64,000 nucleotides of DNA from Beggiatoa alba B18LD (GCF_000245015.1 NZ_JH600070.1:1695716-1759715); one strand, 5' to 3'. Counted from the first letter of the stretch, positions 1-64,000 are shown. Program-made: numbers and translations. The notes: generated by a model from the letters alone, not told the origin.

Positions 1-70
1 CAAGCAGTTCTTCAACGGTACGCATTCCCGCCATGCCATTACCAACACAAATCAATTTACGTTTTTTCAT
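1..70 (-). CDS. nirB: Nitrite reductase large subunit, N-terminal fragment
   Basis: Only the first 23 codons lie in the window; the gene runs off the left edge. The peptide starts MKKRKLICVGNGMAGMRTVE, a dinucleotide-binding motif (GNGMAG) typical of the FAD-binding start of the NAD(P)H-dependent assimilatory nitrite reductase NirB. It follows the nrtABD genes on the same strand with a gap of about 106 bases, which fits a nitrate uptake and reduction operon. Another FAD/NAD-dependent oxidoreductase cannot be excluded from so short a piece. Confidence 0.7.
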   Translation of the reverse strand, partial: MKKRKLICVGNGMAGMRTVEELL

Positions 71-129
71 GGGAAAGACCTCAAACACAACAATCAAGAA
101 CGACAAAATAGGCGACGGTTTTTTTTATC

Positions 130-157
130 ACAGTCCCCGCTCTCATTCAGGGACTGT
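130..157 (-). other. Intercistronic hairpin between nrtD and nirB
   Basis: An inverted repeat (ACAGTCCC / GGGACTGT with a short loop) lies between the nrtD stop and the nirB start. On the transcribed strand it is not followed by a T run, so it does not look like an intrinsic terminator. It may stabilise or help process the polycistronic message; that is inference. Confidence 0.4.
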
Positions 158-176
158 CATCACGTTTATGTATTCA

Positions 177-968
177 TTAAGCCACTGCTTTATGTTTTTG
201 TCTTTCGTATAAAAAGCGTAAAACTTCAGCACGATAATGGTTATATTCAGGGTTATCCGCTAAGGCTAAACGGTTACGCGGGCGCGGTAATTTGACCTTG
301 AGAATTTCCCCAACGGTGGCGGCGGGACCATTGGTCATCATGACAATTTTGTCGGAGAGTAGAACGGCTTCATCGACATCGTGGGTAATCATGATGACGG
401 TGTTGCCTAAATTCGCGTGAATCTCCATCACGGAATCTTGTAAATGTGCACGGGTTAAGGCATCCAACGCGCCAAAAGGTTCATCCATTAATAACACTTT
501 GGGTTGCATCGCAAGGGCGCGGGCAATACCAACCCGTTGTTTCATCCCGCCAGAAATTTCATTCGGGCGTTTTTCTAAGGCATGGGACATATTGACCAGT
601 TCTAATTGGTGCAATGTCCAGTCGTGGCGTTCGGCTTTGGTTTTTTTATTGGCAAAAACTTTGTCGACCGCTAAGCGAACATTGTCGTAAACCGTAAGCC
701 AAGGCAGTAAAGAATGATTTTGAAACACAACTGCACGTTCTGGTGCTGGGGAATCGACTTCTTTGTTTTCTAGCAACACACCGCCAGCAGTGACTTTTAA
801 CAAGCCTGCGACGATATTTAAAACCGTAGATTTACCACAGCCAGAGTGTCCGATAAGGCTGACAAACTCGCCTTTTTCTACCCGTAAAGAGACATCATGT
901 AAGGCATGAAATACGCCCGCTTTGGTGTTAAAGACCATTTCTATCTGTTCTAAACTTAAGTAACTCAT
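177..968 (-). CDS. nrtD: Nitrate ABC transporter ATP-binding protein
   Basis: This 263-residue ATPase would power nitrate/nitrite uptake through the NrtB permease. Walker A GHSGCGKST is near residues 39-47, the Q-loop region reads VFQNHSLLPWLTVYDNV, the signature is ISGGMKQRVGIARALA, and Walker B LLMDEPFGALD and H-loop ITHDVDEA follow. The SLLPW pattern after the Q-loop is typical of the NitT/TauT (nitrate, sulfonate, taurine) ABC class. It sits 11 bases downstream of nrtB in the same operon. The nitrate assignment rests on the neighbouring nasT, nrtA and nirB rather than on the ATPase itself. Confidence 0.88.
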   Translation of the reverse strand: MSYLSLEQIEMVFNTKAGVFHALHDVSLRVEKGEFVSLIGHSGCGKSTVLNIVAGLLKVTAGGVLLENKEVDSPAPERAVVFQNHSLLPWLTVYDNVRLAVDKVFANKKTKAERHDWTLHQLELVNMSHALEKRPNEISGGMKQRVGIARALAMQPKVLLMDEPFGALDALTRAHLQDSVMEIHANLGNTVIMITHDVDEAVLLSDKIVMMTNGPAATVGEILKVKLPRPRNRLALADNPEYNHYRAEVLRFLYERQKHKAVA

Positions 969-979
969 GATATTTATCC

Positions 980-1918
980 TTAACGGGCATTGTAGTCAAA
1001 ACGGGATTGAATCAAGTTCATGAGCATTTCCAAGACGATACCAACCACGCCTATGAGGAGGATGGCAACGACTATTGAACTGACATTTAAGTTATTCCAT
1101 TCGTCCCAGACGTAGAAACCAATCCCAATGCCACCCGTGAGCATCTCGGCAGCAACAATCACCATCCACGCAATATTCAGTGATAAGCGCATCCCTGTCA
1201 GAATATGCGGTAAGGTCGCGGGTAAAAGAATTTTTCGTGTAATTTCAAAGGTATTTAATTGCAAGACAGCAGCGACATTCATGTAATCTTTAGGAATTGC
1301 CCGCACGCCTGCGGAAGTATTGATGATGATGGGCCAAATACTGGTAATGAAAATCACGAAAATCGCGGAAGGGTCAACGGCTTTAAACATTAATAACCCA
1401 ATGGGCAACCATGCTAAAGGACTGACAGGACGCAGAATTTGAATTAACGGCGTGCAAGCACGGGAAAAATTCATGCTCATGCCCATGAGAAAACCAAGCG
1501 GAATACCAATGATAACGGCTAAGGAAAAGCCCGCCATGACTCGTCCTAAGGAATACATGACTTGCCAACCAATGCCTTTATCATTCGGTCCATTGTCATA
1601 AAAAGGACTGGCAAAAACCTCTGTCGCTCGTTGCCATACATCGCTAGGCGTAGGTAAATCCGTTGCAAAATGTTTTTGTACAATTAGCCATAAACCGATG
1701 ACAATGGCGAATGTCACCAAGGGTAAGAGGGTTGCAGCGGTATAAGTCTGCCAATTATTTGCCAACCAACTGGCTTGTTTTGGCAATTCAGGTGTTTTTG
1801 CGGATTCGCTAACAGTTTCAGCAGTCATCGTGACAGGTAAAGCAATGGGTTTAACAGAATCGGTCGTTTTTTCCGCATTGTTCAGCGGTAACGGAATAAC
1901 AACGGCATGATTAGACAT
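980..1918 (-). CDS. nrtB: Nitrate ABC transporter permease
   Basis: A 312-residue inner-membrane permease. A hydrophilic N-terminal extension of about 65 residues precedes the first membrane helix (LLPLVTFAIVIGLWLIV); further helices and the cytoplasmic EAA loop (AAVLQLNTFEITRKILLPATLPHI) are characteristic of BPD_transp_1 permeases of the NitT/TauT class. Its start overlaps the end of nrtA by 8 bases, implying translational coupling. It should pair with the ATPase downstream and the binding protein upstream to import nitrate. Confidence 0.88.
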   Translation of the reverse strand: MSNHAVVIPLPLNNAEKTTDSVKPIALPVTMTAETVSESAKTPELPKQASWLANNWQTYTAATLLPLVTFAIVIGLWLIVQKHFATDLPTPSDVWQRATEVFASPFYDNGPNDKGIGWQVMYSLGRVMAGFSLAVIIGIPLGFLMGMSMNFSRACTPLIQILRPVSPLAWLPIGLLMFKAVDPSAIFVIFITSIWPIIINTSAGVRAIPKDYMNVAAVLQLNTFEITRKILLPATLPHILTGMRLSLNIAWMVIVAAEMLTGGIGIGFYVWDEWNNLNVSSIVVAILLIGVVGIVLEMLMNLIQSRFDYNAR

Positions 1919-3311
1919 TTGCTTTCTCCAAATCCGCTAATTGCATGGCAAGGCTGTGAACTTCAAAACTGCTGATATATTCCACAATCTTGGCGGGGTC
2001 GAAAATTTTTCCGTCAAAAAAGCGGTCTGCGCCCATGGCAATGGGATTAGTTGCTTCTTTTAACTCCCACCCGTTGGTATTTGCACCTTCTGTTTTATAA
2101 TCAATCGTTGGGGCTGGTAAATTTAAGGCTTTTGCCGCTTCCCGATAAATATCAGGGCGATAGATTTCTGTGGCAGTTTTCTTAATATTTAAAGGCTTAT
2201 CGATTTGTCCCCAGCGTATCATTTGCGAGATAAACCACTCTGCATGAGATTGCCAAGGGAAGGTTGCGGCATAACGGTAGAACACGTTGAAATCAGGTAA
2301 AGGGCGTGGGTCCTCTTTCTGACTATATTTAAATGTCCCTGTCATAGACATCTTGACGACATCTTCAGGCGCATTGACATAAGACTTATCAGAAATGATT
2401 TTGACCACTTCTAAGCGATTTTCAGGCTTATCCATCCACTGTGCGGCTTCTAATAAGCTCATGATTAAGGCTTTATGCGTATTCGGATTTTTATCCGCCC
2501 ACGCTAAATTAACTCCGAAAACCTTTTCAGGATTGTTTTGCCAAATTTCATAACTGGTGATAATGGTGCGACCAATATCCATGGTTACTGCCCGCTCATT
2601 CCAAGGCTCGCCCACGCAATAGCCGACGATATTGCCCGCTTTTAAGTTAGCAACCATTTGAGGTGGTGGAATAACAATCAGGCGGACATCTTTATCAGGA
2701 TTAATCCCTGAGGAAGCCATCCAATAACGCAATTGATAATTATGAGTAGAAACAGGGAAAACCATGGCAAAGGTTAAAGGCTCTTTTCCTGCGGCTTTAT
2801 CAGCATCAATCACCTTTTTCAGGGCTTGTGCGGTTGTCGGTGAGGCTTTCATCGCTTCGGGGTCAGCTTGTACCATGCGCTCATAAAGCTCATTACTGAC
2901 GGTAATCGCATTACCATTTAAATCCATGCTATAAGCCGTTATCGTTGGCTTAGGTAACGCGCCAATCCCTAAGGTTGCGGCAATCGGCATACCTGCCAAC
3001 ATGTGTGCACCGTCTAACGCACCAATCGAGACTTTATCGCGAATATTTGCCCAAGAGGCTTCTTTAGAAATTTCAACATCTAAACCATATTTTTTAAAAT
3101 AACCCTTTTCTTTCGCAATGACTAAGGGAGCGCAATCGGTTAAGGGAATAATCCCTAAAGTGAGTTTTACTTTCTCCAGATTATCGGCTGTTCCTGCGTA
3201 AACCATATTCCGTAATGAATCCATGCCCATTAATGTTGCTCCTCCAACGGTAGCACCCGTTAATTTCAGAAAATCGCGGCGATTAAAACCTGATTTTATT
3301 GCATCACGCAT
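1911..3311 (-). CDS. nrtA: Nitrate-binding protein, Tat-exported
   Basis: A 466-residue periplasmic or lipid-free solute-binding protein. The N-terminus carries a twin-arginine signal (RRDFLKLTGA at residues 11-20) and the body contains the LNGNAITVS stretch and the GEPWNERA region seen in NrtA/NasF proteins. It is the first structural gene of the nitrate operon and lies directly behind the ANTAR-type leader, so its expression should depend on NasT antitermination. The family also includes NasS, the nitrate sensor that sequesters NasT; the export signal argues for a transport role here. Confidence 0.9.
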   Translation of the reverse strand: MRDAIKSGFNRRDFLKLTGATVGGATLMGMDSLRNMVYAGTADNLEKVKLTLGIIPLTDCAPLVIAKEKGYFKKYGLDVEISKEASWANIRDKVSIGALDGAHMLAGMPIAATLGIGALPKPTITAYSMDLNGNAITVSNELYERMVQADPEAMKASPTTAQALKKVIDADKAAGKEPLTFAMVFPVSTHNYQLRYWMASSGINPDKDVRLIVIPPPQMVANLKAGNIVGYCVGEPWNERAVTMDIGRTIITSYEIWQNNPEKVFGVNLAWADKNPNTHKALIMSLLEAAQWMDKPENRLEVVKIISDKSYVNAPEDVVKMSMTGTFKYSQKEDPRPLPDFNVFYRYAATFPWQSHAEWFISQMIRWGQIDKPLNIKKTATEIYRPDIYREAAKALNLPAPTIDYKTEGANTNGWELKEATNPIAMGADRFFDGKIFDPAKIVEYISSFEVHSLAMQLADLEKANV

Positions 3312-3345
3312 GGCAAAACTCCCAAAATGTCAGTAAAAAAAAGCC

Positions 3346-3394
3346 AAAAAAAAAGCGTCCGTCTAACGAGCATTTAACTCGTTAAAACGGACGC
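3346..3394 (-). terminator. Leader terminator upstream of nrtA
   Basis: On the minus strand an 8-bp outer stem (GCGTCCGT / ACGGACGC) and a 7-bp inner stem (TAACGAG / CTCGTTA) are followed by nine T residues. It lies between nasT and nrtA and would stop transcription before nrtA. The 5' arm of the stem overlaps the second ANTAR hairpin (3389-3402), so the two structures are mutually exclusive, the arrangement expected of a regulated attenuator. Confidence 0.9.
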
Positions 3395-3427
3395 CGTTGT
3401 CCAATGCGCAAACCAACGTTGGCTTGC
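3389..3427 (-). promoter_or_regulatory. Two-hairpin ANTAR-binding RNA leader
   Basis: On the minus strand, hairpin P1 (3408-3427) is GCAAGCC-AACGTT-GGTTTGC, and five bases later hairpin P2 (3389-3402) is GGAC-AACGGC-GTCC. Both have six-base loops with A at position 1 and G at position 4, the published signature recognised by ANTAR antiterminators. P2 shares its 3' arm with the terminator stem. The predicted switch: phosphorylated or free NasT dimer holds P1-P2, blocks the terminator and lets nrtABD-nirB be read. This is a direct reading of the sequence plus an established mechanism. Confidence 0.85.
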
Positions 3428-3445
3428 TATAAATTGTTCATTGCT

Positions 3446-3466
3446 TAACTCAAGTTTACTGAGTTA
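3446..3466 (-). other. Inverted repeat just after nasT
   Basis: A TAACTCA / TGAGTTA palindrome with a seven-base loop begins eight bases beyond the nasT stop codon. There is no following T run, and its loop does not fit the ANTAR hexaloop rule. It could protect the nasT 3' end or be part of the nrt promoter; neither is proven. Confidence 0.35.
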
Positions 3467-3473
3467 TAAGCTG

Positions 3474-4055
3474 TCATATCAATAACTTGGAGACAGCAAT
3501 AATATCTTCTGCGACTTCTGCAAGGCGGATATTTCTATCCATTGCCATTTTACGCAAGGCACGATAGGCAGAATCTTCATCTAACCCTTTGTGTTGCATT
3601 AAGATACCTTTAGCTTTTTCAATCGATTTACGTTCAGCTAATTTACTTTTAGTATCTTCTAACTCTTTGCGCATCGCTTGATATTCACGAAAACGCGCAA
3701 TGGCAACTTCTAAAACGGATTTAACCCGTTTTTCACTTAAACCGTCCACAACGTAAGCACTAACCCCTGCTTTAATCGCGGCGTGAATCATATCGCTATT
3801 ACCATCTTCCGCGAACATCACGACGGGCTTAGGCTGTTCTCGATTAAGACTGCTGACATACTCTAAGGTATCACGGTCAGGCGACTCTAAATCTATGATA
3901 ATCATATCAGCGGGTGTTTTTTCTAACTGTGCTAACAGTTCTACCCCTGTTTCGAGCGTGGCGACGACCTCATAACCTGCGTCATCTAAGGCTTGCTTTA
4001 ATAAAGCAATTCGTCCACGGTCTTCATCTATCAACACAACGCGCAATTTCATCAT
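3474..4055 (-). CDS. nasT: ANTAR-domain nitrate antiterminator NasT
   Basis: A 193-residue response regulator that binds RNA. The receiver domain (about residues 3-120) has the acidic pocket D10-E11-D12 and the likely phosphoacceptor D55 (MIIIDLESPD). A coiled linker leads into the ANTAR domain (about 140-190: IEKAKGILMQHKGLDEDSAYRALRKMA). In nitrate assimilation NasT prevents termination in the nas/nrt leader when nitrate is present, and NasS holds it inactive otherwise. The matching RNA leader lies immediately downstream. No nasS gene is visible next to it in this window, which is unusual because the two are normally adjacent. Confidence 0.92.
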   Translation of the reverse strand: MMKLRVVLIDEDRGRIALLKQALDDAGYEVVATLETGVELLAQLEKTPADMIIIDLESPDRDTLEYVSSLNREQPKPVVMFAEDGNSDMIHAAIKAGVSAYVVDGLSEKRVKSVLEVAIARFREYQAMRKELEDTKSKLAERKSIEKAKGILMQHKGLDEDSAYRALRKMAMDRNIRLAEVAEDIIAVSKLLI

Positions 4056-4305
4056 GTTAATTGATTTGGCACTTAATTAATGTAGCGACGTTGCTTATTA
4101 ACTAAATACACTTTTTGAGTTGGAAACACATCGTTGTGTTTCATGTTTTTCGTTTTAAGCAAAATAGAGACCATTTTTTTACCTGTGCGATATATTTTTT
4201 AAATCAGCTTATTAAGAAAATGTATTGCTAACGCCCCGTTTTACACCGCACTTTTTTAGTTTTTTAATGCTAAAAATGCACTTTTTTAGTGCTATTTTTT
4301 TAATA
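4056..4305. other. AT-rich upstream region of nasT
   Basis: About 250 non-coding bases upstream of nasT. The only clear pattern is a 13-bp direct repeat, GCACTTTTTTAGT, at 4248-4260 and 4278-4290, 30 bases apart. It could be an operator or recombination footprint. I see no gene here. Confidence 0.4.
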
Positions 4306-4391
4306 AACTTGAATTCAGCGAGATTTATAAAATAAAACAGAGACCTGCTAGGGTTTAAAAATCTAGCAGGTCTGTAGGAACACGCGAAAGG
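4306..4391 (+). repeat. MITE-like repeat, partial copy R1
   Basis: A left end (AACTTGAATTCAGCGAGATT) is followed by TTATAAAATAAAACAGA and the hairpin GACCTGCTAG...CTAGCAGGTC (4342-4372). The inner GTCTGAATCAG palindrome and the right end are missing; after the hairpin comes a GGAACACGCGAAAGG tail. A related GGAACGTGTGAAA tail is in copy R9 at 38228, so this is a recurring sub-variant. Confidence 0.8.
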
Positions 4392-4403
4392 GTTTGACCT
4401 TTA

Positions 4404-5372
4404 CTATAATCGTTCAATTTCTTCGCGTGTTAAGCCCGTCGCAACCATAATAAGCTCAAGAGGTACATTGTTTTTCTTCAATGCGATTGCGACTTTTATT
4501 CTTTCTTGTGCGACTTTCATTCTTTCTTGTTCAATCCCTTGTTTAACGCCTTGTTCGATACCTTGCTTAACCCCTTGCTCAATCCCTTTTTTAACACCTT
4601 GTTCAATTCCAATCTCAATACCTTTCTCCATCCCTATCTCAATCCCTTCCTGTTTAGCCGTATCAAGCACATTGATGAAATCGCGGTAGTATTTCAAACT
4701 TAATTCATACGCATGGCGGTCTTCATAACTCATGTTCGCTAATTTCGCTAAGGCAAAAGCGTCTTCGATAATATCGCCTTGAAATTCTCTCGGCATATCG
4801 TCAAATGTCACTAATTCACGGAGAAAATATAACCACCATTCCAGATGATTCGCTAATTCGGATTCTTGCTTTTTGAATTTCGCCATTTCTATGTAAATGA
4901 AGTTCAATTTCTTAAACATCACTTCTTTGCTGTAAATATCGGTAATTTGTCCGAAATGTAAGTAACGCTCATCGGGAAAGCTGGCTAAGGAGAAGTCTAA
5001 AATCCCAATGAAATAAATTGGGGTTAATTCAAAGTCCCATTTGCCTTTTTTGGCTTGGTCTTGAATTAAGAAACTGGCGTAGTAAGTGGCGCGGTCTTGA
5101 AAGTGTTCTTGTTTCGCACGTTGTAATTCAACAATGAATTCCTGATTTTTTTCATCACGGCAATAAATATCAAAGATGGCACGGCGGTCTTCTTCTAACA
5201 TGCCGAGCTTTTCGATATTTTTAAATTCTAAGCTGACAATTTTATGTTTTATCGGTAATAAATCATTGAGGAAGCTGATGAGTAGGGGTTTACTTTCTTC
5301 ACTGCCGAAGATTTTTTTAAAGCCAAAATCGGTGAAGGGGTTGATGAATGTACCTAGGGATTTGTCGGTCAT
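4404..5372 (-). CDS. Rpn-family PD-(D/E)XK nuclease (recombination-promoting)
   Basis: A 322-residue protein of the COG5464/PDDEXK_2 family, often labelled putative transposase but better described as Rpn-type nuclease. The N-terminus NPFTDFGFKKIFGSEESKP is diagnostic. The nuclease core shows D68 (IFDIY) and E82-L-Q84 (VELQ), the D...ExQ form of the motif. Residues about 239-285 form a low-complexity run of GIE(I/Q)G-type units, likely a coiled coil; the DNA of that run (about 4520-4650) is itself repetitive. No terminal repeats of its own are visible. It may mobilise genes by RecA-independent recombination, as known for RpnA; activity here is inferred. Confidence 0.85.
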   Translation of the reverse strand: MTDKSLGTFINPFTDFGFKKIFGSEESKPLLISFLNDLLPIKHKIVSLEFKNIEKLGMLEEDRRAIFDIYCRDEKNQEFIVELQRAKQEHFQDRATYYASFLIQDQAKKGKWDFELTPIYFIGILDFSLASFPDERYLHFGQITDIYSKEVMFKKLNFIYIEMAKFKKQESELANHLEWWLYFLRELVTFDDMPREFQGDIIEDAFALAKLANMSYEDRHAYELSLKYYRDFINVLDTAKQEGIEIGMEKGIEIGIEQGVKKGIEQGVKQGIEQGVKQGIEQERMKVAQERIKVAIALKKNNVPLELIMVATGLTREEIERL

Positions 5373-5398
5373 GTTGATGCGTCCTCATGCTTGGAAAG

Positions 5399-5477
5399 AT
5401 ATAGTAAACGTATCATAAAATTATTTAAATTTAGGATTGGCAGTCTTTCGCATCGTTTTATAGTGCGTTTGCTATAT
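5399..5477 (-). repeat. Small palindromic repeat, family B copy 1
   Basis: This 79-bp stretch is the reverse complement of 25866-25944 with only scattered differences. Both copies have imperfect terminal inverted repeats (ATATAGTAAACG... and ...CGTTTGCTATAT). It contains no coding sequence and looks like a tiny MITE. It lies just upstream of the Rpn nuclease gene. Confidence 0.75.
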
Positions 5478-5508
5478 TTTTCATCAAGATTTATTAGCAG
5501 ATAAGGCT

Positions 5509-5624
5509 AAATCAGGATTTTCAGGATTTAAAAGGCGAATCACGCTTTTTAATCCTGCTAATCTGGTGAATCCTGATTCAGACAAACACTTATCTTTTTA
5601 AAAGAAACTCGTAGAACTCAGGTT
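5509..5624 (+). repeat. MITE-like repeat, copy R2 lacking its left end
   Basis: Contains the inner palindrome (ATCAGGATTTTCAGGATTT ... AATCCTGATTCAGACAA), the ATCTTTTTAAAAGA block and a right end reading AACTCGTAGAACTCAGGTT. The left terminal repeat and the GACCTGCTAGG hairpin are absent. Confidence 0.8.
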
Positions 5625-5644
5625 AAAATCGCTTTAGCGATTTT
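5625..5644. terminator. Perfect hairpin downstream of the Cache/PAS kinase
   Basis: AAAATCGCT and AGCGATTTT form a nine-base perfect palindrome separated by two bases. It lies 60 bases beyond the stop codon of the minus-strand kinase and could be a weak terminator in either direction. There is no long T run. Confidence 0.35.
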
Positions 5645-5703
5645 ACTTATTAAAACCCTGTTTAATCTATAAAATTTTGAATAACTCAGGTAACTTGGGT
5701 TGT

Positions 5704-8700
5704 TTAAAGATTTAAAAATCTCATTATGATGGTCATCAGCGTTTTAAGCCCTACAGGTTTACTGAGATATTCGGTTGCACCTGTGGCTAAACAGCGTTGT
5801 TTATCACCAGGCATTGCAAGGGCGGTCAAGGCGATAATTGGCGTATTTGCAAATTCAGAATCCGCACGTAACTGTTGAATCGCTTCTAAACCATCCATTA
5901 CAGGCATTTGAATATCCATTAGAATGATGTCGGGATGGATTTCTTTCGCTCTTTCTATTGCTTCTTTTCCATTACGTGTAACGGTAATTTGAAAGCCTTT
6001 AGGGTTTAAATATTCTAATAAGTAGTCAATGTTTGATTCGTTATCCTCTGCCAGTAAAATTTGGTATTGCTGTTCTTTAATACGTGCACTGATATCGTGT
6101 TCTAGCGTATTGTTGGGAGGTATTTGGCGTGGAATGCTTCCTTGAAAATCGGCTTGGGTGAAAATGGATTGTAGGGTTTCAAGTAGCCGTTGGCGGGTTA
6201 AGGGTTTTTGTAAATAAGCACTTGCGCCGAGTTTGATTGCGTGCTCGTATTCATCCATGATGCTTATGATAATAACTGGGATTTTTGTTGTTTGTGGCGT
6301 GTTCTTTAATTGGCGTAATACGTCTAAGCCTGACATGTCAGGCAGAATTAAGTCTAATAGAATAACATCGGGTTTTAGGTGACGTGCTGCTTCTACTACG
6401 CCTGAGCCAAACGATAAAATATGTGCTGAAGCAATGCCTAAGCTATTAGCATAGCGTTTTATCTGGTCAGCATTGATGTTGATGTCTTCTACAATCAGCA
6501 CGGAATTTAATTGAATTTGGTCATGTGTTTCTTCATAACTGTTGGCTTCTGCATTCATCAGTTCAGTGCCTAAACTAAATTCATTTAATCGCCATGGTAG
6601 ATGAATTGTGAAGCGACTGCCTTGATTTAATTTACTTTCTAAGTGAATACTTCCGCCATGCATTTCTACCATGCCTTGTACTAAGGTCAGCCCTAATCCT
6701 GTGCCTTCATAATTGCGGGTTAAACTGCTGTCAATTTGTTGGAATGGTTTAAAGAGTTTGGGCATATCTTGTTCAGCAATCCCGATACCCGTATCCCAAA
6801 CGGTGAGATAAACGCATTGTTGCTCTATATCTCCCCGTACAGTCAGCCCAACTTCTCCTTTATTCGGTGTAAATTTCACTGCGTTATTAAGCAAATTGAC
6901 CAGAACTTGTTTTAAGCGTCGCCCATCTGCCAAAATTTTGATGTTAGGGTCATCAATATTAAAGTTTACTTTTTGTTGTTTTTTAGTAGCTTGCTGATTG
7001 ATAAAATTCAGGCTCGCTTGGCAAATATCGCGCAAAATGACGTAACTTAATTCAAGTTCCATGTGCCCTGAGGTGATTTTCGACACGTCCAAAATATCGT
7101 TAATCAGTTCTAATAAATGCCGTCCGCTGTCTTCAATTAATGTCACTGATTTTAATTGACGGGGAGTTAATGTACCGATGGCTTGTTCGCGCAAAATTTC
7201 TGAGAAGCCTAAAATGCTATTTAATGGGGTGCGTAATTCATGGCTCATATTGGCAAGGAATTCATCTTTTAAACGTGCTGTGCGGGCTAGTTCTGCATTG
7301 GCTGTGCTCAATTCCTCTGTGCGTTCTGCAACCCGCTTGGCTAATTGTTCGCGTTCTTGTTTTAAGGCAAACTCCGCATTTTTACGTTCAGTAATATCAT
7401 GAAAGTTTGTCAATAAACTGCGTAATGCAGGGTTTTGCAAGTGGTTGCTATTATTCGCTTCTATCCATCGCCATCCCCCATCTTTGTGTAAAAAGCGTAA
7501 TTGTTGTGTAATGATGTTGTTAGGATTTTCTAGCAGTTGGCGCATATCACTTAATGCGGTGGCGGTATCATCAGGATGTACTAAATCAAAAAAGGCTTTG
7601 CCGATAAATTCTTCAGGCAGATAACCCAATACATTGGTAATTGCAGAGCTGATATATTCAACATTGGTATCAACATCAGAAAGGCTCACCACTTCAAGGC
7701 TATTTTCTAAAATCGCTCTTAACCGTTCCTCGCTGTCACGCAAGGCTTGCTCAGTTTGTTTACGGGTAGTGATATCACGCGCAATGATAACGCTGCCGTT
7801 GATTTGCCCAGCTGTGTTATAGACAGGGCGACCGCTAATCATGAGCCAAATGCCATCAGGTGCGTGATGGTTACGAACGAGTAATTCTAAGTTGTCCAGT
7901 GTTTCGCCGCATAACGTCCGTGATAATGGCATTTCATCTGTTGTTAATGGGGTTTCTTTGTCCGTGTGATATAAACCATATTCTCCTGTATTGTGAAGTA
8001 GTTGGAATATATCTTGGGCATTGCCAAAGATTTTTAACGTTTCTGCACTGGTTAATAAAATTTGCCCTTGTTGTGAGGTAAAAATGAGTGAATCGCTGAT
8101 ATTCGCTAAAATAACGTCTAGCATCTCTTTTTGCTGACGCAATTCGGCTTCTACTTGTTTACGAGCCGTTACATCACGTGCAATGGCATAAAAATAACCT
8201 TCTTTAGAAGACGGAACGGCATTCCATGATAACCACTTATAGCTTCCATCTTTACAACGGTAACGATTTTCTATACTGACCGTTTTTACAATATTTGTAT
8301 GTAATAAATTTGCGGTAGATTGCGTTTCGGTTAAATCGTCAGGATGAATAAAATAGCTGAAATGATGCGAGCGCAATTCCTCAAGGCTATACCCTAAGGT
8401 TGTTGTCCATGCTTCGTTTAAATGCATTAAATACCCATCTTGATTACTCACAAGGAATAATTCTGAAGGCATATTAAAAAACTGTTCTAATTCTAAAACT
8501 GCATTTTTTTCATTTGAAATATCATAGCGATGTCCAACAATATCATGCGGATGTCCTGCTTCATCATAGGTCAGTTTTATTTCTTCTCGTAACCAAATAT
8601 AACGCCCATCATGATGTAAACAGCGATATTCAAAACATTGGCGACCTTCAATAAATAATTGTTCTAAAGCATGATGTACTTTAGCCAAATCATCAGGATG

Positions 8701-9924
8701 AACATGAGAGAACCAAAAATTTGGTTGTATAGCTTCCTCTGGGGTATAGCCTAAATGTTCAATAATATTTTCGCTGATATATAAAGCATTAAAATCTTTA
8801 ACAGGCGCATTGCTATAAATGACCACGGGACTATTTTGAATTAACTGCCGCAAACGGGCTTCACTTTGTCGTACCTCCTTATCCCGTTCTTGTAACGCAT
8901 TCGCCATTTTATTTAATGCTCGTGCTAATTGGCTAAACTCTCCAATATCATCTTTGATATAACTACGTGCATGTAAATTTCCCGCTGTTAATTGCTCAGT
9001 AAACGCTAATAACTGCCGAACTGGCTGTAATAACAACCACTTTCCTAATAACCATGTCAATAGCGCAACCGTCGCAGCCATGAGTGCGATGAGTAACAAA
9101 CTAAATAACAATTGCGTGTTTAACTCAGCTAAAAAAGTAGATGTTGGCAAACCAATAAAAACATACGCGCCAACTTGTTCATCAACATCTAATAAATGTG
9201 CAACACCATATAAACGCTCTATATTATCTAATTGGCTAGAAATAATTGTTTCAGTGGTAATCAAAGGAATCGGAAACTTTTGCCCCATCCATTTTTCATT
9301 ATCTATATTGTGATACAGGACAATACCATCAGTGTTAACGATGGTAAAAGTTGCATTAGGGGCTAAATTAAAACGTTTTATATGCTCGTATAAGGTGGGC
9401 AATCGTAGAGAAATATAGGGTAATAAACTAATTTCATGCGTTGCTGTAAAAATTGGCATCATCATGACAAAAACAGGCGTATGAGAAACAGGGCTAATTT
9501 GATAAGCACTGCTTAAACGTAATGTTTTTTTAACGTTATTAAATACCACGCCTTGTTTCACATTTTTAATAAATTGTGGAATATTTTGCGAACTGCATAA
9601 TAAATCTCCCTCAGGATTAACTAAGCCTAAATTGTCATACACCCTATCTGTATAAAAAATGAGTTTTTTCCAAATATTCTCACAATTTAATGTTTGCTCA
9701 GGAAAAGAGGACAAAAAGGCTAATAATTCTAAAGATTTTTCAATGGTGATTTGTTGTGCATGAGCAACAGCATGAGCACTTGAAATTGCCTCACGGTTTA
9801 ATGTTGCATACAACAGCTCTTTTTTATTCCATGTTTCATACGTCAACAAGGCTAAGGTGGGAATAAGAACGCTAAAAACCACCACAAGTAACCGTGTATT
9901 CAAATGAGAAAATAAATACCGCAT
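5704..9924 (-). CDS. Cache-HAMP-PAS hybrid histidine kinase with two receivers
   Basis: A membrane sensor kinase of 1406 residues. I use the inner ATG at 9924 because GAGGAAT lies just upstream; the reading frame is open to an ATG at 9987 (1427 residues) that lacks a ribosome site. In the 1427 numbering: helix 31-50, extracytoplasmic Cache-like domain 55-285, helix 292-315, HAMP 316-370, four PAS/PAC units (about 373-497, 503-613, 620-745, 752-872), HisKA with H916 (MSHELRTPLNS), HATPase with the GTGLGL box near 1095, receiver 1 with D1212 and receiver 2 with D1358. Both receivers look intact. No cognate regulator is adjacent; the signal is unknown. Confidence 0.9.
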   Translation of the reverse strand: MRYLFSHLNTRLLVVVFSVLIPTLALLTYETWNKKELLYATLNREAISSAHAVAHAQQITIEKSLELLAFLSSFPEQTLNCENIWKKLIFYTDRVYDNLGLVNPEGDLLCSSQNIPQFIKNVKQGVVFNNVKKTLRLSSAYQISPVSHTPVFVMMMPIFTATHEISLLPYISLRLPTLYEHIKRFNLAPNATFTIVNTDGIVLYHNIDNEKWMGQKFPIPLITTETIISSQLDNIERLYGVAHLLDVDEQVGAYVFIGLPTSTFLAELNTQLLFSLLLIALMAATVALLTWLLGKWLLLQPVRQLLAFTEQLTAGNLHARSYIKDDIGEFSQLARALNKMANALQERDKEVRQSEARLRQLIQNSPVVIYSNAPVKDFNALYISENIIEHLGYTPEEAIQPNFWFSHVHPDDLAKVHHALEQLFIEGRQCFEYRCLHHDGRYIWLREEIKLTYDEAGHPHDIVGHRYDISNEKNAVLELEQFFNMPSELFLVSNQDGYLMHLNEAWTTTLGYSLEELRSHHFSYFIHPDDLTETQSTANLLHTNIVKTVSIENRYRCKDGSYKWLSWNAVPSSKEGYFYAIARDVTARKQVEAELRQQKEMLDVILANISDSLIFTSQQGQILLTSAETLKIFGNAQDIFQLLHNTGEYGLYHTDKETPLTTDEMPLSRTLCGETLDNLELLVRNHHAPDGIWLMISGRPVYNTAGQINGSVIIARDITTRKQTEQALRDSEERLRAILENSLEVVSLSDVDTNVEYISSAITNVLGYLPEEFIGKAFFDLVHPDDTATALSDMRQLLENPNNIITQQLRFLHKDGGWRWIEANNSNHLQNPALRSLLTNFHDITERKNAEFALKQEREQLAKRVAERTEELSTANAELARTARLKDEFLANMSHELRTPLNSILGFSEILREQAIGTLTPRQLKSVTLIEDSGRHLLELINDILDVSKITSGHMELELSYVILRDICQASLNFINQQATKKQQKVNFNIDDPNIKILADGRRLKQVLVNLLNNAVKFTPNKGEVGLTVRGDIEQQCVYLTVWDTGIGIAEQDMPKLFKPFQQIDSSLTRNYEGTGLGLTLVQGMVEMHGGSIHLESKLNQGSRFTIHLPWRLNEFSLGTELMNAEANSYEETHDQIQLNSVLIVEDININADQIKRYANSLGIASAHILSFGSGVVEAARHLKPDVILLDLILPDMSGLDVLRQLKNTPQTTKIPVIIISIMDEYEHAIKLGASAYLQKPLTRQRLLETLQSIFTQADFQGSIPRQIPPNNTLEHDISARIKEQQYQILLAEDNESNIDYLLEYLNPKGFQITVTRNGKEAIERAKEIHPDIILMDIQMPVMDGLEAIQQLRADSEFANTPIIALTALAMPGDKQRCLATGATEYLSKPVGLKTLMTIIMRFLNL

Positions 9925-10364
9925 GTTATTCCTCGCTATCAAACAAAAAACATGGATAGAATTAATTTTAAGTTTCACATGACGCACTAAATCGTCAATA
10001 AACTAAATAAATATTAAATTTAGTCAACTCATTATTAACAACAAGTATAAAAATCGTTATGTAATATTTTATATAACGATATACGTAAATAATGTTAAGC
10101 TAACCTCCCCAATAAATTCTCCTGACTACGCATCTATATTAAAAATAATAAGATTTACTGATTGATAGATATCAAATTTAATCTATTAAAATTAATATCA
10201 ATTTAATAAAAAACCTCGTCGTAAAAAATATGGTATAACAAATTTATTGCGACTTTTGTAGAAAAAAACCGTTTTATCTGTCTTTTTACCTATTTGCTTA
10301 GTATCACACGCGCTGCATATTAACACTGGAAATCATCTTCAATATAGCAACAGAGGCAATGCTT
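9925..10364. other. Divergent promoter region, kinase / msrP
   Basis: About 440 very AT-rich bases between the divergent kinase and msrP genes. A perfect interrupted palindrome, ATCGTTAT (10053-10060) and ATAACGAT (10073-10080), could be a regulator site. No open reading frame or member of the repeat families is visible. Confidence 0.4.
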
Positions 10365-11333
10365 ATGCTTATTAAGCAATTAAAAGATATTCCGTCTCAT
10401 GAAATTACTGATGAACGCCTTTATAAAAGTCGTCGGCAATTTATGCAGACCGCTTTAGGAATAGGGATGAGTTTTGCAACCTCCTCATTAATATTACCTA
10501 ATACGGCTCATGCCGAAAAAGATGCAAAAGATTTGCCCGCACTCAATATTGCGTCAAAAAGCCCTCTAAGTACAACAGAGGAGGATTTAACCCCTTTTGA
10601 ATCAGTGAGTAGTTACAATAATTTTTATGAGTTTGGGATGGATAAAGACGACCCTGCCCGCAATGCACATACACTCACAACACGTCCTTGGTCTATCAAC
10701 ATTAGTGGTGAAGTTGCCAAGCCTATTACATTGGATATAGAAGATATTTTAAAACTTTTCCCTTTAGAAGAGCGTATTTATCGCCTACGCTGTGTTGAAG
10801 GCTGGTCTATGGTGATTCCTTGGATTGGGTTTTCACTGAACGCGCTGTTAAAACGGGCAGAGCCAACAGGCAACGCTAAATTTGTTGAATTTGAAACTTT
10901 ATTACGTCCTGAAGAAATGCAGGGGCAAAAAAGTAGTGTGTTAGCATGGCCTTATAAAGAAGGATTACGCTTAGACGAAGCCATGCACCCCTTAACAATT
11001 TTAAGCGTCGGTTTATATGGGCGGGTTTTACCCAATCAAAATGGTGCGCCTATCCGCTTAGTTGTCCCATGGAAATACGGTTTTAAGAGTATCAAATCTA
11101 TTGTTAAAATCCGCCTCGTGGAAAAACAGCCTATGGGCACATGGGAACAAACAGCAGCGAATGAATACGGTTTTTATTCAAACGTCAATCCTAACGTGTC
11201 TCATCCACGTTGGAGTCAAGCGCGAGAAAGACGAATTGGGGATTTTTTTAAACGTGATACCTTAATGTTTAACGGCTATGCGGAGCAAGTTGCCAGCTTA
11301 TACACAGGCATGGATTTAAAACAGTATTTTTAA
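10365..11333 (+). CDS. msrP: Periplasmic methionine sulfoxide reductase, molybdopterin subunit
   Basis: A 322-residue YedY/MsrP homologue that repairs oxidised methionine in periplasmic proteins using a molybdenum cofactor. A twin-arginine signal ([11 protein letters not shown], cleavage probably after AHA near residue 50) is followed by the oxidoreductase molybdopterin domain. The molybdenum-ligating cysteine is in YRLRCVEGW (about residue 143). I choose the ATG at 10365 because AGAGG stands eight bases upstream; an in-frame ATG at 10359 is too close to it. The haem partner msrQ, usually next to it, is not seen here, so electrons must come from a subunit encoded elsewhere. Confidence 0.92.
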
Positions 11334-11339
11334 GCAACA

Positions 11340-11400
11340 TTCGGCGAAATGATACAGAAAATAGCAAAAACAGATTAATTCTTAATTCAATTTCGCCGAA
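11340..11400. repeat. Mini inverted-repeat element between msrP and gpx
   Basis: A perfect 11-bp inverted repeat, TTCGGCGAAAT at 11340-11350 and ATTTCGCCGAA at 11390-11400, encloses 39 AT-rich bases. The arm resembles the inner part of the end of the main repeat family (TTCGGCGARATT), so this may be a stripped-down relative. It lies between convergent genes and could also fold as a transcription stop. Confidence 0.6.
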
Positions 11401-11420
11401 CGCGGTTTTTATCTTAAAAG

Positions 11421-11969
11421 CTACTGTTTTAACAACGTTTCAATGCTATCGATAAATTGAGGATCATCAGGTTTCACACGGCTAGGATAGCTACCAACCA
11501 GCGTGCCATTTTTATCTAGTAGATATTTATGAAAATTCCAGCGAGGATATTCCCCCGCCAAATTTGCCAGCATTTGATAAAGCGGGTGTGGATTTTTTTC
11601 ACTCGCGCTGACTTTTTCAAACATGGGAAATTCAACCCCATACGTTAAACGGCAGAAACTTTGAATTTCTGTTTCGCTACCGGGTTCTTGCCCACCAAAA
11701 TCGTTAGAAGGAAAACCTAAAATCACTAACCCTTGATCACGATATTTGCGATATAAGGCTTCTAACCCTTCATATTGAGGGGTATATCCGCATTTACTTG
11801 CGGTATTAACAATTAAGACAACTTTGCCTTGATAGGCAGTACAAAGATTTACGGTTTGCTTCTCAGTTAAAGGACGCACGTCAAAATCTAAAGTTTTCGG
11901 ACACGCGCCTAACGTGCTTGAAGGGACAGCGTAAAGCATAAATAATGTGGACAACCAATATTTGTTCAT
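11421..11969 (-). CDS. Exported glutathione peroxidase
   Basis: A 182-residue thiol peroxidase of the GPx/BtuE family. The start at 11969 is preferred over one at 11984 because GAGG lies five bases upstream. An N-terminal signal (MNKYWLSTLFMLYAVPSSTLGA) indicates export, which is less usual for this family. Active-site elements are NTASKCGYTPQ (peroxidatic cysteine), the FPSNDFGGQEPG loop with its glutamine, and PRWNFHKYLLD with Trp and Asn. It lies convergent to msrP; both would protect the cell envelope from oxidation. Confidence 0.88.
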   Translation of the reverse strand: MNKYWLSTLFMLYAVPSSTLGACPKTLDFDVRPLTEKQTVNLCTAYQGKVVLIVNTASKCGYTPQYEGLEALYRKYRDQGLVILGFPSNDFGGQEPGSETEIQSFCRLTYGVEFPMFEKVSASEKNPHPLYQMLANLAGEYPRWNFHKYLLDKNGTLVGSYPSRVKPDDPQFIDSIETLLKQ

Positions 11970-12132
11970 AACAACCTCACTCACATAACGCCCTTATTGT
12001 TAAAGTCTTACCTTATATCGTCACATACAAATCAATAAGATAAGATGTTTTTGTATGAGCATTGATATAGCCTAGCTGAGTTATTTTTCAATAGGTTCTC
12101 TTCATAATTTGTTTTTTTAGGATAAAAGTTTC

Positions 12133-13218
12133 ATGACGTTACGCCCTTATAATTTTAGTGCAGGCCCTGCAGTTATGCCGACAGAAGTATTAGAACAAGC
12201 GCAAGCGGAATTATTAGACTGGCGCGGTACAGGCATGTCAGTAATGGAAATGAGCCATAGAGGCAAGGAGTTTACGCAAATCGCTGAAGAAGCAGAAAGT
12301 GATTTACGCGAATTATTAAATATTCCTGCCAATTATCGAGTGATGTTTTTACAGGGGGGCGCGTCTAGTCAATTTGCAATGATTCCACTGAATTTATTAC
12401 GTGGTAAAACGCAGGCAGATTACTGTAATACTGGGATTTGGTCACAAAAAGCCATTGCCGAAGCACAACGCTATTGTTCTGTGAATGTGGTGACAGATTC
12501 TACCGCGAATAAATTTACCAGTATCGCAGACCCCAGTACGTGGCAGTTAAACCCGAATGCGGCTTATGTGCATTACATTGCAAATGAAACCATTAACGGC
12601 TTAGAGCTACACACCCCGCCCCAAGTTGGCGATGTCCCCTTAATTAGCGATATGTCTTCTACGATTCTATCGCGTCCAATTGATGTCAATCAGTTTGCGG
12701 CGATTTATGCGGGTGCGCAAAAAAATATCGGGCCTGCGGGTTTAAGTGTTGTGATTGTACGCGAAGATTTATTAGGCAATCCCTTATCCTTCACTCCAAC
12801 CATGTTTAATTACAAAGTCATGGCAGATGAAAAATCCATGTACAACACGCCACCAACTTACACTTGGTATTTAGCGGGTTTAGTCTTTAAATGGTTGAAA
12901 AAGCAAGGCGGACTTACTGCCATTGCAGAAACCAATCAACGCAAAGCAACTGCTTTATATAAAGCCATTGATGACTCTGATTTTTACAATAACGCAATAG
13001 AACTGCGCTATCGTTCATGGATGAATGTGCCTTTTACTTTAGCGGATGCGAATTTAGAAAAGACTTTTTTAGCAGAGGCAGCACAAGCGGGGTTATTAAC
13101 CTTAGCGGGTCATCGCACAGTTGGCGGATTACGTGCCAGTATTTACAATGCAATGCCAGAATCTGGGGTAAAAGCCTTAATTGACTTTATGCAAGCGTTT
13201 GCAAAACGCTATGGTTAA
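12133..13218 (+). CDS. serC: Phosphoserine aminotransferase
   Basis: A 361-residue PLP enzyme, the normal length, that converts 3-phosphohydroxypyruvate to phosphoserine and also acts in pyridoxal phosphate synthesis. Visible markers are the N-terminal YNFSAGPAVMPTEVL, the HYIANETINGLE substrate loop and the PLP lysine in YAGAQKNIGPAGL. It is a single-gene unit; a repeat element begins two bases beyond its stop codon and supplies the likely terminator. Confidence 0.97.
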   Translation: MTLRPYNFSAGPAVMPTEVLEQAQAELLDWRGTGMSVMEMSHRGKEFTQIAEEAESDLRELLNIPANYRVMFLQGGASSQFAMIPLNLLRGKTQADYCNTGIWSQKAIAEAQRYCSVNVVTDSTANKFTSIADPSTWQLNPNAAYVHYIANETINGLELHTPPQVGDVPLISDMSSTILSRPIDVNQFAAIYAGAQKNIGPAGLSVVIVREDLLGNPLSFTPTMFNYKVMADEKSMYNTPPTYTWYLAGLVFKWLKKQGGLTAIAETNQRKATALYKAIDDSDFYNNAIELRYRSWMNVPFTLADANLEKTFLAEAAQAGLLTLAGHRTVGGLRASIYNAMPESGVKALIDFMQAFAKRYG

Positions 13219-13220
13219 TT

Positions 13221-13434
13221 AACCTGAGTTTGGCAAGATTTATAAAATAAAACAGAGACCTGCTAGGTTTTAAAAACCTAGCAGGTCTTTTTTTGTCTGA
13301 ATCAGAATTAGCAGAATTAAAAAACGTGATTCGCGTTAATTTCTTGGTTTAAGGGGTTTAAATTCTGTTAATTCTGAAAATTCTGATTCAGACAATCTCT
13401 TGTCTTTTTAAAAAAATCCCGCCAAACTCGGGCT
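13221..13434 (+). repeat. MITE-like repeat, complete copy R3
   Basis: A full copy: left end AACCTGAGTTTGGCAAGATT, TTATAAAATAAAACAGA spacer, GACCTGCTAGG hairpin with T run, inner palindrome GTCTGAATCAGAATT...AATTCTGATTCAGAC, TTGTCTTTTTAAAA block, and right end ATCCCGCCAAACTCGGGCTAA. The two ends are inverted repeats. It serves as the best reference copy for the family. Confidence 0.88.
13257..13294 (+). terminator. Repeat-borne terminator after serC
   Basis: A 31-base hairpin (GACCTGCTAGGTTTT / AAAACCTAGCAGGTC) followed by seven T residues, inside repeat R3. It has the form of a strong rho-independent terminator about 40 bases past the serC stop. Confidence 0.8.
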
Positions 13435-13438
13435 AATT

Positions 13439-13496
13439 AACCTGAGTTCGGCGAGATTCTGTTAAATTGTCTGAATCAGGATTCACAGATTAATTA
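13439..13496 (+). repeat. Second, truncated repeat copy R3b
   Basis: Directly behind R3 a new left end (AACCTGAGTTCGGCGAGATT) starts and is followed by TTGTCTGAATCAGGATTCACAG, then ends. It is a tandem, truncated copy of the same family. Confidence 0.75.
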
Positions 13497-13499
13497 AAC

Positions 13500-13532
13500 A
13501 AAAAAAATTCCCATGTAGTGCTTGCATGGGAA
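13500..13532 (-). terminator. Terminator of the pilin gene
   Basis: On the minus strand TTCCCATG / CATGGGAA forms a hairpin with a short loop followed by eight T residues, 34 bases beyond the pilin stop. Confidence 0.85.
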
Positions 13533-13566
13533 TGAGAGCCATCAAAAAACGGAGTAATAAAGGGAA

Positions 13567-14004
13567 TTAGCGACAATTACTGGGTAAATAAACGGAATTA
13601 ATTTCTTGACCTGCAGGAATACCATCAGTCGTACAATCCCATAAACGGCGTTCATAGTTATAAACGTTTCGCACCTGTTTTCCTGCTAGATTTGGCCCTG
13701 CTGAAGTTCGCATGGTTGCTTGAATATAGTAAAGATTATCGTCAATTGTCCCTGTCTCTACATAACTTGTATAAACCCCACTATTTTTAGTGCCTGGTAA
13801 GCTTGATAGAGGAGGCCAAATTCCCCATGTCAATTGATATTCTACCAGTGGAGTTTTTAATCCAGCCATCAGTTGAATAGCATCAGATACTTTCGCGCGG
13901 GTTGTGTAATCAGTGTAAATTGGATAAGCAATCGATGCGAGTACACCAATGATAGCAATGACTACCATTAACTCAATAATGCTAAACCCTTGTTGCATTT
14001 TCAT
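13567..14004 (-). CDS. Type IV major pilin-like protein
   Basis: A 145-residue prepilin. The start at 14004 is preceded by AGGAG at proper spacing; the frame is open further upstream, but that stretch lacks both a ribosome site and leader-peptide character. The class III leader is MKMQQG followed by FSIIELMVVIAIIGVLASIA, with the glutamate at mature position 5. Two cysteines near the C-terminus (WDCTTDG and SNCR) give the usual disulfide D-region. It stands alone, without pilus assembly genes. It could be PilA or a related minor pilin; the length fits a major subunit. Confidence 0.9.
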   Translation of the reverse strand: MKMQQGFSIIELMVVIAIIGVLASIAYPIYTDYTTRAKVSDAIQLMAGLKTPLVEYQLTWGIWPPLSSLPGTKNSGVYTSYVETGTIDDNLYYIQATMRTSAGPNLAGKQVRNVYNYERRLWDCTTDGIPAGQEINSVYLPSNCR

Positions 14005-14410
14005 AACTATCTCCTGAACAGAAATAAACAGCTTTACTGAATTTATCGTTCGGTCATAATCCTTATTCACATTCTCAATGGCACAGATTATGCCAACAAA
14101 TGCGTAATTAATTATGTTTTAACTTATTGTTTTATAGGTTTTTATGGGGATTTTTTGAGGGAAAGCGAACGATACATTTAACATATCAACAATTGCCTGT
14201 TGTAGGTCAACAAGCTTTGTTGAAAAACAACAAGTCTGCAATCAATTTTAACCGCGATTGCATACTGTTAATTATACCATTACTTAGTGATAGTTTATTG
14301 AAAAAATTTATATTTTTTAGATTTTTTATCAGTATCACACTACAAAAAATTACTGTTAACCTTGCATGAAAACAACATGCCTATCAACTTAACAACTATA
14401 AGCAAGAGCT
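14005..14410. other. Intergenic region between pilin and ABC exporter
   Basis: About 400 bases between divergent genes. It holds the pilin ribosome site and short imperfect repeats (GTTGTAGGTCAACAAG, TTGAAAAACAACAAG). An open frame at 14127-14369 has no ribosome site or recognisable content, and I do not call it a gene. Confidence 0.4.
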
Positions 14411-16222
14411 ATGCAAGTTTCCTCCTACCTCCGTACTCAACACCCTCACAGCACACAACGCGACCACCAAAACTTACGAGATATGCTGCCCTACTTATGG
14501 GACTATCGCGGGCGCGTTGTCTTCGCACTACTAACGCTTGTTTTTGCCAAACTTGCCAATGTCGGCGCACCCTTATTATTAAAAGACATTGTCGACAGCC
14601 TCGATAAATCGCAACAAAACATTTTAATTTTGCCTGTCCTCCTGCTGTGCATATACGGCTTACTTCGCCTTGCCAGCGCGTTTTTTAACGAATTACGCGA
14701 TAGCCTATTTGCCCGTGTGCGTTACCACACCATGCGCCAAGTATCCTGTAAAACCCTGCACCACCTGCATAAACTCTCCCTACGCTTTCACCTAGACCGA
14801 CAAACGGGCGCAATTTCGCGCGACTTAGAACGCGGGACGCGAAGTGTCAGCAGTATTCTGAACTACCTCGTTTTTAATATTATTCCAACCCTTGCAGAGT
14901 TTTTACTGATTGCCTTAATCCTACTCAGCCAATACGACATTAAATTTACCCTTATCACCTTTGTAACTGTAGCAATTTACATCGCTTTTACCCTTGCCAT
15001 TACCGAATGGCGCATGGAATTTCGCCATACCATGAACGCCAAAGAATCTGAAGCAAATTATCAAGCCATTGATAGCCTTGTTAATTATGAAACCGTTAAA
15101 TACTTCGGCAATGAAGCCTTTGAAGTACAACGCTACAGCAACACCTTACACGCTTGGGAAGAGGCAGCCGTCAAAAGTCAAACCTCCATGTCCGTCCTCA
15201 ACTTTGGACAATCCGCCATTATCGCCGTAGGCAGTACCCTCATTCTCTTCTATGCCAGCCAAAGCGTTGTTACAGGACACATGAGCTTAGGCGACCTCGT
15301 CCTTGTGAACACCTTCCTACTACAACTTTTCATCCCTTTAAATTTTCTCGGCATACTCTACCGCGCCATTAAATACGCACTGGTTGACATGGACATGCTC
15401 TTTCGTCTCCTAGAACAAACGCCCGAAATTCAAGACGCGCCCGACGCAAAACCCTTACAACTCACACAAGCCCAAGTACAATTTAAAAACGTCCACTTTC
15501 ACTACCAACCCGACCGCCCCATTTTGCACAACATCAATTTCAACATCCCCCAAGGGCACAAAGTCGCCGTTGTCGGTGCGAGTGGTGCAGGAAAATCCAC
15601 CCTTGCCCGCCTACTATTTCGCTTTTACGACGTAACACAAGGCAGTATTCACATTAACGGGCAAGACATCCGCACCCTCACAACGGCAAGTCTCCGTACA
15701 ATCATGGGCATCGTGCCACAAGACACCGTCTTATTTAACGACACGATTTACTACAACATCGCCTACGCCGACCCCAACGCCGACGAAACCGCCATACACA
15801 CCGCCGCCAAAATTGCCAATGTGCACGACTTTATCCAACAACTCCCCCAAGGCTACCAAACCCTAGTCGGCGAACGCGGTTTAAAACTCTCAGGCGGAGA
15901 AAAACAACGCATTGCCATTGCCCGCGCTATCCTCAAACGCCCACACATCCTCATTTTTGACGAAGCAACCGCCTCACTAGACTCCAAATCAGAACAAGCC
16001 ATACAAAACGCCCTCAACGAACTTGCCCACCAACACACAACACTCGTGATTGCACATCGCCTCTCCACCATCATTGATGCTGATGAAATTCTCGTGATGG
16101 AACAAGGACACATTGTCGAACGTGGCACACATACACAACTACTCACCCAACAAGGCGCGTATGCCCACCTGTGGCAACTGCAACAACAAGAACGGACAAA
16201 CTCACCAACTGAAAACAGATAA
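14411..16222 (+). CDS. Atm1-type ABC exporter (glutathione/metal related)
   Basis: A 603-residue fused membrane-ATPase half transporter. The N-terminal region has about six helices; the phrase NYETVKYFGNEAFEVQRY is characteristic of the Atm1/HMT1/ABCB7 group, which exports glutathione-linked sulfur or heavy-metal compounds. The ATPase domain shows Walker A VGASGAGKST (about 388-397), signature LSGGEKQRIAIARA (about 492), Walker B ILIFDEATASLDS and an H-loop VIAHRLST. Codons are unusually C-rich (ccc, cgc, aac) compared with serC or murD, as in the next gene. The exact substrate is not determinable. Confidence 0.9.
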   Translation: MQVSSYLRTQHPHSTQRDHQNLRDMLPYLWDYRGRVVFALLTLVFAKLANVGAPLLLKDIVDSLDKSQQNILILPVLLLCIYGLLRLASAFFNELRDSLFARVRYHTMRQVSCKTLHHLHKLSLRFHLDRQTGAISRDLERGTRSVSSILNYLVFNIIPTLAEFLLIALILLSQYDIKFTLITFVTVAIYIAFTLAITEWRMEFRHTMNAKESEANYQAIDSLVNYETVKYFGNEAFEVQRYSNTLHAWEEAAVKSQTSMSVLNFGQSAIIAVGSTLILFYASQSVVTGHMSLGDLVLVNTFLLQLFIPLNFLGILYRAIKYALVDMDMLFRLLEQTPEIQDAPDAKPLQLTQAQVQFKNVHFHYQPDRPILHNINFNIPQGHKVAVVGASGAGKSTLARLLFRFYDVTQGSIHINGQDIRTLTTASLRTIMGIVPQDTVLFNDTIYYNIAYADPNADETAIHTAAKIANVHDFIQQLPQGYQTLVGERGLKLSGGEKQRIAIARAILKRPHILIFDEATASLDSKSEQAIQNALNELAHQHTTLVIAHRLSTIIDADEILVMEQGHIVERGTHTQLLTQQGAYAHLWQLQQQERTNSPTENR

Positions 16223-16336
16223 CACACCTTTATAAATTTTATCCACCCGCCTACTTGTACGCTAAAATAACTAGCGTGCGAGTTCTCGCATCATTACCCC
16301 TATGATTCCCCTCTCAGCCCTCAAAAAGTCATCACC

Positions 16337-17701
16337 ATGCCCAGCTTAAAAATTACCCGTCCTGATGGAACAGAACTCCCCATATCAGGCTACCACTACG
16401 AAAAACCCAGCGCACAAGCCAAAGCCTTCACCTCCCGCTTAGGCAACAAAAAACTCCCCGCCAAAGTTGACCTACGCCCCTACATGACCGAAGTCGAAGA
16501 CCAAAAAAATACCAGCAGTTGCGTTGCTAACGCCGTCGCAGGGGCTTACGAATACCTCGCAAAACGCCACCTTGGCGAAGACTCCTACAACGTCAGCCGC
16601 CTATTTATCTACTACAACGCCCGCTACTACCGCAGTTGGGAAAACGAAGATAAAGGCTCATTCATCGCCGATGCCATCAAAGGCTTAAGCGAATACGGGG
16701 CTTGCTCCGAAGAAACATGGGAATTCGACGTTAAATCCGTCACAACCGAACCCGACGGCGATGCCTACGACGAAGCCGCTAACTTCCTCGTAGAAAGTAC
16801 CGAACTACTACCCGTCGACCTCACCGCATGGAAATCCGCCCTTGCTGAAGGCAACCCGATTATTTTCGGCATTTCCCTCTTCAAATCCTTTGACTCCCAC
16901 AAGAAAAAAGGCTTAGTCCCCATGCCCTCCCCGCAAGAAACCGCCCGCGCCTCACACGGCGGACACGCAATGCTCTGCGTTGGCTACTCCGACAACGACC
17001 AAGTATTTATCGTCCGCAACTCATGGGGCAGTGACTGGGGCGACAACGGCTACTGCTATATACCCTACCGCTACCTGATTAACCCCCAACTTAACAGCGG
17101 TGATTGCTGGGTTATCAAACAACTAGACAACTTTGATATTGATGAATCCTCATGGTCAGACGATGACGAATCCGTCTTAGGCGACTGGGAAACCGAATTC
17201 GCCGACATGAGCGACGAAGACTATCAAGACATGCTAGAAGCCATGGGAGACTCCCCACTAGAATTGCGTCTTGCGATGATAATCATGTATGCCGCAGGTG
17301 CAGACGACGACATCAGCGATGAAGAAATGGCAGAAATCACCACCTATATGGATGGTTTCTTAGAACTGCTCGGCGTAGCAATGAAAACTGAGCGTTTATT
17401 ACGAAACGCACAAAAACAACTCAACAAAGATGAAGACGGCGAATTACTAGACGAATCGATTGATTTATTAGGCGAATACCTATCAGGCGAACTACTCGCG
17501 CGAATAGTCCAAGACATCGAAGCCATGATTGATGTCGATGATTTATCAGAAGAGGAAGAAGAATTTCTCAACGATTTAATCAGCCGTTGGCAAATTGAAG
17601 GCGATGAAGAAGACGAATCAGAAGACGACGACGAAGAATATGAGGAAGACGAGGACGAAGAAGAAGAAGAGGAAGAAGAAAAACCAAAAAAACGGCGATA
17701 A
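16337..17701 (+). CDS. Papain-like cysteine protease with TerB-like domain and acidic tail
   Basis: A 454-residue protein with no signal peptide, so probably cytosolic. Residues 40-262 form a C1A peptidase: Q56 and C62 (QKNTSSC), H210 (GGHAMLCVGY) and N228 (RNSWGSDWGDNGY) are all present. Residues about 290-420 are helical and resemble a TerB fold (LRLAMIIMYAAGADDDISDEEMAEI and a second half ending EEEEEFLNDLISRW). Residues 422-446 are almost only Asp/Glu, followed by KPKKRR. There is no recognisable propeptide of the usual inhibitory type. A regulated intracellular protease or a stress/defence role is inference; I know no close named homologue. Confidence 0.82.
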   Translation: MPSLKITRPDGTELPISGYHYEKPSAQAKAFTSRLGNKKLPAKVDLRPYMTEVEDQKNTSSCVANAVAGAYEYLAKRHLGEDSYNVSRLFIYYNARYYRSWENEDKGSFIADAIKGLSEYGACSEETWEFDVKSVTTEPDGDAYDEAANFLVESTELLPVDLTAWKSALAEGNPIIFGISLFKSFDSHKKKGLVPMPSPQETARASHGGHAMLCVGYSDNDQVFIVRNSWGSDWGDNGYCYIPYRYLINPQLNSGDCWVIKQLDNFDIDESSWSDDDESVLGDWETEFADMSDEDYQDMLEAMGDSPLELRLAMIIMYAAGADDDISDEEMAEITTYMDGFLELLGVAMKTERLLRNAQKQLNKDEDGELLDESIDLLGEYLSGELLARIVQDIEAMIDVDDLSEEEEEFLNDLISRWQIEGDEEDESEDDDEEYEEDEDEEEEEEEEKPKKRR

Positions 17702-17709
17702 TCTTTTAT

Positions 17710-17924
17710 AACCTGAGTTCGGCGATATTTATAAAACAGAGACCTGCTAAGTTTTGAAAATCTAGCAGGTCTTTTTTTGTCTGAATCAGAATTCACAGAA
17801 TTTTCAGAATTAGCATAATTCGCATTAATTTCTTGGTTTAAGGGGTTTTAAATTCTGTTAATTCTGAAAATTCTGATTCAGATAAGCTGTTGTCTTTTTA
17901 AAAGAATCTCGCCGTACTCGGGTT
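17710..17924 (+). repeat. MITE-like repeat, complete copy R4
   Basis: Begins eight bases after the protease stop. It has the left end AACCTGAGTTCGGCGATATT, the GACCTGCTAAG hairpin, the inner GTCTGAATCAGAATT palindrome, and the right end ATCTCGCCGTACTCGGGTT. Over most of its length it is nearly identical to R3. Confidence 0.88.
17741..17778 (+). terminator. Repeat-borne terminator after the protease
   Basis: The hairpin GACCTGCTAAGTTTT / AAAATCTAGCAGGTC with one mismatch is followed by seven T residues. It lies 40 bases past the stop codon, within repeat R4. Confidence 0.75.
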
Positions 17925-17950
17925 AGGGTTAATTAAGAAAATTGTGTAAA

Positions 17951-19519
17951 TTATGGTTCAGATATTTGCTGACTTAACCGCGCCCAATAATTTAAGCCAT
18001 CCTGTCCCCAATCCTTCGCCAACTCCTCCAACGCCTGCAAGACTTGTGCATAACCAATCTTATGAGCAATTCGATACGCTTCTACAAATTTTGTGATTCC
18101 TTCCTGCACTTCCTCATTTTGTAAATGAATACGTCCCATATTAAACAACGTCGCACACAAGCCCGCCACATCGCCGATTTCTTGTTGAATCGCTAAGGAC
18201 TGTTGCAAGTAGCGCAGGGCGGTTTCGTAGTCGCCTCGGGCATAAGCCGTTGTTGCCATATTGTTGAGCGTCGCGCCTTCGCCACTTTTATCGCCGATTT
18301 CTTGTTGAATCGCTAAGGACTGTTGCAAGTAGCGCAGGGCGGTTTCGTAGTCGCCTCGGGCTGAATAGATAAGAGAAATATTGTTGAGCGTCGAGCCTTC
18401 GCCACGTTTATCGCCGATTTCTTGTTGAATCGCTAAGGACTGTTGCAAGTAGCGCAGGGCGGTTTCGTAGTCGCCTCGGGCTTGAAATATTTGAGAAATA
18501 TTGTTGAGCGTCGTGCCTTCGCTTTTTTTATCTCCCAATTCTTTGAAAATCGCTAAGGACTGTTGCAAGTAGCGCAGGGCGGTTTCGTAGTCGCCTCGGG
18601 CATGGGCGATAGTTGCCATATTGTTGAGCGTCGTGCCTTCGCCACTTTTATCGCCGATTTCTTGTTGAATCGCTAAGGACTGTTGCAAGTAGCGCAGGGC
18701 GGTTTCGTAGTCGCCTCGGGCATGGGCGATAGTTGCCATATTGTTGAGCGTCGTGCCTTCGCCACTTTTATCGCCGATTTCTTGTTGAATCGCTAAGGAC
18801 TGTTGATAGTTGGTTAGCGCAAGTTCTAAATTACCCAATGAATGATAAACCCGTCCAATATCATCTAAAATTCTGGCTAACTCGGCACTGTTAGGCGTGG
18901 ATTCATCTCGTAAACTGAATAATACTTTTAGCCAGCGTTGTTTTTCTGCTGTGCTCATACGCTCTGCCGCGTGAACTGCACTCTCTCTAAAGGCTTTTAA
19001 TTCTTCTTGTAAATAGGCATTTTTTTCAGTTTCAGGAATATCAAATTCATAAATAGCACTACGCCAGTCGAAAAAATCTAGGGCGGTTGTTGCTAATAAT
19101 TGCAAGGCGTATTCAGGTAGCCAGAAAAAAACACCTCGATTTAAGCGTTGGTATGCACTCCGTCGCCAATTTAATTGTTGTAACGTTTTAAATGCCGTTG
19201 TTTCTGTAACATCTTGGGGTTTATCAGGATTTGGGAGTAACACTTCTAAATCGTAAATAAAGATAGGAATATCAGGAGGATAATTTTCTAAAACTTGCTG
19301 TAATGCTTCATCCAATAAAATATTATTTAAATCATATTCTTGCTGTAATGTTTTAATGCTAATTTCTGCAATCGGCTGGTTAAATTTAGTTTTAATTTCA
19401 TCAATCAGTATCTGACGATAAGCCGTAGAATTACACCGAATAAAAAACAAATAAAAATGCCCTTGGTCACAACGACGAAGGGCACGCAAAAGACGGGGAA
19501 GCACTGCGGAATTGGTCAT
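17951..19519 (-). CDS. TPR-repeat protein, last gene of the four-gene operon
   Basis: A 522-residue soluble protein. Residues 1-165 form an alpha/beta domain without a P-loop; it includes IFIYDLEVLL and FFWLPEYALQLLATTALDFFDWRSAIYEFD. I recall similar regions at the head of TPR proteins linked to STAND-type ATPases, but cannot verify this. Residues about 205-480 are tetratricopeptide repeats; six consecutive 40-residue units (ARGDYETALRYLQQSLAIQQEIGDK...) are almost identical. Its start is two bases after the stop of the upstream ATPase, so the two are coupled. A sensing or partner-binding role is likely by analogy. Confidence 0.85.
   Translation of the reverse strand: MTNSAVLPRLLRALRRCDQGHFYLFFIRCNSTAYRQILIDEIKTKFNQPIAEISIKTLQQEYDLNNILLDEALQQVLENYPPDIPIFIYDLEVLLPNPDKPQDVTETTAFKTLQQLNWRRSAYQRLNRGVFFWLPEYALQLLATTALDFFDWRSAIYEFDIPETEKNAYLQEELKAFRESAVHAAERMSTAEKQRWLKVLFSLRDESTPNSAELARILDDIGRVYHSLGNLELALTNYQQSLAIQQEIGDKSGEGTTLNNMATIAHARGDYETALRYLQQSLAIQQEIGDKSGEGTTLNNMATIAHARGDYETALRYLQQSLAIFKELGDKKSEGTTLNNISQIFQARGDYETALRYLQQSLAIQQEIGDKRGEGSTLNNISLIYSARGDYETALRYLQQSLAIQQEIGDKSGEGATLNNMATTAYARGDYETALRYLQQSLAIQQEIGDVAGLCATLFNMGRIHLQNEEVQEGITKFVEAYRIAHKIGYAQVLQALEELAKDWGQDGLNYWARLSQQISEP
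18165..18830 (-). repeat. Tandem 120-bp repeat array inside the TPR gene
   Basis: The block CTTGTTGAATCGCTAAGGAC recurs exactly every 120 bases at 18181, 18301, 18421, 18661 and 18781, with a diverged version at 18541. Whole units differ by only a few bases, clustered in the segment encoding the first TPR helix. The 120-bp period keeps the frame, so copy number can change without breaking the protein. The near identity implies recent duplication or continuing gene conversion. Confidence 0.95.
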
Positions 19520-19521
19520 GT

Positions 19522-20841
19522 TTACGTTGATGGTGTCACGCTTAAAAGGGCTTTAATCGAGTCTAACTCTAAAACGGCAGGATGTAGTGCTTGCCACAAT
19601 TCGCCATTTTCATATTCTAAGATAACGCGGTTGTTGGTTAAACGGGCATAACTTTCCATGCTTTTATTCGGTTTTTTATAATAAACCGCTTGTAAAACTA
19701 ATTTATCATCATCGGTTAAGGTAATTAATTGGCGACTGTAAAACTTAATCAACGCACTTTTGGCATATTCGATATCTTCGTGCGTTACTTTTTCCGCATC
19801 CGTTTCTGTCACACTACGCAATAAAATCATTAAATCACGAATTGCACCACCGCTTAACTTAATCAGTTCATCAACATATTTTGTATCTTCAAAAAGGGTC
19901 TCAATATTCACCCGTTTTTTAATTAAATCGCGTAGAGTTTCCTTACCGTCTGAATTTTCCACTTTTACCATCGGCATCACCAACATGTCAGAAAATTCAT
20001 TTTTTAAGTTAGTTTGTGAGGCAAGTGTAATGGGTACAGTGTAGATAATATGGCTATTAACCCATTTTAACTGTTCTGCATGTAACATAAACAATTCATA
20101 ATGATTAGAATATTCTTGTTTTTGTGCAAACAACATTTTTTCCAAACCATCAACGATAATAACCAGACTTTTATAGCCTTGTTTTTGAATGCGTTGACGT
20201 GTTGCCGTAATTAAATTATTTAGATGAGCTTTGAAAACCGTTAAATCGTTTCCAATTTCTTTTCGAATAAATTCACGTCGAGTACTACTATTTTTCAAAT
20301 CATTTTTAAGTTTAGCCATCAACCCTCCAAAAAGGGATTTAATGCCTGCACTGGCTTCTGTTGTTAATTCTGCGCTTAACTCTATTTTTCTATCGGTTTC
20401 AATAATTTTTTTAGCAAACCAAGTATGTAAATTTTCTAATAATGCTTTATCTAATTCCCAACCTTTTTCTTCTAACTTCGTGTACAAGCTTTCTGCAATT
20501 GCTAATAGAACATCTTGATATTCAATATCATTCATTTCTAAAATGTCTTCAATATCAATGTACACAACAAAAAACTTTTGCGCTTCTAGCTCTGCCTTTA
20601 GCTGATGTAACTCTGTTGTTTTGCCACTCCCGCGATGTCCAGAAAATAACATGCTGAAATATTTATCTACATTCTGATTACGCTCGATATTCTTTGCAAT
20701 ATTACTAATCCAACTTTTACGTTGTCCCCGAACCCGCGATAAATCTTGATACCGTGAATCTTTTGCAGATGCTAAAGGGGTATCAGGGTCACACGCATGA
20801 TACATATCATCAATAGTAGAAACGGGGTAAGTTAATTTCAT
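19522..20841 (-). CDS. P-loop AAA/STAND-like ATPase of the four-gene operon
   Basis: A 439-residue ATPase. Walker A is GHRGSGKTT (residues 68-76), Walker B is SLVIIVDGLEKM (about 225-236), a sensor-like region follows at VNSHIIYTVPITL, and the C-terminal 70 residues look like a winged helix (ENGELWQALHPAVLEL). The layout matches Orc1/STAND-like NTPases that couple ligand or partner binding to a switch. Its start overlaps the TOPRIM gene end by four bases, and the TPR gene begins two bases after its stop. The ATPase plus TPR protein may act as one sensor unit; that is inference. Confidence 0.8.
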   Translation of the reverse strand: MKLTYPVSTIDDMYHACDPDTPLASAKDSRYQDLSRVRGQRKSWISNIAKNIERNQNVDKYFSMLFSGHRGSGKTTELHQLKAELEAQKFFVVYIDIEDILEMNDIEYQDVLLAIAESLYTKLEEKGWELDKALLENLHTWFAKKIIETDRKIELSAELTTEASAGIKSLFGGLMAKLKNDLKNSSTRREFIRKEIGNDLTVFKAHLNNLITATRQRIQKQGYKSLVIIVDGLEKMLFAQKQEYSNHYELFMLHAEQLKWVNSHIIYTVPITLASQTNLKNEFSDMLVMPMVKVENSDGKETLRDLIKKRVNIETLFEDTKYVDELIKLSGGAIRDLMILLRSVTETDAEKVTHEDIEYAKSALIKFYSRQLITLTDDDKLVLQAVYYKKPNKSMESYARLTNNRVILEYENGELWQALHPAVLELDSIKALLSVTPST

Positions 20842-21485
20842 AAATAATCCTTAAAAAATAATCTGTTGAACCAATTCACAAATGTTAAAGCTTCTGGTGT
20901 GTCATGGGAAAAATAGCGAGCTTTAATTGCCGTGCCAAAAGGTAAACCTGATTCTTTTTGCCATGCTAACCATGTATGTACGCAGGCTTTTATCTTATCT
21001 AGTTCAGAAAACATTGCGCCTTTTTTGCGTGCTTCTGCTGTTGCTTGTTGTGCATATTCCCAACAATAATCTTGTTCAGGTATCAAATAAGATAGAAAAT
21101 CTTCTAATTTACCAATTGTCTGATTATTCGGCATTAACCAAATACCTACACATTTGTTATTTAATGGGATAATTGTTCCTGCCTTGTCTGGTTCAGTTGG
21201 TAAAGAGACTGATAGCCCTAAATCGTTCATCACGGCGTTGATACGGTCGCAAACACTTTGCCAGCGATTTTCTACACTTAAATCTGCATCTAAAATAATG
21301 CCTATGCGTTCATATGATTTAATCGTAGTGGGTAAAGCAGTTAATGCTTCTGTCCAGCCTTTTGCATTGTCGATTTCTACCCGTGTTTTTTTGTTATTCC
21401 AATCAACCCCATGACGAGCCAGTAAATTGATAACGGTATATTGGTCATCAATCCCTTCAACAATTAGGCGTTTACCTGTGCTCAT
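20838..21485 (-). CDS. DUF3226/TOPRIM-like protein
   Basis: A 215-residue protein whose N-terminus reads VEGIDDQYTVINLL (E10, D13, D14), followed by GIILDADLSVENRW with D66 and D68. This is the glutamate plus DxD metal-binding pattern of TOPRIM nucleases. The middle part (VGIWLMPNN and GKLEDFLSYLIP) matches my recollection of the DUF3226 family. It overlaps the OLD-like ATPase gene by four bases upstream and the second ATPase by four bases downstream. In OLD and PARIS systems a TOPRIM domain is the nuclease activated by an ABC-type ATPase; the same pairing is proposed here. PARIS AriB belongs to DUF4435, so this is not a standard PARIS. Confidence 0.8.
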   Translation of the reverse strand: MSTGKRLIVEGIDDQYTVINLLARHGVDWNNKKTRVEIDNAKGWTEALTALPTTIKSYERIGIILDADLSVENRWQSVCDRINAVMNDLGLSVSLPTEPDKAGTIIPLNNKCVGIWLMPNNQTIGKLEDFLSYLIPEQDYCWEYAQQATAEARKKGAMFSELDKIKACVHTWLAWQKESGLPFGTAIKARYFSHDTPEALTFVNWFNRLFFKDYL

Positions 21486-22492
21486 CCGCGCACCTCAATA
21501 TGATGACGTGCTGCAATTTCTAATTCTTCACTGGAGTAGCGAATGGCTTGCGTTGCATTTGGTTCTACACGGTATAAAACAACTTCTTTTGCTAATTCTG
21601 GTTGGTCAGCTTGTAACCATGCTAAGGCACGTACACAATCGCTACTGTGTGTTGTTGCAAAGACTTGTACATTAAATTGTTTTGCTGTTTGTACGATAAA
21701 ACGCCATAAGTCTTCTATCACGCTGTAATGTAAACCCGTATCAATTTCATCAATTAATAAATATTTTCCTTCTGATTTAACTATATAGATGGCTAATCCT
21801 AATAATCGGCGAACGCCTTCCCCCATACTGCCTAGCGGTAATCTTTCTGTATTTTTTAGTTTAATAAAGACATTACCGCGATTTGAACTTGTAAATACAA
21901 TCCGTTCAAGTGTTGGTAAAACACTTAGTAAGGCTTCATAGACTTTTTCTTCAGCAGGGGTTGCAACAATGGAATCCCATAAACGTTGTAGTTGTTCATC
22001 ATTTGCGCCTGAAGTGCTTAAAAAAAGTGGCGATTTACTAAAATTTTTAATATCAATATGTCTATCATCATACATAAACTTTTCTAACGACATCGATAAG
22101 CTTTTTTCTAAATACGAGCTTTCTATTTGAACGGTTAATCGTTTTTCAAGCTCATCAGAGTTATCAATGAGGTTGAGTTTTATAAATTGTTTTTGTTGTT
22201 CGTTTCTCGCTATACCTGAGATTTGAAACCATGAGTTTACATCAAGATAATGTCCTGTAAATAAATGACTAATATCAATATAAGGAATGCCTAATGTTTC
22301 AATATATTCATTGCGTCTGTCCGAAGATTTTAATAAAACGCGCCAATGATTAGACATTAATATTTCTAACGCTTCTAAAATAGCGGTTTTGCCTGCATTA
22401 TTCCGCCCAACAAATAAATTAACTTGTCCCAATTCTTTAATATCAAAACAAGAAAAAGTACGGAAGTTTTCAATTTTTACATTGTGATACAT
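21482..22492 (-). CDS. OLD-like ABC-type ATPase, first gene of the four-gene operon
   Basis: A 336-residue SMC/ABC-type ATPase of the AAA_15/AAA_21 class. It begins with the typical IENFRTFSCFDIKELGQVNLFVG, then Walker A GRNNAGKT (29-36), signature region LGSMGEGVRRLL (about 220-231), Walker B KYLLIDEIDTGLH (243-255) and H-loop FATTHSSDC (278-286). It ends after the ATPase domain: the TOPRIM nuclease that OLD proteins carry in the same chain is encoded by the next gene instead. It is the promoter-proximal gene of the operon and divergent from murD. An anti-phage role is inferred from the architecture. Confidence 0.85.
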   Translation of the reverse strand: MYHNVKIENFRTFSCFDIKELGQVNLFVGRNNAGKTAILEALEILMSNHWRVLLKSSDRRNEYIETLGIPYIDISHLFTGHYLDVNSWFQISGIARNEQQKQFIKLNLIDNSDELEKRLTVQIESSYLEKSLSMSLEKFMYDDRHIDIKNFSKSPLFLSTSGANDEQLQRLWDSIVATPAEEKVYEALLSVLPTLERIVFTSSNRGNVFIKLKNTERLPLGSMGEGVRRLLGLAIYIVKSEGKYLLIDEIDTGLHYSVIEDLWRFIVQTAKQFNVQVFATTHSSDCVRALAWLQADQPELAKEVVLYRVEPNATQAIRYSSEELEIAARHHIEVRG

Positions 22493-22765
22493 GGTAAGTC
22501 ATCGATAATTTATTAAAAGAGAAAAAGCTATTTTTAATAAACTGAATTTAATCTTTTTAATAAGTATTTTCTAGCAATAAAAAAATACTGTTCCTCTGTC
22601 ATAAGTTAGCACGGCGAGGGGTTATCATTTTGATAGAATAAGCGCATGTTGTCCATGAACGTGAACGACAGTTTATAATCTTAAAAGGCTTTTACCATAA
22701 TAAAAACAATTACAACCATTTTTTTCAGAATATCATTCTACTTGCTAGTTTTATTTAAAAAACTC
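22493..22765. other. Divergent promoter region, defence-like operon / murD
   Basis: About 270 AT-rich bases between the operon and murD. Both promoters must lie here, but I cannot assign -35/-10 boxes with confidence. No repeat copy or open reading frame of note. Confidence 0.4.
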
Positions 22766-24148
22766 ATGTCAACGTCAATTCAAACTATTGCTGAACACGC
22801 GGGATATACGGTCATTATGGGCATGGGCAAAACGGGTGCGTCTTGTGTCCAGTTTTTGGCTAAACAGGGCGTTTCATCGTTGTATGTTATGGATAATCGT
22901 CCAAATCCGCCTTATTTAGCAAATTTACAGCAGAATTATCCGCAATTTACTTATTTAACAGGGGTTTTTGATGCGGAAATTTTAGCCCGTGCGCAAGAAA
23001 TTGTGATTAGCCCTGGTTTGTCGTTGCGGGATGAGGCGTTGCAATTGGCGCATCAGGCTAAAGTGCCTGTCATTGGGGATGTTGAGCTGTTTGCTCGCTA
23101 TGCTCAGGCAACGATTGTGGCTATTACGGGGTCTAATGGTAAAAGTACCGTCACAACAATGTTGGGCGATATGGCAAAACAGGCGGGCTTAGTCACGCAG
23201 GTTGGGGGAAATTTGGGACAACCTGCTTTAGATTTGTTAAGCCAGAATACGCAGTTGTATGTGTTGGAGTTGTCTAGTTTTCAGTTGGAAACAACCTATT
23301 CCTTGCAGGCAAAAGCGTCCGTTGTGTTAAATATCAGTGCTGACCATTTAGACCGTTATGCAGATATGCAAGCGTATGCGTCGGCGAAACAGCGAATTTA
23401 TCAGCAATCTGCGGTGTGTGTGTGTAATGCAGATGACCCGATGGTTATGGCGATGTCACCGATAGATAAGCCCGTTATTTCTTTTAGTTTGCAGGCAGAT
23501 AAGGGTGATTTTCGGGTAATGACGTATGAGGGTGAACCGTATTTAGTGCGTGTGCGAGCAGATGAGGTAATGCCGTTGATGCCTGTGGCGGATTTGGCGT
23601 TAAAAAGTGCGATTATGCGGGCAAATGCATTGGCGGCGTTGGCATTGGGTGAGGTGATTGGTTTGCCACTGGAGGCGATGATTTTGACCTTAAAAACGTT
23701 TAAGGGTTTGCATCATCGTTGTGAGTTGGTGGCAACAGTGAATCAGGTGGATTGGTTTAACGATTCTAAAGGGACGAATATCGGCGCGTCTATCGCGGCA
23801 ATTCAGGGTTTAGAGAGACCGAAGAAAATTATTTTAATCGCGGGTGGTGATGGGAAAGGCGCGGATTTTAGTCCGTTGGCAGAGGTTGCCGAGGCGCATT
23901 TAAAGACGTGTGTATTGATTGGGCGGGACGCGCCGTTAATTGAAACGGCATTGCGGGGGGTTGTGCCTGTGTCTCATGCGCATTCGTTGGAGGCTGCGGT
24001 GAAGTTGTGTGCTGATTTGGCAGAGGCGGGGGATGCGGTGTTATTGTCGCCTGCGTGTGCGAGTTTGGATATGTTTAGAAATTATGAGCATCGCGGGCAG
24101 GTCTTTATCGAAGCGGTGCAAGCGTTGAATGTGTCACCAATTGTATAA
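22766..24148 (+). CDS. murD: UDP-N-acetylmuramoylalanine--D-glutamate ligase
   Basis: A 460-residue cytoplasmic Mur ligase that adds D-glutamate to the peptidoglycan precursor. I start at the ATG at 22766; a TTG start 24 bases upstream is possible. Markers are the N-terminal nucleotide-binding MGMGKTGASCVQFL, the ATP loop ITGSNGKSTVT (about 119-129), DHLDRYADMQAYASAK and the C-terminal NDSKGTN and SPACASLDMFRNYEHRG. The gene stands alone, away from a dcw cell-wall cluster. Codons are G-rich, opposite to the C-rich genes at 14.4-17.7 kb. Confidence 0.95.
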   Translation: MSTSIQTIAEHAGYTVIMGMGKTGASCVQFLAKQGVSSLYVMDNRPNPPYLANLQQNYPQFTYLTGVFDAEILARAQEIVISPGLSLRDEALQLAHQAKVPVIGDVELFARYAQATIVAITGSNGKSTVTTMLGDMAKQAGLVTQVGGNLGQPALDLLSQNTQLYVLELSSFQLETTYSLQAKASVVLNISADHLDRYADMQAYASAKQRIYQQSAVCVCNADDPMVMAMSPIDKPVISFSLQADKGDFRVMTYEGEPYLVRVRADEVMPLMPVADLALKSAIMRANALAALALGEVIGLPLEAMILTLKTFKGLHHRCELVATVNQVDWFNDSKGTNIGASIAAIQGLERPKKIILIAGGDGKGADFSPLAEVAEAHLKTCVLIGRDAPLIETALRGVVPVSHAHSLEAAVKLCADLAEAGDAVLLSPACASLDMFRNYEHRGQVFIEAVQALNVSPIV

Positions 24149-24158
24149 ATGAGGCATT

Positions 24159-24189
24159 AGGGCAAGTTTTTTCGCCCTTTAGGTTTTTG
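24159..24189 (+). terminator. Possible murD terminator
   Basis: AGGGC and GCCCT (24159-24178) form a short stem about ten bases beyond the murD stop, with T-rich sequence in the loop and after it (GGTTTTTG). The stem is short, so confidence is modest. Confidence 0.45.
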
Positions 24190-24242
24190 TCTCGTTATAA
24201 TATTAGCATTGGCTAATATAGTCGTCAGCAGAGAGCAATGTT

Positions 24243-25376
24243 ATGTCTTCTATCGTGATTTTGGGTGCTAGTTTTGGGGCGTTACGGGCAGTTAAAGCGT
24301 TGCGTCAACAGGGTTATAAGGATGCAATTACGTTGATTGCACCGAAACCGACGTTCTTTTTTTATCCCAGCTTGATTTGGGTACCGTCGGGCTTGCGTCA
24401 AGAGGCGGATTTAACGTTTCCGTTGGAGTCGTTTTTTAAGCGTTATGCGGTGACTTATCAGGCGGGTACGGTGACAGGGTTAGACCCCGTCGCGCATATT
24501 GTGCAAACAGATAAGGGCACAGTGGCATTTGATTATTTAATCATTGCTTCAGGTGGGCGATTTATTAAGAAGTTAGCAGGGATTGAGCATGTTTATTTGC
24601 CTTGCAGTCAGTATGCTGAAATTAAAGCCTATAGTGATAAGTTGAACAGTTTGACGCAAGGCACGCTTGCCTTTGGATTTTCTGCTAATCCGAAAGAGCC
24701 TTCAGCGGTGCGGGGGGGGCCTGTATTTGAGTTTTTATTTGGGGTGGATACGTTGTTACGTCGGCAAGGACGGCGCGATAAGTTTAAATTGGTGTTTTTT
24801 AATCCATCGACAACACCTGGGCAGCGTTTAGGCGGTAAAGCGGTTGGTTATTTGTTAGCAGAAATGCAAAAGCGTGGAATTGAAACACAGTTAGGGCATA
24901 AAATACAGGGATTTACAGCGGACAAGGTATTGACAGAAGGTGGAGAAATTGCCAGCGATTTAACGATGTTTTTATCTGGTTTAACAGGACCTGCATGGGC
25001 TGAGGCAAGCGGTTTGCCTTTGTCTGAAGGGGGATTTATTAAAGCAGATGCAAATTGTCAAGTACCTGAGTTTGAAAATATTTTTGTCGTTGGTGATAGT
25101 GGTAGTTATTTAAACTCGCCTGATTGGTTGCCAAAACAGGCGCATATGGCGGAATTGCAGGCAGTTACGGCAGTTAAAAACATTTTATCTTTGATAACAG
25201 GTGGAATACCCAGTAAGACATTTAAAACGGAATTAGTGTGTATTGTGGATAGTTTAGAAAAAGGTGCATTAGTGTATCGGAATGAAAAAGATGTGTATTT
25301 ATTGCCAAATACACGTTTATTTCATTGGGCTAAACGCGCATTTGAATATTGGTACTTACGACAATATCGGGCTTGA
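24243..25376 (+). CDS. SQR-like FAD-dependent oxidoreductase
   Basis: A 377-residue flavoprotein of the sulfide:quinone reductase / flavocytochrome c family. The FAD motif is ILGASFGALRAVKAL, the second is FENIFVVGDSGSY, and the ending VCIVDSLEKGALVY resembles the quinone-side region of SQR. Only C121, C272 and C333 are present. The first and last match the first and third redox cysteines of SQR, but the middle one, expected near GGPVFEF (about 158-164), is absent. Sulfide oxidation is therefore plausible but not proven; it may be an SQR-like enzyme acting on another donor. A downstream amphipathic C-terminus would allow membrane attachment. Confidence 0.75.
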   Translation: MSSIVILGASFGALRAVKALRQQGYKDAITLIAPKPTFFFYPSLIWVPSGLRQEADLTFPLESFFKRYAVTYQAGTVTGLDPVAHIVQTDKGTVAFDYLIIASGGRFIKKLAGIEHVYLPCSQYAEIKAYSDKLNSLTQGTLAFGFSANPKEPSAVRGGPVFEFLFGVDTLLRRQGRRDKFKLVFFNPSTTPGQRLGGKAVGYLLAEMQKRGIETQLGHKIQGFTADKVLTEGGEIASDLTMFLSGLTGPAWAEASGLPLSEGGFIKADANCQVPEFENIFVVGDSGSYLNSPDWLPKQAHMAELQAVTAVKNILSLITGGIPSKTFKTELVCIVDSLEKGALVYRNEKDVYLLPNTRLFHWAKRAFEYWYLRQYRA

Positions 25377-25385
25377 TTAAGACCT

Positions 25386-25508
25386 TTGTCTGAATCGGAA
25401 TTGACAGGATTTAAAAGCGTTATTTTTTGGTTTGAGGGTTTTAAATCCTGTGAATCCTGATTCAGACAACTTGTTGTCTTTTTAAAAGAAACTCGCCGAA
25501 CTCAGGTT
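25386..25508 (+). repeat. MITE-like repeat, copy R5 lacking its left end
   Basis: Starts at TTGTCTGAATCGGAATTGAC, carries the inner palindrome and the TTGTCTTTTTAAAAGAA block, and ends with ACTCGCCGAACTCAGGTT. It lies between the convergent SQR-like gene and the small unknown gene at 25521. Confidence 0.82.
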
Positions 25509-25520
25509 AACCTATGCTTG

Positions 25521-25835
25521 CTATTCACCAAAACCATACATATTTTCTCCTTGAAATATACCAAGAAGACAAATATTTTTTATTAATCCCAATAAAATAC
25601 TTAATTTCTCATCCGAGCTACAGAGAATAAGTTCATCAAGTTCTATAACAAGTGCTTCTAACTCACTATACAAAATAACAGCATCCCCATAGAAATCAGA
25701 CATACGATACAGAAGTGAATCTTTTTTTATTAAAGATTCATGACGCACAAAAATATAGTCATACATTGTTTCTTCTAATTCAAGAAGGTCATCAAAGTCC
25801 TTTTCAGAAACTCCTAAACAAATAGAATATCCCAT
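25521..25835 (-). CDS. Hypothetical protein, 104 residues
   Basis: I do not recognise this protein. It starts MGYSICLGVSEKDFDDLLEL, is acidic and mostly helical by eye, and has no signal peptide, membrane helix or known motif. It is flanked by repeat copies on both sides (R5 downstream, a family B repeat upstream), which suggests an accessory gene. Codon use is AT-rich like other small accessory genes. It could be an immunity or antitoxin-like protein, but nothing in the sequence proves it. Confidence 0.55.
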   Translation of the reverse strand: MGYSICLGVSEKDFDDLLELEETMYDYIFVRHESLIKKDSLLYRMSDFYGDAVILYSELEALVIELDELILCSSDEKLSILLGLIKNICLLGIFQGENMYGFGE

Positions 25836-25865
25836 GCGTTATCCTTACATAAGTTAAAAATAAAC

Positions 25866-25944
25866 ATATAGTAAACGCACTATAAAGCGATGCGGAGGAC
25901 TGCCAGTCCTAAATTTAAATCACTTTATGGTACGATTACTATAT
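25866..25944 (+). repeat. Small palindromic repeat, family B copy 2
   Basis: Matches the reverse complement of 5399-5477 over about 79 bases, with imperfect terminal inverted repeats (ATATAGTAAACGCAC... and ...GTACGATTACTATAT). A central GGACTGCCAGTCC is a short perfect palindrome. It lies upstream of the small unknown gene and abuts repeat R6. Confidence 0.78.
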
Positions 25945-25945
25945 A

Positions 25946-26016
25946 ACCCTGTGAATCCTGATTCAGACAAAAAAAGACCTGCTAGGTTTTGAAAACCTAG
26001 CAGGTCTCTGTTTTAT
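25946..26016 (-). repeat. MITE-like repeat, partial copy R6 at the slt 3' end
   Basis: An inverted partial copy: on the minus strand AAATAAAACAGAGACC, the GACCTGCTAGG hairpin, the T run and GTCTGAATCAGGATTCACAG. Its left end meets the slt stop codon directly, with the terminal repeat itself missing. Confidence 0.82.
25969..26006 (-). terminator. Repeat-borne terminator after slt
   Basis: On the minus strand a perfect 15-bp stem (GACCTGCTAGGTTTT / AAAACCTAGCAGGTC) with a one-base loop is followed by seven T residues, starting 10 bases past the slt stop codon. Confidence 0.82.
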
Positions 26017-28020
26017 TTAAGAACCAGAAGCCTTTGTATTTTTTTCCAACTCGGCTGAGTTGACAAGGCAGTGTTCAGGGTTTAATGCGATGCGTAATGG
26101 GCGCACTTGTTGATTAAGGCGTGCATCAAAAACGCTGGTATAGAATAGGACACGGCGGACATAGGTACGAGTTTCATCAATAGGGATTAGCTCAACCCAT
26201 AAATCTGCGGGTAAACATCCATTATTTTGCGCCCACCGTTTAGCACGTCCAGGCCCTGCGTTATAGGCAGCGGTTGCAAGCATGTAGTTACCGTTGAAAT
26301 AGTCCAACATTTCTTTTAAATAAGCCGTGCCTAAGGCGATATTGTTATCTATATAGAGAATATCGGCGTTGCTTTTCACGGGGATACCAATTTGACGGGC
26401 AACATGGCGACCTGTTGCAGGCATGAGTTGCATGAGTCCTAACGCGCCTGCTCCAGAACGGGCTTCGTGTAAAAAGGCACTTTCTTGACGGGTAATGCCA
26501 TATACCCATGAGAGGTCAACCTCTTGATTTCTTGCCCCTGTGACTAATTCTTGATAGTAGGCTAAGGGGAAACGTACTTCTAAGTCGTCGTAGGAGTTGG
26601 CTTTTGCAGCGGTGAAGATTGCGCGGTCGTACCATTTCCAGCGACTGGCTAAGGCGGCGGCAATGGCTTGGTCTCGTGCTTCCATATTATCGGTGATGTA
26701 TTGCCATTCGCGCCGTGCTTCGAGAATCATTCCTAGTTGGTAAAATTCGTAAGCGGCTTGAAAACCAACTCGTTTCATTAAACGGCGTTCATCATTGGCG
26801 TTAAATTGTGTTGGGTGATGGGTGACATCATAGGCTACGCCTAAACGGTCAGCGGCTAAAAAGCCGTAATAATCGCGTTCTTTTGCCAGTTTTTGATAAA
26901 TGCTTGTGGCGGTTTGTCCTTCATTGGTTTTGCCATGTGTTTGTTCTAAGGCACGGGCTAGCCAGTATTGCCATTGCAGGCTGTCGCGTTCATCGCTGGG
27001 TAATTCTGTAATAAAATCAGCAATAGCAATCCATTCTTGTCGTTGTAAGGCGATTTTGAGACGGGTTTCAGTAATTTCTTTTGTTAAATAGTTTTTATTA
27101 ACCGCTGTTAGCCATTGCAAGGCATCTGCACGGTCTTGTTTTGCGCTGGCTAGTGCAATATTGCGTTGCATTTCGCCTAATTGTTCAACGGAGAATGCAT
27201 AGCGTTGTTGGAAATCTTCCCAATATTGTAAGGCTTGGTTAAATGTTTCGGCTTTATCAGCAAGGCGGGAGATGCCATGCATGATAATATCGCGGGCGAG
27301 GTTGACATCGGGTTGGTTAAAGCTGGATAGCATTGCACTGGGGTTGCTGTGCATGGCTTGCCATAGGCGTAACCATTGTTTATCCGCGTCGTTTAAGCGA
27401 TTTGCCAGTTGATTAGCAACAGTGACTTTGCCCGCTTGCATCACAAGGCGAATACGTTGCCATAACAACGCATTGTTTTGCATGTCACGGCTGTTATATA
27501 GCACAGCAGCAAATAGGGGTTCGCAAGCACTGGGCTGTTCTTTTTTGACTAAATAAAGGGATTTTGTTTCTTCGAAGAGTTGACTGGCGGGTGTGCCTGT
27601 CATTAAACGTGCGTATAAGTAATAGCATTGAAGGGCAACGTCTTTTTGTGGCTGGTAGGCATATAAATAGCCTGCCCAATTGTTTTGCGTGATGGCGCGT
27701 TGTAACCATTCTTGTCGAACTTTATTACCATTGAAACTGTCACCATAACTATCAACAAATTCGAGGACTTCTTCTGAACTCGCGCTTTTTAAACGGTTAC
27801 TGATTAAATAGTAACGTAAATAGTAGTTTAAAGGATAGCCTTCTAACTGGGCTGAGTATTCTTCAATACTCGCCATATTGCGTGCTTTAACTGCTTGTAA
27901 AGCATTTAAAAAGAGTTGTCTTTGTTGGGTGAGGTCGGCTGCAACTAAGCTGTTTGCAGTGAGTAGGAATAGAGAAAGAAGGCTGTAAAAAAATAGCGAA
28001 ATAAAATAGGAACGTTTCAT
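26017..28020 (-). CDS. slt: Soluble lytic murein transglycosylase
   Basis: A 667-residue periplasmic enzyme that cleaves the glycan strands of peptidoglycan. I start at the ATG at 28020, which gives a clean signal peptide (MKRSYFISLFFYSLLSLFLLTANSLVAA); the frame is open to a TTG 21 bases further. Residues about 30-480 are the superhelical alpha domain of Slt70; the catalytic domain begins near 500 with RQESAFLHEARSGAGALGLMQLMPATG, the Glu of QES being the acid, and ends with AAYNAGPGRAKRW. The 3' end abuts repeat R6. It is divergent from a MORN lipoprotein gene and a lysozyme gene. Confidence 0.95.
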   Translation of the reverse strand: MKRSYFISLFFYSLLSLFLLTANSLVAADLTQQRQLFLNALQAVKARNMASIEEYSAQLEGYPLNYYLRYYLISNRLKSASSEEVLEFVDSYGDSFNGNKVRQEWLQRAITQNNWAGYLYAYQPQKDVALQCYYLYARLMTGTPASQLFEETKSLYLVKKEQPSACEPLFAAVLYNSRDMQNNALLWQRIRLVMQAGKVTVANQLANRLNDADKQWLRLWQAMHSNPSAMLSSFNQPDVNLARDIIMHGISRLADKAETFNQALQYWEDFQQRYAFSVEQLGEMQRNIALASAKQDRADALQWLTAVNKNYLTKEITETRLKIALQRQEWIAIADFITELPSDERDSLQWQYWLARALEQTHGKTNEGQTATSIYQKLAKERDYYGFLAADRLGVAYDVTHHPTQFNANDERRLMKRVGFQAAYEFYQLGMILEARREWQYITDNMEARDQAIAAALASRWKWYDRAIFTAAKANSYDDLEVRFPLAYYQELVTGARNQEVDLSWVYGITRQESAFLHEARSGAGALGLMQLMPATGRHVARQIGIPVKSNADILYIDNNIALGTAYLKEMLDYFNGNYMLATAAYNAGPGRAKRWAQNNGCLPADLWVELIPIDETRTYVRRVLFYTSVFDARLNQQVRPLRIALNPEHCLVNSAELEKNTKASGS

Positions 28021-28384
28021 GGGGTAAACATCCAAAAGCAAAAAGTTTCAATAAAATGTACGTCATGGCAGACTCAGCAAGTAATATGCCTTTTTATAAT
28101 CAATGTATTGAATTGAAGTGACATAGGTCTTATAGACGGCTCAACACGCATTGATTAATCACGCCTAGCAATCATGTCATAAAAATTGAAATTTAATTCA
28201 ATGACATAATAGCTGTTTAATGCAGTACATCCTTATACGCAACTGCTTATTCTACACAGCCCTTGTGCAGATAGTAATTGTGTAGAAATTCACACACCTG
28301 TGGTTTTATAACAACTTTTCGCTTTAAGCATTTGTGTTACCTTATTGAGACAGAATAATATCGTTAAACACAATCAGGAGTTTT
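28021..28384. other. Divergent promoter region, slt / MORN lipoprotein
   Basis: About 360 bases with no repeat copies or open frames that I can support. An imperfect inverted pair around GTGTAGAAATTCACACACC at 28280-28300 might be a regulator site, but this is weak. Confidence 0.3.
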
Positions 28385-28777
28385 ATGATGAAATTAACCG
28401 TAAAAATTTGTCTATTTGGCGGGCTATTATGGTTAGCTGCTTGCACGCAAACAATATCCCACTCAGGATGCTGGGTTGCTGACCCTTATTTAAATGGACG
28501 TTATACAGGGGAATGTAAGGACGGCAAGGCGCATGGGGTTGGTACGGCGATTGGTAAAGATACGTATAAAGGGCAATTTGTTGCGGGGCAGTTGCAAGGT
28601 TCTGGGCTTTACACGTGGTCAGATGGTGACCGATATTGTGGTAGCTTCCAAAACGGCAAAATTAATGGGGTTGGCGTGATGTTATACATCAATGGTTCAC
28701 GCAAAGAAGGGATGTGGAAGGACGGTAGTTTGGCACAGAGCTATGCAGAAAATACGGTGACTTGTAATATTCGCTAA
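28385..28777 (+). CDS. MORN-repeat lipoprotein
   Basis: A 130-residue lipoprotein with the lipobox LWLAAC, so lipid-anchored at C20. Residues about 35-115 contain MORN repeats (GRYTGECKDGKAHGVG, YKGQFVAGQLQGSG, YCGSFQNGKINGVG), short beta hairpins that bind partners or lipid. CAGGAG stands seven bases before the ATG. The C-terminus has a further cysteine (TCNIR). It lies 57 bases upstream of a lysozyme gene and may be co-transcribed with it; a cell-envelope role is likely. Confidence 0.82.
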   Translation: MMKLTVKICLFGGLLWLAACTQTISHSGCWVADPYLNGRYTGECKDGKAHGVGTAIGKDTYKGQFVAGQLQGSGLYTWSDGDRYCGSFQNGKINGVGVMLYINGSRKEGMWKDGSLAQSYAENTVTCNIR

Positions 28778-28834
28778 CATTATTCCCTAAAAGCTGTTTT
28801 TCAGCGTTATGACTCTTATGAGGACATTTGCATT

Positions 28835-29512
28835 ATGGATAAACCAAGTTCCCCATTTTTTAATTTTTTCCGTAAATTATTTGATTCACGTGCGGCGGCT
28901 GAACCGACTGCAATCCCAACAACGACAACAACAACGGGTAAATATCCCACCACCTACGCCGCGAATAATGCCACATTAATGCGCCAGCTAACGGAAGTAA
29001 AAAAATATAATACATATATTAATGAAGCTGTTCGCCTTTACCCTTATTTAACGCCTGCAATTATTGCGGGAATCGGTTCGCGCGAATCGCAATGGGGACT
29101 AGCATTAACACCGCCAACCCCCGCAGGGCGTGGCGATTTTGCCCGTCGTGCGCCACGGGGCGAGAGAACCACACCAGAACCGCCTGATGGTGGTGGTTAT
29201 GGGCGCGGATTAATGCAGATTGATTATGATTGGCATGAATTTGCCCGTACAGGTAACTGGCAATCACCGCGTGAAAATATCCTCTATGCTTGCAAAGTAT
29301 TAGACGATGCAAGACGCTTTTTTCAACAAAGACTTAATTTACGCGAAGCTGATTTATTACGTGCAACGATTGCTGCTTACAATGCTGGTGCAACAGCAAC
29401 ATTAAATGCTATCACCGCAGGTTTAGATATGGATGCAAACACAACAGGGAAAGACTATTCCCGTGATGTGTTAAGCCGTGCGGGTTGGTTTCAGTTGCAA
29501 GGCTGGAAGTAA
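28835..29512 (+). CDS. Goose-type lysozyme/transglycosylase-like protein
   Basis: A 225-residue protein with the catalytic core of the GEWL/SLT fold: IIAGIGSRESQWG (Glu in RES), then GRGLMQIDYDWHEFA and TIAAYNAGATATLNA. The glycine-rich insert PTPAGRGDFARRAPRGERTTPEPPDGGGYGRG is typical of goose-type lysozymes. There is no signal peptide; residues 1-50 are basic then Thr-rich, which suggests export by another route, an intracellular effector or a phage-derived enzyme. GAGGACATTTGC precedes the ATG. It follows the MORN lipoprotein gene. Confidence 0.82.
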   Translation: MDKPSSPFFNFFRKLFDSRAAAEPTAIPTTTTTTGKYPTTYAANNATLMRQLTEVKKYNTYINEAVRLYPYLTPAIIAGIGSRESQWGLALTPPTPAGRGDFARRAPRGERTTPEPPDGGGYGRGLMQIDYDWHEFARTGNWQSPRENILYACKVLDDARRFFQQRLNLREADLLRATIAAYNAGATATLNAITAGLDMDANTTGKDYSRDVLSRAGWFQLQGWK

Positions 29513-29553
29513 ATAAGCGTTATACACTGATTCAGTCAGTAATTTTAAAATAT

Positions 29554-29577
29554 AAAGGCGCAGTTTACTGCGTCTTT
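29554..29577 (+). terminator. Terminator after the lysozyme gene
   Basis: AAAGGCGCAG and CTGCGTCTTT pair around a TTTA loop, with ATGTTTTCT following. Located 42 bases past the stop codon. Confidence 0.7.
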
Positions 29578-29719
29578 ATGTTTTCTATGGTTTTTTAAAG
29601 GTAAAAGTATTGTGTATTAACTTTGCATAAAACAACATTACTTTAGGATAAGCTAACAATGTGAATTCTTAAAGTAATGAGTCATTATCAACCTTCTAAT
29701 TTTTTAAACGATGTTTTGA

Positions 29720-32700
29720 GTGTTTTTCGTGAAATCATTACTTTCCTCACCATTCAATAAACTTTTATTTCTTTGGCTACTACCAACACTATCATTAGTG
29801 TTTACCCTGATTATTTGGCAGATAGCGACTTATAACGTTCAAAAAAACTTAGATGCACAATTTTATTTTCAAATAGAAAGGGTTGAACACTCAATTTTTG
29901 AGAGGATGATGCGTTACAAAACTGTACTGTCTGGTGTGGCAGGCTTATTTGCCTCTTCTGATAATGTCTCCTTTCGTGAATGGCACAATTACTTAAACTA
30001 TTTAACCCTTAAAACGAATCACGGTGGCTTAGAAGCATTAGGCTATGCCGATTATGTATTTGGCTTACAAAAAGAAAACCATATTAAACAAATACGTGCT
30101 TCACTATACGATGAATATACAATCCATCCTGATGTCATACGTAACGAATATTTACCCATTATTTATATAAAACCAGCGTCCACTTTTGCTAACAGTTTAG
30201 GTTATGACCTTTTCGATATTGCAGAACAGGATGAGGCAATTATTAAGGCGCGTGATTCTGGTGAAGTGATAATAGGAAAATATAAAGCTGATACCAAGGT
30301 ATTAGGTAGCCCTGATTTCCTCATCTATTTTCCCATTTATCATCATGGTTTCCCTATTAGAACCGTGAATGAAAGACATTCCGCTTTAGTCGGTATGTTA
30401 TTTGGGGCGTTTCAACTGAATGATTTAATGTCGGACATTTTGGACGAGCATAGCAACCAAATCACTTTTAAAATGTATCAAGTGGATGCAAATCAAGCTA
30501 CTACGTTCATATATCAAGCAACGGCAGAGATTGATAATAATGCAAGTCACACAGCGCAACGCCAACTGTCATTATATGGACAAACGTGGCTGTTCGAATA
30601 TTCAAGCCGTCCCTCCTTTAATGAACTCTTTGGCAGTGATATGCCCATCATTTTATTGATGGGTGGAATTATCGTCAGTTGCCTTTTATTTTTATTAGCA
30701 TGGTCATTGGTTAACGCCCAACATTTATTTATTTCTTTACGGCAAAGTAAAGCACATGCTGATAAAGCCAATACAACACTAAAACAGTTTAAAACTATTT
30801 TAGATTTAACCATTGATAGCATGTTCATTTTTGACCCTAACACGCTAACACTTTTATATTTCAATCAAAGTGTTATCAATGAATTTGGTTTTTCTGAAAC
30901 AGAACTCACACAAAAATTTCCTCGATGTTTAGCCACCGATCAACAAATTGACACCCTGCGCCAAACTATCGCGCCCTTATTAACAGGTGAGTTACGGGTA
31001 TTTTCTCAGCAAGGGCAAATTCAGCATAAAACAGGGGCATTCATCCCTGTAGAAATCATTCTGCAATATATTCATGAACCTAATCAGACAGGGCATTTAG
31101 TCGCTATTGTTCGCAATATTAGCCAACAATTACAAAATGAAGCTTCTTTACGCAAGCAGGAAGAAATTTTGCGTTGTGTCATTAATAGCATTCCGCAAAT
31201 GGTTTTCTGGAAAGACCGAGATTTACGCTTTTTAGGCTGTAATCAAGTCGTTTCACAACTCGCAAATTGTCAACCCAGTGATTTAGTTGGTAAAACAGAT
31301 TATGAAATGCCATGGGCAGCAGATGCCGCCTATTATCGACGACTTGACCAAGAAGTCATGGAAAGCAATCAAGCTAAATTGCGCTTTATCGAAACAGTGA
31401 TGGTTGAAGATGGCTCTATACGCTGGATAGAAACCAATAAAATCCCTTTACATGATATTGATAATAAAGTAATTGGGGTTTTAGGAACAGCAGAAGATAT
31501 TACGGAACGGTTACGCGCTGAACAATGTTTACATAAAGCAAATGAAGCATTGTTAGGTCGTGAACAACAGTTACGGGCGATTTTTGAAAGTGCTGGCGAA
31601 GCAATTATTGTCATTAATAATCAAGGAATTATTGAATCCTGTAACCCCGCTGCTGAAAAAATGTTTGGTTATTCGATGGATGAGCTAATAAACCATAACA
31701 TTAAGATGATTATGTTGGCTGAATATGCAGAAAAACATGATGGTTATCTCCAACGTTATTGTGAAACGCGCGAGCGTCATATTATTGGAACACGACGGGA
31801 AGTAGTTGGTAAGCGGAAAGATGGCGTACCTGTTCCACTTATTATCAGTGTTGGCGAGTTTGAAATTGGCAATCAGCAAAAATTTGCAGGCATTTTGCAC
31901 GATATTAGTCATTTAAAACAGCAACAAGAGGAATTACAACAGGCAAAAAATGCGGCTGAATTTGCAAATTACGCGAAAAGCACCTTTTTAGCCAATATGA
32001 GCCATGAATTGCGTACCCCTTTAAATGGCATTTTGGGATATGCACAGATTTTATTGCGTGATGATACGCTAACCTTAGAACAACACGGTGGATTAACGAC
32101 GATTTTACGCAGTGGTGATTATTTACTGACTCTAATCAATGATGTTTTAGACCTTGCCAAGGTAGAAGCGAATAAAGTTGAAGTATTAACTGTTGAGTTT
32201 GATTTTAGAGAATTTATTTCCAGTATTGTTGGTTTATTCACCGTGCGGGCACGACAAAAAAATGTCATGTTTGAATATCAAGCACTCACTGATTTACCCA
32301 AAGGGGTGAAAGCAGATGAAAAACATTTGCGTCAGATATTACTAAATTTACTCAGTAATGCCGTGAAGTTTACAGAGCAAGGCAAAGTCGTTTTAAAAAT
32401 CGGCTATGATGAACAGCAACATTTGCGCTTTAGTATAGAAGATACAGGCATTGGCATTGCACAAGAGGAAATCGAACATATTTTCAAACCTTTCCATCAA
32501 AGTGGCGAACAACGATTTAAAGCGCAAGGAACAGGTTTAGGCTTAACCATTACTAAACGCTTAATAGAAATGCTAGGCAGTCAACTACATGTCAGCAGTT
32601 GTTTAGGAAAAGGCAGTGTTTTCTGGTTTAGCCTTGATTTACCTTGTATTAGCACTGTCACAGTTAAAAAAACACCCGCAAAAATTCTTGGTTATGAGGG

Positions 32701-33346
32701 GCAAAGACAACGCTTATTAATCATTGATACACAGCCATTAAATCGAGAAATATTATACAAGCTATTAACCCCTTTAGGCTTTGAAGTGTTTGAAGCGACG
32801 CATGATGCAGAGGCAATACAACAGAGTTTAGCGATTAAACCCGATTTAATTTTTACCAGTTTAGGTAAAACTGAAGCAGAAGGGCTAGAAATAGTACAAC
32901 AATTACGGAAATTACCTGATTTTGTGACAATGCCAATTGTTGCTGTATCTGCACATGTTTTTGAATATCATCAACAAATGATGAAACAAGCAGGCTGTAA
33001 TGCATTCTTAGCACAACCAATTAAAGAACAAGAGTTGTTTGCCGTATTACAAACGCAATTAAACCTGACGTGGCAATATGCCATCAGTGCACAAGTTGCG
33101 GAAAAACAGGATATTGCGACAATATTTGATATTAATGCGCCGATTCCTATCTCCGCCGAACTAGCAGACAGTTTATACAATTTGGCAATGATGGGAGACC
33201 TAAACGCCTTGTTTGAAAAATTAAACGAGATGGAGCAAGACGAGGTATTACATCCCTTTGTACAATATGTACGCGAGATGGTTAAAGAGTTTCAATTAGA
33301 TGAATTAGCCAGTTTAGTTTTGCCTTATGTAAAACCAAAAAACTAA
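29720..33346 (+). CDS. CHASE-PAS hybrid histidine kinase with degenerate receiver
   Basis: A 1208-residue membrane kinase; the start is GTG, either at 29720 or at 29729. Domains: helix 14-38, CHASE sensor 75-300 (LEALGYADYV, FLIYFPIYHHG), helix 308-332, PAS 355-470, PAS 480-600, PAS 610-735, HisKA with H762 (MSHELRTPLNG), HATPase (GTGLGL near 937-942), receiver 998-1110, and a helical C-terminus. The receiver keeps the N-terminal Asp (IIDTQP) but has S1047 in place of the phosphoacceptor (DLIFTSLGK) and Gln instead of the conserved Lys (LAQPIKE). It should not be phosphorylated, so this may be a docking or regulatory domain. Confidence 0.9.
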   Translation: MFFVKSLLSSPFNKLLFLWLLPTLSLVFTLIIWQIATYNVQKNLDAQFYFQIERVEHSIFERMMRYKTVLSGVAGLFASSDNVSFREWHNYLNYLTLKTNHGGLEALGYADYVFGLQKENHIKQIRASLYDEYTIHPDVIRNEYLPIIYIKPASTFANSLGYDLFDIAEQDEAIIKARDSGEVIIGKYKADTKVLGSPDFLIYFPIYHHGFPIRTVNERHSALVGMLFGAFQLNDLMSDILDEHSNQITFKMYQVDANQATTFIYQATAEIDNNASHTAQRQLSLYGQTWLFEYSSRPSFNELFGSDMPIILLMGGIIVSCLLFLLAWSLVNAQHLFISLRQSKAHADKANTTLKQFKTILDLTIDSMFIFDPNTLTLLYFNQSVINEFGFSETELTQKFPRCLATDQQIDTLRQTIAPLLTGELRVFSQQGQIQHKTGAFIPVEIILQYIHEPNQTGHLVAIVRNISQQLQNEASLRKQEEILRCVINSIPQMVFWKDRDLRFLGCNQVVSQLANCQPSDLVGKTDYEMPWAADAAYYRRLDQEVMESNQAKLRFIETVMVEDGSIRWIETNKIPLHDIDNKVIGVLGTAEDITERLRAEQCLHKANEALLGREQQLRAIFESAGEAIIVINNQGIIESCNPAAEKMFGYSMDELINHNIKMIMLAEYAEKHDGYLQRYCETRERHIIGTRREVVGKRKDGVPVPLIISVGEFEIGNQQKFAGILHDISHLKQQQEELQQAKNAAEFANYAKSTFLANMSHELRTPLNGILGYAQILLRDDTLTLEQHGGLTTILRSGDYLLTLINDVLDLAKVEANKVEVLTVEFDFREFISSIVGLFTVRARQKNVMFEYQALTDLPKGVKADEKHLRQILLNLLSNAVKFTEQGKVVLKIGYDEQQHLRFSIEDTGIGIAQEEIEHIFKPFHQSGEQRFKAQGTGLGLTITKRLIEMLGSQLHVSSCLGKGSVFWFSLDLPCISTVTVKKTPAKILGYEGQRQRLLIIDTQPLNREILYKLLTPLGFEVFEATHDAEAIQQSLAIKPDLIFTSLGKTEAEGLEIVQQLRKLPDFVTMPIVAVSAHVFEYHQQMMKQAGCNAFLAQPIKEQELFAVLQTQLNLTWQYAISAQVAEKQDIATIFDINAPIPISAELADSLYNLAMMGDLNALFEKLNEMEQDEVLHPFVQYVREMVKEFQLDELASLVLPYVKPKN

Positions 33347-33366
33347 ACGTTACATAAAATTGATGG

Positions 33367-33449
33367 TAATGCTAAACAAGTCGGGTTTTAGTTGTTCATC
33401 TTAACCCTTTGTCTAAATCAGGATTAGCAGGATTTAAAAGATTCACAAG
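33367..33449. repeat. Repeat debris: family C arm plus R7 fragment
   Basis: 33367-33390 (TAATGCTAAACAAGTCGGGT and on) matches one arm of the inverted repeat at 40672-40763. Behind it, 33409-33449 holds TTTGTCTAAATCAGGATTAGCAGG, a fragment of the main repeat. No complete element remains. Confidence 0.7.
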
Positions 33450-33560
33450 TTAAATTATTTTGTCCATGATTAGCAGATTATCACCGTATGTCCTCTTGAC
33501 TGCTTAGGCATAATATCTGCTTTGCTTAAACTCTCTAGTTTTCTAACCGACTCAATTATT

Positions 33561-35414
33561 ATGCATGTTGTCACGCTCGATGAAGTAAAACGTCTCCGTC
33601 AAAAAACCCGCTATGCGGAAATACAAATTCATTTACAGCATGACGCAGAATATTTATGGCGTTATGTGATTAATACCGACATCATCGATAAAAAAGTTGG
33701 ACTATCCCCGCTCAAATATACCTTTGTTCCTAAAGCACAAGGGGGCACTTTAATTTATGCACAATCAGATGATGGATGGTTAAAAGAAGCTTATCAAGAA
33801 ATCCCCTACCAATGGCTACCCCCCAATTGGTTTTCTGTAGAGCGTGTTTACTCACAAGGCATCCTCCGCTATTTTCGTGGCGAATGGCAATTAACAAATC
33901 AAACGACAGGGGGATGTATCCTCACCTGTCGCTATTATTATCTGGGTAGATACCCGTTTCCTTTAAAAAAAGCAGTACAGCAAGAACTGGATAAGGTTGC
34001 TATTGTTTATAAAGAAATAGACCAGCATTCCTCCCACTATCCGACTTTAGATGTCGATGTCTTTTTCCAAGATACCAACAATAAAACAGAGAAAATTCAG
34101 CAATTACAGCAAGCGTGGAAAAAACTCTTGCCAAACAGTCAAGTACCAACCAAATTAGCCGAATATATTTACACCGCACCAGATAAAAAAGTCTTTCTGC
34201 TTCGCCCTTTTGAAGTTGCTGATTACTACCAATTACCGCGTATTGAAGTTCTACGTTTCTGTTTACTGGCGACAAAACAAGGTTTTTTAGAAATGAGCTG
34301 GGATATTCTTTGCCCCAGTTGTCGCGGAACAGGAACACATACATCACGCCTGATCGAGTTTTCACCATCCGCCCATTGCACGGCTTGCAATATTCAATAC
34401 GATGCTGAATTTGAAAATAATGTTGAAGTGACTTTTAGACCTAATCCACAATGGCGAACATTAGACACAGCCAGTTATTGCGCAGGTAGCCCCGCCTCAA
34501 CGCCTCACATTTGGGCGCAACTGACTTTAGACCCACAAGAACAACGTCAAGTTACCCTCCATTTAGACGAAGGCACTTATCGCTTTACCAGCCCAACCAC
34601 ACAAGGGGAAATTCGTGGCTATGTCAGTGATGAACAAGATGGCATCATGCCAATAGACACACTGACATTAACATTAGGCGATACAATCCCATTGCAACAT
34701 ACACAACGTTTTGCGCCCATCTTGCAACTACAACTATCTAATACACAAGCAGATTGGCAAGTATTAAAAATAGAAAAACTAGACTATCAAGGGCGTATCG
34801 TTACAGCCGCATTTGTAACAACCTTACAAGACTTTCGTGATTTATTCAGCTCAGAAGTATTACGCCCTGGTGTGCAACTGGGTATTTCTAATATCAGCTT
34901 ATTATTTACAGACTTAAAAAGCTCAACAGAATTGTATGAAAAGCGTGGAGATGCCAGTGCTTTCGCATTAGTACAAGCGCATTTTGACATCATGACGACG
35001 ATTATCGCGCGTTATCAAGGCGGTGTGGTTAAAACCATTGGCGATGCAGTGATGGCGGTCTTTACAGACCCATTAGCCGCTGTACAAGCCAGTGTCGACA
35101 TCCTGCGTGGATTCAATAGTTACAATCAAAATCATCCCACAGAAGAACAATTAATTATCAAATTGGGATTACACAAGGGAGCTTGTATTGCACTGAATTT
35201 GAATGAAAAACTGGATTATTTTGGCTCGACTGTTAATATTGCCGCACGGGTGCAAGGGGTGAGTGAAGGCAATGATTTAATTCTATCATCGACGATGTAT
35301 GACACTGTTGAACACTGGTTGACGCAATGCTCAGATTTACAAATCACATCATTAACGGCTAAACTCAAAGGGATACAAGACACCCATGTTTTATACCGTA
35401 TCCAATTAAAATAA
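33561..35414 (+). CDS. Class III adenylate cyclase with SRPBCC-like and zinc-ribbon domains
   Basis: A 617-residue soluble protein; the start at ATG 33561 is preferred over a TTG at 33522. Residues 1-160 look like a START/SRPBCC ligand-binding domain, the DUF5939 type found in some cyclases. Residues about 250-277 have two CxxC pairs (CPSC and CTAC), a zinc ribbon. The catalytic domain, about 443-603, has the metal aspartates (LLFTDLKSST and KTIGDAVMAVF), the adenine-selecting Lys/Asp pair (VVKTIG, LDYFG) and the transition-state Asn/Arg (VNIAARVQ). All needed residues are present, so it should make cyclic AMP from ATP. The ligand is unknown. Confidence 0.88.
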   Translation: MHVVTLDEVKRLRQKTRYAEIQIHLQHDAEYLWRYVINTDIIDKKVGLSPLKYTFVPKAQGGTLIYAQSDDGWLKEAYQEIPYQWLPPNWFSVERVYSQGILRYFRGEWQLTNQTTGGCILTCRYYYLGRYPFPLKKAVQQELDKVAIVYKEIDQHSSHYPTLDVDVFFQDTNNKTEKIQQLQQAWKKLLPNSQVPTKLAEYIYTAPDKKVFLLRPFEVADYYQLPRIEVLRFCLLATKQGFLEMSWDILCPSCRGTGTHTSRLIEFSPSAHCTACNIQYDAEFENNVEVTFRPNPQWRTLDTASYCAGSPASTPHIWAQLTLDPQEQRQVTLHLDEGTYRFTSPTTQGEIRGYVSDEQDGIMPIDTLTLTLGDTIPLQHTQRFAPILQLQLSNTQADWQVLKIEKLDYQGRIVTAAFVTTLQDFRDLFSSEVLRPGVQLGISNISLLFTDLKSSTELYEKRGDASAFALVQAHFDIMTTIIARYQGGVVKTIGDAVMAVFTDPLAAVQASVDILRGFNSYNQNHPTEEQLIIKLGLHKGACIALNLNEKLDYFGSTVNIAARVQGVSEGNDLILSSTMYDTVEHWLTQCSDLQITSLTAKLKGIQDTHVLYRIQLK

Positions 35415-35487
35415 AAACAGCTCTGACAATACACATTTTTTTAAAAGTTATTAAGTAATTAACCTACTAAGTTAATGCTGGAAATTT

Positions 35488-35904
35488 ATGATGCAACTCA
35501 ATATATTGACCCCATATCAACGCTTGGGCGGTGAAGCCAAATTGCAAGAATTGGTCAATCGCTTTTATGAATTGATGGATACGCTTCCCGAGGCAAAAAC
35601 CATTCGCGCCATGCATGGGCAAGATTTAACCGCGATTAAACAAATTTTAATCGAGTTTCTCAGCGGTTGGTTGGGAGGTCCTCGTTTATATGAAGAAAAA
35701 TATGGACATCCCCGTTTAAGAGCCCGTCACTTACCTTTCCCTATTGGAGAACGTGAACGTGATGAATGGCTATTATGTATGTATCAAGCCATGAAAGATG
35801 TCGGAGTTTCTGAAGAATTACAGGCAGAATTGCAACTGTCTTTCTTCCGCACAGCCGACTTTTTACGGAATAAGATTGAAATTACTGATGAATCTAATGC
35901 CTAA
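35488..35904 (+). CDS. Group II truncated haemoglobin
   Basis: A 138-residue 2-on-2 globin (trHbO class). The sequence YGHPRLRARHLPFPIG contains the proximal histidine region, and the Trp in ERDEWLLCM is the conserved G8 tryptophan of group II. YQRLGGEAKLQELVNRFYELMD is the usual N-terminus. Proteins of this group bind oxygen or nitric oxide and may protect respiration or buffer electron transfer. It follows the cyclase gene by 73 bases on the same strand. Confidence 0.92.
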   Translation: MMQLNILTPYQRLGGEAKLQELVNRFYELMDTLPEAKTIRAMHGQDLTAIKQILIEFLSGWLGGPRLYEEKYGHPRLRARHLPFPIGERERDEWLLCMYQAMKDVGVSEELQAELQLSFFRTADFLRNKIEITDESNA

Positions 35905-35919
35905 TCTTTTGTATTTTTT

Positions 35920-36140
35920 AACCTGAGTTTGGCGAGATTTTTTAAAAAGACAAGCATTTGTCTGAATCAGAATTTTCAGGATTAAAAAGACAAGAAAATT
36001 AAAAGAATAAAAAATTATGTTTTTAATTCTGCTAATTCTGAAAATTCTGTGAATTCTGATTCAGACAAAAAAAGACCTGCTAGGTTTTGAAAACCTAGCA
36101 GGTCTCTGTTTTGTTTTATAAAAATCGCCGAACTCAAGTT
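35920..36140 (-). repeat. MITE-like repeat, complete copy R8, inserted in an ABC operon
   Basis: Both ends are present: AACCTGAGTTTGGCGAGATT at 35920 and ATCGCCGAACTCAAGTT ending at 36140. The hairpin GACCTGCTAGG (36074-36104) is at the right end, so the copy is inverted relative to R3. On the minus strand the hairpin is followed by seven T residues. Its right end joins the middle of a broken ABC ATPase reading frame. Confidence 0.88.
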
Positions 36141-36722
36141 AGCTTAGATAGAGGGATTGTTTTTCAAGATTATTCTCTCTTTCCGTGGATGAGTATGGTC
36201 GACAATATTGCCTTAGCCATCGGCAAAGCCCAACCACAAATTCGCAAAGCAGAACAGCGCGAACAAGCCCAAGTTTTTTTAAAACAAGTCGGATTACAAG
36301 ACGCAATTGGCAAGTATCCTTTTGAATTATCGGGTGGGATGCGCCAACGGGGAGCAATTGCACGCGCGTTAGCCTTAGGCTCACCCATTTTATTAATGGA
36401 TGAACCGTTTGGCGCGTTAGACCCCATTAACCGCGCCCGTTTACAGGATTTACTCCTAGATGTTTGGCAAAGCACAACCCCTCGTAAAACCATTGTTTTC
36501 GTCACACATGATGTTGATGAAGCCATTTATCTGGCTGACCGAGTTGCAATTCTTGGGTCTTCACCAGGTCATTTGATAGCACAAAAAAATATTTCATTCG
36601 CTCGCCCCCGTGTGCGCAATCAACTCTTTACAACGGATGAATTTCATTTACTCCGCGAAGAAATTTCAGAAATTCTGAGCGCGGATACAATAGCTCGTTT
36701 AAATCTGACACCGTCAACATAA
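36111..36722 (+). pseudogene. ABC transporter ATP-binding protein, 5'-truncated
   Basis: The reading frame codes for the back part of a NitT/TauT-type ATPase: Q-loop GIVFQDYSLFPWMSM, signature LSGGMRQRGAIARALA, Walker B LLMDEPFGALD and H-loop FVTHDVDEA. Everything before the Q-loop, including the Walker A P-loop, is missing: about 80 residues have been lost and the sequence runs straight into repeat R8 at 36140. The first 10 codons lie inside the repeat. It cannot bind ATP in the normal way. Only 13 bases separate it from the permease remnant. Confidence 0.85.
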
Positions 36723-36735
36723 AGGCATTGTCATC

Positions 36736-37544
36736 ATGCAACACGATACCGAACTTGTATTACCCATCACTCCAAATACAAACAGCATGAATCCGTTACA
36801 ACTTTTTTGGCAATGGCGTGGGAAAGAAGCCTTTATTTTATTTGCTAATCTTTTATTGGCATGGCAATTAATCACGAGTTTTGTCGAACTGCCTGCAAAT
36901 TCGCTTTACCCAAGCCCTTGGCAAACAGCCGTTGCTTTGTGGGATTCATTGCCTGAATTATTAAAAGGGACTTACTACTCTTTCTTAATTCTCGGTCCTG
37001 GTTATATTTTAGCCACGGTTATCGGGATAGTGGGTGGCTTGCTAGTTGGAACAACACCATGGATGCAAAGGGCTTTTTTCCACTCACTCGTGTTATCGCC
37101 CCGATTCCGCCTACTGTTTATATTCCTTATGCCATTGCGATTTTGCCTACTTTTCACCTATCTGCTGTTTTTGTGGTCTTTATTGGCGCGTTTTGGTCGA
37201 TTTTTGCTAATACCGCAGCGGGAGCGATTGAAGGACGCTATCGAGATAATGCACTGATTTTAGAATTAAACTGCTGGGAATATTTAAGTAAAGTCGTGTT
37301 TCCTGCGAGTTTACCGCATATTTTTTCGGGCATGACTGTCGGACTCGCCTTTGCGTTTATTTTACTGACTGTTGCCGAATTATTTGGAGCGAATGCAGGG
37401 CTTGGGCGATTTGTCCAATATTACGCTGATTTTGCAGATTATCCGCGCATGGTTGCAGGAATTTTATACACAGGATTAATTACTTATCTATCAATGACAG
37501 GCTTAGAGTATTTAAAGAAACATGCCTTATTTTGGATGAAATAA
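36736..37544 (+). pseudogene. ABC transporter permease, frameshifted
   Basis: A NitT/TauT-type permease read in two frames. The N-terminal half (36736 to about 37079) is in one frame and ends normally at PWMQRAFF; the rest (RVIAPIPPTVYIPYAIAILPTF..., EAA region LNCWEYLSKVVFPASLPHI) continues in the -1 frame to 37544. The joint lies at a run of six T residues (37074-37079), so loss of one T is the simplest cause. The joined protein would be about 269 residues, normal length. The local sequence T-TTT-TTC would also fit a -1 slippery site; see findings. Confidence 0.8.
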
Positions 37545-38158
37545 TGATGAAATTTCTTAATCTTGGCTTATATATCGCTGTATTATTTTGCTTCGCACTG
37601 ATGAGTGGTGCCGCTATCAGTCAAGCAACCTACACATTTATGAACACGCCTGTAGAAACCACTGCAAACCACGCGACGCATCAATATTGCAGTCAAATCT
37701 TGCGCAGTACAGAAACAGGATTTTTACAACAAACTAATAATTTACAAATCCTTGCAAAACAGGCACGAGGACAACAGCAATTTGTGCTGATTCTGTATGA
37801 AATGAATGATTGTGCATATTGCGAACAGCTTAAAAAGACAGTGTTAAATCAAACACAAGTGATTCAATATTTTAAACAAAAATTTCAAATTGCGACTTTA
37901 AATATTGAAAGTGAACAACGTTTAATAGATTTTGCAGGACAGACAACCAGCGCGAGGGCATTTGCAACCCAACAACGGATTTTTGCCTCTCCCACCTTTG
38001 GCTTTTATCGTCCAACAGGAGAGGTGCTAACTTTGCATCAAGGAACTTTTGATAAAGCAGAAGATTTCTTAATGTTGGGTCGCTATGTTGTTGAGGCGAT
38101 TTATGAACAATTGCCTTTTAGTGCTTATCGTCGCCAAGCGGCTACAGATGCAATTTAA
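37544..38158 (+). CDS. Exported thioredoxin-fold protein
   Basis: A 204-residue protein starting at the ATG whose first base is the last of the permease stop (TAATG), so translation is coupled; the frame is open 12 bases further upstream. It has an N-terminal signal (LGLYIAVLFCFALMSGAAISQA) and a thioredoxin fold with the redox motif CAYC in LILYEMNDCAYCEQL, then IFASPTFGFYRPTGE with the cis-proline-like SP. It resembles SoxW/thioredoxin-like periplasmic reductases. It keeps an intact frame although the ABC genes before it are broken. Confidence 0.8.
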   Translation: MMKFLNLGLYIAVLFCFALMSGAAISQATYTFMNTPVETTANHATHQYCSQILRSTETGFLQQTNNLQILAKQARGQQQFVLILYEMNDCAYCEQLKKTVLNQTQVIQYFKQKFQIATLNIESEQRLIDFAGQTTSARAFATQQRIFASPTFGFYRPTGEVLTLHQGTFDKAEDFLMLGRYVVEAIYEQLPFSAYRRQAATDAI

Positions 38159-38362
38159 CTTGAGTTTGGCGAGATTTATAAAATAAAACAGAGACCTGCT
38201 AGGTTTTAAAAACCTAGCAGGTCTGTCGGAACGTGTGAAAAGAATTCACCAGAGAAGATTAAAAGATTGTCTGAATCAGGATTTTCAGGATTAGCAGGAT
38301 TTAAAACCCTTAAACCAAAAAGTCAGGTGAATCATGCTTTTCAATCCTGAAAATCCTAACTC
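38157..38362 (+). repeat. MITE-like repeat, copy R9
   Basis: The left end starts inside the stop codon of the thioredoxin-fold gene (TAACTTGAGTTTGGCGAG). It has the GACCTGCTAGG hairpin (38193-38223), a GGAACGTGTGAAA segment as in R1, and the GTCTGAATCAGGATTTTC palindrome. The right end has been lost and the last bases form the end of the CHASE8 kinase gene. Confidence 0.82.
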
Positions 38363-40644
38363 AAATGATTAACCCAATGGGCTAAAATTTCTCTTAGCTG
38401 TTGTTTACTCACGGGTTTACTTAAATAGTCATCCATACCTATCTGCAAACAATATTCGCGGTCGCCTTGCATTGCATGTGCAGTGAGGGCGATGATGGGG
38501 ATAGCATGATTTTTTTTCGCGTTTAAATAGCCTTGTTGGCGAATGAGTTTTGTTGCAGCTAATCCATCTAAATGTGGCATTTGACAATCCATGAAAATTA
38601 AATCATAGGCTTGCAGACGTAACTGTTTTAAAACCTGTTCACCATCCTCCACTAAATCAACCTGACAGCCAAGGTCTTCTAAGACTAAGCGGACATACTG
38701 TTGATTCACAATGTTATCCTCAGCAAGCAGAATTTTTGCGTTAAAGCGTTCAGTGCTATCTGTTTGTTCTGCCTCTGTTTGAGGAAACGGATTATTAATG
38801 ACATTGCATAAACATTGATACAAACGGGCTTGACGTATGGGCTTATGCAAAATGGCAGAAATTGCGGGATGTTGTAAATAACTTTTTCGGACTTGGTCAA
38901 CACTGGCAATTAAAATAATATGGGTTGATTCTTGTTGTTCTTTAATGGCTTGCGCTAATGCAATACTGTCTTGTTTGGGGTTATGCATCAGTTCTAATAA
39001 AACAACATCGTAAGGTGTATGTTGTGTAATGGCGGTTTGTACTTGCGCTAAAACGGCGGATTGTTCATCACAAAAGTCGACGTGTAGTCCCCATGTGGTT
39101 AAATATTCAGCTAATATTTGCACACAATGATTTTTATAAGCAACAATTAAAACCTGTAACGCGGGGAGTTTGTCTTGAGCTGGGGAGACTGTTGGCGTTT
39201 GTAGCTTATCTAGCCATGCGGTAAACCAAAATAAACTGCCTTGATTAATCTTACTTTCAACACCGATTTCACCGCCCATGAGTTGGGCTAATTGTTTGCT
39301 GATGGCAAGCCCTAAACCTGTACCGCCGTAGCGACGTGACATAGAACCGTCAACTTGTGTAAACGGTTGAAAGAGTATCGGGCATTTTGCTTCTGGAATG
39401 CCTATGCCTGTGTCGTAAATGGCGAATTTTAGTTGTACACGTGTTGCATCGTTATTCACTTGCGTGACTTTTATAACAACTTCTCCCACTTCGGTAAATT
39501 TAATCGCGTTATTAATGAGGTTAGATAAAATCTGACGTAAACGGACTAAATCGCCAGATAACATTTTGGGTACATTTGCGGCGATATGGCTACATAAAGC
39601 AAGTTTTTTTTGCACAATTGCCCCTGCAAATAAATCTAGGGTATCTTCTACCAGTGCATGTACATCAAACTCGCTGTTATATAACGCTAAATGCCCCGCT
39701 TCAATTTTGGAAAAATCCAGCACATCGTTGATGATGGTCATCAGTGTTTGTCCTGAATTTTGAACCGTTTCCGCTAAATGACGCTGACGCTCGTTTAAGC
39801 CTGTATCTAGCAATAATTCAGTCATGCCTAATACGCCATTCATGGGGGTACGAATTTCATGACTCATCGTCGCTAAAAATTGCGATTTAGCTTGACTTGC
39901 AGACTCTGCCAATTCTTTGGCATGTTCCAGTTCTTTATCTCTTTTTTGAATTTTCGCCAGCATGTCGTTAAAGCCGTCGATAAGTATGCCTAATTCATCG
40001 GGCTTTTGTGCTGTTGCGCGTAATGCATAATTTTTTTCTGTGGAAACACGGCGCATCACATCAACAAGGTGTAAAACAGGACGGGAAATAATTTGTTGTA
40101 ATAAATTAGAAAAAATAAACGCTGTCACCATTGCAGTGACAAATACGAGCAATGCAAATAGGGTGTATTCGTGTAATTGGCTACTCATGGTTTGTAGGCT
40201 GTTTTGTAAATGTAGCCAGCCAATGGGTTCATCGCCAATGCGTACAGGACAGATAATGGAGAGTGTGTTATCGGTGAAAAAATAGGTTTTTTTTTGTAAA
40301 TTTGGGCTTAATTGATGTGGGCAATGCTTATTTGTTGGGTCATATGCCGCAAATAGCATGGCATCTTCTGTATAAAGGCAAGCGGCAACAATATCTGTTT
40401 GTGATTCTAGGGTGTTCAGTAATTCGATTGCGTCTAGCTTATTATGAAAGGCAAGTGCGGCATTTGCGTTTTTACTTAATATTTCCGCCAAGCTGTAAAC
40501 ATGACTAATGATTGCTCGTTCTGCTGATTCATTTTCACGATACAGAAAAAAAATGGAAGCGACTAATAGGGATATACCACTGGTCAACATAATAATCAGT
40601 AATAACTTTTCTTTTAATGAGCCGCGACGTAACAACTTAAACAT
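38356..40644 (-). CDS. CHASE8-HAMP hybrid histidine kinase
   Basis: A 762-residue inner-membrane kinase. Helix 12-35, CHASE8-like periplasmic domain 36-150, helix 160-182, HAMP 185-240, HisKA with H262 ([11 protein letters not shown]), HATPase with GTGLGL near 441-446, receiver 1 (497-615) and receiver 2 (637-758). Receiver 1 is degenerate: VAYKN replaces the VDDN acidic pair and LLELM has Glu where the phosphoacceptor Asp should be. Receiver 2 has D686 (IFMDCQMP) and the terminal KP. It lies downstream of a yfiR gene and may sense its partner; the pair recalls YfiR-regulated sensors. Its 3' end runs into repeat R9. Confidence 0.9.
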
Positions 40645-40671
40645 AGACGGTTTTCCACTTAATATAGATGC

Positions 40672-40763
40672 TAATGCTAAACAAGTCAGGTTTTACTGAT
40701 GAATTTTAATGCGGTTGTCTGAATTAGATTTTATGCGTTTAAAATCTGACTTGTTTAGCATTA
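40672..40763. repeat. Long inverted repeat, family C
   Basis: Arms of 24 bp (40672-40695 and 40740-40763) are complementary with one mismatch; the arm reads TAATGCTAAACAAGTCAGGT and on. They enclose about 44 bases that contain a GTCTGAATTAGATTTTA fragment of the main repeat. A single arm is also found at 33367. It lies between yfiR and the kinase gene and could form a strong RNA hairpin there. Confidence 0.8.
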
Positions 40764-40849
40764 CCAAATAGACGATATATTATTACAAATCATAACATGT
40801 GAGCCTTTAGCATTTTTAGGGTCTGATAAGCATAAAAATGATGGTTATA

Positions 40850-41401
40850 TTATTTAATTACCCGTAATGCTTGGCGCAATAATTTCGAACTGAGGGTTAA
40901 ACCCTTCATATTTAATGATTGGTAATTGATTTCAAAAAAAATCCCATGCTTTTGATAAATAAAGCCTAAGTTGCCGCCTTGGTCAATAAAGTGGGGAATA
41001 TTACTGACAAGTAATACACTTTTATTTTTTAAACTATTTAAAATAGTCATTACACGGTCAGCATCTCCCGCTGTGGTGATATAGACAATATGACAAGTTG
41101 ATAATTTATAAATATTATTTTCCAGTCTGCTGATAATTGGGTGATAACCGATTTTACGTCCTTTGACAACGTTTTCTAAAGACTTTTGAAAATGTGCATC
41201 ATCTAATACACAAATTTCCAATGGTGCGGTTGGGTCAGTAAATAGTTGGGGTGACCATGTGACAAATTGAGTAATTCTCAATAAATATTCTGCTTCTAAT
41301 TTATGTGGTTCTGCATAAGCAGGGAGTACAGAAATTAATAAAGGATTGAGCAAGAAAAGCATTGCCATCAGACATTTTCTGATGATGTTGTATATATTCA
41401 T
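40850..41401 (-). CDS. YfiR-family periplasmic protein
   Basis: A 183-residue YfiR/DUF4154 protein. The start at 41401 has AGGG eight bases upstream; an in-frame GTG at 41410 is less likely. A signal peptide (CLMAMLFLLNPLLISVLPAYA) is followed by EYLLRITQFVTWSPQLF and the C-terminal GGNLGFIYQKHGIFFEINYQSLNMKGLTLSSKLLRQA, which is diagnostic. In Pseudomonas YfiR represses a periplasmic sensor of the YfiBNR system. Here the next gene downstream is a CHASE8 hybrid kinase, so it probably modulates that sensor. Confidence 0.88.
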   Translation of the reverse strand: MNIYNIIRKCLMAMLFLLNPLLISVLPAYAEPHKLEAEYLLRITQFVTWSPQLFTDPTAPLEICVLDDAHFQKSLENVVKGRKIGYHPIISRLENNIYKLSTCHIVYITTAGDADRVMTILNSLKNKSVLLVSNIPHFIDQGGNLGFIYQKHGIFFEINYQSLNMKGLTLSSKLLRQALRVIK

Positions 41402-41461
41402 AGTGGACACCCTAGCAATTTTTTAAATTATTTATATTTATAACAGATAGTTATTTACGCT

Positions 41462-41671
41462 AACCCCAGTATTGCGAGATTTCATAAATGAAACAGTTGT
41501 TTGCTCGTTACCCAGTTTCACTGGGTAACAGGTAATTAAACAGGATTTAAAAGATTCATTTGCATTGGATTTTTGTTTGAGGGGTTTAAATCCTGCTAAT
41601 CCTGAAAATTCTGTGAATCCTGATTCAGACAAACGCTTGTCTTTTTAAAAGAAACTCGTAGAACTCAAGTT
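41462..41671 (+). repeat. MITE-like repeat, copy R11 with a different hairpin
   Basis: The left end is degraded (AACCCCAGTATTGCGAGATT), followed by TCATAAATGAAACAG. Where other copies carry GACCTGCTAGG, this one has a different perfect hairpin, GTTACCCAG / CTGGGTAAC (41507-41529). The inner palindrome, the TTGTCTTTTTAAAAGAA block and the right end GTAGAACTCAAGTT follow. The rest matches the family well. Confidence 0.82.
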
Positions 41672-41949
41672 ACGCTACATTAACTTTAACAATGATAGTC
41701 ATTCATTGCTTTTTTAAGTCTTCATTGGCTTATTATTTTTTTAATAAATTCCGTAATCTTTATAAGATTTTTAACTAAAGAGGGGTAAAATTTTAAGCGT
41801 TTTTGTTTTTATTTCGCTGAATCCATTTATTTTTATGGTTTTTAGAAAAAAACATTTTTATATTTAACCCGTAGTTAGACGAATAATAACAAAGCAGCAG
41901 TTCATTTAATTTGCTGTTATCCCACCACTGAAAGGAGCTTATAAGCCTT
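41672..41949. other. Upstream region of the second ABC operon
   Basis: About 280 AT-rich bases before the binding-protein gene. AAAGGAG lies 12 bases upstream of the ATG, a little far. An imperfect inverted pair (ATAACAAAGCAGCAG and TTTGCTGTTAT) at 41886-41920 may be an operator. No gene is seen. Confidence 0.35.
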
Positions 41950-42960
41950 ATGTTACCCACCTTGTTTAAGCGATTTTTGTACCGTTTTTTGTCAATTTCA
42001 TTGTTTCTGAGTTTTTTATTTCCAAATATCCTGTTTGCGACAGAAAAGCCGATTCGAGTAGGCGTTTTGCAATTTGGGACAGTGAGCTGGGAAATGGATG
42101 TGTTAAAAACACATCAGCTTGATAAACAAGCAGGTATTCAAGTAGAACTTGTTCCTTTAGCGGCTAATAATGCCTTGTCTGTGGCTTTGCAAGGGCAATC
42201 GGTCGATGTCATTGTGGGGGATTGGTTATGGGTTTCACGCCAACGCGCAGAAAAACGACTTTATACCGCCGTTCCCTATTCTTTAACCGTTGGGCAGTTG
42301 CTTGTACGTCCTGATGCGAATGTTAAAACTTTAGCAGATTTAAAAGGGAAAAAAATCGGTGTTGCTGGCGGAGCAACAGATAAAAGTTGGTTGTTTTTAA
42401 GAGCATATAGTCATAAAACGCTGGGGACGGATTTGAATAGTTGGGTCGAGCCTGTTTTTGGCGCACCACCGTTATTAAATCAGTTAATGTTGCGTAATGA
42501 GTTACCCGCAACGTTGAATTTTTGGCATTTTGCGGCACGTTTAGAAGTTGCTGGCATGCAACCGTTATTAAATGTTGCTGATATGTTGCCTGCCTTGGGG
42601 ATTGAAAAGCCAATTCCATTATTAGTCTGGATTTTTGATGAGCAGTGGGCGAATCAACAGCCTGAAACCGTCAAGGCTTTTTTAAAAGCAGCTTATCAGG
42701 CAAAACAACGTTTGGCGACGGATGATGCTGAGTGGGAACGAATTCGCTCGTTAACGCAAGCAGAAGATGATGCAACTTTTCAGGCATTAAAACGGGGGTA
42801 TCGTGCAGGAATTCCGCAACAATTTGGTCAGGCGGAACAAGCTGCTGTTGCACAAGCCTTTGCGGTGTTAGCGCAGGAAGGAGGCGCGGAGGTGGTCGGC
42901 AGTGCAAATACATTAAGTGCAGGTACGTTTTGGCAAGGGTTCAGTTTACCCATTGAATGA
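41950..42960 (+). CDS. ABC transporter substrate-binding protein (NitT/TauT type)
   Basis: A 336-residue periplasmic protein with a signal peptide (about residues 1-31, ending LFA). The mature part starts with IRVGVLQFGTVSWEMDV and has the type II binding-protein features LVPLAANNALSVALQGQSVDVIVGDWLW and LADLKGKKIGVAGG. Family members bind taurine, aliphatic sulfonates, nitrate or thiamine precursors; the ligand cannot be told from sequence. The stop overlaps the permease start by four bases. Confidence 0.82.
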   Translation: MLPTLFKRFLYRFLSISLFLSFLFPNILFATEKPIRVGVLQFGTVSWEMDVLKTHQLDKQAGIQVELVPLAANNALSVALQGQSVDVIVGDWLWVSRQRAEKRLYTAVPYSLTVGQLLVRPDANVKTLADLKGKKIGVAGGATDKSWLFLRAYSHKTLGTDLNSWVEPVFGAPPLLNQLMLRNELPATLNFWHFAARLEVAGMQPLLNVADMLPALGIEKPIPLLVWIFDEQWANQQPETVKAFLKAAYQAKQRLATDDAEWERIRSLTQAEDDATFQALKRGYRAGIPQQFGQAEQAAVAQAFAVLAQEGGAEVVGSANTLSAGTFWQGFSLPIE

Positions 42961-43712
42961 TGAACGTTAATTTATCACTGGGTGGATTACGCCTCTTGTC
43001 TTTTTTAGGGTTAGTCATCGTCTGGCAAGTGCTGGCAATGAGTTTGGCTGACCCTTTATTTCCAACCCCTTTCGCGGTATTAAGCCGATTTTGGCAACAT
43101 TTAATTCATGGTGAATTGTTGTATCACTTGGGAATTACGTTAGGGCGTGTTGCTTTGGTGTTTATCATTGCGATGGGGGTTGGAACGGTGTTAGGGGTTA
43201 TCATGGGGCATTATCCGCAGGTTGATGCTTTATTAGATAATTTGCTGGTCTTTATGCTGAATATTCCCGCTTTGGTGATTATTCTCTTGTGTTACATTTG
43301 GCTGGGTTTGACGGAAACAGCGGCAATTGTGGCGGTGGTGTTGAATAAAGTCCCGAATGTTGTTGTGACGGTGCGGGAAGGGGCGCGGGCGATTGATAAA
43401 AAGCTGATGGAAGTGGCTTATATTTTTCAAGTTCCCCATTGGCGCACTTTGCAGTCAGTTTATTTACCGCAACTGTATCCCTATCTTTTGGTGGCCGCGC
43501 GTTCTGGGTTGGCGTTGATTTGGAAAATTGTCTTGGTGGTGGAGTTGTTAGGACGTAGTCAGGGCATGGGGTTTCAATTGCATACGTATTTTCAGTTTTT
43601 TGATATTGAAAGTATTTTAGCTTATACCCTTGCTTTTGTAGCGGTGATGTTAGCCGTAGAAGGGTTTTGCTTACGCCCATTAGAGCGTTATTTATCCCGT
43701 TGGCGACCTTAA
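42957..43712 (+). CDS. ABC transporter permease (NitT/TauT type)
   Basis: A 251-residue membrane protein with about six helices. The cytoplasmic coupling region DKKLMEVAYIFQVPHWRTLQSVYLPQLYPYLLVAA is the EAA loop, and LFPTPFAVLSRFWQHL is the usual N-terminal phrase of this class. Gene order (binding protein, permease, ATPase) and four-base spacing argue for one transport complex. Unlike the permease remnant at 36736 it has an intact frame. Confidence 0.85.
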   Translation: MMNVNLSLGGLRLLSFLGLVIVWQVLAMSLADPLFPTPFAVLSRFWQHLIHGELLYHLGITLGRVALVFIIAMGVGTVLGVIMGHYPQVDALLDNLLVFMLNIPALVIILLCYIWLGLTETAAIVAVVLNKVPNVVVTVREGARAIDKKLMEVAYIFQVPHWRTLQSVYLPQLYPYLLVAARSGLALIWKIVLVVELLGRSQGMGFQLHTYFQFFDIESILAYTLAFVAVMLAVEGFCLRPLERYLSRWRP

Positions 43713-43716
43713 AATT

Positions 43717-44490
43717 ATGTTGACAGTGACGATTGAGAAAAAATGGTATGCACAGGCTAAAATGCCGACTTTAGAAAATTTACAACTTTCTATTGCTGAT
43801 GGGGAATTTGTCGCTTTAGTAGGCCCTTCTGGTTGTGGCAAAAGCACTTTATTAAATATTCTCAGTGGGTTGGATAAGCAAGCACAATTTCAGTTGCAGT
43901 GGCAGGGGCAGACATTAGACACGCGACAACGCTTGCCGTTAAAAATGGGGTTTATGTTTCAAGATTCGCGTTTAATGCCATGGTTGACGGTTTTAGATAA
44001 TTTATTGTTGGTCTTGAATCACTCGGCTCACAGTCGTGAATTGGCATTGCATTATTTGCAAGCGGTGGGGTTGGAGGCACAGGCGCATCAATTTCCCGCG
44101 CAGTTATCGGGGGGAATGCAACGGCGAGTTGCGCTTGCACGGGCTTTTGTCGTACAACCCCGTTTATTATTAATGGATGAACCGTTTATTTCCGTAGATG
44201 CCCCAACCGCCGAGCGATTGCGCCATGTGTTGTTATCGTTATGGCTGACTTCACGCCCGATGGTGTTGTTTGTGACCCATGATTTACGCGAGGCGTTGAG
44301 TTTAGCTGATAGAGTGCTGTTTTTATCAATGAATCCTGCACGGGTGGTTTTAGAACAGCCGATAGTGTTACCGCATCCACGACCGACAGGTAGCACGGAG
44401 TTATTGCAGTTATATCAACAATTATTAACGACTCATCCCGATTTATTATCTGGCATTCGTCAAGAGGAGCGACATACTGATGTCATTTAA
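43717..44490 (+). CDS. ABC transporter ATP-binding protein (NitT/TauT type)
   Basis: A 257-residue ATPase: Walker A GPSGCGKST (about 36-44), Q-loop phrase MFQDSRLMPWLTVLDN, signature LSGGMQRRVALARAF, Walker B LLMDEPFISVD, H-loop FVTHDLREA. It starts four bases after the permease stop. The SVDAPTAERL stretch replaces the more common GALDALTR, a small family difference. It should energise the permease encoded at 42957. Confidence 0.87.
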   Translation: MLTVTIEKKWYAQAKMPTLENLQLSIADGEFVALVGPSGCGKSTLLNILSGLDKQAQFQLQWQGQTLDTRQRLPLKMGFMFQDSRLMPWLTVLDNLLLVLNHSAHSRELALHYLQAVGLEAQAHQFPAQLSGGMQRRVALARAFVVQPRLLLMDEPFISVDAPTAERLRHVLLSLWLTSRPMVLFVTHDLREALSLADRVLFLSMNPARVVLEQPIVLPHPRPTGSTELLQLYQQLLTTHPDLLSGIRQEERHTDVI

Positions 44491-45238
44491 TCCTGCTTCG
44501 CCTGTTCCTGTGTTACAAGTTGAAAATGTCACGAAATCCTATGGCAATATCAAAGCGTTAAATCAAGTGAGCCTTAGTTTAAATAAAGGGGAGTTTGTCG
44601 CCTTGTTGGGGTTAAATGGTGCGGGAAAAAGCACTTTATTTCAGTTGCTTAGTGGTTTATTTGTAACGGATGCAGGGCGTATTATTATCGGTGGGCATGA
44701 TATTTCTTTGTCTGCAATCCCAGCCCTTGCGGGAATGGGGATTGTTTTTCAACAGCCGACTTTAGATTTAAGTATGAGTGTGCTGGCAAATTTGCGGTTT
44801 CATGCCCGTTTGCATGGTATGGGGTCAGCCACTCAGTCGCGGATACAAACAGAGTTAGCGCGTTTAGGATTATCAGAGCAAGCACGCACAACTTGCGTTA
44901 AATTAAGCGGTGGCAATCGTCGTAAAGTAGAATTAGCGCGGGCGTTGTTACATGAACCCAATTTGTTATTAATGGATGAAGCGACCGTTGGTTTAGACCC
45001 TGCTTCGCGTAAAGGCTTAGTTGATTATGTACATCAATTATGTATCAATCGTGGAATGGGGGTTTTATGGGCAACCCATTTGGTAGATGAAGTAGAAAGT
45101 GCGCATCGGGTCGTGATTTTGCACAAAGGCAAGATATTAGCCACAGGAACGCCCGAAGACTTATTACAATTAACAGGACAAACTCGTTTAGCAGAGGCTT
45201 TTTTGCATTTAACCTCACAGCAAGCAGTGCTGATTTAA
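44480..45238 (+). CDS. ABC ATPase of the PQQ-associated (TIGR03864-like) type
   Basis: A 252-residue second ATPase that overlaps the preceding gene by 11 bases. Markers are Walker A GLNGAGKST, VFQQPTLDLSMSVLANLRFHARLHGM, signature LSGGNRRKVELARALLHEPNLLLMDEATVGLDP and WATHLVDEV. This matches what I remember of the ATPase found beside PQQ-dependent alcohol dehydrogenases and LutE-type lanthanide uptake genes, a multidrug-like (ABC-2) rather than NitT/TauT class. Its usual ABC-2 permease is absent: the next gene is yhdP. Its partner is unknown, so the place in this operon is odd. Confidence 0.75.
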   Translation: MSFNPASPVPVLQVENVTKSYGNIKALNQVSLSLNKGEFVALLGLNGAGKSTLFQLLSGLFVTDAGRIIIGGHDISLSAIPALAGMGIVFQQPTLDLSMSVLANLRFHARLHGMGSATQSRIQTELARLGLSEQARTTCVKLSGGNRRKVELARALLHEPNLLLMDEATVGLDPASRKGLVDYVHQLCINRGMGVLWATHLVDEVESAHRVVILHKGKILATGTPEDLLQLTGQTRLAEAFLHLTSQQAVLI

Positions 45239-45335
45239 TCTAAGGATAGTAAAAGGTTACAGGTTCTCTATTTATGCCGTTGATTCGTGATAAACAACTA
45301 TTGGTAAACCCTTTGATTGTTTTCAACAATTCAAA

Positions 45336-48300
45336 ATGTTGTGTGTGGGTTATCCACTTATTATGTTGTTACGTCACAGTTTAACGGTGCTCTGTGTTGT
45401 TCGTAAAACCATTGTTTTCTTATGTGGTTTTCTAGCAATTGGCATCTTAAGTCTTTATCTCTTATTTCCTTATAGCACCCATTATCGAACAGAGATAGAA
45501 CAGTGGCTTTCTGCCCAATTACAGCAAACGGTTAAAATTGGCGCGTTGCACGCTAGTTGGTTAGAAGGACAACCTGTTTTACAGTTGGAGCAAGTTCGTT
45601 TACTGGATGCACAACAACACACAGTTTTAGAAGTCGCATCTGTTGCGGTTTTTTTTCAACTTTTCGCTTCGCTTCAGCAACAAACAGCCATTACAGCAGA
45701 AATTCGCTTGCACATGCCCCGCTTAACGCTCAGTCAGCAAGCAGATGGGCAAGTTTATATTGCGGGATTAGCCCTTAATATTGCTGATGATAATAAGCAA
45801 GCACCGACACAAGCATTACAGCAAATTTCACACGGTTTACAATGGTTATGGCAACAAACCTTTGTTTCTTTTGATATAGATAAGCTGATTTTTCAACAAC
45901 CTGATAAAGTTATCCATGTAGATGCCTTACGCCTGCAATTAACCCCGCAAGACCAACTCCAACAGTTACACGTTATTTTTACCCTTCCAACACAAGCGCA
46001 ATTACCCCTCAGTCTGCAACAAGTCATGCTGAAAGCGCAATTAACCTTACATCCCCATCGTTTACCTGATATACAAGCCAGTTTCATGCTACAAGCGACT
46101 GCACAAACTGCATTAAAAGGCAATTTACGCTTTCAAGCAGATACGGAAGCAACGCAACTCACAGTAAACGCCCTGCAATTGCAAACAGCGCATGAAACAT
46201 GGCAATTCCCTGCCCTGCAATTACAAGCCCCTACGATTGCAGAGATGATTCATCAAACAGAACCTAATTTACCTTGGCAAATTACCCTGCTAAATGGAGC
46301 AGTTAATTTAAGCAGTTGGGTCGGATTTTTAGAATTTATCCCCGCGTCATCCACATTACGGCAAAGTTTGGCAACGTGGCAATTAACAGGCGCATTGCAA
46401 AATCTCCGTTTAACGTACACACCGATACAGGGTTGGTCGGGAGAAACAGAATTTAACCATTTAAATGTGCAGGCAGCGAAAAATTTACCGCGTTTAGTGG
46501 ACGCACAAGGTTATACACAATTTTCTATGCAACAAGGCTTGTTACGTTTAACGCAAGCGGGCTTAGTGTTAAAAAATCCTGCGTGGTTTAGCGAACCATT
46601 AGTTATCAACCAGCTACAAGGGCAATGGCAATGGCAATGGCGACGTGATGCGCAAGCATGGCAATTTATCACGCAAGGCTTTAAAGTTGCTGATAATTTC
46701 ACCAAAGTTAATATTGTCGGGCGGTTAGAAGTGCCGATACAGGGGGAATTACCCAGTAGCGACTTACAATTACTCGTAGAAAAAGGGCAAGTGAATCAAG
46801 CCTATCGTTATGTTCCTGACAAATTAACGCCGATTACTCACGCATGGTTAAAAAAAGCCTTAGTCAGTGGCTCTATTGACAGTGGACAAATTGATGTCCG
46901 TGGACATTGGCAAACCTTATTTGCGGATAAAAATCCCCAATGGCGCGTGAGTGCGCAAATCAGCAATGCTTATCTGCATTATGATGAACAATATCCACCG
47001 ATTGAAAAAATTCAGGCTGAATTGACCATGCATGGTCGAGAAATGGTGATTAGTGCGGATAAAGGACGAATTTTTAACAGTCAATTGCAAGCGGTGACGG
47101 TGATTATTGACGATATTACGGCACATCCTGCGGTCTTAACGGTAAGAGGAGAATTACAAGGCACAGTCGCGGATGGATTACACTTTTTACAAGATAGCCC
47201 TTTAAATAAAAGCGTGAATTTAGATAAAGATATTCAATTATCAGGCGATTTAGGACTTAAACTCGATTTACAACTGCCTTTAACTGACAATGCTCATGCA
47301 ATAACGCGCGGTGAATTGCGTTTTTCGCGCACAGATTTCACTCATAAAGCCTTAAATGTTACGCTAAATCAGCTAAACGGCAGCGTATTCTTTGATGCGA
47401 ACAAGTTACTGGCACAACAATTAAACGGTTTTTTATACGACATGCCGATACAACTGGCATTTCAAGAAGACCGACAAAACCCAAATAAATTCATTGAAGC
47501 CGAATTAACAGGTCGCGCAAATGCGCAATTTATACAGCGACAGTTAAGTAGTTTATCGCCAGCTTGGGAAAACCTCCCTTATCATCAATGGATAACAGGG
47601 GAAACAACATGGCGTGCAGCCTTAAAGCTACCTGTGAATCGACAAAATAACGCACAACAAAAAATTGAAATTTTCTCCGATTTAAAAGGATTAGCTCTAA
47701 AACTCCCTCCGCCTTTAGCCAAAGCATCCGAATCAACTCGTAATCTCCAGATTACCTATGAGCAACAACAGATTGAAATAAATTATGAAAATGTTTTTAA
47801 TGGCATTTTTCAGATTGACTCACAAGGTTTAAATAAAGCAGGGATACAATTCGGTGGTGTTGTTGCAAGCCTTCCGACACCCCCTATCATACAAATCGCA
47901 GGGCATCTCAGCGAATGGACATTAGCCATATGGCAACCTGTTATACGGGCATTACCTACAACTAATCAGACACATACCTTACCTATCTACTTAGATGTTA
48001 ATGTGGGAACGCTGAATGCCTTTGGTTATCGCACACAAGATTTACAACTGAATGCTCATTATCAAAATAATCAGTTACAGTTAGCCTTAAATAACGATGA
48101 TTTACGTGGACAAGCCCGTTGGGACATGGATAAACAGCAATTAAACATCAATTTTGATAAATTATTGTTAATTGCCAATCCACAAACCGAGCGCGAAAAA
48201 TCGCCGACAAAAGACAAGCAAATTACCCGTATTAACCCGCGTCAACTACCACATATTGCATTCCATGCCGATGAGTTACAGTTAGACAAGATACAATTAG

Positions 48301-49052
48301 GCAATGTAAATCTTTTCAGTCATCCAACAGCGCGTGGCTTAAATTTAGAATTATTAGAAGCGAAAAACGCAGGGTTTAGCCTGCATGTAGAAGGAGAATG
48401 GTTCGCTGAGAATACAACGCATCAAACTCAGCTAAAAGTTGATTTATACAGCCAAGACATGAGCTTATTAGCACATTATTTAGGCTATACAGCATCGCCC
48501 ATTGCAGGGGGAATGCTACAAGCGAATTTACAAGCAGAATGGGCAGATACCCCCTACCGCTTTAAATTAGCAGACCTACAAGGACGACTCAGCTTATTGC
48601 TGGTTGATGGGCATTTAACTGATGTTGAACCAGGTGTTGGGCGATTATTTGGACTTTTCGACCTACAAGCCTTGCCCCGACGGCTGGCGATGGACTTTAG
48701 CGACGTATTTGTCGCAGGGTTTGGATTTAACCAAATTTTTGGCGAATTTAAGTTTCAACAAGGGATTGCACAAACCGATAAACTTGTTATTCAAGCCCCA
48801 GCAGCGCAAATTGAAATTCAAGGACAAACCAATTTATTAACCCAAACTTATCAACAAACCGCCACAATTATCCCACATGTATCCAACACACTCTCCATTG
48901 CAGGGACTTTAGTCGGAGGGCTTGCGGTTGGTGCAGTCGTGATGGTTGTACAAAAGTTATTAGAAACAGAAATAGAGAAAACAATCAATTATCAATATAT
49001 AATTTCAGGAGATTGGCAAAATCCTAAAATAACGCCTGTCTCACAACAATAA
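45336..49052 (+). CDS. yhdP: YhdP-family AsmA-like envelope protein
   Basis: A very large protein (1238 residues) with one N-terminal membrane helix (about 24-45, TIVFLCGFLAIGILSLYLLF) and a long periplasmic part rich in beta-strands and Gln. It matches the YhdP/DUF3971 family of AsmA-like bridge proteins that move phospholipids between the membranes. Near the C-terminus are GVGRLFGLFDLQALPRRLAMDFSDVF and QTATIIPHVSNTLSIAGTLVGGLAVGAVVMVVQKLL, both typical of YhdP. A second ATG at 45363 is an alternative start. It is transcribed behind the ABC operon after 97 bases. Confidence 0.88.
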   Translation: MLCVGYPLIMLLRHSLTVLCVVRKTIVFLCGFLAIGILSLYLLFPYSTHYRTEIEQWLSAQLQQTVKIGALHASWLEGQPVLQLEQVRLLDAQQHTVLEVASVAVFFQLFASLQQQTAITAEIRLHMPRLTLSQQADGQVYIAGLALNIADDNKQAPTQALQQISHGLQWLWQQTFVSFDIDKLIFQQPDKVIHVDALRLQLTPQDQLQQLHVIFTLPTQAQLPLSLQQVMLKAQLTLHPHRLPDIQASFMLQATAQTALKGNLRFQADTEATQLTVNALQLQTAHETWQFPALQLQAPTIAEMIHQTEPNLPWQITLLNGAVNLSSWVGFLEFIPASSTLRQSLATWQLTGALQNLRLTYTPIQGWSGETEFNHLNVQAAKNLPRLVDAQGYTQFSMQQGLLRLTQAGLVLKNPAWFSEPLVINQLQGQWQWQWRRDAQAWQFITQGFKVADNFTKVNIVGRLEVPIQGELPSSDLQLLVEKGQVNQAYRYVPDKLTPITHAWLKKALVSGSIDSGQIDVRGHWQTLFADKNPQWRVSAQISNAYLHYDEQYPPIEKIQAELTMHGREMVISADKGRIFNSQLQAVTVIIDDITAHPAVLTVRGELQGTVADGLHFLQDSPLNKSVNLDKDIQLSGDLGLKLDLQLPLTDNAHAITRGELRFSRTDFTHKALNVTLNQLNGSVFFDANKLLAQQLNGFLYDMPIQLAFQEDRQNPNKFIEAELTGRANAQFIQRQLSSLSPAWENLPYHQWITGETTWRAALKLPVNRQNNAQQKIEIFSDLKGLALKLPPPLAKASESTRNLQITYEQQQIEINYENVFNGIFQIDSQGLNKAGIQFGGVVASLPTPPIIQIAGHLSEWTLAIWQPVIRALPTTNQTHTLPIYLDVNVGTLNAFGYRTQDLQLNAHYQNNQLQLALNNDDLRGQARWDMDKQQLNINFDKLLLIANPQTEREKSPTKDKQITRINPRQLPHIAFHADELQLDKIQLGNVNLFSHPTARGLNLELLEAKNAGFSLHVEGEWFAENTTHQTQLKVDLYSQDMSLLAHYLGYTASPIAGGMLQANLQAEWADTPYRFKLADLQGRLSLLLVDGHLTDVEPGVGRLFGLFDLQALPRRLAMDFSDVFVAGFGFNQIFGEFKFQQGIAQTDKLVIQAPAAQIEIQGQTNLLTQTYQQTATIIPHVSNTLSIAGTLVGGLAVGAVVMVVQKLLETEIEKTINYQYIISGDWQNPKITPVSQQ

Positions 49053-49282
49053 ATAGTGTTGCGTCCTGTATTTGATAGGATTACCCCAACTGCATATCAC
49101 ACAAATTGTCTAGCTTAAAATCAGCCGACTGTTTCCATCAACGGAAAGTATAAGATAAAAACCTGATGTCGGTTTTAGATAAAAAGATAACTATTAATTT
49201 TTATGGCAAGCAAGACTGTTTTGCCTATTTATTTATAAAAAGTATGGTTTTTCTTAATTATTACGTTTCTTAGGACAACATC

Positions 49283-49459
49283 ATGATAAAAACCGAATTG
49301 CTTACGCCTTTGCCCTGTCGTTGGTGTGCAACACTGACCGCTCCAACAGAATTACAAACGGTGAAAGTCACACGCTCAATGCAAAATCCACCACCGCCAG
49401 ACTCTATTGAAGAATGGTTATTATGCCCACGTTGTTTAGAACATTATGAAAAAATGTAA
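49283..49459 (+). CDS. Small zinc-ribbon protein, 58 residues
   Basis: A short reading frame MIKTELLTPLPCRWCATL...EEWLLCPRCLEHYEKM with two CxxC pairs (C12/C15 and C48/C51), which should bind one zinc ion. AGGA lies eight bases upstream of the ATG, and the spacing to the next gene is 64 bases. The even spacing of the pairs and the good ribosome site argue for a real gene. It might be a regulator or chaperone of the adjacent kinase, or an unrelated accessory factor. No family name is recognised. Confidence 0.65.
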   Translation: MIKTELLTPLPCRWCATLTAPTELQTVKVTRSMQNPPPPDSIEEWLLCPRCLEHYEKM

Positions 49460-49523
49460 AAATAATTAAAGAATTGAGCATAACCCTTGCATAAAATTCA
49501 TAAACTTTTTTCGATAAAACCTC

Positions 49524-52500
49524 ATGATTACTTCAAATGACAATATAACCAGTGTGGCATGTCCTGCGTTACTCATGGGTATTGTGACACCTCAAGGACA
49601 ATGGGTGAGTCTAAATGATGAGGGTCAACGATTACTAGGCAGTAACTTCAAATATTCGCCTTTATCTCATTATATTCACCCCGATGATTACGAATTAATT
49701 CAACAAGCATTACAACAAATTCAACCACAAACCCCCGTTCTTGCCTGTGAAGCACGTATTCATCATATTGAAACACATGACTATCTCGAATACGCATGGA
49801 TTATCTGCCTACATACCGCAGAAAATATACAAGTCATTGCTGCACCGTTCATGCAACAACATTTATTAGCACAACAAGCCATTAGACAGAACGCGCAACA
49901 AACAGAAAAACGCTATCAAACGATTTTTAATAACGCCGCCGTTGGTATCGCACTGGTCGATAGACATGGCTATTACCAAGATTGCAATGAACGTTGGGTG
50001 CAAATGTTTGGCTACAAGGCTGAAGAACTGCACCATATGAAAAATACGGATTTATCCCCTGTTGCTGACCGTAGCTTAGTAAAAGACCGTTTAGAGCGGG
50101 TTAAACAAGGGGAAACAGGCGATTATCGCGTTGAAAAACGCTTTTTACATAAAGATGGGCATGTCATCTGGGGCGAATTATCCGCGTCTGCAATTCGTAC
50201 GCAACAAAATGAATTAGAAAGCCTAATCGGTATCGTCGTCGATATTACCGAACGAAAACAAGCAGAAGAAGCCTTAAAAGCCGCCCATGAACGCTTATTA
50301 ACCGTTTTAGATAGCTTACAAGCTATCGTTTATGTTGCTGATTTAAAAACCAATGAAGTTTTATATGTCAATAAATACGGACAAGAAGCCTTTACACATT
50401 CTTATTGGCAATCGTTTTTCCCTTACACAGGCACAGAATACACAGGACAAGACTATTACAGCTTGCTGATGCAAGACGAAAAACGCGGCAATCTGTACAG
50501 TGTGGAATATCATGATATCAATACGGGAAAATGGTATTTAATTCAAGATAGTGCAATTCATTGGATTGATAAACGTTGGGTACGTTTACAAATTGCAACA
50601 GATATTACCGAATTAAAACAAACAGAAGAAGCTTTGCGCTTGAACGAAGAACGCTACCGAGCCATTGTTCAAGACCAAACAGAATTAATTTGTCGGTATC
50701 GTCCTGATGGACGCATTAGCTTTGTGAATGAAGCCTATTGTCGCTATTTTGAAAAAAATGCGGAAGAACTCATTGGCGAATATTTTGTTCCGATGATTAT
50801 TCAAGAAGATAAATCAAGAACAGAAGAGATTTTAAAACATTTATCACGGGATAATCCCGTCGTTGAACTTGAACATCGAGTTGTCTTAGCCAATGGCGAA
50901 ATTCGCTGGCAACATTGGATTGATCGAGTTTTATATGATAGCAATGGGCGAGTCGCCGAATATCAAGCTGTTGGGCGAGATATTACCGAACGCAAACAAA
51001 CAGAAGAAGCCTTATTACGCGCCAAAGAAACCGCCGAAGCGGCAACCCGCGCTAAAAGCGAATTTCTCGCCAATATGAGCCATGAAATTCGTACCCCAAT
51101 GAATGGGGTCATGGGCATGACCGAATTATTATTAAACACCACCTTAACCGTACAACAGCGTGAATATGCATCTATTATTCGTAACTCTACCAATGCATTA
51201 CAAACACTATTAAACGATATTTTAGACTTCTCCAAAATTGAAGCAGGCAAATTAACCTTAGAACCAATTCCCTTTGATTTAGAAACAGCGACCTTAGAAG
51301 TCGCTCGTTTACTCTCAATTACGGCATCGAGTAAAGGCTTTGATTTAATTGTTCGTTACTCCCCTACCGCGCCACGCTATGTCATTGGGGATGCAGGTCG
51401 GATGCGCCAAATTCTCACCAATTTAACAGGCAATGCGGTGAAATTTACACAACGCGGCTATGTCTTTGTGAATGTTGACTGCGCTGAAAGAACAGGAGAG
51501 GAAGCCGTGATACGCTTCCAGATTCAAGACACGGGCGTTGGAATTGCGGTTGATAAATTAGAAGCCATTTTCGATAAGTTTACACAAGCAGATACTTCTA
51601 CAACGCGCAAATTTGGCGGTACAGGCTTAGGGCTTGCCATTACAAAACAGCTAGTTACTTTAATGAATGGCAAAATCAACGTTATCAGTGATGTTGGTAA
51701 AGGCTCTATGTTCACCGTTTCAATACCGTTCCCGCTGGTGAAAAACGCCGTTGAAATGCCAACCCGCCCACAAATTGCATTACCAAATACATTGATTAAT
51801 ACACGGGTTTTAGTCGTTGACGACAATATCGTCAATCAACAAGTGTTGCAGGAACAATTAGAAAGTTTTTCAATTCGTTGTGATGTCTGTAACGATGCAG
51901 AAACCGCATTACAACGTTTAGCCGAGAGTTATGCCGCGCAAGACCCTTATTGGCTATTAATTCTCGACTACATTATGGATGGTATGAATGGCGAGGTTTT
52001 GGGAGAAACCATTAGAAAAGACCAAAAATATAACAATACATTATTAATTTTATTATCATCAACAGGTTGTCAATACGACGCACAAATATTACAAAATAAA
52101 GGTTTCTCAGCTTATTTACTAAAGCCCTTACCTGTTCGTCACCTGCGACAAACAATTATTGCATTATGGTCAGATTATCAAAACAAGTTTGCACAAACAT
52201 TTATTAAAATCGATACAGTTCCCAACATATTGCCGAATAAACTAAATGATAAAGCTATCAATGGTGGAAACAGTGAAGCAAACACACAAATTAATTTACG
52301 TGCACCATTAGGAACACGAGTTTTACTGATTGAAGATAATGATGTTAATCGCTTAGTCGCAATGAATATGCTACAAGAATTAGGTTGCCAAGTGACCGAA
52401 GCCATTAATGGAAAAATGGCGGTAGAGAAAATATTAGACAATGACTATCAGTATGATTTTGTCTTGATGGATGTACAAATGCCTGAAATGGATGGTATTG

Positions 52501-53603
52501 AAGCAACTCGTTTAATTCGTGAGTTAGAAAATATTAACCAACATTTAATCATCATAGCCATGACCGCAGGCGCGATGAAGGGCGACGCAGACCGTTGTTT
52601 AAAAGCAGGAATGGATGACTATTTAGCAAAGCCTATCACGTTAGAACGCTTAACCGCAGTAATTGGCAAATACATTGCTTTAGAACAACCAAATTCTGAA
52701 AAACTGACAACGAAAGAGGGTAATATGATGTTACCTAATCAGCAGAAAGTTCTTTTGGTTGAAGATAATGAAGTCAACAGCTTAGTTGCAATAACTATGC
52801 TGGAACAACTTGGCTATCAAGTGGAATCAGTCGTTAATGGTAAAGAAGCTGTCGCTATTTGCCAAGAGAAACAATACGATATTATTTTAATGGACATTAG
52901 AATGCCCGTCATGGATGGTGTGGAAGCAACAAAACAAATTCGTTTACATGAGCGTAAAGAAACCTATCAAACGCCCATTATTGCATTAACTGCGAATACA
53001 CAACCGCATGAAGTAAAGCATTATCGTGAGGTTGGAATGAATGATTGTTTAGGCAAACCGTTTTCAATTGAAGGCTTACAACAAGTTTTAAAAAAATATA
53101 CCTCCGCAGTCTCTGCGGATAAACAGCTTGGAAAAAATAGCGTAACCGTTTCAACCCGTTCTATCTCCGCGCTCGCACAACAAACCACAGAAATGCTCGC
53201 AACAGCAGTAAGCACCACACAATCTACAAATGTGGCAGAGAGGAAAATCCAATTACCCGTCTTTGATGAAAATCAATTACGGCGGGTATCTATTGGTAAT
53301 TTAATGATTTTAGAAAAATTAGTTCATGCTTTTGAGGACGACACACCCAAACAATTAGATAAACTACAGCAAGCTTTGCAAAATAATGCACAAAAAGATG
53401 CGGAGCGCATTGCGCATTCAATTAAAGGCAGTGCTAGAAGTATCGGCGCGTTACGGTTAGGAGAAGTCGCGTTTAATACAGAGCGGATGGCAGCCGAAGG
53501 GCAATTGCATGAGGTTGAAAAACTCTCACATCAGTTACAAGAGGAGTTTTCACAGTTACAAACCGCATGGAGTCAAATTGAGTGGAAAACCTTTTTATCT
53601 TAA
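49524..53603 (+). CDS. Soluble PAS hybrid histidine kinase with three receivers and HPt
   Basis: A 1359-residue cytoplasmic kinase without membrane helices. Domains: degenerate PAS (about 10-110), PAS/PAC 128-245, PAS-like 255-365, PAS/PAC 372-492, HisKA with H520 ([11 protein letters not shown]), HATPase (GTGLGL near 699-704), receivers 1-3 with D815, D983 and D1124, and HPt with H1298 (RIAHSIKGSARSIGAL). A chain of H-D-D-D-H gives several phosphorelay steps in one protein. GAGGG just before M1068 could start a separate receiver 3-HPt product. Its stop codon TAA forms the first bases of repeat R12. Confidence 0.92.
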   Translation: MITSNDNITSVACPALLMGIVTPQGQWVSLNDEGQRLLGSNFKYSPLSHYIHPDDYELIQQALQQIQPQTPVLACEARIHHIETHDYLEYAWIICLHTAENIQVIAAPFMQQHLLAQQAIRQNAQQTEKRYQTIFNNAAVGIALVDRHGYYQDCNERWVQMFGYKAEELHHMKNTDLSPVADRSLVKDRLERVKQGETGDYRVEKRFLHKDGHVIWGELSASAIRTQQNELESLIGIVVDITERKQAEEALKAAHERLLTVLDSLQAIVYVADLKTNEVLYVNKYGQEAFTHSYWQSFFPYTGTEYTGQDYYSLLMQDEKRGNLYSVEYHDINTGKWYLIQDSAIHWIDKRWVRLQIATDITELKQTEEALRLNEERYRAIVQDQTELICRYRPDGRISFVNEAYCRYFEKNAEELIGEYFVPMIIQEDKSRTEEILKHLSRDNPVVELEHRVVLANGEIRWQHWIDRVLYDSNGRVAEYQAVGRDITERKQTEEALLRAKETAEAATRAKSEFLANMSHEIRTPMNGVMGMTELLLNTTLTVQQREYASIIRNSTNALQTLLNDILDFSKIEAGKLTLEPIPFDLETATLEVARLLSITASSKGFDLIVRYSPTAPRYVIGDAGRMRQILTNLTGNAVKFTQRGYVFVNVDCAERTGEEAVIRFQIQDTGVGIAVDKLEAIFDKFTQADTSTTRKFGGTGLGLAITKQLVTLMNGKINVISDVGKGSMFTVSIPFPLVKNAVEMPTRPQIALPNTLINTRVLVVDDNIVNQQVLQEQLESFSIRCDVCNDAETALQRLAESYAAQDPYWLLILDYIMDGMNGEVLGETIRKDQKYNNTLLILLSSTGCQYDAQILQNKGFSAYLLKPLPVRHLRQTIIALWSDYQNKFAQTFIKIDTVPNILPNKLNDKAINGGNSEANTQINLRAPLGTRVLLIEDNDVNRLVAMNMLQELGCQVTEAINGKMAVEKILDNDYQYDFVLMDVQMPEMDGIEATRLIRELENINQHLIIIAMTAGAMKGDADRCLKAGMDDYLAKPITLERLTAVIGKYIALEQPNSEKLTTKEGNMMLPNQQKVLLVEDNEVNSLVAITMLEQLGYQVESVVNGKEAVAICQEKQYDIILMDIRMPVMDGVEATKQIRLHERKETYQTPIIALTANTQPHEVKHYREVGMNDCLGKPFSIEGLQQVLKKYTSAVSADKQLGKNSVTVSTRSISALAQQTTEMLATAVSTTQSTNVAERKIQLPVFDENQLRRVSIGNLMILEKLVHAFEDDTPKQLDKLQQALQNNAQKDAERIAHSIKGSARSIGALRLGEVAFNTERMAAEGQLHEVEKLSHQLQEEFSQLQTAWSQIEWKTFLS

Positions 53604-53781
53604 CCTGAGTACGGCGAAATTCTTTTAAAAAGACAAGCGTTTGTCTGAATCAGGATTTTCAGGATTAAAAAGCGTGATTCACCTGACTTTTTGGTTTGAG
53701 GGTTTTAAATCCTGTTAATCCTGTGAATCCTGATTCAGACAAGCTGTTGTCTTTTTAAAAGAAACTCGCCGAATTCAGGTT
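53602..53781 (+). repeat. MITE-like repeat, complete copy R12
   Basis: A full nested palindrome: AACCTGAGTACGGCGAAATT, CTTTTAAAAAGACAAG, TTGTCTGAATCAGGATT on the left, and the complementary AATCCTGATTCAGACAA, TTGTCTTTTTAAAAG, AACTCGCCGAATTCAGGTT on the right. The GACCTGCTAGG hairpin is missing. The left end overlaps the kinase stop codon. Confidence 0.88.
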
Positions 53782-53818
53782 AATTCAGTTAATCCTCAAA
53801 AAAATCCGCTTTTAATAG

Positions 53819-53856
53819 AAAACCCCCATGAAGAAACAAATTCATAGGGGTTTTTT
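53819..53856 (+). terminator. Terminator between the hybrid kinase and greA
   Basis: AACCCCCATGAA and TTCATAGGGGTT form a stem of 12 pairs with one mismatch, followed by TTTTTTAT. On the plus strand it would end the kinase transcript; the reverse direction is weaker. Confidence 0.75.
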
Positions 53857-53887
53857 ATCACCGTGACTATTCAAGAGTTCATACTAT

Positions 53888-53921
53888 AAAGGGCGTGTCA
53901 GTTAGTCTGAACACGCCCTTT
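53888..53921 (-). terminator. greA terminator hairpin
   Basis: AAAGGGCGTGT and ACACGCCCTTT form an 11-bp perfect stem four bases past the greA stop codon. The T run is short (TTTATAG), so it is a moderate terminator or processing site. Confidence 0.65.
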
Positions 53922-53924
53922 AGA

Positions 53925-54401
53925 TTAAATGTATTTTACCGCAACCACTTCATATTCTTTTTTGCCACTCGGTGCTTGTACGATGGCAACGTCTCCCTCT
54001 GTTTTGCCAATTAAGGCACGAGCAATGGGAGAACTGATAGATATGCGGTTGGCTTTTATATCTGCTTCATCATCGCCGACAATTTGATACATCACTTCTT
54101 CGTCGGTTTCTATGTTTAACAGTTCTACGGTAGAACCAAAAACGATTTTGCCACCTGCATTGAGCTTGGTAACATCGATGATTTCTGCATTGGATAATTT
54201 ACCTTCTAACTCAGCAATCCGTCCTTCTATAAAGCTTTGTTGTTCACGCGCGGCATGATATTCGGCGTTTTCTTTTAAATCGCCTAATGCACGCGCTTCT
54301 GCAATAGCTTGTATGACGTTAGGACGGGCGACTGATTTTAGCTCTTGTAATTCATCGCGCAATTTTTGTGCGCCTTGAACAGTCATCGGTGACTTATTCA
54401 T
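53925..54401 (-). CDS. greA: Transcription elongation factor GreA
   Basis: A 158-residue factor, the normal length, that rescues stalled RNA polymerase. The N-terminal coiled coil ([39 protein letters not shown]) carries the tip acidic residues DLKENAEY, and the C-terminal FKBP-like domain ends [29 protein letters not shown]. Its start overlaps the carB end by four bases. The carA-carB-greA order is a recurrent gammaproteobacterial arrangement. Confidence 0.97.
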
Positions 54402-57400
54402 ATCGTTGTACCTTGTTTTAGTTCCTTATGTAAATCTTGTAAACGATTCACTTCTCCTGATTGACTGACCTTTAACGCCAACACCATTGCTCTTGCGCCT
54501 GCCATTGTCGTGGTGTAAGTCACCTTATGTTGCAAGGCGGTGCGACGAATGGTAAATGAATCAGAAATAGCTTGTTTACCCTCTGTCGTGTTGATAATGA
54601 GGCTGATTTCTTCGTTTTTGATGCTATCCACAATATGGGGTCTGCCTTCAATGACTTTGTTGACAGTGGTACATGTCACGCCTGCATCGCGGAGTGCTTT
54701 AGCTGTACCACGGGTTGCAACAATTTCAAAGCCTAAGGACAGTAAATCCCGACTGACATCAACCGCTGCTTGTTTATCCGTTTCTCGAACGCTAATAAAC
54801 GCACGTCCTGAGCGCGGTAAATTCAGCCCTGCTGCTAATTGGGATTTTGCAAAGGCTTCACCAAAACTGCGACCTACGCCCATCACTTCGCCTGTGGATT
54901 TCATTTCAGGCCCTAATAATGGGTCAACCCCTGCAAATTTTACAAACGGGAATACCGCTTCTTTTACAGAGTAGTAGGAGGGAATGCATTCTTGAGTAAA
55001 GCCTTGTTCAGCCAGTTTACGACCTACCATACAACGCGCGGCGATTCTTGCTAATGGTAAACCTGTGGCTTTTGAAACAAACGGCACGGTGCGGGAGGCA
55101 CGAGGATTGACCTCTAGCACGTAAATGGTTTGATTTTGAATAGCGAACTGCGCGTTCACTAATCCTACCACATTTAACGCTTTTGCCATACTGATCATTT
55201 GGGCACGGAGTTGGTCTTGTAACATGGGGGACAGACCATAGGGCGGGAGGGAGCAAGCTGAGTCGCCAGAGTGTACGCCAGCTTCTTCAATGTGTTCCAT
55301 AATCCCACCAATAAGTACATGTTCACCATCGCAAACGGCATCGACATCGACTTCTATCGCTTCATCTAAGAATCGGTCTAGTAAAACAGGGGAGTCGTTA
55401 GAAACAGACACGGCTGTTTGCATATAGCGTTTTAAGTCGTCGGGATGGTAAACAATTTCCATCGCTCGCCCGCCTAAGACGTAGGAAGGACGCACAACGA
55501 GTGGGTAGCCAATTTCATCCGCTAATTTAAGCGCGACTTCTGCATTGCGGGCGGTGCGGTTGGGCGGTTGGCGGAGATTGAGCTGATTTACCAGTTGTTG
55601 GAAGCGTTCACGGTCTTCGGCTAGGTCGATAGAATCGGGCGTTGTACCAATAATGGGCGCGCCAGCGGCTTCTAAGGGTTTCGCCAGTTTTAAGGGGGTT
55701 TGTCCACCATATTGGACAATGATGCCCTTGGGGTTTTCAACGGCGATGATTTCTAAGACATCTTCTAAGGTTAAAGGTTCGAAGTAGAGTCGGTCGGAGG
55801 TGTCGTAATCGGTCGAAACGGTTTCAGGGTTGCAATTAACCATAATTGTTTCATAACCATCCGCCCGTAAAGCTAAAGCAGCTTGTACGCAGCAGTAGTC
55901 GAATTCAATCCCTTGTCCGATGCGGTTAGGACCTCCTCCTAACACCATGATTTTTTCCCGTTGAGTCGGATTGCTTTCGCATTCTTCCTCGTAGGTTGAA
56001 TACATGTAAGCGGTGGTTGCGGTAAATTCGGCGGCGCAGGAGTCGACACGTTTATAAACAGGACGTATTTTGTAGCGGTGGCGTAGTTCGCGAATGTCTT
56101 GTTCGGCAGTATTGGTTAAAATAGCAAGGCGTTTGTCGGAAAAGCCTTTGCGTTTAAGTTCGCGTAAACGTTCGGGCGTTAAGCAGTCGAAGCCTTCGGC
56201 TTTAACTTCAGCCTCTTCGTCGATAATGTCTGCAATTTGGGTTAAAAACCAAGGGTCTATGGTAGTGTGTTCATAGACATCATCTATTGTCCAGCCTGCA
56301 CGGAAAGCGTCGGCAACATACCATAAACGTTCTGGTCCTGCTTCTTGCAGTTCGTGGCGTAAAACGTCTTTGCTGGCGTTAGAATCGGGTTCGAGTTGTG
56401 GGTCTAAATGCTCATCGAGTCCACACATCCCTGTTTCTAGCCCACGTAGGGCTTTTTGTAAAGATTCTTGGAAAGTCCGCCCGATTGCCATCACTTCGCC
56501 AACGGATTTCATTTGGGTAGTTAATAACGGCTCGGCTTGGGGGAATTTTTCAAAGGTGAAGCGTGGAACTTTGGTAACGACGTAGTCAATCGTGGGTTCA
56601 AAAGATGCGGGAGTTGCGCCGCCTGTAATTTCGTTGGCTAGTTCGTCTAGGGTGTAACCGATAGCGAGTTTTGCAGCAACGCGAGCGATGGGGAAGCCTG
56701 TGGCTTTAGAGGCAAGCGCGGAGGAGCGAGAAACGCGGGGATTCATCTCGATGATAATCATGCGTCCATTTTTGGGGTCAATCGCAAATTGGACGTTAGA
56801 ACCCCCTGTATCGACACCAATTTCACGCAACACTGCCAGCGAGGCATCGCGCATGATTTGATATTCTTTGTCGGTCAGGGTTTGAATCGGGGCAACGGTG
56901 ATGGAGTCGCCCGTATGAATTCCCATGGGGTCTAAGTTTTCAATCGAGCAGACGATGATGCAATTGTCTTTGCTATCGCGCACAACTTCCATCTCATATT
57001 CTTTCCAACCCAGTGCTGATTCTTCAATAAGCAGTTGATGCACAGGGGAGAGGTCGAAACCACGTTCGCAAATCGTGACAAATTCCTCGCGGTTGTAGGC
57101 AATCCCGCCACCACTTCCCCCAAGTGTAAAAGAGGGGCGAATCACGGTCGGAAAGCCGACAGAGGCTTGTGCGGCAAAGGCTTCTTCCATGGTGTGCGCA
57201 ACGCTAGAACGAGGCGTATCTAAGCCGATTTTTTTCATGGCATCGCGGAATTTTTCGCGGTCTTCGGCTTTGTCGATGGCTTCTTCTTTCGCGCCTATCA
57301 TTTCGACATTGTATTGTGCTAAAACGCCATGTTTAGATAATTCTAACGCGCAGTTAAGCGCGGTTTGTCCGCCCATGGTGGGGAGGAGCGCGTCAGGGCG

Positions 57401-57643
57401 TTCTTTTTCGATAATTCTGGCGACGGTTTGCCATTCGATAGGCTCTATGTAGGTCGCATCCGCCATGTCGGGGTCAGTCATGATGGTCGCGGGATTGGAG
57501 TTGACCAGAATCACGCGGTATCCTTCTTCTCTCAAGGCTTTGCAGGCTTGCGCCCCTGAGTAGTCGAACTCGCAGGCTTGCCCAATGATAATAGGACCTG
57601 CACCAATAATCAGAATGCTGTGTATGTCGGTACGTTTTGGCAT
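54398..57643 (-). CDS. carB: Carbamoyl phosphate synthase large subunit
   Basis: A 1081-residue enzyme, close to the E. coli length, that makes carbamoyl phosphate from bicarbonate, ammonia and two ATP for pyrimidine and arginine synthesis. Two homologous ATP-grasp halves are visible, with [18 protein letters not shown] and [20 protein letters not shown], and [22 protein letters not shown] and [22 protein letters not shown]. The C-terminal 140 residues are the allosteric MGS-like domain. It overlaps greA and lies 174 bases behind carA. Confidence 0.98.
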
Positions 57644-57774
57644 AACTTAAGGAATGTGCGTCTGAGTGAAATACGAAGGATAGGTATAACAGTCATGAGT
57701 GTGAATCGATACACCTGTGTCGGTTTATCGTTATGTGCGAGTACGATTCGATTCAACGGCTCAGTTAGTATTTA

Positions 57775-57806
57775 GACAGGTGCAAAGCGATTGATTTGCA
57801 CCTGTC
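57775..57806 (-). other. Perfect hairpin between carA and carB
   Basis: A 12-bp perfect inverted repeat, GACAGGTGCAAA / TTTGCACCTGTC, with an eight-base loop sits 11 bases past the carA stop. No T run follows, so full termination is unlikely. It may partly attenuate transcription, or stabilise the carA message relative to carB. Confidence 0.6.
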
Positions 57807-57817
57807 GCAATAGCTAG

Positions 57818-58948
57818 CTAAGTGGATGACTGTTGTTTCATGAGTTCGATGAACTGGTCAAACAAGGGGGAGACATCACGCGGGCCAGGACTGGCTTCGG
57901 GGTGTCCTTGGAAACTAAACGCAGGTAAATCCGTTCGACAAATCCCTTGCAAACTGCCATCAAACAGTGAACGATGTGTCGCTTTCAGCGTTGGTGGTAA
58001 GCTGGCTTCATCAACAGCGAAGCCATGATTTTGACTTGTAATCATCACGACTTTATTGGCTAAATCTTGAACAGGATGATTTGCGCCATGATGACCAAAT
58101 TTCATCTTGACTGTCTTTGCACCACTGGCTAAACCTAATAATTGATGTCCTAAGCAGATACCAAAAACAGGCACTTTTGTGGCTAAAATTTCTTGAATCG
58201 CTGCAATTGCATAATCACAAGGTTCAGGATCACCAGGTCCATTGGATAAAAATACGCCATGGGGTTTATGGGCTAATACATCGCGTGCAGGCGTTTTTGC
58301 TGGGACTACCGTCACATGACAGCCACGCTCGACTAGCATTCGTAAAATATTCCGTTTTACGCCATAGTCATAAGCGACCACACGCCAAGGGCGATGGCTA
58401 GGGGTTTTAGAATCGCCAAGTTGCCACTCACCCTCTTCCCATGAATAGGTGTAGGGGGTTGTGACCGCTTGTGCTAAGTCCATCCCTTTCAATCCTGCGA
58501 ATTGTTGAGCCGCTTGAATGGCGAGTTCAGGGCTAATGTTATCCCCTGCCACAATACAACCATTTTGCGCACCTTTTTCACGCAGAAGACGAGTAAGACG
58601 ACGAGTGTCAATACCTGCAATGGCAACAACTTGATGCCGTTTTAAATAGGCATCTAAAGGCTCTGTTGCACGCCAATTGCTCACGGTAAGAGATAAATCA
58701 CGAATGACCAAGCCTGCGGCAAATACTTTCGTGGATTCTTCATCTTCCGCATTTACCCCTGTGTTTCCAATATGTGGATAGGTTAGGGTAACGATTTGCT
58801 TATAATACGAGGGGTCAGTCAGGATTTCCTGATAACCAGTGATAGCGGTATTAAACACCACTTCACCCACACTTTGCCCTGTGTAACCAATGGATTCACC
58901 GTAAAACAGACTGCCGTCTGCCAGTGCTAATAAAGCCGGATGTTTCAA
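57818..58948 (-). CDS. carA: Carbamoyl phosphate synthase small subunit
   Basis: A 376-residue glutamine amidotransferase that supplies ammonia to CarB. The N-terminal half begins [35 protein letters not shown]. The catalytic class I amidotransferase half has [12 protein letters not shown] with the cysteine, and a His-Glu in the [12 protein letters not shown] stretch. It is the first gene of the operon; the promoter must lie in 58949-59300. Confidence 0.97.
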
Positions 58949-59300
58949 AACACACTCCGCGATACTGATTTTAAAGAGGGATTAGTTAAGGAATAACGCT
59001 TACACTATACAAAAGTTTGCGTATTTTACGGGTATGTCAGGAAACCAGCAAGCACGAATCTGTTACAGTTTCACAAGCAACAGATTTACAATTCACTGTT
59101 ATCACTATCTTAATTAACTTGGCATATTAGATGAATATTTACTGCACGCAGTCAACTTTTAACCCTTAATCGCTTAAGATACAATCTATCAGGTATTGCT
59201 AAACTGAAATGACAATCAGTCATCATCCTTATAGGGATTCATAAATATTTTTTAACATAGGCTTTTTTGGTATCGGTTTGTTTAATGAAATGGGGATAAT
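58949..59300. other. Divergent promoter region, carA / small secreted protein
   Basis: About 350 bases with no repeat copy and no gene that I can support. GGGGAT precedes the start at 59301. carA promoters are often regulated by arginine and pyrimidines, but I see no clear operator. Confidence 0.35.
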
Positions 59301-59570
59301 ATGAGAAAAATTTTATACGCTCTTGGGTTTGCGGGGCTTTTTGTGAGTCTGAATGTCGCTGCAAATTCACCCACAGATATTAATTTCGCTGCGAAAAAGA
59401 AAACAACTTTCGGTACGGAATATGTGGTTTATAACGTGCGTTGTTCTGATGGCACGACCCGCCAAATCAGTTCATGGAACAATCGCAAAGAATGGTGTGT
59501 TGGAACCAGCAATAACGACTGCTCCAATAGTCAACTTAAAGCAGCACAATTGGCGTGCGATGGTAAATAA
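59301..59570 (+). CDS. Small secreted protein with three cysteines
   Basis: An 89-residue protein with a signal peptide (MRKILYALGFAGLFVSLNVAAN, cleavage probably near residue 21). The mature part, about 68 residues, contains VRCSDGTTRQISSWNNRKEWCVGTSNNDCSNSQLKAAQLACDG. There are four cysteines in the chain as read, which could form two disulfides. GGGGAT is placed properly upstream. I recognise no family; it may be an envelope or extracellular protein. It is the only gene between divergent carA and argH. Confidence 0.7.
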   Translation: MRKILYALGFAGLFVSLNVAANSPTDINFAAKKKTTFGTEYVVYNVRCSDGTTRQISSWNNRKEWCVGTSNNDCSNSQLKAAQLACDGK

Positions 59571-59580
59571 ATTTTTACAC

Positions 59581-59612
59581 TTGGCTAAGTGTGTTTAGAC
59601 ATGCTTAGTCAA
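59581..59612. other. Inverted repeat after the small secreted protein gene
   Basis: TTGGCTAAG and CTTAGTCAA pair (one wobble) around a 14-base loop, about ten bases past the stop codon. There is no T run; it may be a weak terminator. Confidence 0.35.
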
Positions 59613-59686
59613 TTGCGGTGTTTGCTACCCATTTGACAATCCATTAGTCTATAAAGCCCTTTCCATTCCCGCATTTCAAAAACACT

Positions 59687-61066
59687 ATGACGACGATTGA
59701 AAAACCTTGGAGTGGACGCTTTACCGCGCCAACCGATGCATTTGTAGAAGCTTTCACCGCCTCAGTCGGATTTGACCAACGCCTTTATGCTTATGACATC
59801 ATGGGGTCTATCGCCCATGCAACCATGCTTGCCCGCGTTGGGGTTTTAACACAAACCGAATGCGAACAAATCGTAAACGGTTTACAAAGCATTCAACAAG
59901 AAATCGAAAGCGGACAGCTACAATGGTCAATAGCACTCGAAGATGTTCACATGAACATCGAAACCCGTCTGACGCAAAAAATTGGCGTTGTGGGTAAAAA
60001 ACTCCATACAGGACGCTCTCGTAATGACCAAGTTGCAACCGATGTGCGTCTCTATCTACGCCATGAAATTGATACCATCATCGCAGAACTGAATCGCCTT
60101 CTAAACGCCCTTATCGTCGTTGCCGAACGCGAAGCAGAAACCATCCTCCCTGGTTTTACCCACTTACAAAGTGCTCAACCCATCACCTTTGGACACCACC
60201 TGCTTGCATGGTGTGAAATGCTCTTGCGTGATAAATCCCGTTTACAAGACTGTCGCAAACGGGTTAATACCCTCCCACTTGGTGCGGCAGCCCTCGCAGG
60301 CACAAGCTACCCCCTAGACCGCCACTACACCGCTGAACTACTCGGTTTTGAAGCCGTTGCAGAAAACTCCCTCGATGCAGTTAGCGACCGTGATTTCGCC
60401 ATAGAATTCACCAGTGCAGCCACCCTCATCATGATGCACCTCTCCCGCTTCTCAGAAGAACTCGTCCTCTGGTCATCCGCCCAATTCAACTTTATAGAAC
60501 TGAGCGACGCATTTTGTACGGGTTCATCCATCATGCCCCAAAAGAAAAACCCCGATGTCCCCGAACTTGTTCGCGGCAAAACAGGGCGGGTTTATGGCGC
60601 GTTAATCAGCTTATTAACACTGATGAAATCCCAACCTTTAGCCTACAACAAAGACAATCAAGAAGACAAAGAACCCCTATTCGACACCGTTGACACCCTC
60701 AAAGGCAGCTTAAAAGTCTATGCTGACATGATACCCGCGATGCAAGTCAACCGCGACATCATGCGCAAAGCCGCCCTACAAGGCTTTACCACCGCGACCG
60801 ACCTCGCTGATTATCTAGTACGCAAAGGTGTCCCTTTCCGCGATGCCCACGAAATTGTTGGCAAAGCGGTTCGTTACGGTGTTGAAAACAATACACATTT
60901 AGAAGCAGTCACCTTAGAAACCTACAAACAATTTTCACCCTTGATAGAACAAGATGTCTATAACGTACTGAGTTTAGAAGGCTCAGTCGCGGCACGTAAC
61001 GTTTTTGGAGGCACTGCCCCGCAACAAGTCAAAGCGGCAATTCAACGCCTTAAAGCCAAACTTTAA
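59687..61066 (+). CDS. argH: Argininosuccinate lyase
   Basis: A 459-residue cytoplasmic enzyme of the fumarase/aspartase superfamily that splits argininosuccinate into arginine and fumarate. The signature [12 protein letters not shown] is near residue 280; the start [19 protein letters not shown] and [19 protein letters not shown] are typical. Length is normal. With carAB in the same window, arginine and pyrimidine precursor supply lie close together, but they are separate transcription units. Confidence 0.97.
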
Positions 61067-61098
61067 CCCCTCAACATCTCTGACAAGGAACTAAATCC

Positions 61099-61536
61099 AT
61101 GAGTGATTTACACGGTTACTATATTGAAGACATTGAAGTAGGCATGAAAGCCAGTTATGCCAAAACCGTCACTGAAACCGATGTTGTCCTCTTCGCAGGC
61201 ATTTCAGGCGACAACAACCCTGTTCACGTTAATCAAGAATTTGCTGAACAAACCCCGTTTAAATCCCGTATTGCACACGGCATGTTAAGCGTTGGCTTTA
61301 TCTCCATGGTTCTAGGAACAAAACTTCCCGGACCAGGCGCGATTTACATCAGCCAAAACGTTAAATTTAAAGCCCCTGTACACATCGGCGATACGGTTCA
61401 TGCAGAAGTGACGGTTAAAGAAGTCATCAAAGAGAAAAAACGAGTTATTTTAGAAACCGTTTGCCGTGTTAAAGACACCGTTGTGATTGACGGGGAAGCA
61501 ATGGTCATGGTTGCCTCAAAAGCAACAACCAACTGA
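61099..61536 (+). CDS. phaJ: MaoC-type (R)-specific enoyl-CoA hydratase
   Basis: A 145-residue hot-dog protein. The active-site motif is FAGISGDNNPVHVN with Asp and His of the hydratase 2 pattern, followed by RIAHGMLSVGFIS. Such PhaJ enzymes feed (R)-3-hydroxyacyl-CoA to polyhydroxyalkanoate synthesis, which suits a storage-forming sulfur oxidiser, but no pha synthase gene is visible here. It starts 32 bases after argH with AAGGAAC upstream and may be read together with it. Confidence 0.85.
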   Translation: MSDLHGYYIEDIEVGMKASYAKTVTETDVVLFAGISGDNNPVHVNQEFAEQTPFKSRIAHGMLSVGFISMVLGTKLPGPGAIYISQNVKFKAPVHIGDTVHAEVTVKEVIKEKKRVILETVCRVKDTVVIDGEAMVMVASKATTN

Positions 61537-61542
61537 TAAATA

Positions 61543-61574
61543 AAAAAGGGGAGTCAAGCACTCCCCCTTTTTTT
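61543..61574. terminator. Bidirectional terminator, phaJ / FecCD permease
   Basis: AAAAGGGGAGT and ACTCCCCCTTTT form a strong stem around a five-base loop, with T runs on both strands. It sits between convergent genes and can stop both. Confidence 0.88.
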
Positions 61575-61589
61575 TCTGTGCCAATCTAA

Positions 61590-62624
61590 TCAAACCAAGT
61601 GCCGTTTATGCTGTAACAACAGCCATAAAAAAAACGGCGCACCTAACACCGCCGTTAAAATACCTAACTGAATTTCTTGCGGACGATTTAACGTTCTGGC
61701 TAACAAATCAGCACTGATTAAAAAAACCGCCCCTGTTAATGCACTCGCGGGCAACAAATAACGATGCTTTGCCCCAATCAACAAACGCACAATATGCGGA
61801 ACGACCAAACCGATAAACCCTATCATCCCACTCACCGCCACCGCTGACCCCGTCAACAACGCCGCACTGCCTAATAAAATCCGCTTTACCCGCTCAACCT
61901 CTACCCCCAAAGCGGTTGCAGTCTCCTGCCCCATCAATAAAATATCCAATTCCCGCTGATACAACAACGCAATGCCCAAACCCAGCCCAAAAAAAGGCAA
62001 GGCTAACCACACATGTATCCACAAACGACTATCTAAACTCCCCATCATCCAAAAAATAATTGTTCGCGCAACCTCATATTCAACCCACGCCAAACTAATC
62101 AATAACGACATCATCGCACCAATCAAGGTATTACACGCAACACCCGCCAATAACAACGTCATTAACGGGGTACGCCCGTGATAACTCGCCAAAAAATAAA
62201 CCGCTAACAAAGTGAGCAACGCCCCAACAAACGCAAAAACAGGCAAAAAAAATAAAGATTGTGCCGTTAAACCCAATGAAATCGCCAACACCGCCCCCAA
62301 TGCACTACCAGAACTCACCCCAATCACATCAGGTGAAGCCAATGGATTTTGGAATAACCCCTGCATTTGCACGCCCGCAACGGCTAAAGAAGCCCCCACA
62401 ATTCCCGCAACCAAAACACGCGGTAAACGCATCTGCCAAATAATAATTTGTTGTGCCTCTGAAATATCCTGTACCGAGATAGGAAAATACAATTTTGCTA
62501 ATAAAACCCGCCCAACCCCTTCTAAAGGAATATAAATACTCCCAATAGAAACCCCCAAGCCTATCAGACCTAGCAAAATGACACTAATACTCAAAAAATA
62601 CACGTTTGGCTTTATAATCGTCAT
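61590..62624 (-). CDS. FecCD-family iron/cobalamin ABC permease
   Basis: A 344-residue inner-membrane permease with about ten helices. Diagnostic stretches are RLPRVLVAGIVGASLAVAGVQMQGLFQNPLASPDVIGVSSGSALGAV and the C-terminal GFIGLVVPHIVRLLIGAKHRYLLPASALTGAVFLISADLLAR. The family imports ferric siderophores, haem or vitamin B12. It is alone: no ATPase or binding protein gene lies beside it in the window, so the remaining parts are elsewhere or downstream of its own gene on the left is only the terminator. The substrate is undetermined. Confidence 0.9.
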   Translation of the reverse strand: MTIIKPNVYFLSISVILLGLIGLGVSIGSIYIPLEGVGRVLLAKLYFPISVQDISEAQQIIIWQMRLPRVLVAGIVGASLAVAGVQMQGLFQNPLASPDVIGVSSGSALGAVLAISLGLTAQSLFFLPVFAFVGALLTLLAVYFLASYHGRTPLMTLLLAGVACNTLIGAMMSLLISLAWVEYEVARTIIFWMMGSLDSRLWIHVWLALPFFGLGLGIALLYQRELDILLMGQETATALGVEVERVKRILLGSAALLTGSAVAVSGMIGFIGLVVPHIVRLLIGAKHRYLLPASALTGAVFLISADLLARTLNRPQEIQLGILTAVLGAPFFLWLLLQHKRHLV

Positions 62625-62836
62625 ATGATTGTCCCAACTTATATAGACTACTCCTAGCTATACAGGTCATGGAGAAATGATAAGCTTTTTTAAATAGAAC
62701 AATTTTAGCGTGGTGAATATTCGCTGAAAGCGGTTACAAAAGACTGTAATTGATAATAAATAGTTAAAAACATGATTAAGTTGACTAACGACCCTATTTT
62801 TATTTTTCATTGAAAAAACCGTGAAGGAGTCTTTCA

Positions 62837-63271
62837 ATGACTGCGCAACACAAAGTACAACACCGTAAATTTATCCGTCATCCTACAGATATTCCAATAG
62901 AAGTTTGGAATGAAGACAATCCCGTCTCTTGTGAGCAAGAACCTTTATCCAATGTCAGCCTAGGCGGACTTGCATTTAAAGCAAAACATTTTTTCCCACG
63001 TGGCGCAACGTTACGTGTTCGTGTTCCACATGTTATCCCCCCTTTTGAAACAGTGGGGCGTGTCGTTTGGTGTCGAGAACAACCAAAATATTATGATGTT
63101 GGCGTAGAATTCATCTGCCAAGAAGACGTTTTTAAAGCAAGAATGGTTGAACAAATTTGTCAAATTGAACGCTATCGCAGCATGTTAGAAAAACAAGGGC
63201 GACACTTAAGCACCCAAGATGCCGCGATGGAATGGATAGAATTATACGGGTCGAGTTTTCCCCTTCCCTAA
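62837..63271 (+). CDS. PilZ-domain cyclic di-GMP effector
   Basis: A 144-residue cytosolic protein. RKFIRHPTDIPIEV gives the RxxxR motif and NVSLGGLAFKAKHF the (D/N)xSxxG motif of PilZ, both needed to bind cyclic di-GMP. A helical C-terminal extension follows from about residue 100. GGAG is seven bases before the start. It lies 19 bases before a prenyltransferase gene on the same strand, but functional linkage is not obvious. Confidence 0.9.
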   Translation: MTAQHKVQHRKFIRHPTDIPIEVWNEDNPVSCEQEPLSNVSLGGLAFKAKHFFPRGATLRVRVPHVIPPFETVGRVVWCREQPKYYDVGVEFICQEDVFKARMVEQICQIERYRSMLEKQGRHLSTQDAAMEWIELYGSSFPLP

Positions 63272-63290
63272 AAATACGGCTAACCGTCTA

Positions 63291-64000
63291 ATGATTGAAC
63301 CTAATTTAGAAATTTACCACGGCACAACATGGGCAAATCGTGTTTTTACAGGATTTATTGCAACTCGTCCCGCCTTTTTTACTGCGTCACTCGCCCCTGT
63401 TTGCATTGGTTTAGCCTTTACATGGCAACAACAAATTTTTCGCCCACTGCTCGCACTGCTTACCCTGCTTGCTATTCTCTGTATTCACGCAGGCGCGAAT
63501 GTTTTAAATGACTACTACGACGCAAAAAATGGTACAGACAGTATTAACCAAAAACGAATATTCCCCTTTTCAGGCGGTAGTCGTTTTATTCAAAATGCCA
63601 TCCTAAGCCCCTACGAAACCAAAAGGCTTGGTATCAGTCTGCTAGCTTTTGGGTTAATGCTTGGGTTGATGACTGTCAGCTTAACCAGCCCAATTCTGCT
63701 TATATTTGGCATAGTTGGCGCAAGTTTAGCGATTTTCTACTCAATGCCTCCCTGCCTAGCCTGTCGTGGTTTAGGGGATATAGTTATCGCCCTCTGTTTT
63801 GGCATATTACCTGTAACAGGCACAGTTTGGATACAACTAGGCACAATTCCCCCAGCGGCAGGGTGGTTAGGGGCAAGCATCGGCTTTTTTGCTGCCAGTA
63901 TTCTCTGGATTAACTCCATTCCTGACATTGACGCAGACAACGCCAGCGGTAAACACACACTCCCCGCCCGCTTAGGGCAAGAACGTGCACGTTATGGCTT
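63291..64000 (+). CDS. UbiA-family prenyltransferase, N-terminal part
   Basis: The reading frame from the ATG at 63291 is open to the window edge (236 codons). It is a multi-helix membrane protein with two Asp-rich motifs: NDYYDAKNGTD (about 81-91) and SIPDIDADNASGKHTLPARLG (about 207-227). This fits the UbiA superfamily, most like MenA (1,4-dihydroxy-2-naphthoate prenyltransferase) because of the NDYYD form and TRPAFFTASLAPV start. UbiA, haem O synthase or another quinone prenyltransferase is less likely. The C-terminus is outside the window. Confidence 0.82.
   Translation, partial: MIEPNLEIYHGTTWANRVFTGFIATRPAFFTASLAPVCIGLAFTWQQQIFRPLLALLTLLAILCIHAGANVLNDYYDAKNGTDSINQKRIFPFSGGSRFIQNAILSPYETKRLGISLLAFGLMLGLMTVSLTSPILLIFGIVGASLAIFYSMPPCLACRGLGDIVIALCFGILPVTGTVWIQLGTIPPAAGWLGASIGFFAASILWINSIPDIDADNASGKHTLPARLGQERARYG

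Follow-up and report, generated by a model that had tools for sequence, protein, structure and literature searches.

The window (i.e., the whole 64,000-nucleotide stretch of Beggiatoa alba B18LD DNA that was analysed) carries on its minus strand a tight row of four genes, here named A to D. Gene A (22492-21482, minus strand, 336 aa) encodes an OLD-like ABC ATPase of the PDC-M38A type, with its Walker A lysine at K35, and gene B (21485-20838, minus strand, 215 aa) encodes a DUF3226 TOPRIM protein of the PDC-M38B type with residues E10, D66, and D68. Gene C (20841-19522, minus strand, 439 aa) encodes a STAND-like AAA+ ATPase with K74, D231, R310, and a GGxxR motif (residues 331-335), and gene D (19519-17951, minus strand, 522 aa) encodes a degenerate AAA+ head fused to a TPR array. 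A and B are referred to below as cassette 1, and C and D as cassette 2. The head domain of D comprises residues 1-215 (18875..19519, minus strand), and its tandem TPR units, which are nearly identical to one another, occupy 18170..18805 (minus strand), where TRF reports about 5.3 copies of 120 bp (40 aa) each with an 89% match.

According to the ORF coordinates, A and B overlap by 4 bases, as do B and C, and a gap of 2 bases separates C from D, which confirms the strand, positions, and spacing of the original prediction. Upstream of the four genes lies murD, which is divergent, and downstream of them a gene for a papain-family peptidase, which is convergent with D. Of the window ORFs that reach about 600 bp, 33 in number, A, B, and C present the three lowest third-position GC contents (0.23-0.28, with a mean of 0.38), and within D the GC content is 37.5% in the head and 47.7% in the TPR part. 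The low GC of A, B, C, and the D head suits a recent acquisition, whether in one step or in two.

The ATPase-TOPRIM pair of cassette 1

The sequence of A contains a Walker A motif (GRNNAGKT), a signature-like motif (LGSMGEGVRR), a Walker B motif (YLLIDEID), and an H-loop (ATTH), and the protein matches Pfam AAA_15 with E=1.8e-29, in agreement with its earlier description as an OLD-like ABC ATPase possessing signature, Walker B, and H-loop. When A was compared with the PADLOC models, the top match was PDC-M38A (E=6e-72), with positions 1-335 of 336 in A aligned against positions 1-383 of 383 in the model. AbiLi (1.4e-53, full length), the AriA models (3e-30), and the GajA models are also matched, all of them behind PDC-M38A. 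B matches Pfam DUF3226 with E=1.2e-64, and its top PADLOC match is PDC-M38B (E=3.1e-49). A sequence search of solved structures yielded no useful match for B or for the D head, and no paper naming DUF3226 was found in the literature search.

The original prediction had described B as a TOPRIM-type protein with Glu and DxD residues, and had named a structure prediction as the test of its fold. The resulting model (pLDDT 93) presents an OLD-type TOPRIM fold, and E10 and D66-A-D68 supply the expected residues, so this description holds. In the fold comparison, the model obtained a Z score of 13.3 to PH0156 (2p62), 12.1 to the C-terminal region of Burkholderia OLD (6nk8; rmsd 4.4, 167 residues aligned), 10.1 to TsOLD (6p74; rmsd 3.0, 131 residues aligned), approximately 8 to retron Eco2, and 7.0 to the PARIS complex entry 8ux9. 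Residues E10, D66, and D68 are conserved among B homologues, except that 4 of 29 have N instead of D68.

PDC-M38 is the closest described system: both of its component models are matched by A and B as top match, and the two genes are adjacent with their 4-base overlap. It is itself a computational candidate, and no experimental paper on it was found in the literature searched. The original prediction knew of no named system with the four-part combination, but the A-B half is already catalogued in PADLOC. PARIS (AriA-AriB), which has been termed OLD class 4, its ATPase and TOPRIM parts being separate genes (PMC10568477), likewise pairs an AAA_15 ABC ATPase gene with a TOPRIM gene in the same order as A-B. 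However, its TOPRIM is DUF4435, whereas B is DUF3226, as originally stated, with no match to DUF4435 or to AriB in PADLOC. The AriA models do match A, at values well below PDC-M38A. AbiL (AbiLi-AbiLii) resembles the pair in A but not in B, which has no AbiLii match. Gabija also differs: GajA is a fused ATPase-TOPRIM protein accompanied by a UvrD-like GajB, whereas A and B are separate genes, and C and D have no match to a UvrD-like helicase. The fold of B, with its Glu and DxD, is as expected of the second protein of an OLD-type ATPase and TOPRIM pair. The assignment of A-B as an OLD/PARIS-type ABC ATPase with a separate TOPRIM protein is thus supported.

Given the fold of B and the published work on PARIS and OLD, B is a predicted nuclease, expected to cut DNA or tRNA under the control of A; according to PMC12409363, AriB of PARIS is a TOPRIM nuclease that cleaves tRNA. 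In mechanistic terms, A would bind ATP, dimerise or multimerise, and hold B, until a phage trigger freed or activated it. B would then cut either DNA, in the manner of OLD, or tRNA, in the manner of PARIS, so that phage growth would be stopped or the cell killed.

In every one of the 51 distinct B loci collected, which come from genomes and plasmids belonging to several phyla, the gene directly upstream of B is A. The presence of the pair is patchy, and it is also carried on small plasmids. In contig C283 of the relative G292, seven pairs of ABC ATPase and TOPRIM-type genes occupy about 15 kb (L165, 907-15931): four A-B pairs (PDC-M38) in tandem, one PARIS pair (AriA 9e-60, AriB 1e-41), one HEC-01 pair (1e-115 and 6e-75), and a seventh pair in which the protein accompanying the ATPase is weakly AriB-like. 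The same stretch also holds rplY and pth. At another locus, L021, 4 bases are shared between the A-B pair and an Eco57I-type restriction gene. Because of the tandem arrangement with PARIS and HEC-01 and the overlap with a restriction gene, A-B is probably an anti-phage ATPase-nuclease pair, and the neighbourhood in this relative strengthens the case for PDC-M38 as a real defence system. A role in DNA repair or recombination instead of phage defence is unlikely. It would agree with the resemblance of OLD-like ATPases to RecF/SMC proteins and with an archaeal OLD-class ATPase that acts in cell-cycle progression (PMC12796447), but the patchy distribution, the small plasmids, and the company of restriction, PARIS, and HEC-01 genes argue against it.

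Other A-B loci present a range of surroundings. In genome G486, two A-B pairs stand in tandem with overlapping genes (L166, 5213-8581), which is a second case of stacking. In Methylovulum (L018, 5085-9561), the pair is flanked on one side by a gene for an amidohydrolase, probably fhcA, and on the other by fhcD, which encodes formylmethanofuran formyltransferase; the same gene layout is found in a Methylococcaceae MAG (L029, 5173-9549). The A-B pair most closely related to that of the window, in genome G286 (L126, 3708-9970), is located directly downstream of an apparent rpoB, on a contig that ends soon after and shows no rpoC.

The ATPase-TPR module of cassette 2

C was originally described as a second P-loop ATPase, and this is borne out by its Walker A (GHRGSGKT, including K74) and Walker B (VIIVDGLE, including D231) motifs and by its assignment to Pfam AAA_22/AAA_16. 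The Walker A lysine and the Walker B aspartate are kept in all 23 of the C homologues compared, in which R310 is invariant and the GGxxR motif near-invariant. The Pfam nSTAND models match C weakly, and nSTAND_NTPase5 is found in 5 of the 23 C proteins. Against PADLOC, C has no match better than E=0.005, and the matches of D are to generic TPR models. The DS41_1 model matches 11 of the 23 C proteins remotely, that of the window included, with a best value of 9.7e-8, far below the family cut-off; the window C scores 28.5 bits against a cut-off of 370, hence it does not belong to the same family as DS-41 (DefensePredictor, PMC13092281).

D presents seven stretches matching Pfam TPR_12, and its head has no P-loop motif. 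The earlier reading of the head as a non-P-loop domain nevertheless needs correcting as regards the fold. The AlphaFold model of the head (pLDDT 88) has an AAA+ core, with Z scores of about 12 to NSF D2 and 11.7 to p97 D1, and Foldseek matches to NSF, DnaA, and Hda. The P-loop is absent in 25 of 25 homologues of the head, in which R120 and D148 are invariant. Judged from this model, the head is a dead AAA+ domain whose P-loop has been lost. The possibility of a new fold was considered and is ruled out by the AAA+ fold of the model. A profile comparison of the C ATPase with the D head detected no homology (hhalign probability 1.4%), so the two are linked at the level of fold only.

In 40 of 46 untruncated C loci, a D-type protein is encoded next after C on the same strand, and the two genes often overlap by 4 bases. 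The D homologues are between 262 and 757 aa long, and most of the others scanned contain tandem repeats at the nucleotide level whose copy number varies, a sign of fast change. As a family, C-D is absent from Pfam, PADLOC, and NCBIfam. It is a widespread and conserved, yet unnamed, two-gene module in which the AAA+ ATPase of one protein is active and the other protein carries a dead AAA+ head on fast-changing repeats.

The plan of the module is close to that of nSTAND2, a mobile operon of two genes for which a hetero-multimer ring was proposed by its authors (PMC8195603); of its two STAND NTPases, one is active and the other has lost the NTP-binding motifs. C retains its motifs in 23 of 23 cases and the AAA+ head of D has no Walker A in 25 of 25, which is a likeness in plan. 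The systems differ in their attachments: the inactive partner in nSTAND2 most commonly carries GT4 or HEPN effectors, whereas D-type proteins carry TPR, nSTAND1, or WD40. C-D is therefore probably a STAND-like sensor or switch, as the original prediction had suggested of its ATPase-TPR half. We infer its activity, its trigger, and the mixed ring as follows. D would sense a ligand through its fast-changing TPR array, while its dead AAA+ head would pair with active C in a mixed ring, probably lending R120; ligand binding by D would then alter the ATPase state of C and produce an onward signal. The chief weakness of this model is that a recognisable effector is missing from most C-D loci.

Several loci place the module in other company. 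On plasmid 4 of Calothrix sp. NIES-4101, C and the D-type protein are separated by a further C-type ATPase that bears a TIR domain at its C-terminus (L030, 7342-9435), an arrangement that suggests a TIR-effector version of the cassette. On plasmid p057_J of Nostoc sp. C057 (L138, 5264-8188), a SAV_2336-related region is fused in front of a C-type ATPase domain whose Walker A is intact, and the gene adjoins that of a MoxR ATPase, which connects C with conflict operons of the MoxR type. The D head of Nostoc and Acaryochloris is followed by an nSTAND1 NTPase and WD40 repeats, with TPRs between head and nSTAND1 in Nostoc, and on the Acaryochloris plasmid pMB06 the module stands beside NB-ARC/TIR genes.

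The TIR, MoxR, and nSTAND1-WD40 contexts point to conflict systems. Even so, there is a considerable possibility, short of an even chance, that C-D has no part in defence and is an ordinary ATPase of intracellular signalling or assembly, partnered by a TPR protein, given that the module often stands alone among housekeeping genes with neither effector nor defence neighbour, and that PADLOC offers little for either protein. This is opposed by the patchy presence, the variable sites, and the fast-changing repeat arrays, by the fusions and neighbours just described, and by the remote match to DS-41_1, a validated anti-phage protein, even though that match lies far below the cut-off. If the sensor reading is right, C-D is a plausible bacterial counterpart of inflammasome-like sensors, and it merits a study of its own.

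Association between the cassettes

The original prediction treated the four genes as one system, and named as its refutation that their homologues never occur together. Outside this genome that is what the loci show. No C or D was found at any of the 50 other B loci, and no A or B at any of the 48 other C loci, so that the window is the only one of all loci collected with A/B and C/D together. Two genome surveys gave no second adjacency. The survey of the order covered 43 genomes: a full-length C is encoded in 18, and in 14 of those a DUF3226 match exceeds the cut-off as well. The two are adjacent here only; in the other 13, the modules are on different contigs or, in the complete genome of the congener G278, more than 0.8 Mb apart (A-B near 3.26 Mb, C-D at 4.11 and 4.17 Mb). 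In the survey of the phylum, with 398 genomes, C is present in 10, B in 11, both in 3, and the two are adjacent in 1, which is this genome. A conserved four-gene operon was thus sought across contigs, plasmids, and 274 class, 43 order, and 398 phylum genomes, and it occurs in this genome only. A pairs with B and C pairs with D, and there is no pairing between the two; at the level of conservation, the single-system reading is refuted.

We therefore consider it highly probable that the locus consists of two independent, separately mobile cassettes of two genes each, which are stacked head to tail and probably share one transcript, with A-B as a nuclease pair and C-D as a switch. The 4-base overlap of B and C is of the kind found in functional operons, which speaks against stacking, and the low third-position GC shared by A, B, and C would also fit arrival as a single piece. 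Furthermore, many of the relatives are draft genomes, whose contig ends could hide some adjacencies. Elsewhere, though, both cassettes adjoin unrelated housekeeping genes, and at one locus (L124) about 20 bases separate the start of C from a MOSC-like gene, itself preceded by trpC, as named from the sequence. Since the cassettes sit this tightly against unrelated genes, close spacing is normal for such insertions and by itself says little.

The four genes could still act as one defence system, in which D would sense a phage product, C would make an ATP-dependent signal, and A-B would be the nuclease effector released by C-D. The common strand, the spacing of 4, 4, and 2 bases, and the similar base composition of A, B, and C would suit this, as would the need of most C-D loci for an effector from outside and the TIR-fused C paralogue of Calothrix, which demonstrates that effectors can join the module. 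Nevertheless, the absence of the arrangement from every other B and C locus, the separation of the modules in the complete congener genome, and the equally close insertions beside unrelated genes make it quite improbable. We also hold it doubtful, to a similar degree, that in this strain the C-D sensor has been joined to the OLD-type ATPase-TOPRIM pair and now controls it, the pair serving as a nuclease effector that can be swapped and that came from a different defence system. The reading of two stacked cassettes removes a false four-gene system from the list of candidates, and illustrates how tight overlaps let stacked cassettes pass for one operon.

The surroundings of the stack were also inspected. 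Promoter and terminator scans of the locus gave results at or near chance level. An empty site was sought in the congener G278, and no clean one was readable, as the flanking murD and ABC transporter genes are about 170 kb apart there. The papain-family peptidase next to D (16337-17701) has a long, acidic, low-complexity C-terminus, and its third-position GC (0.53) is the highest of the window ORFs compared.
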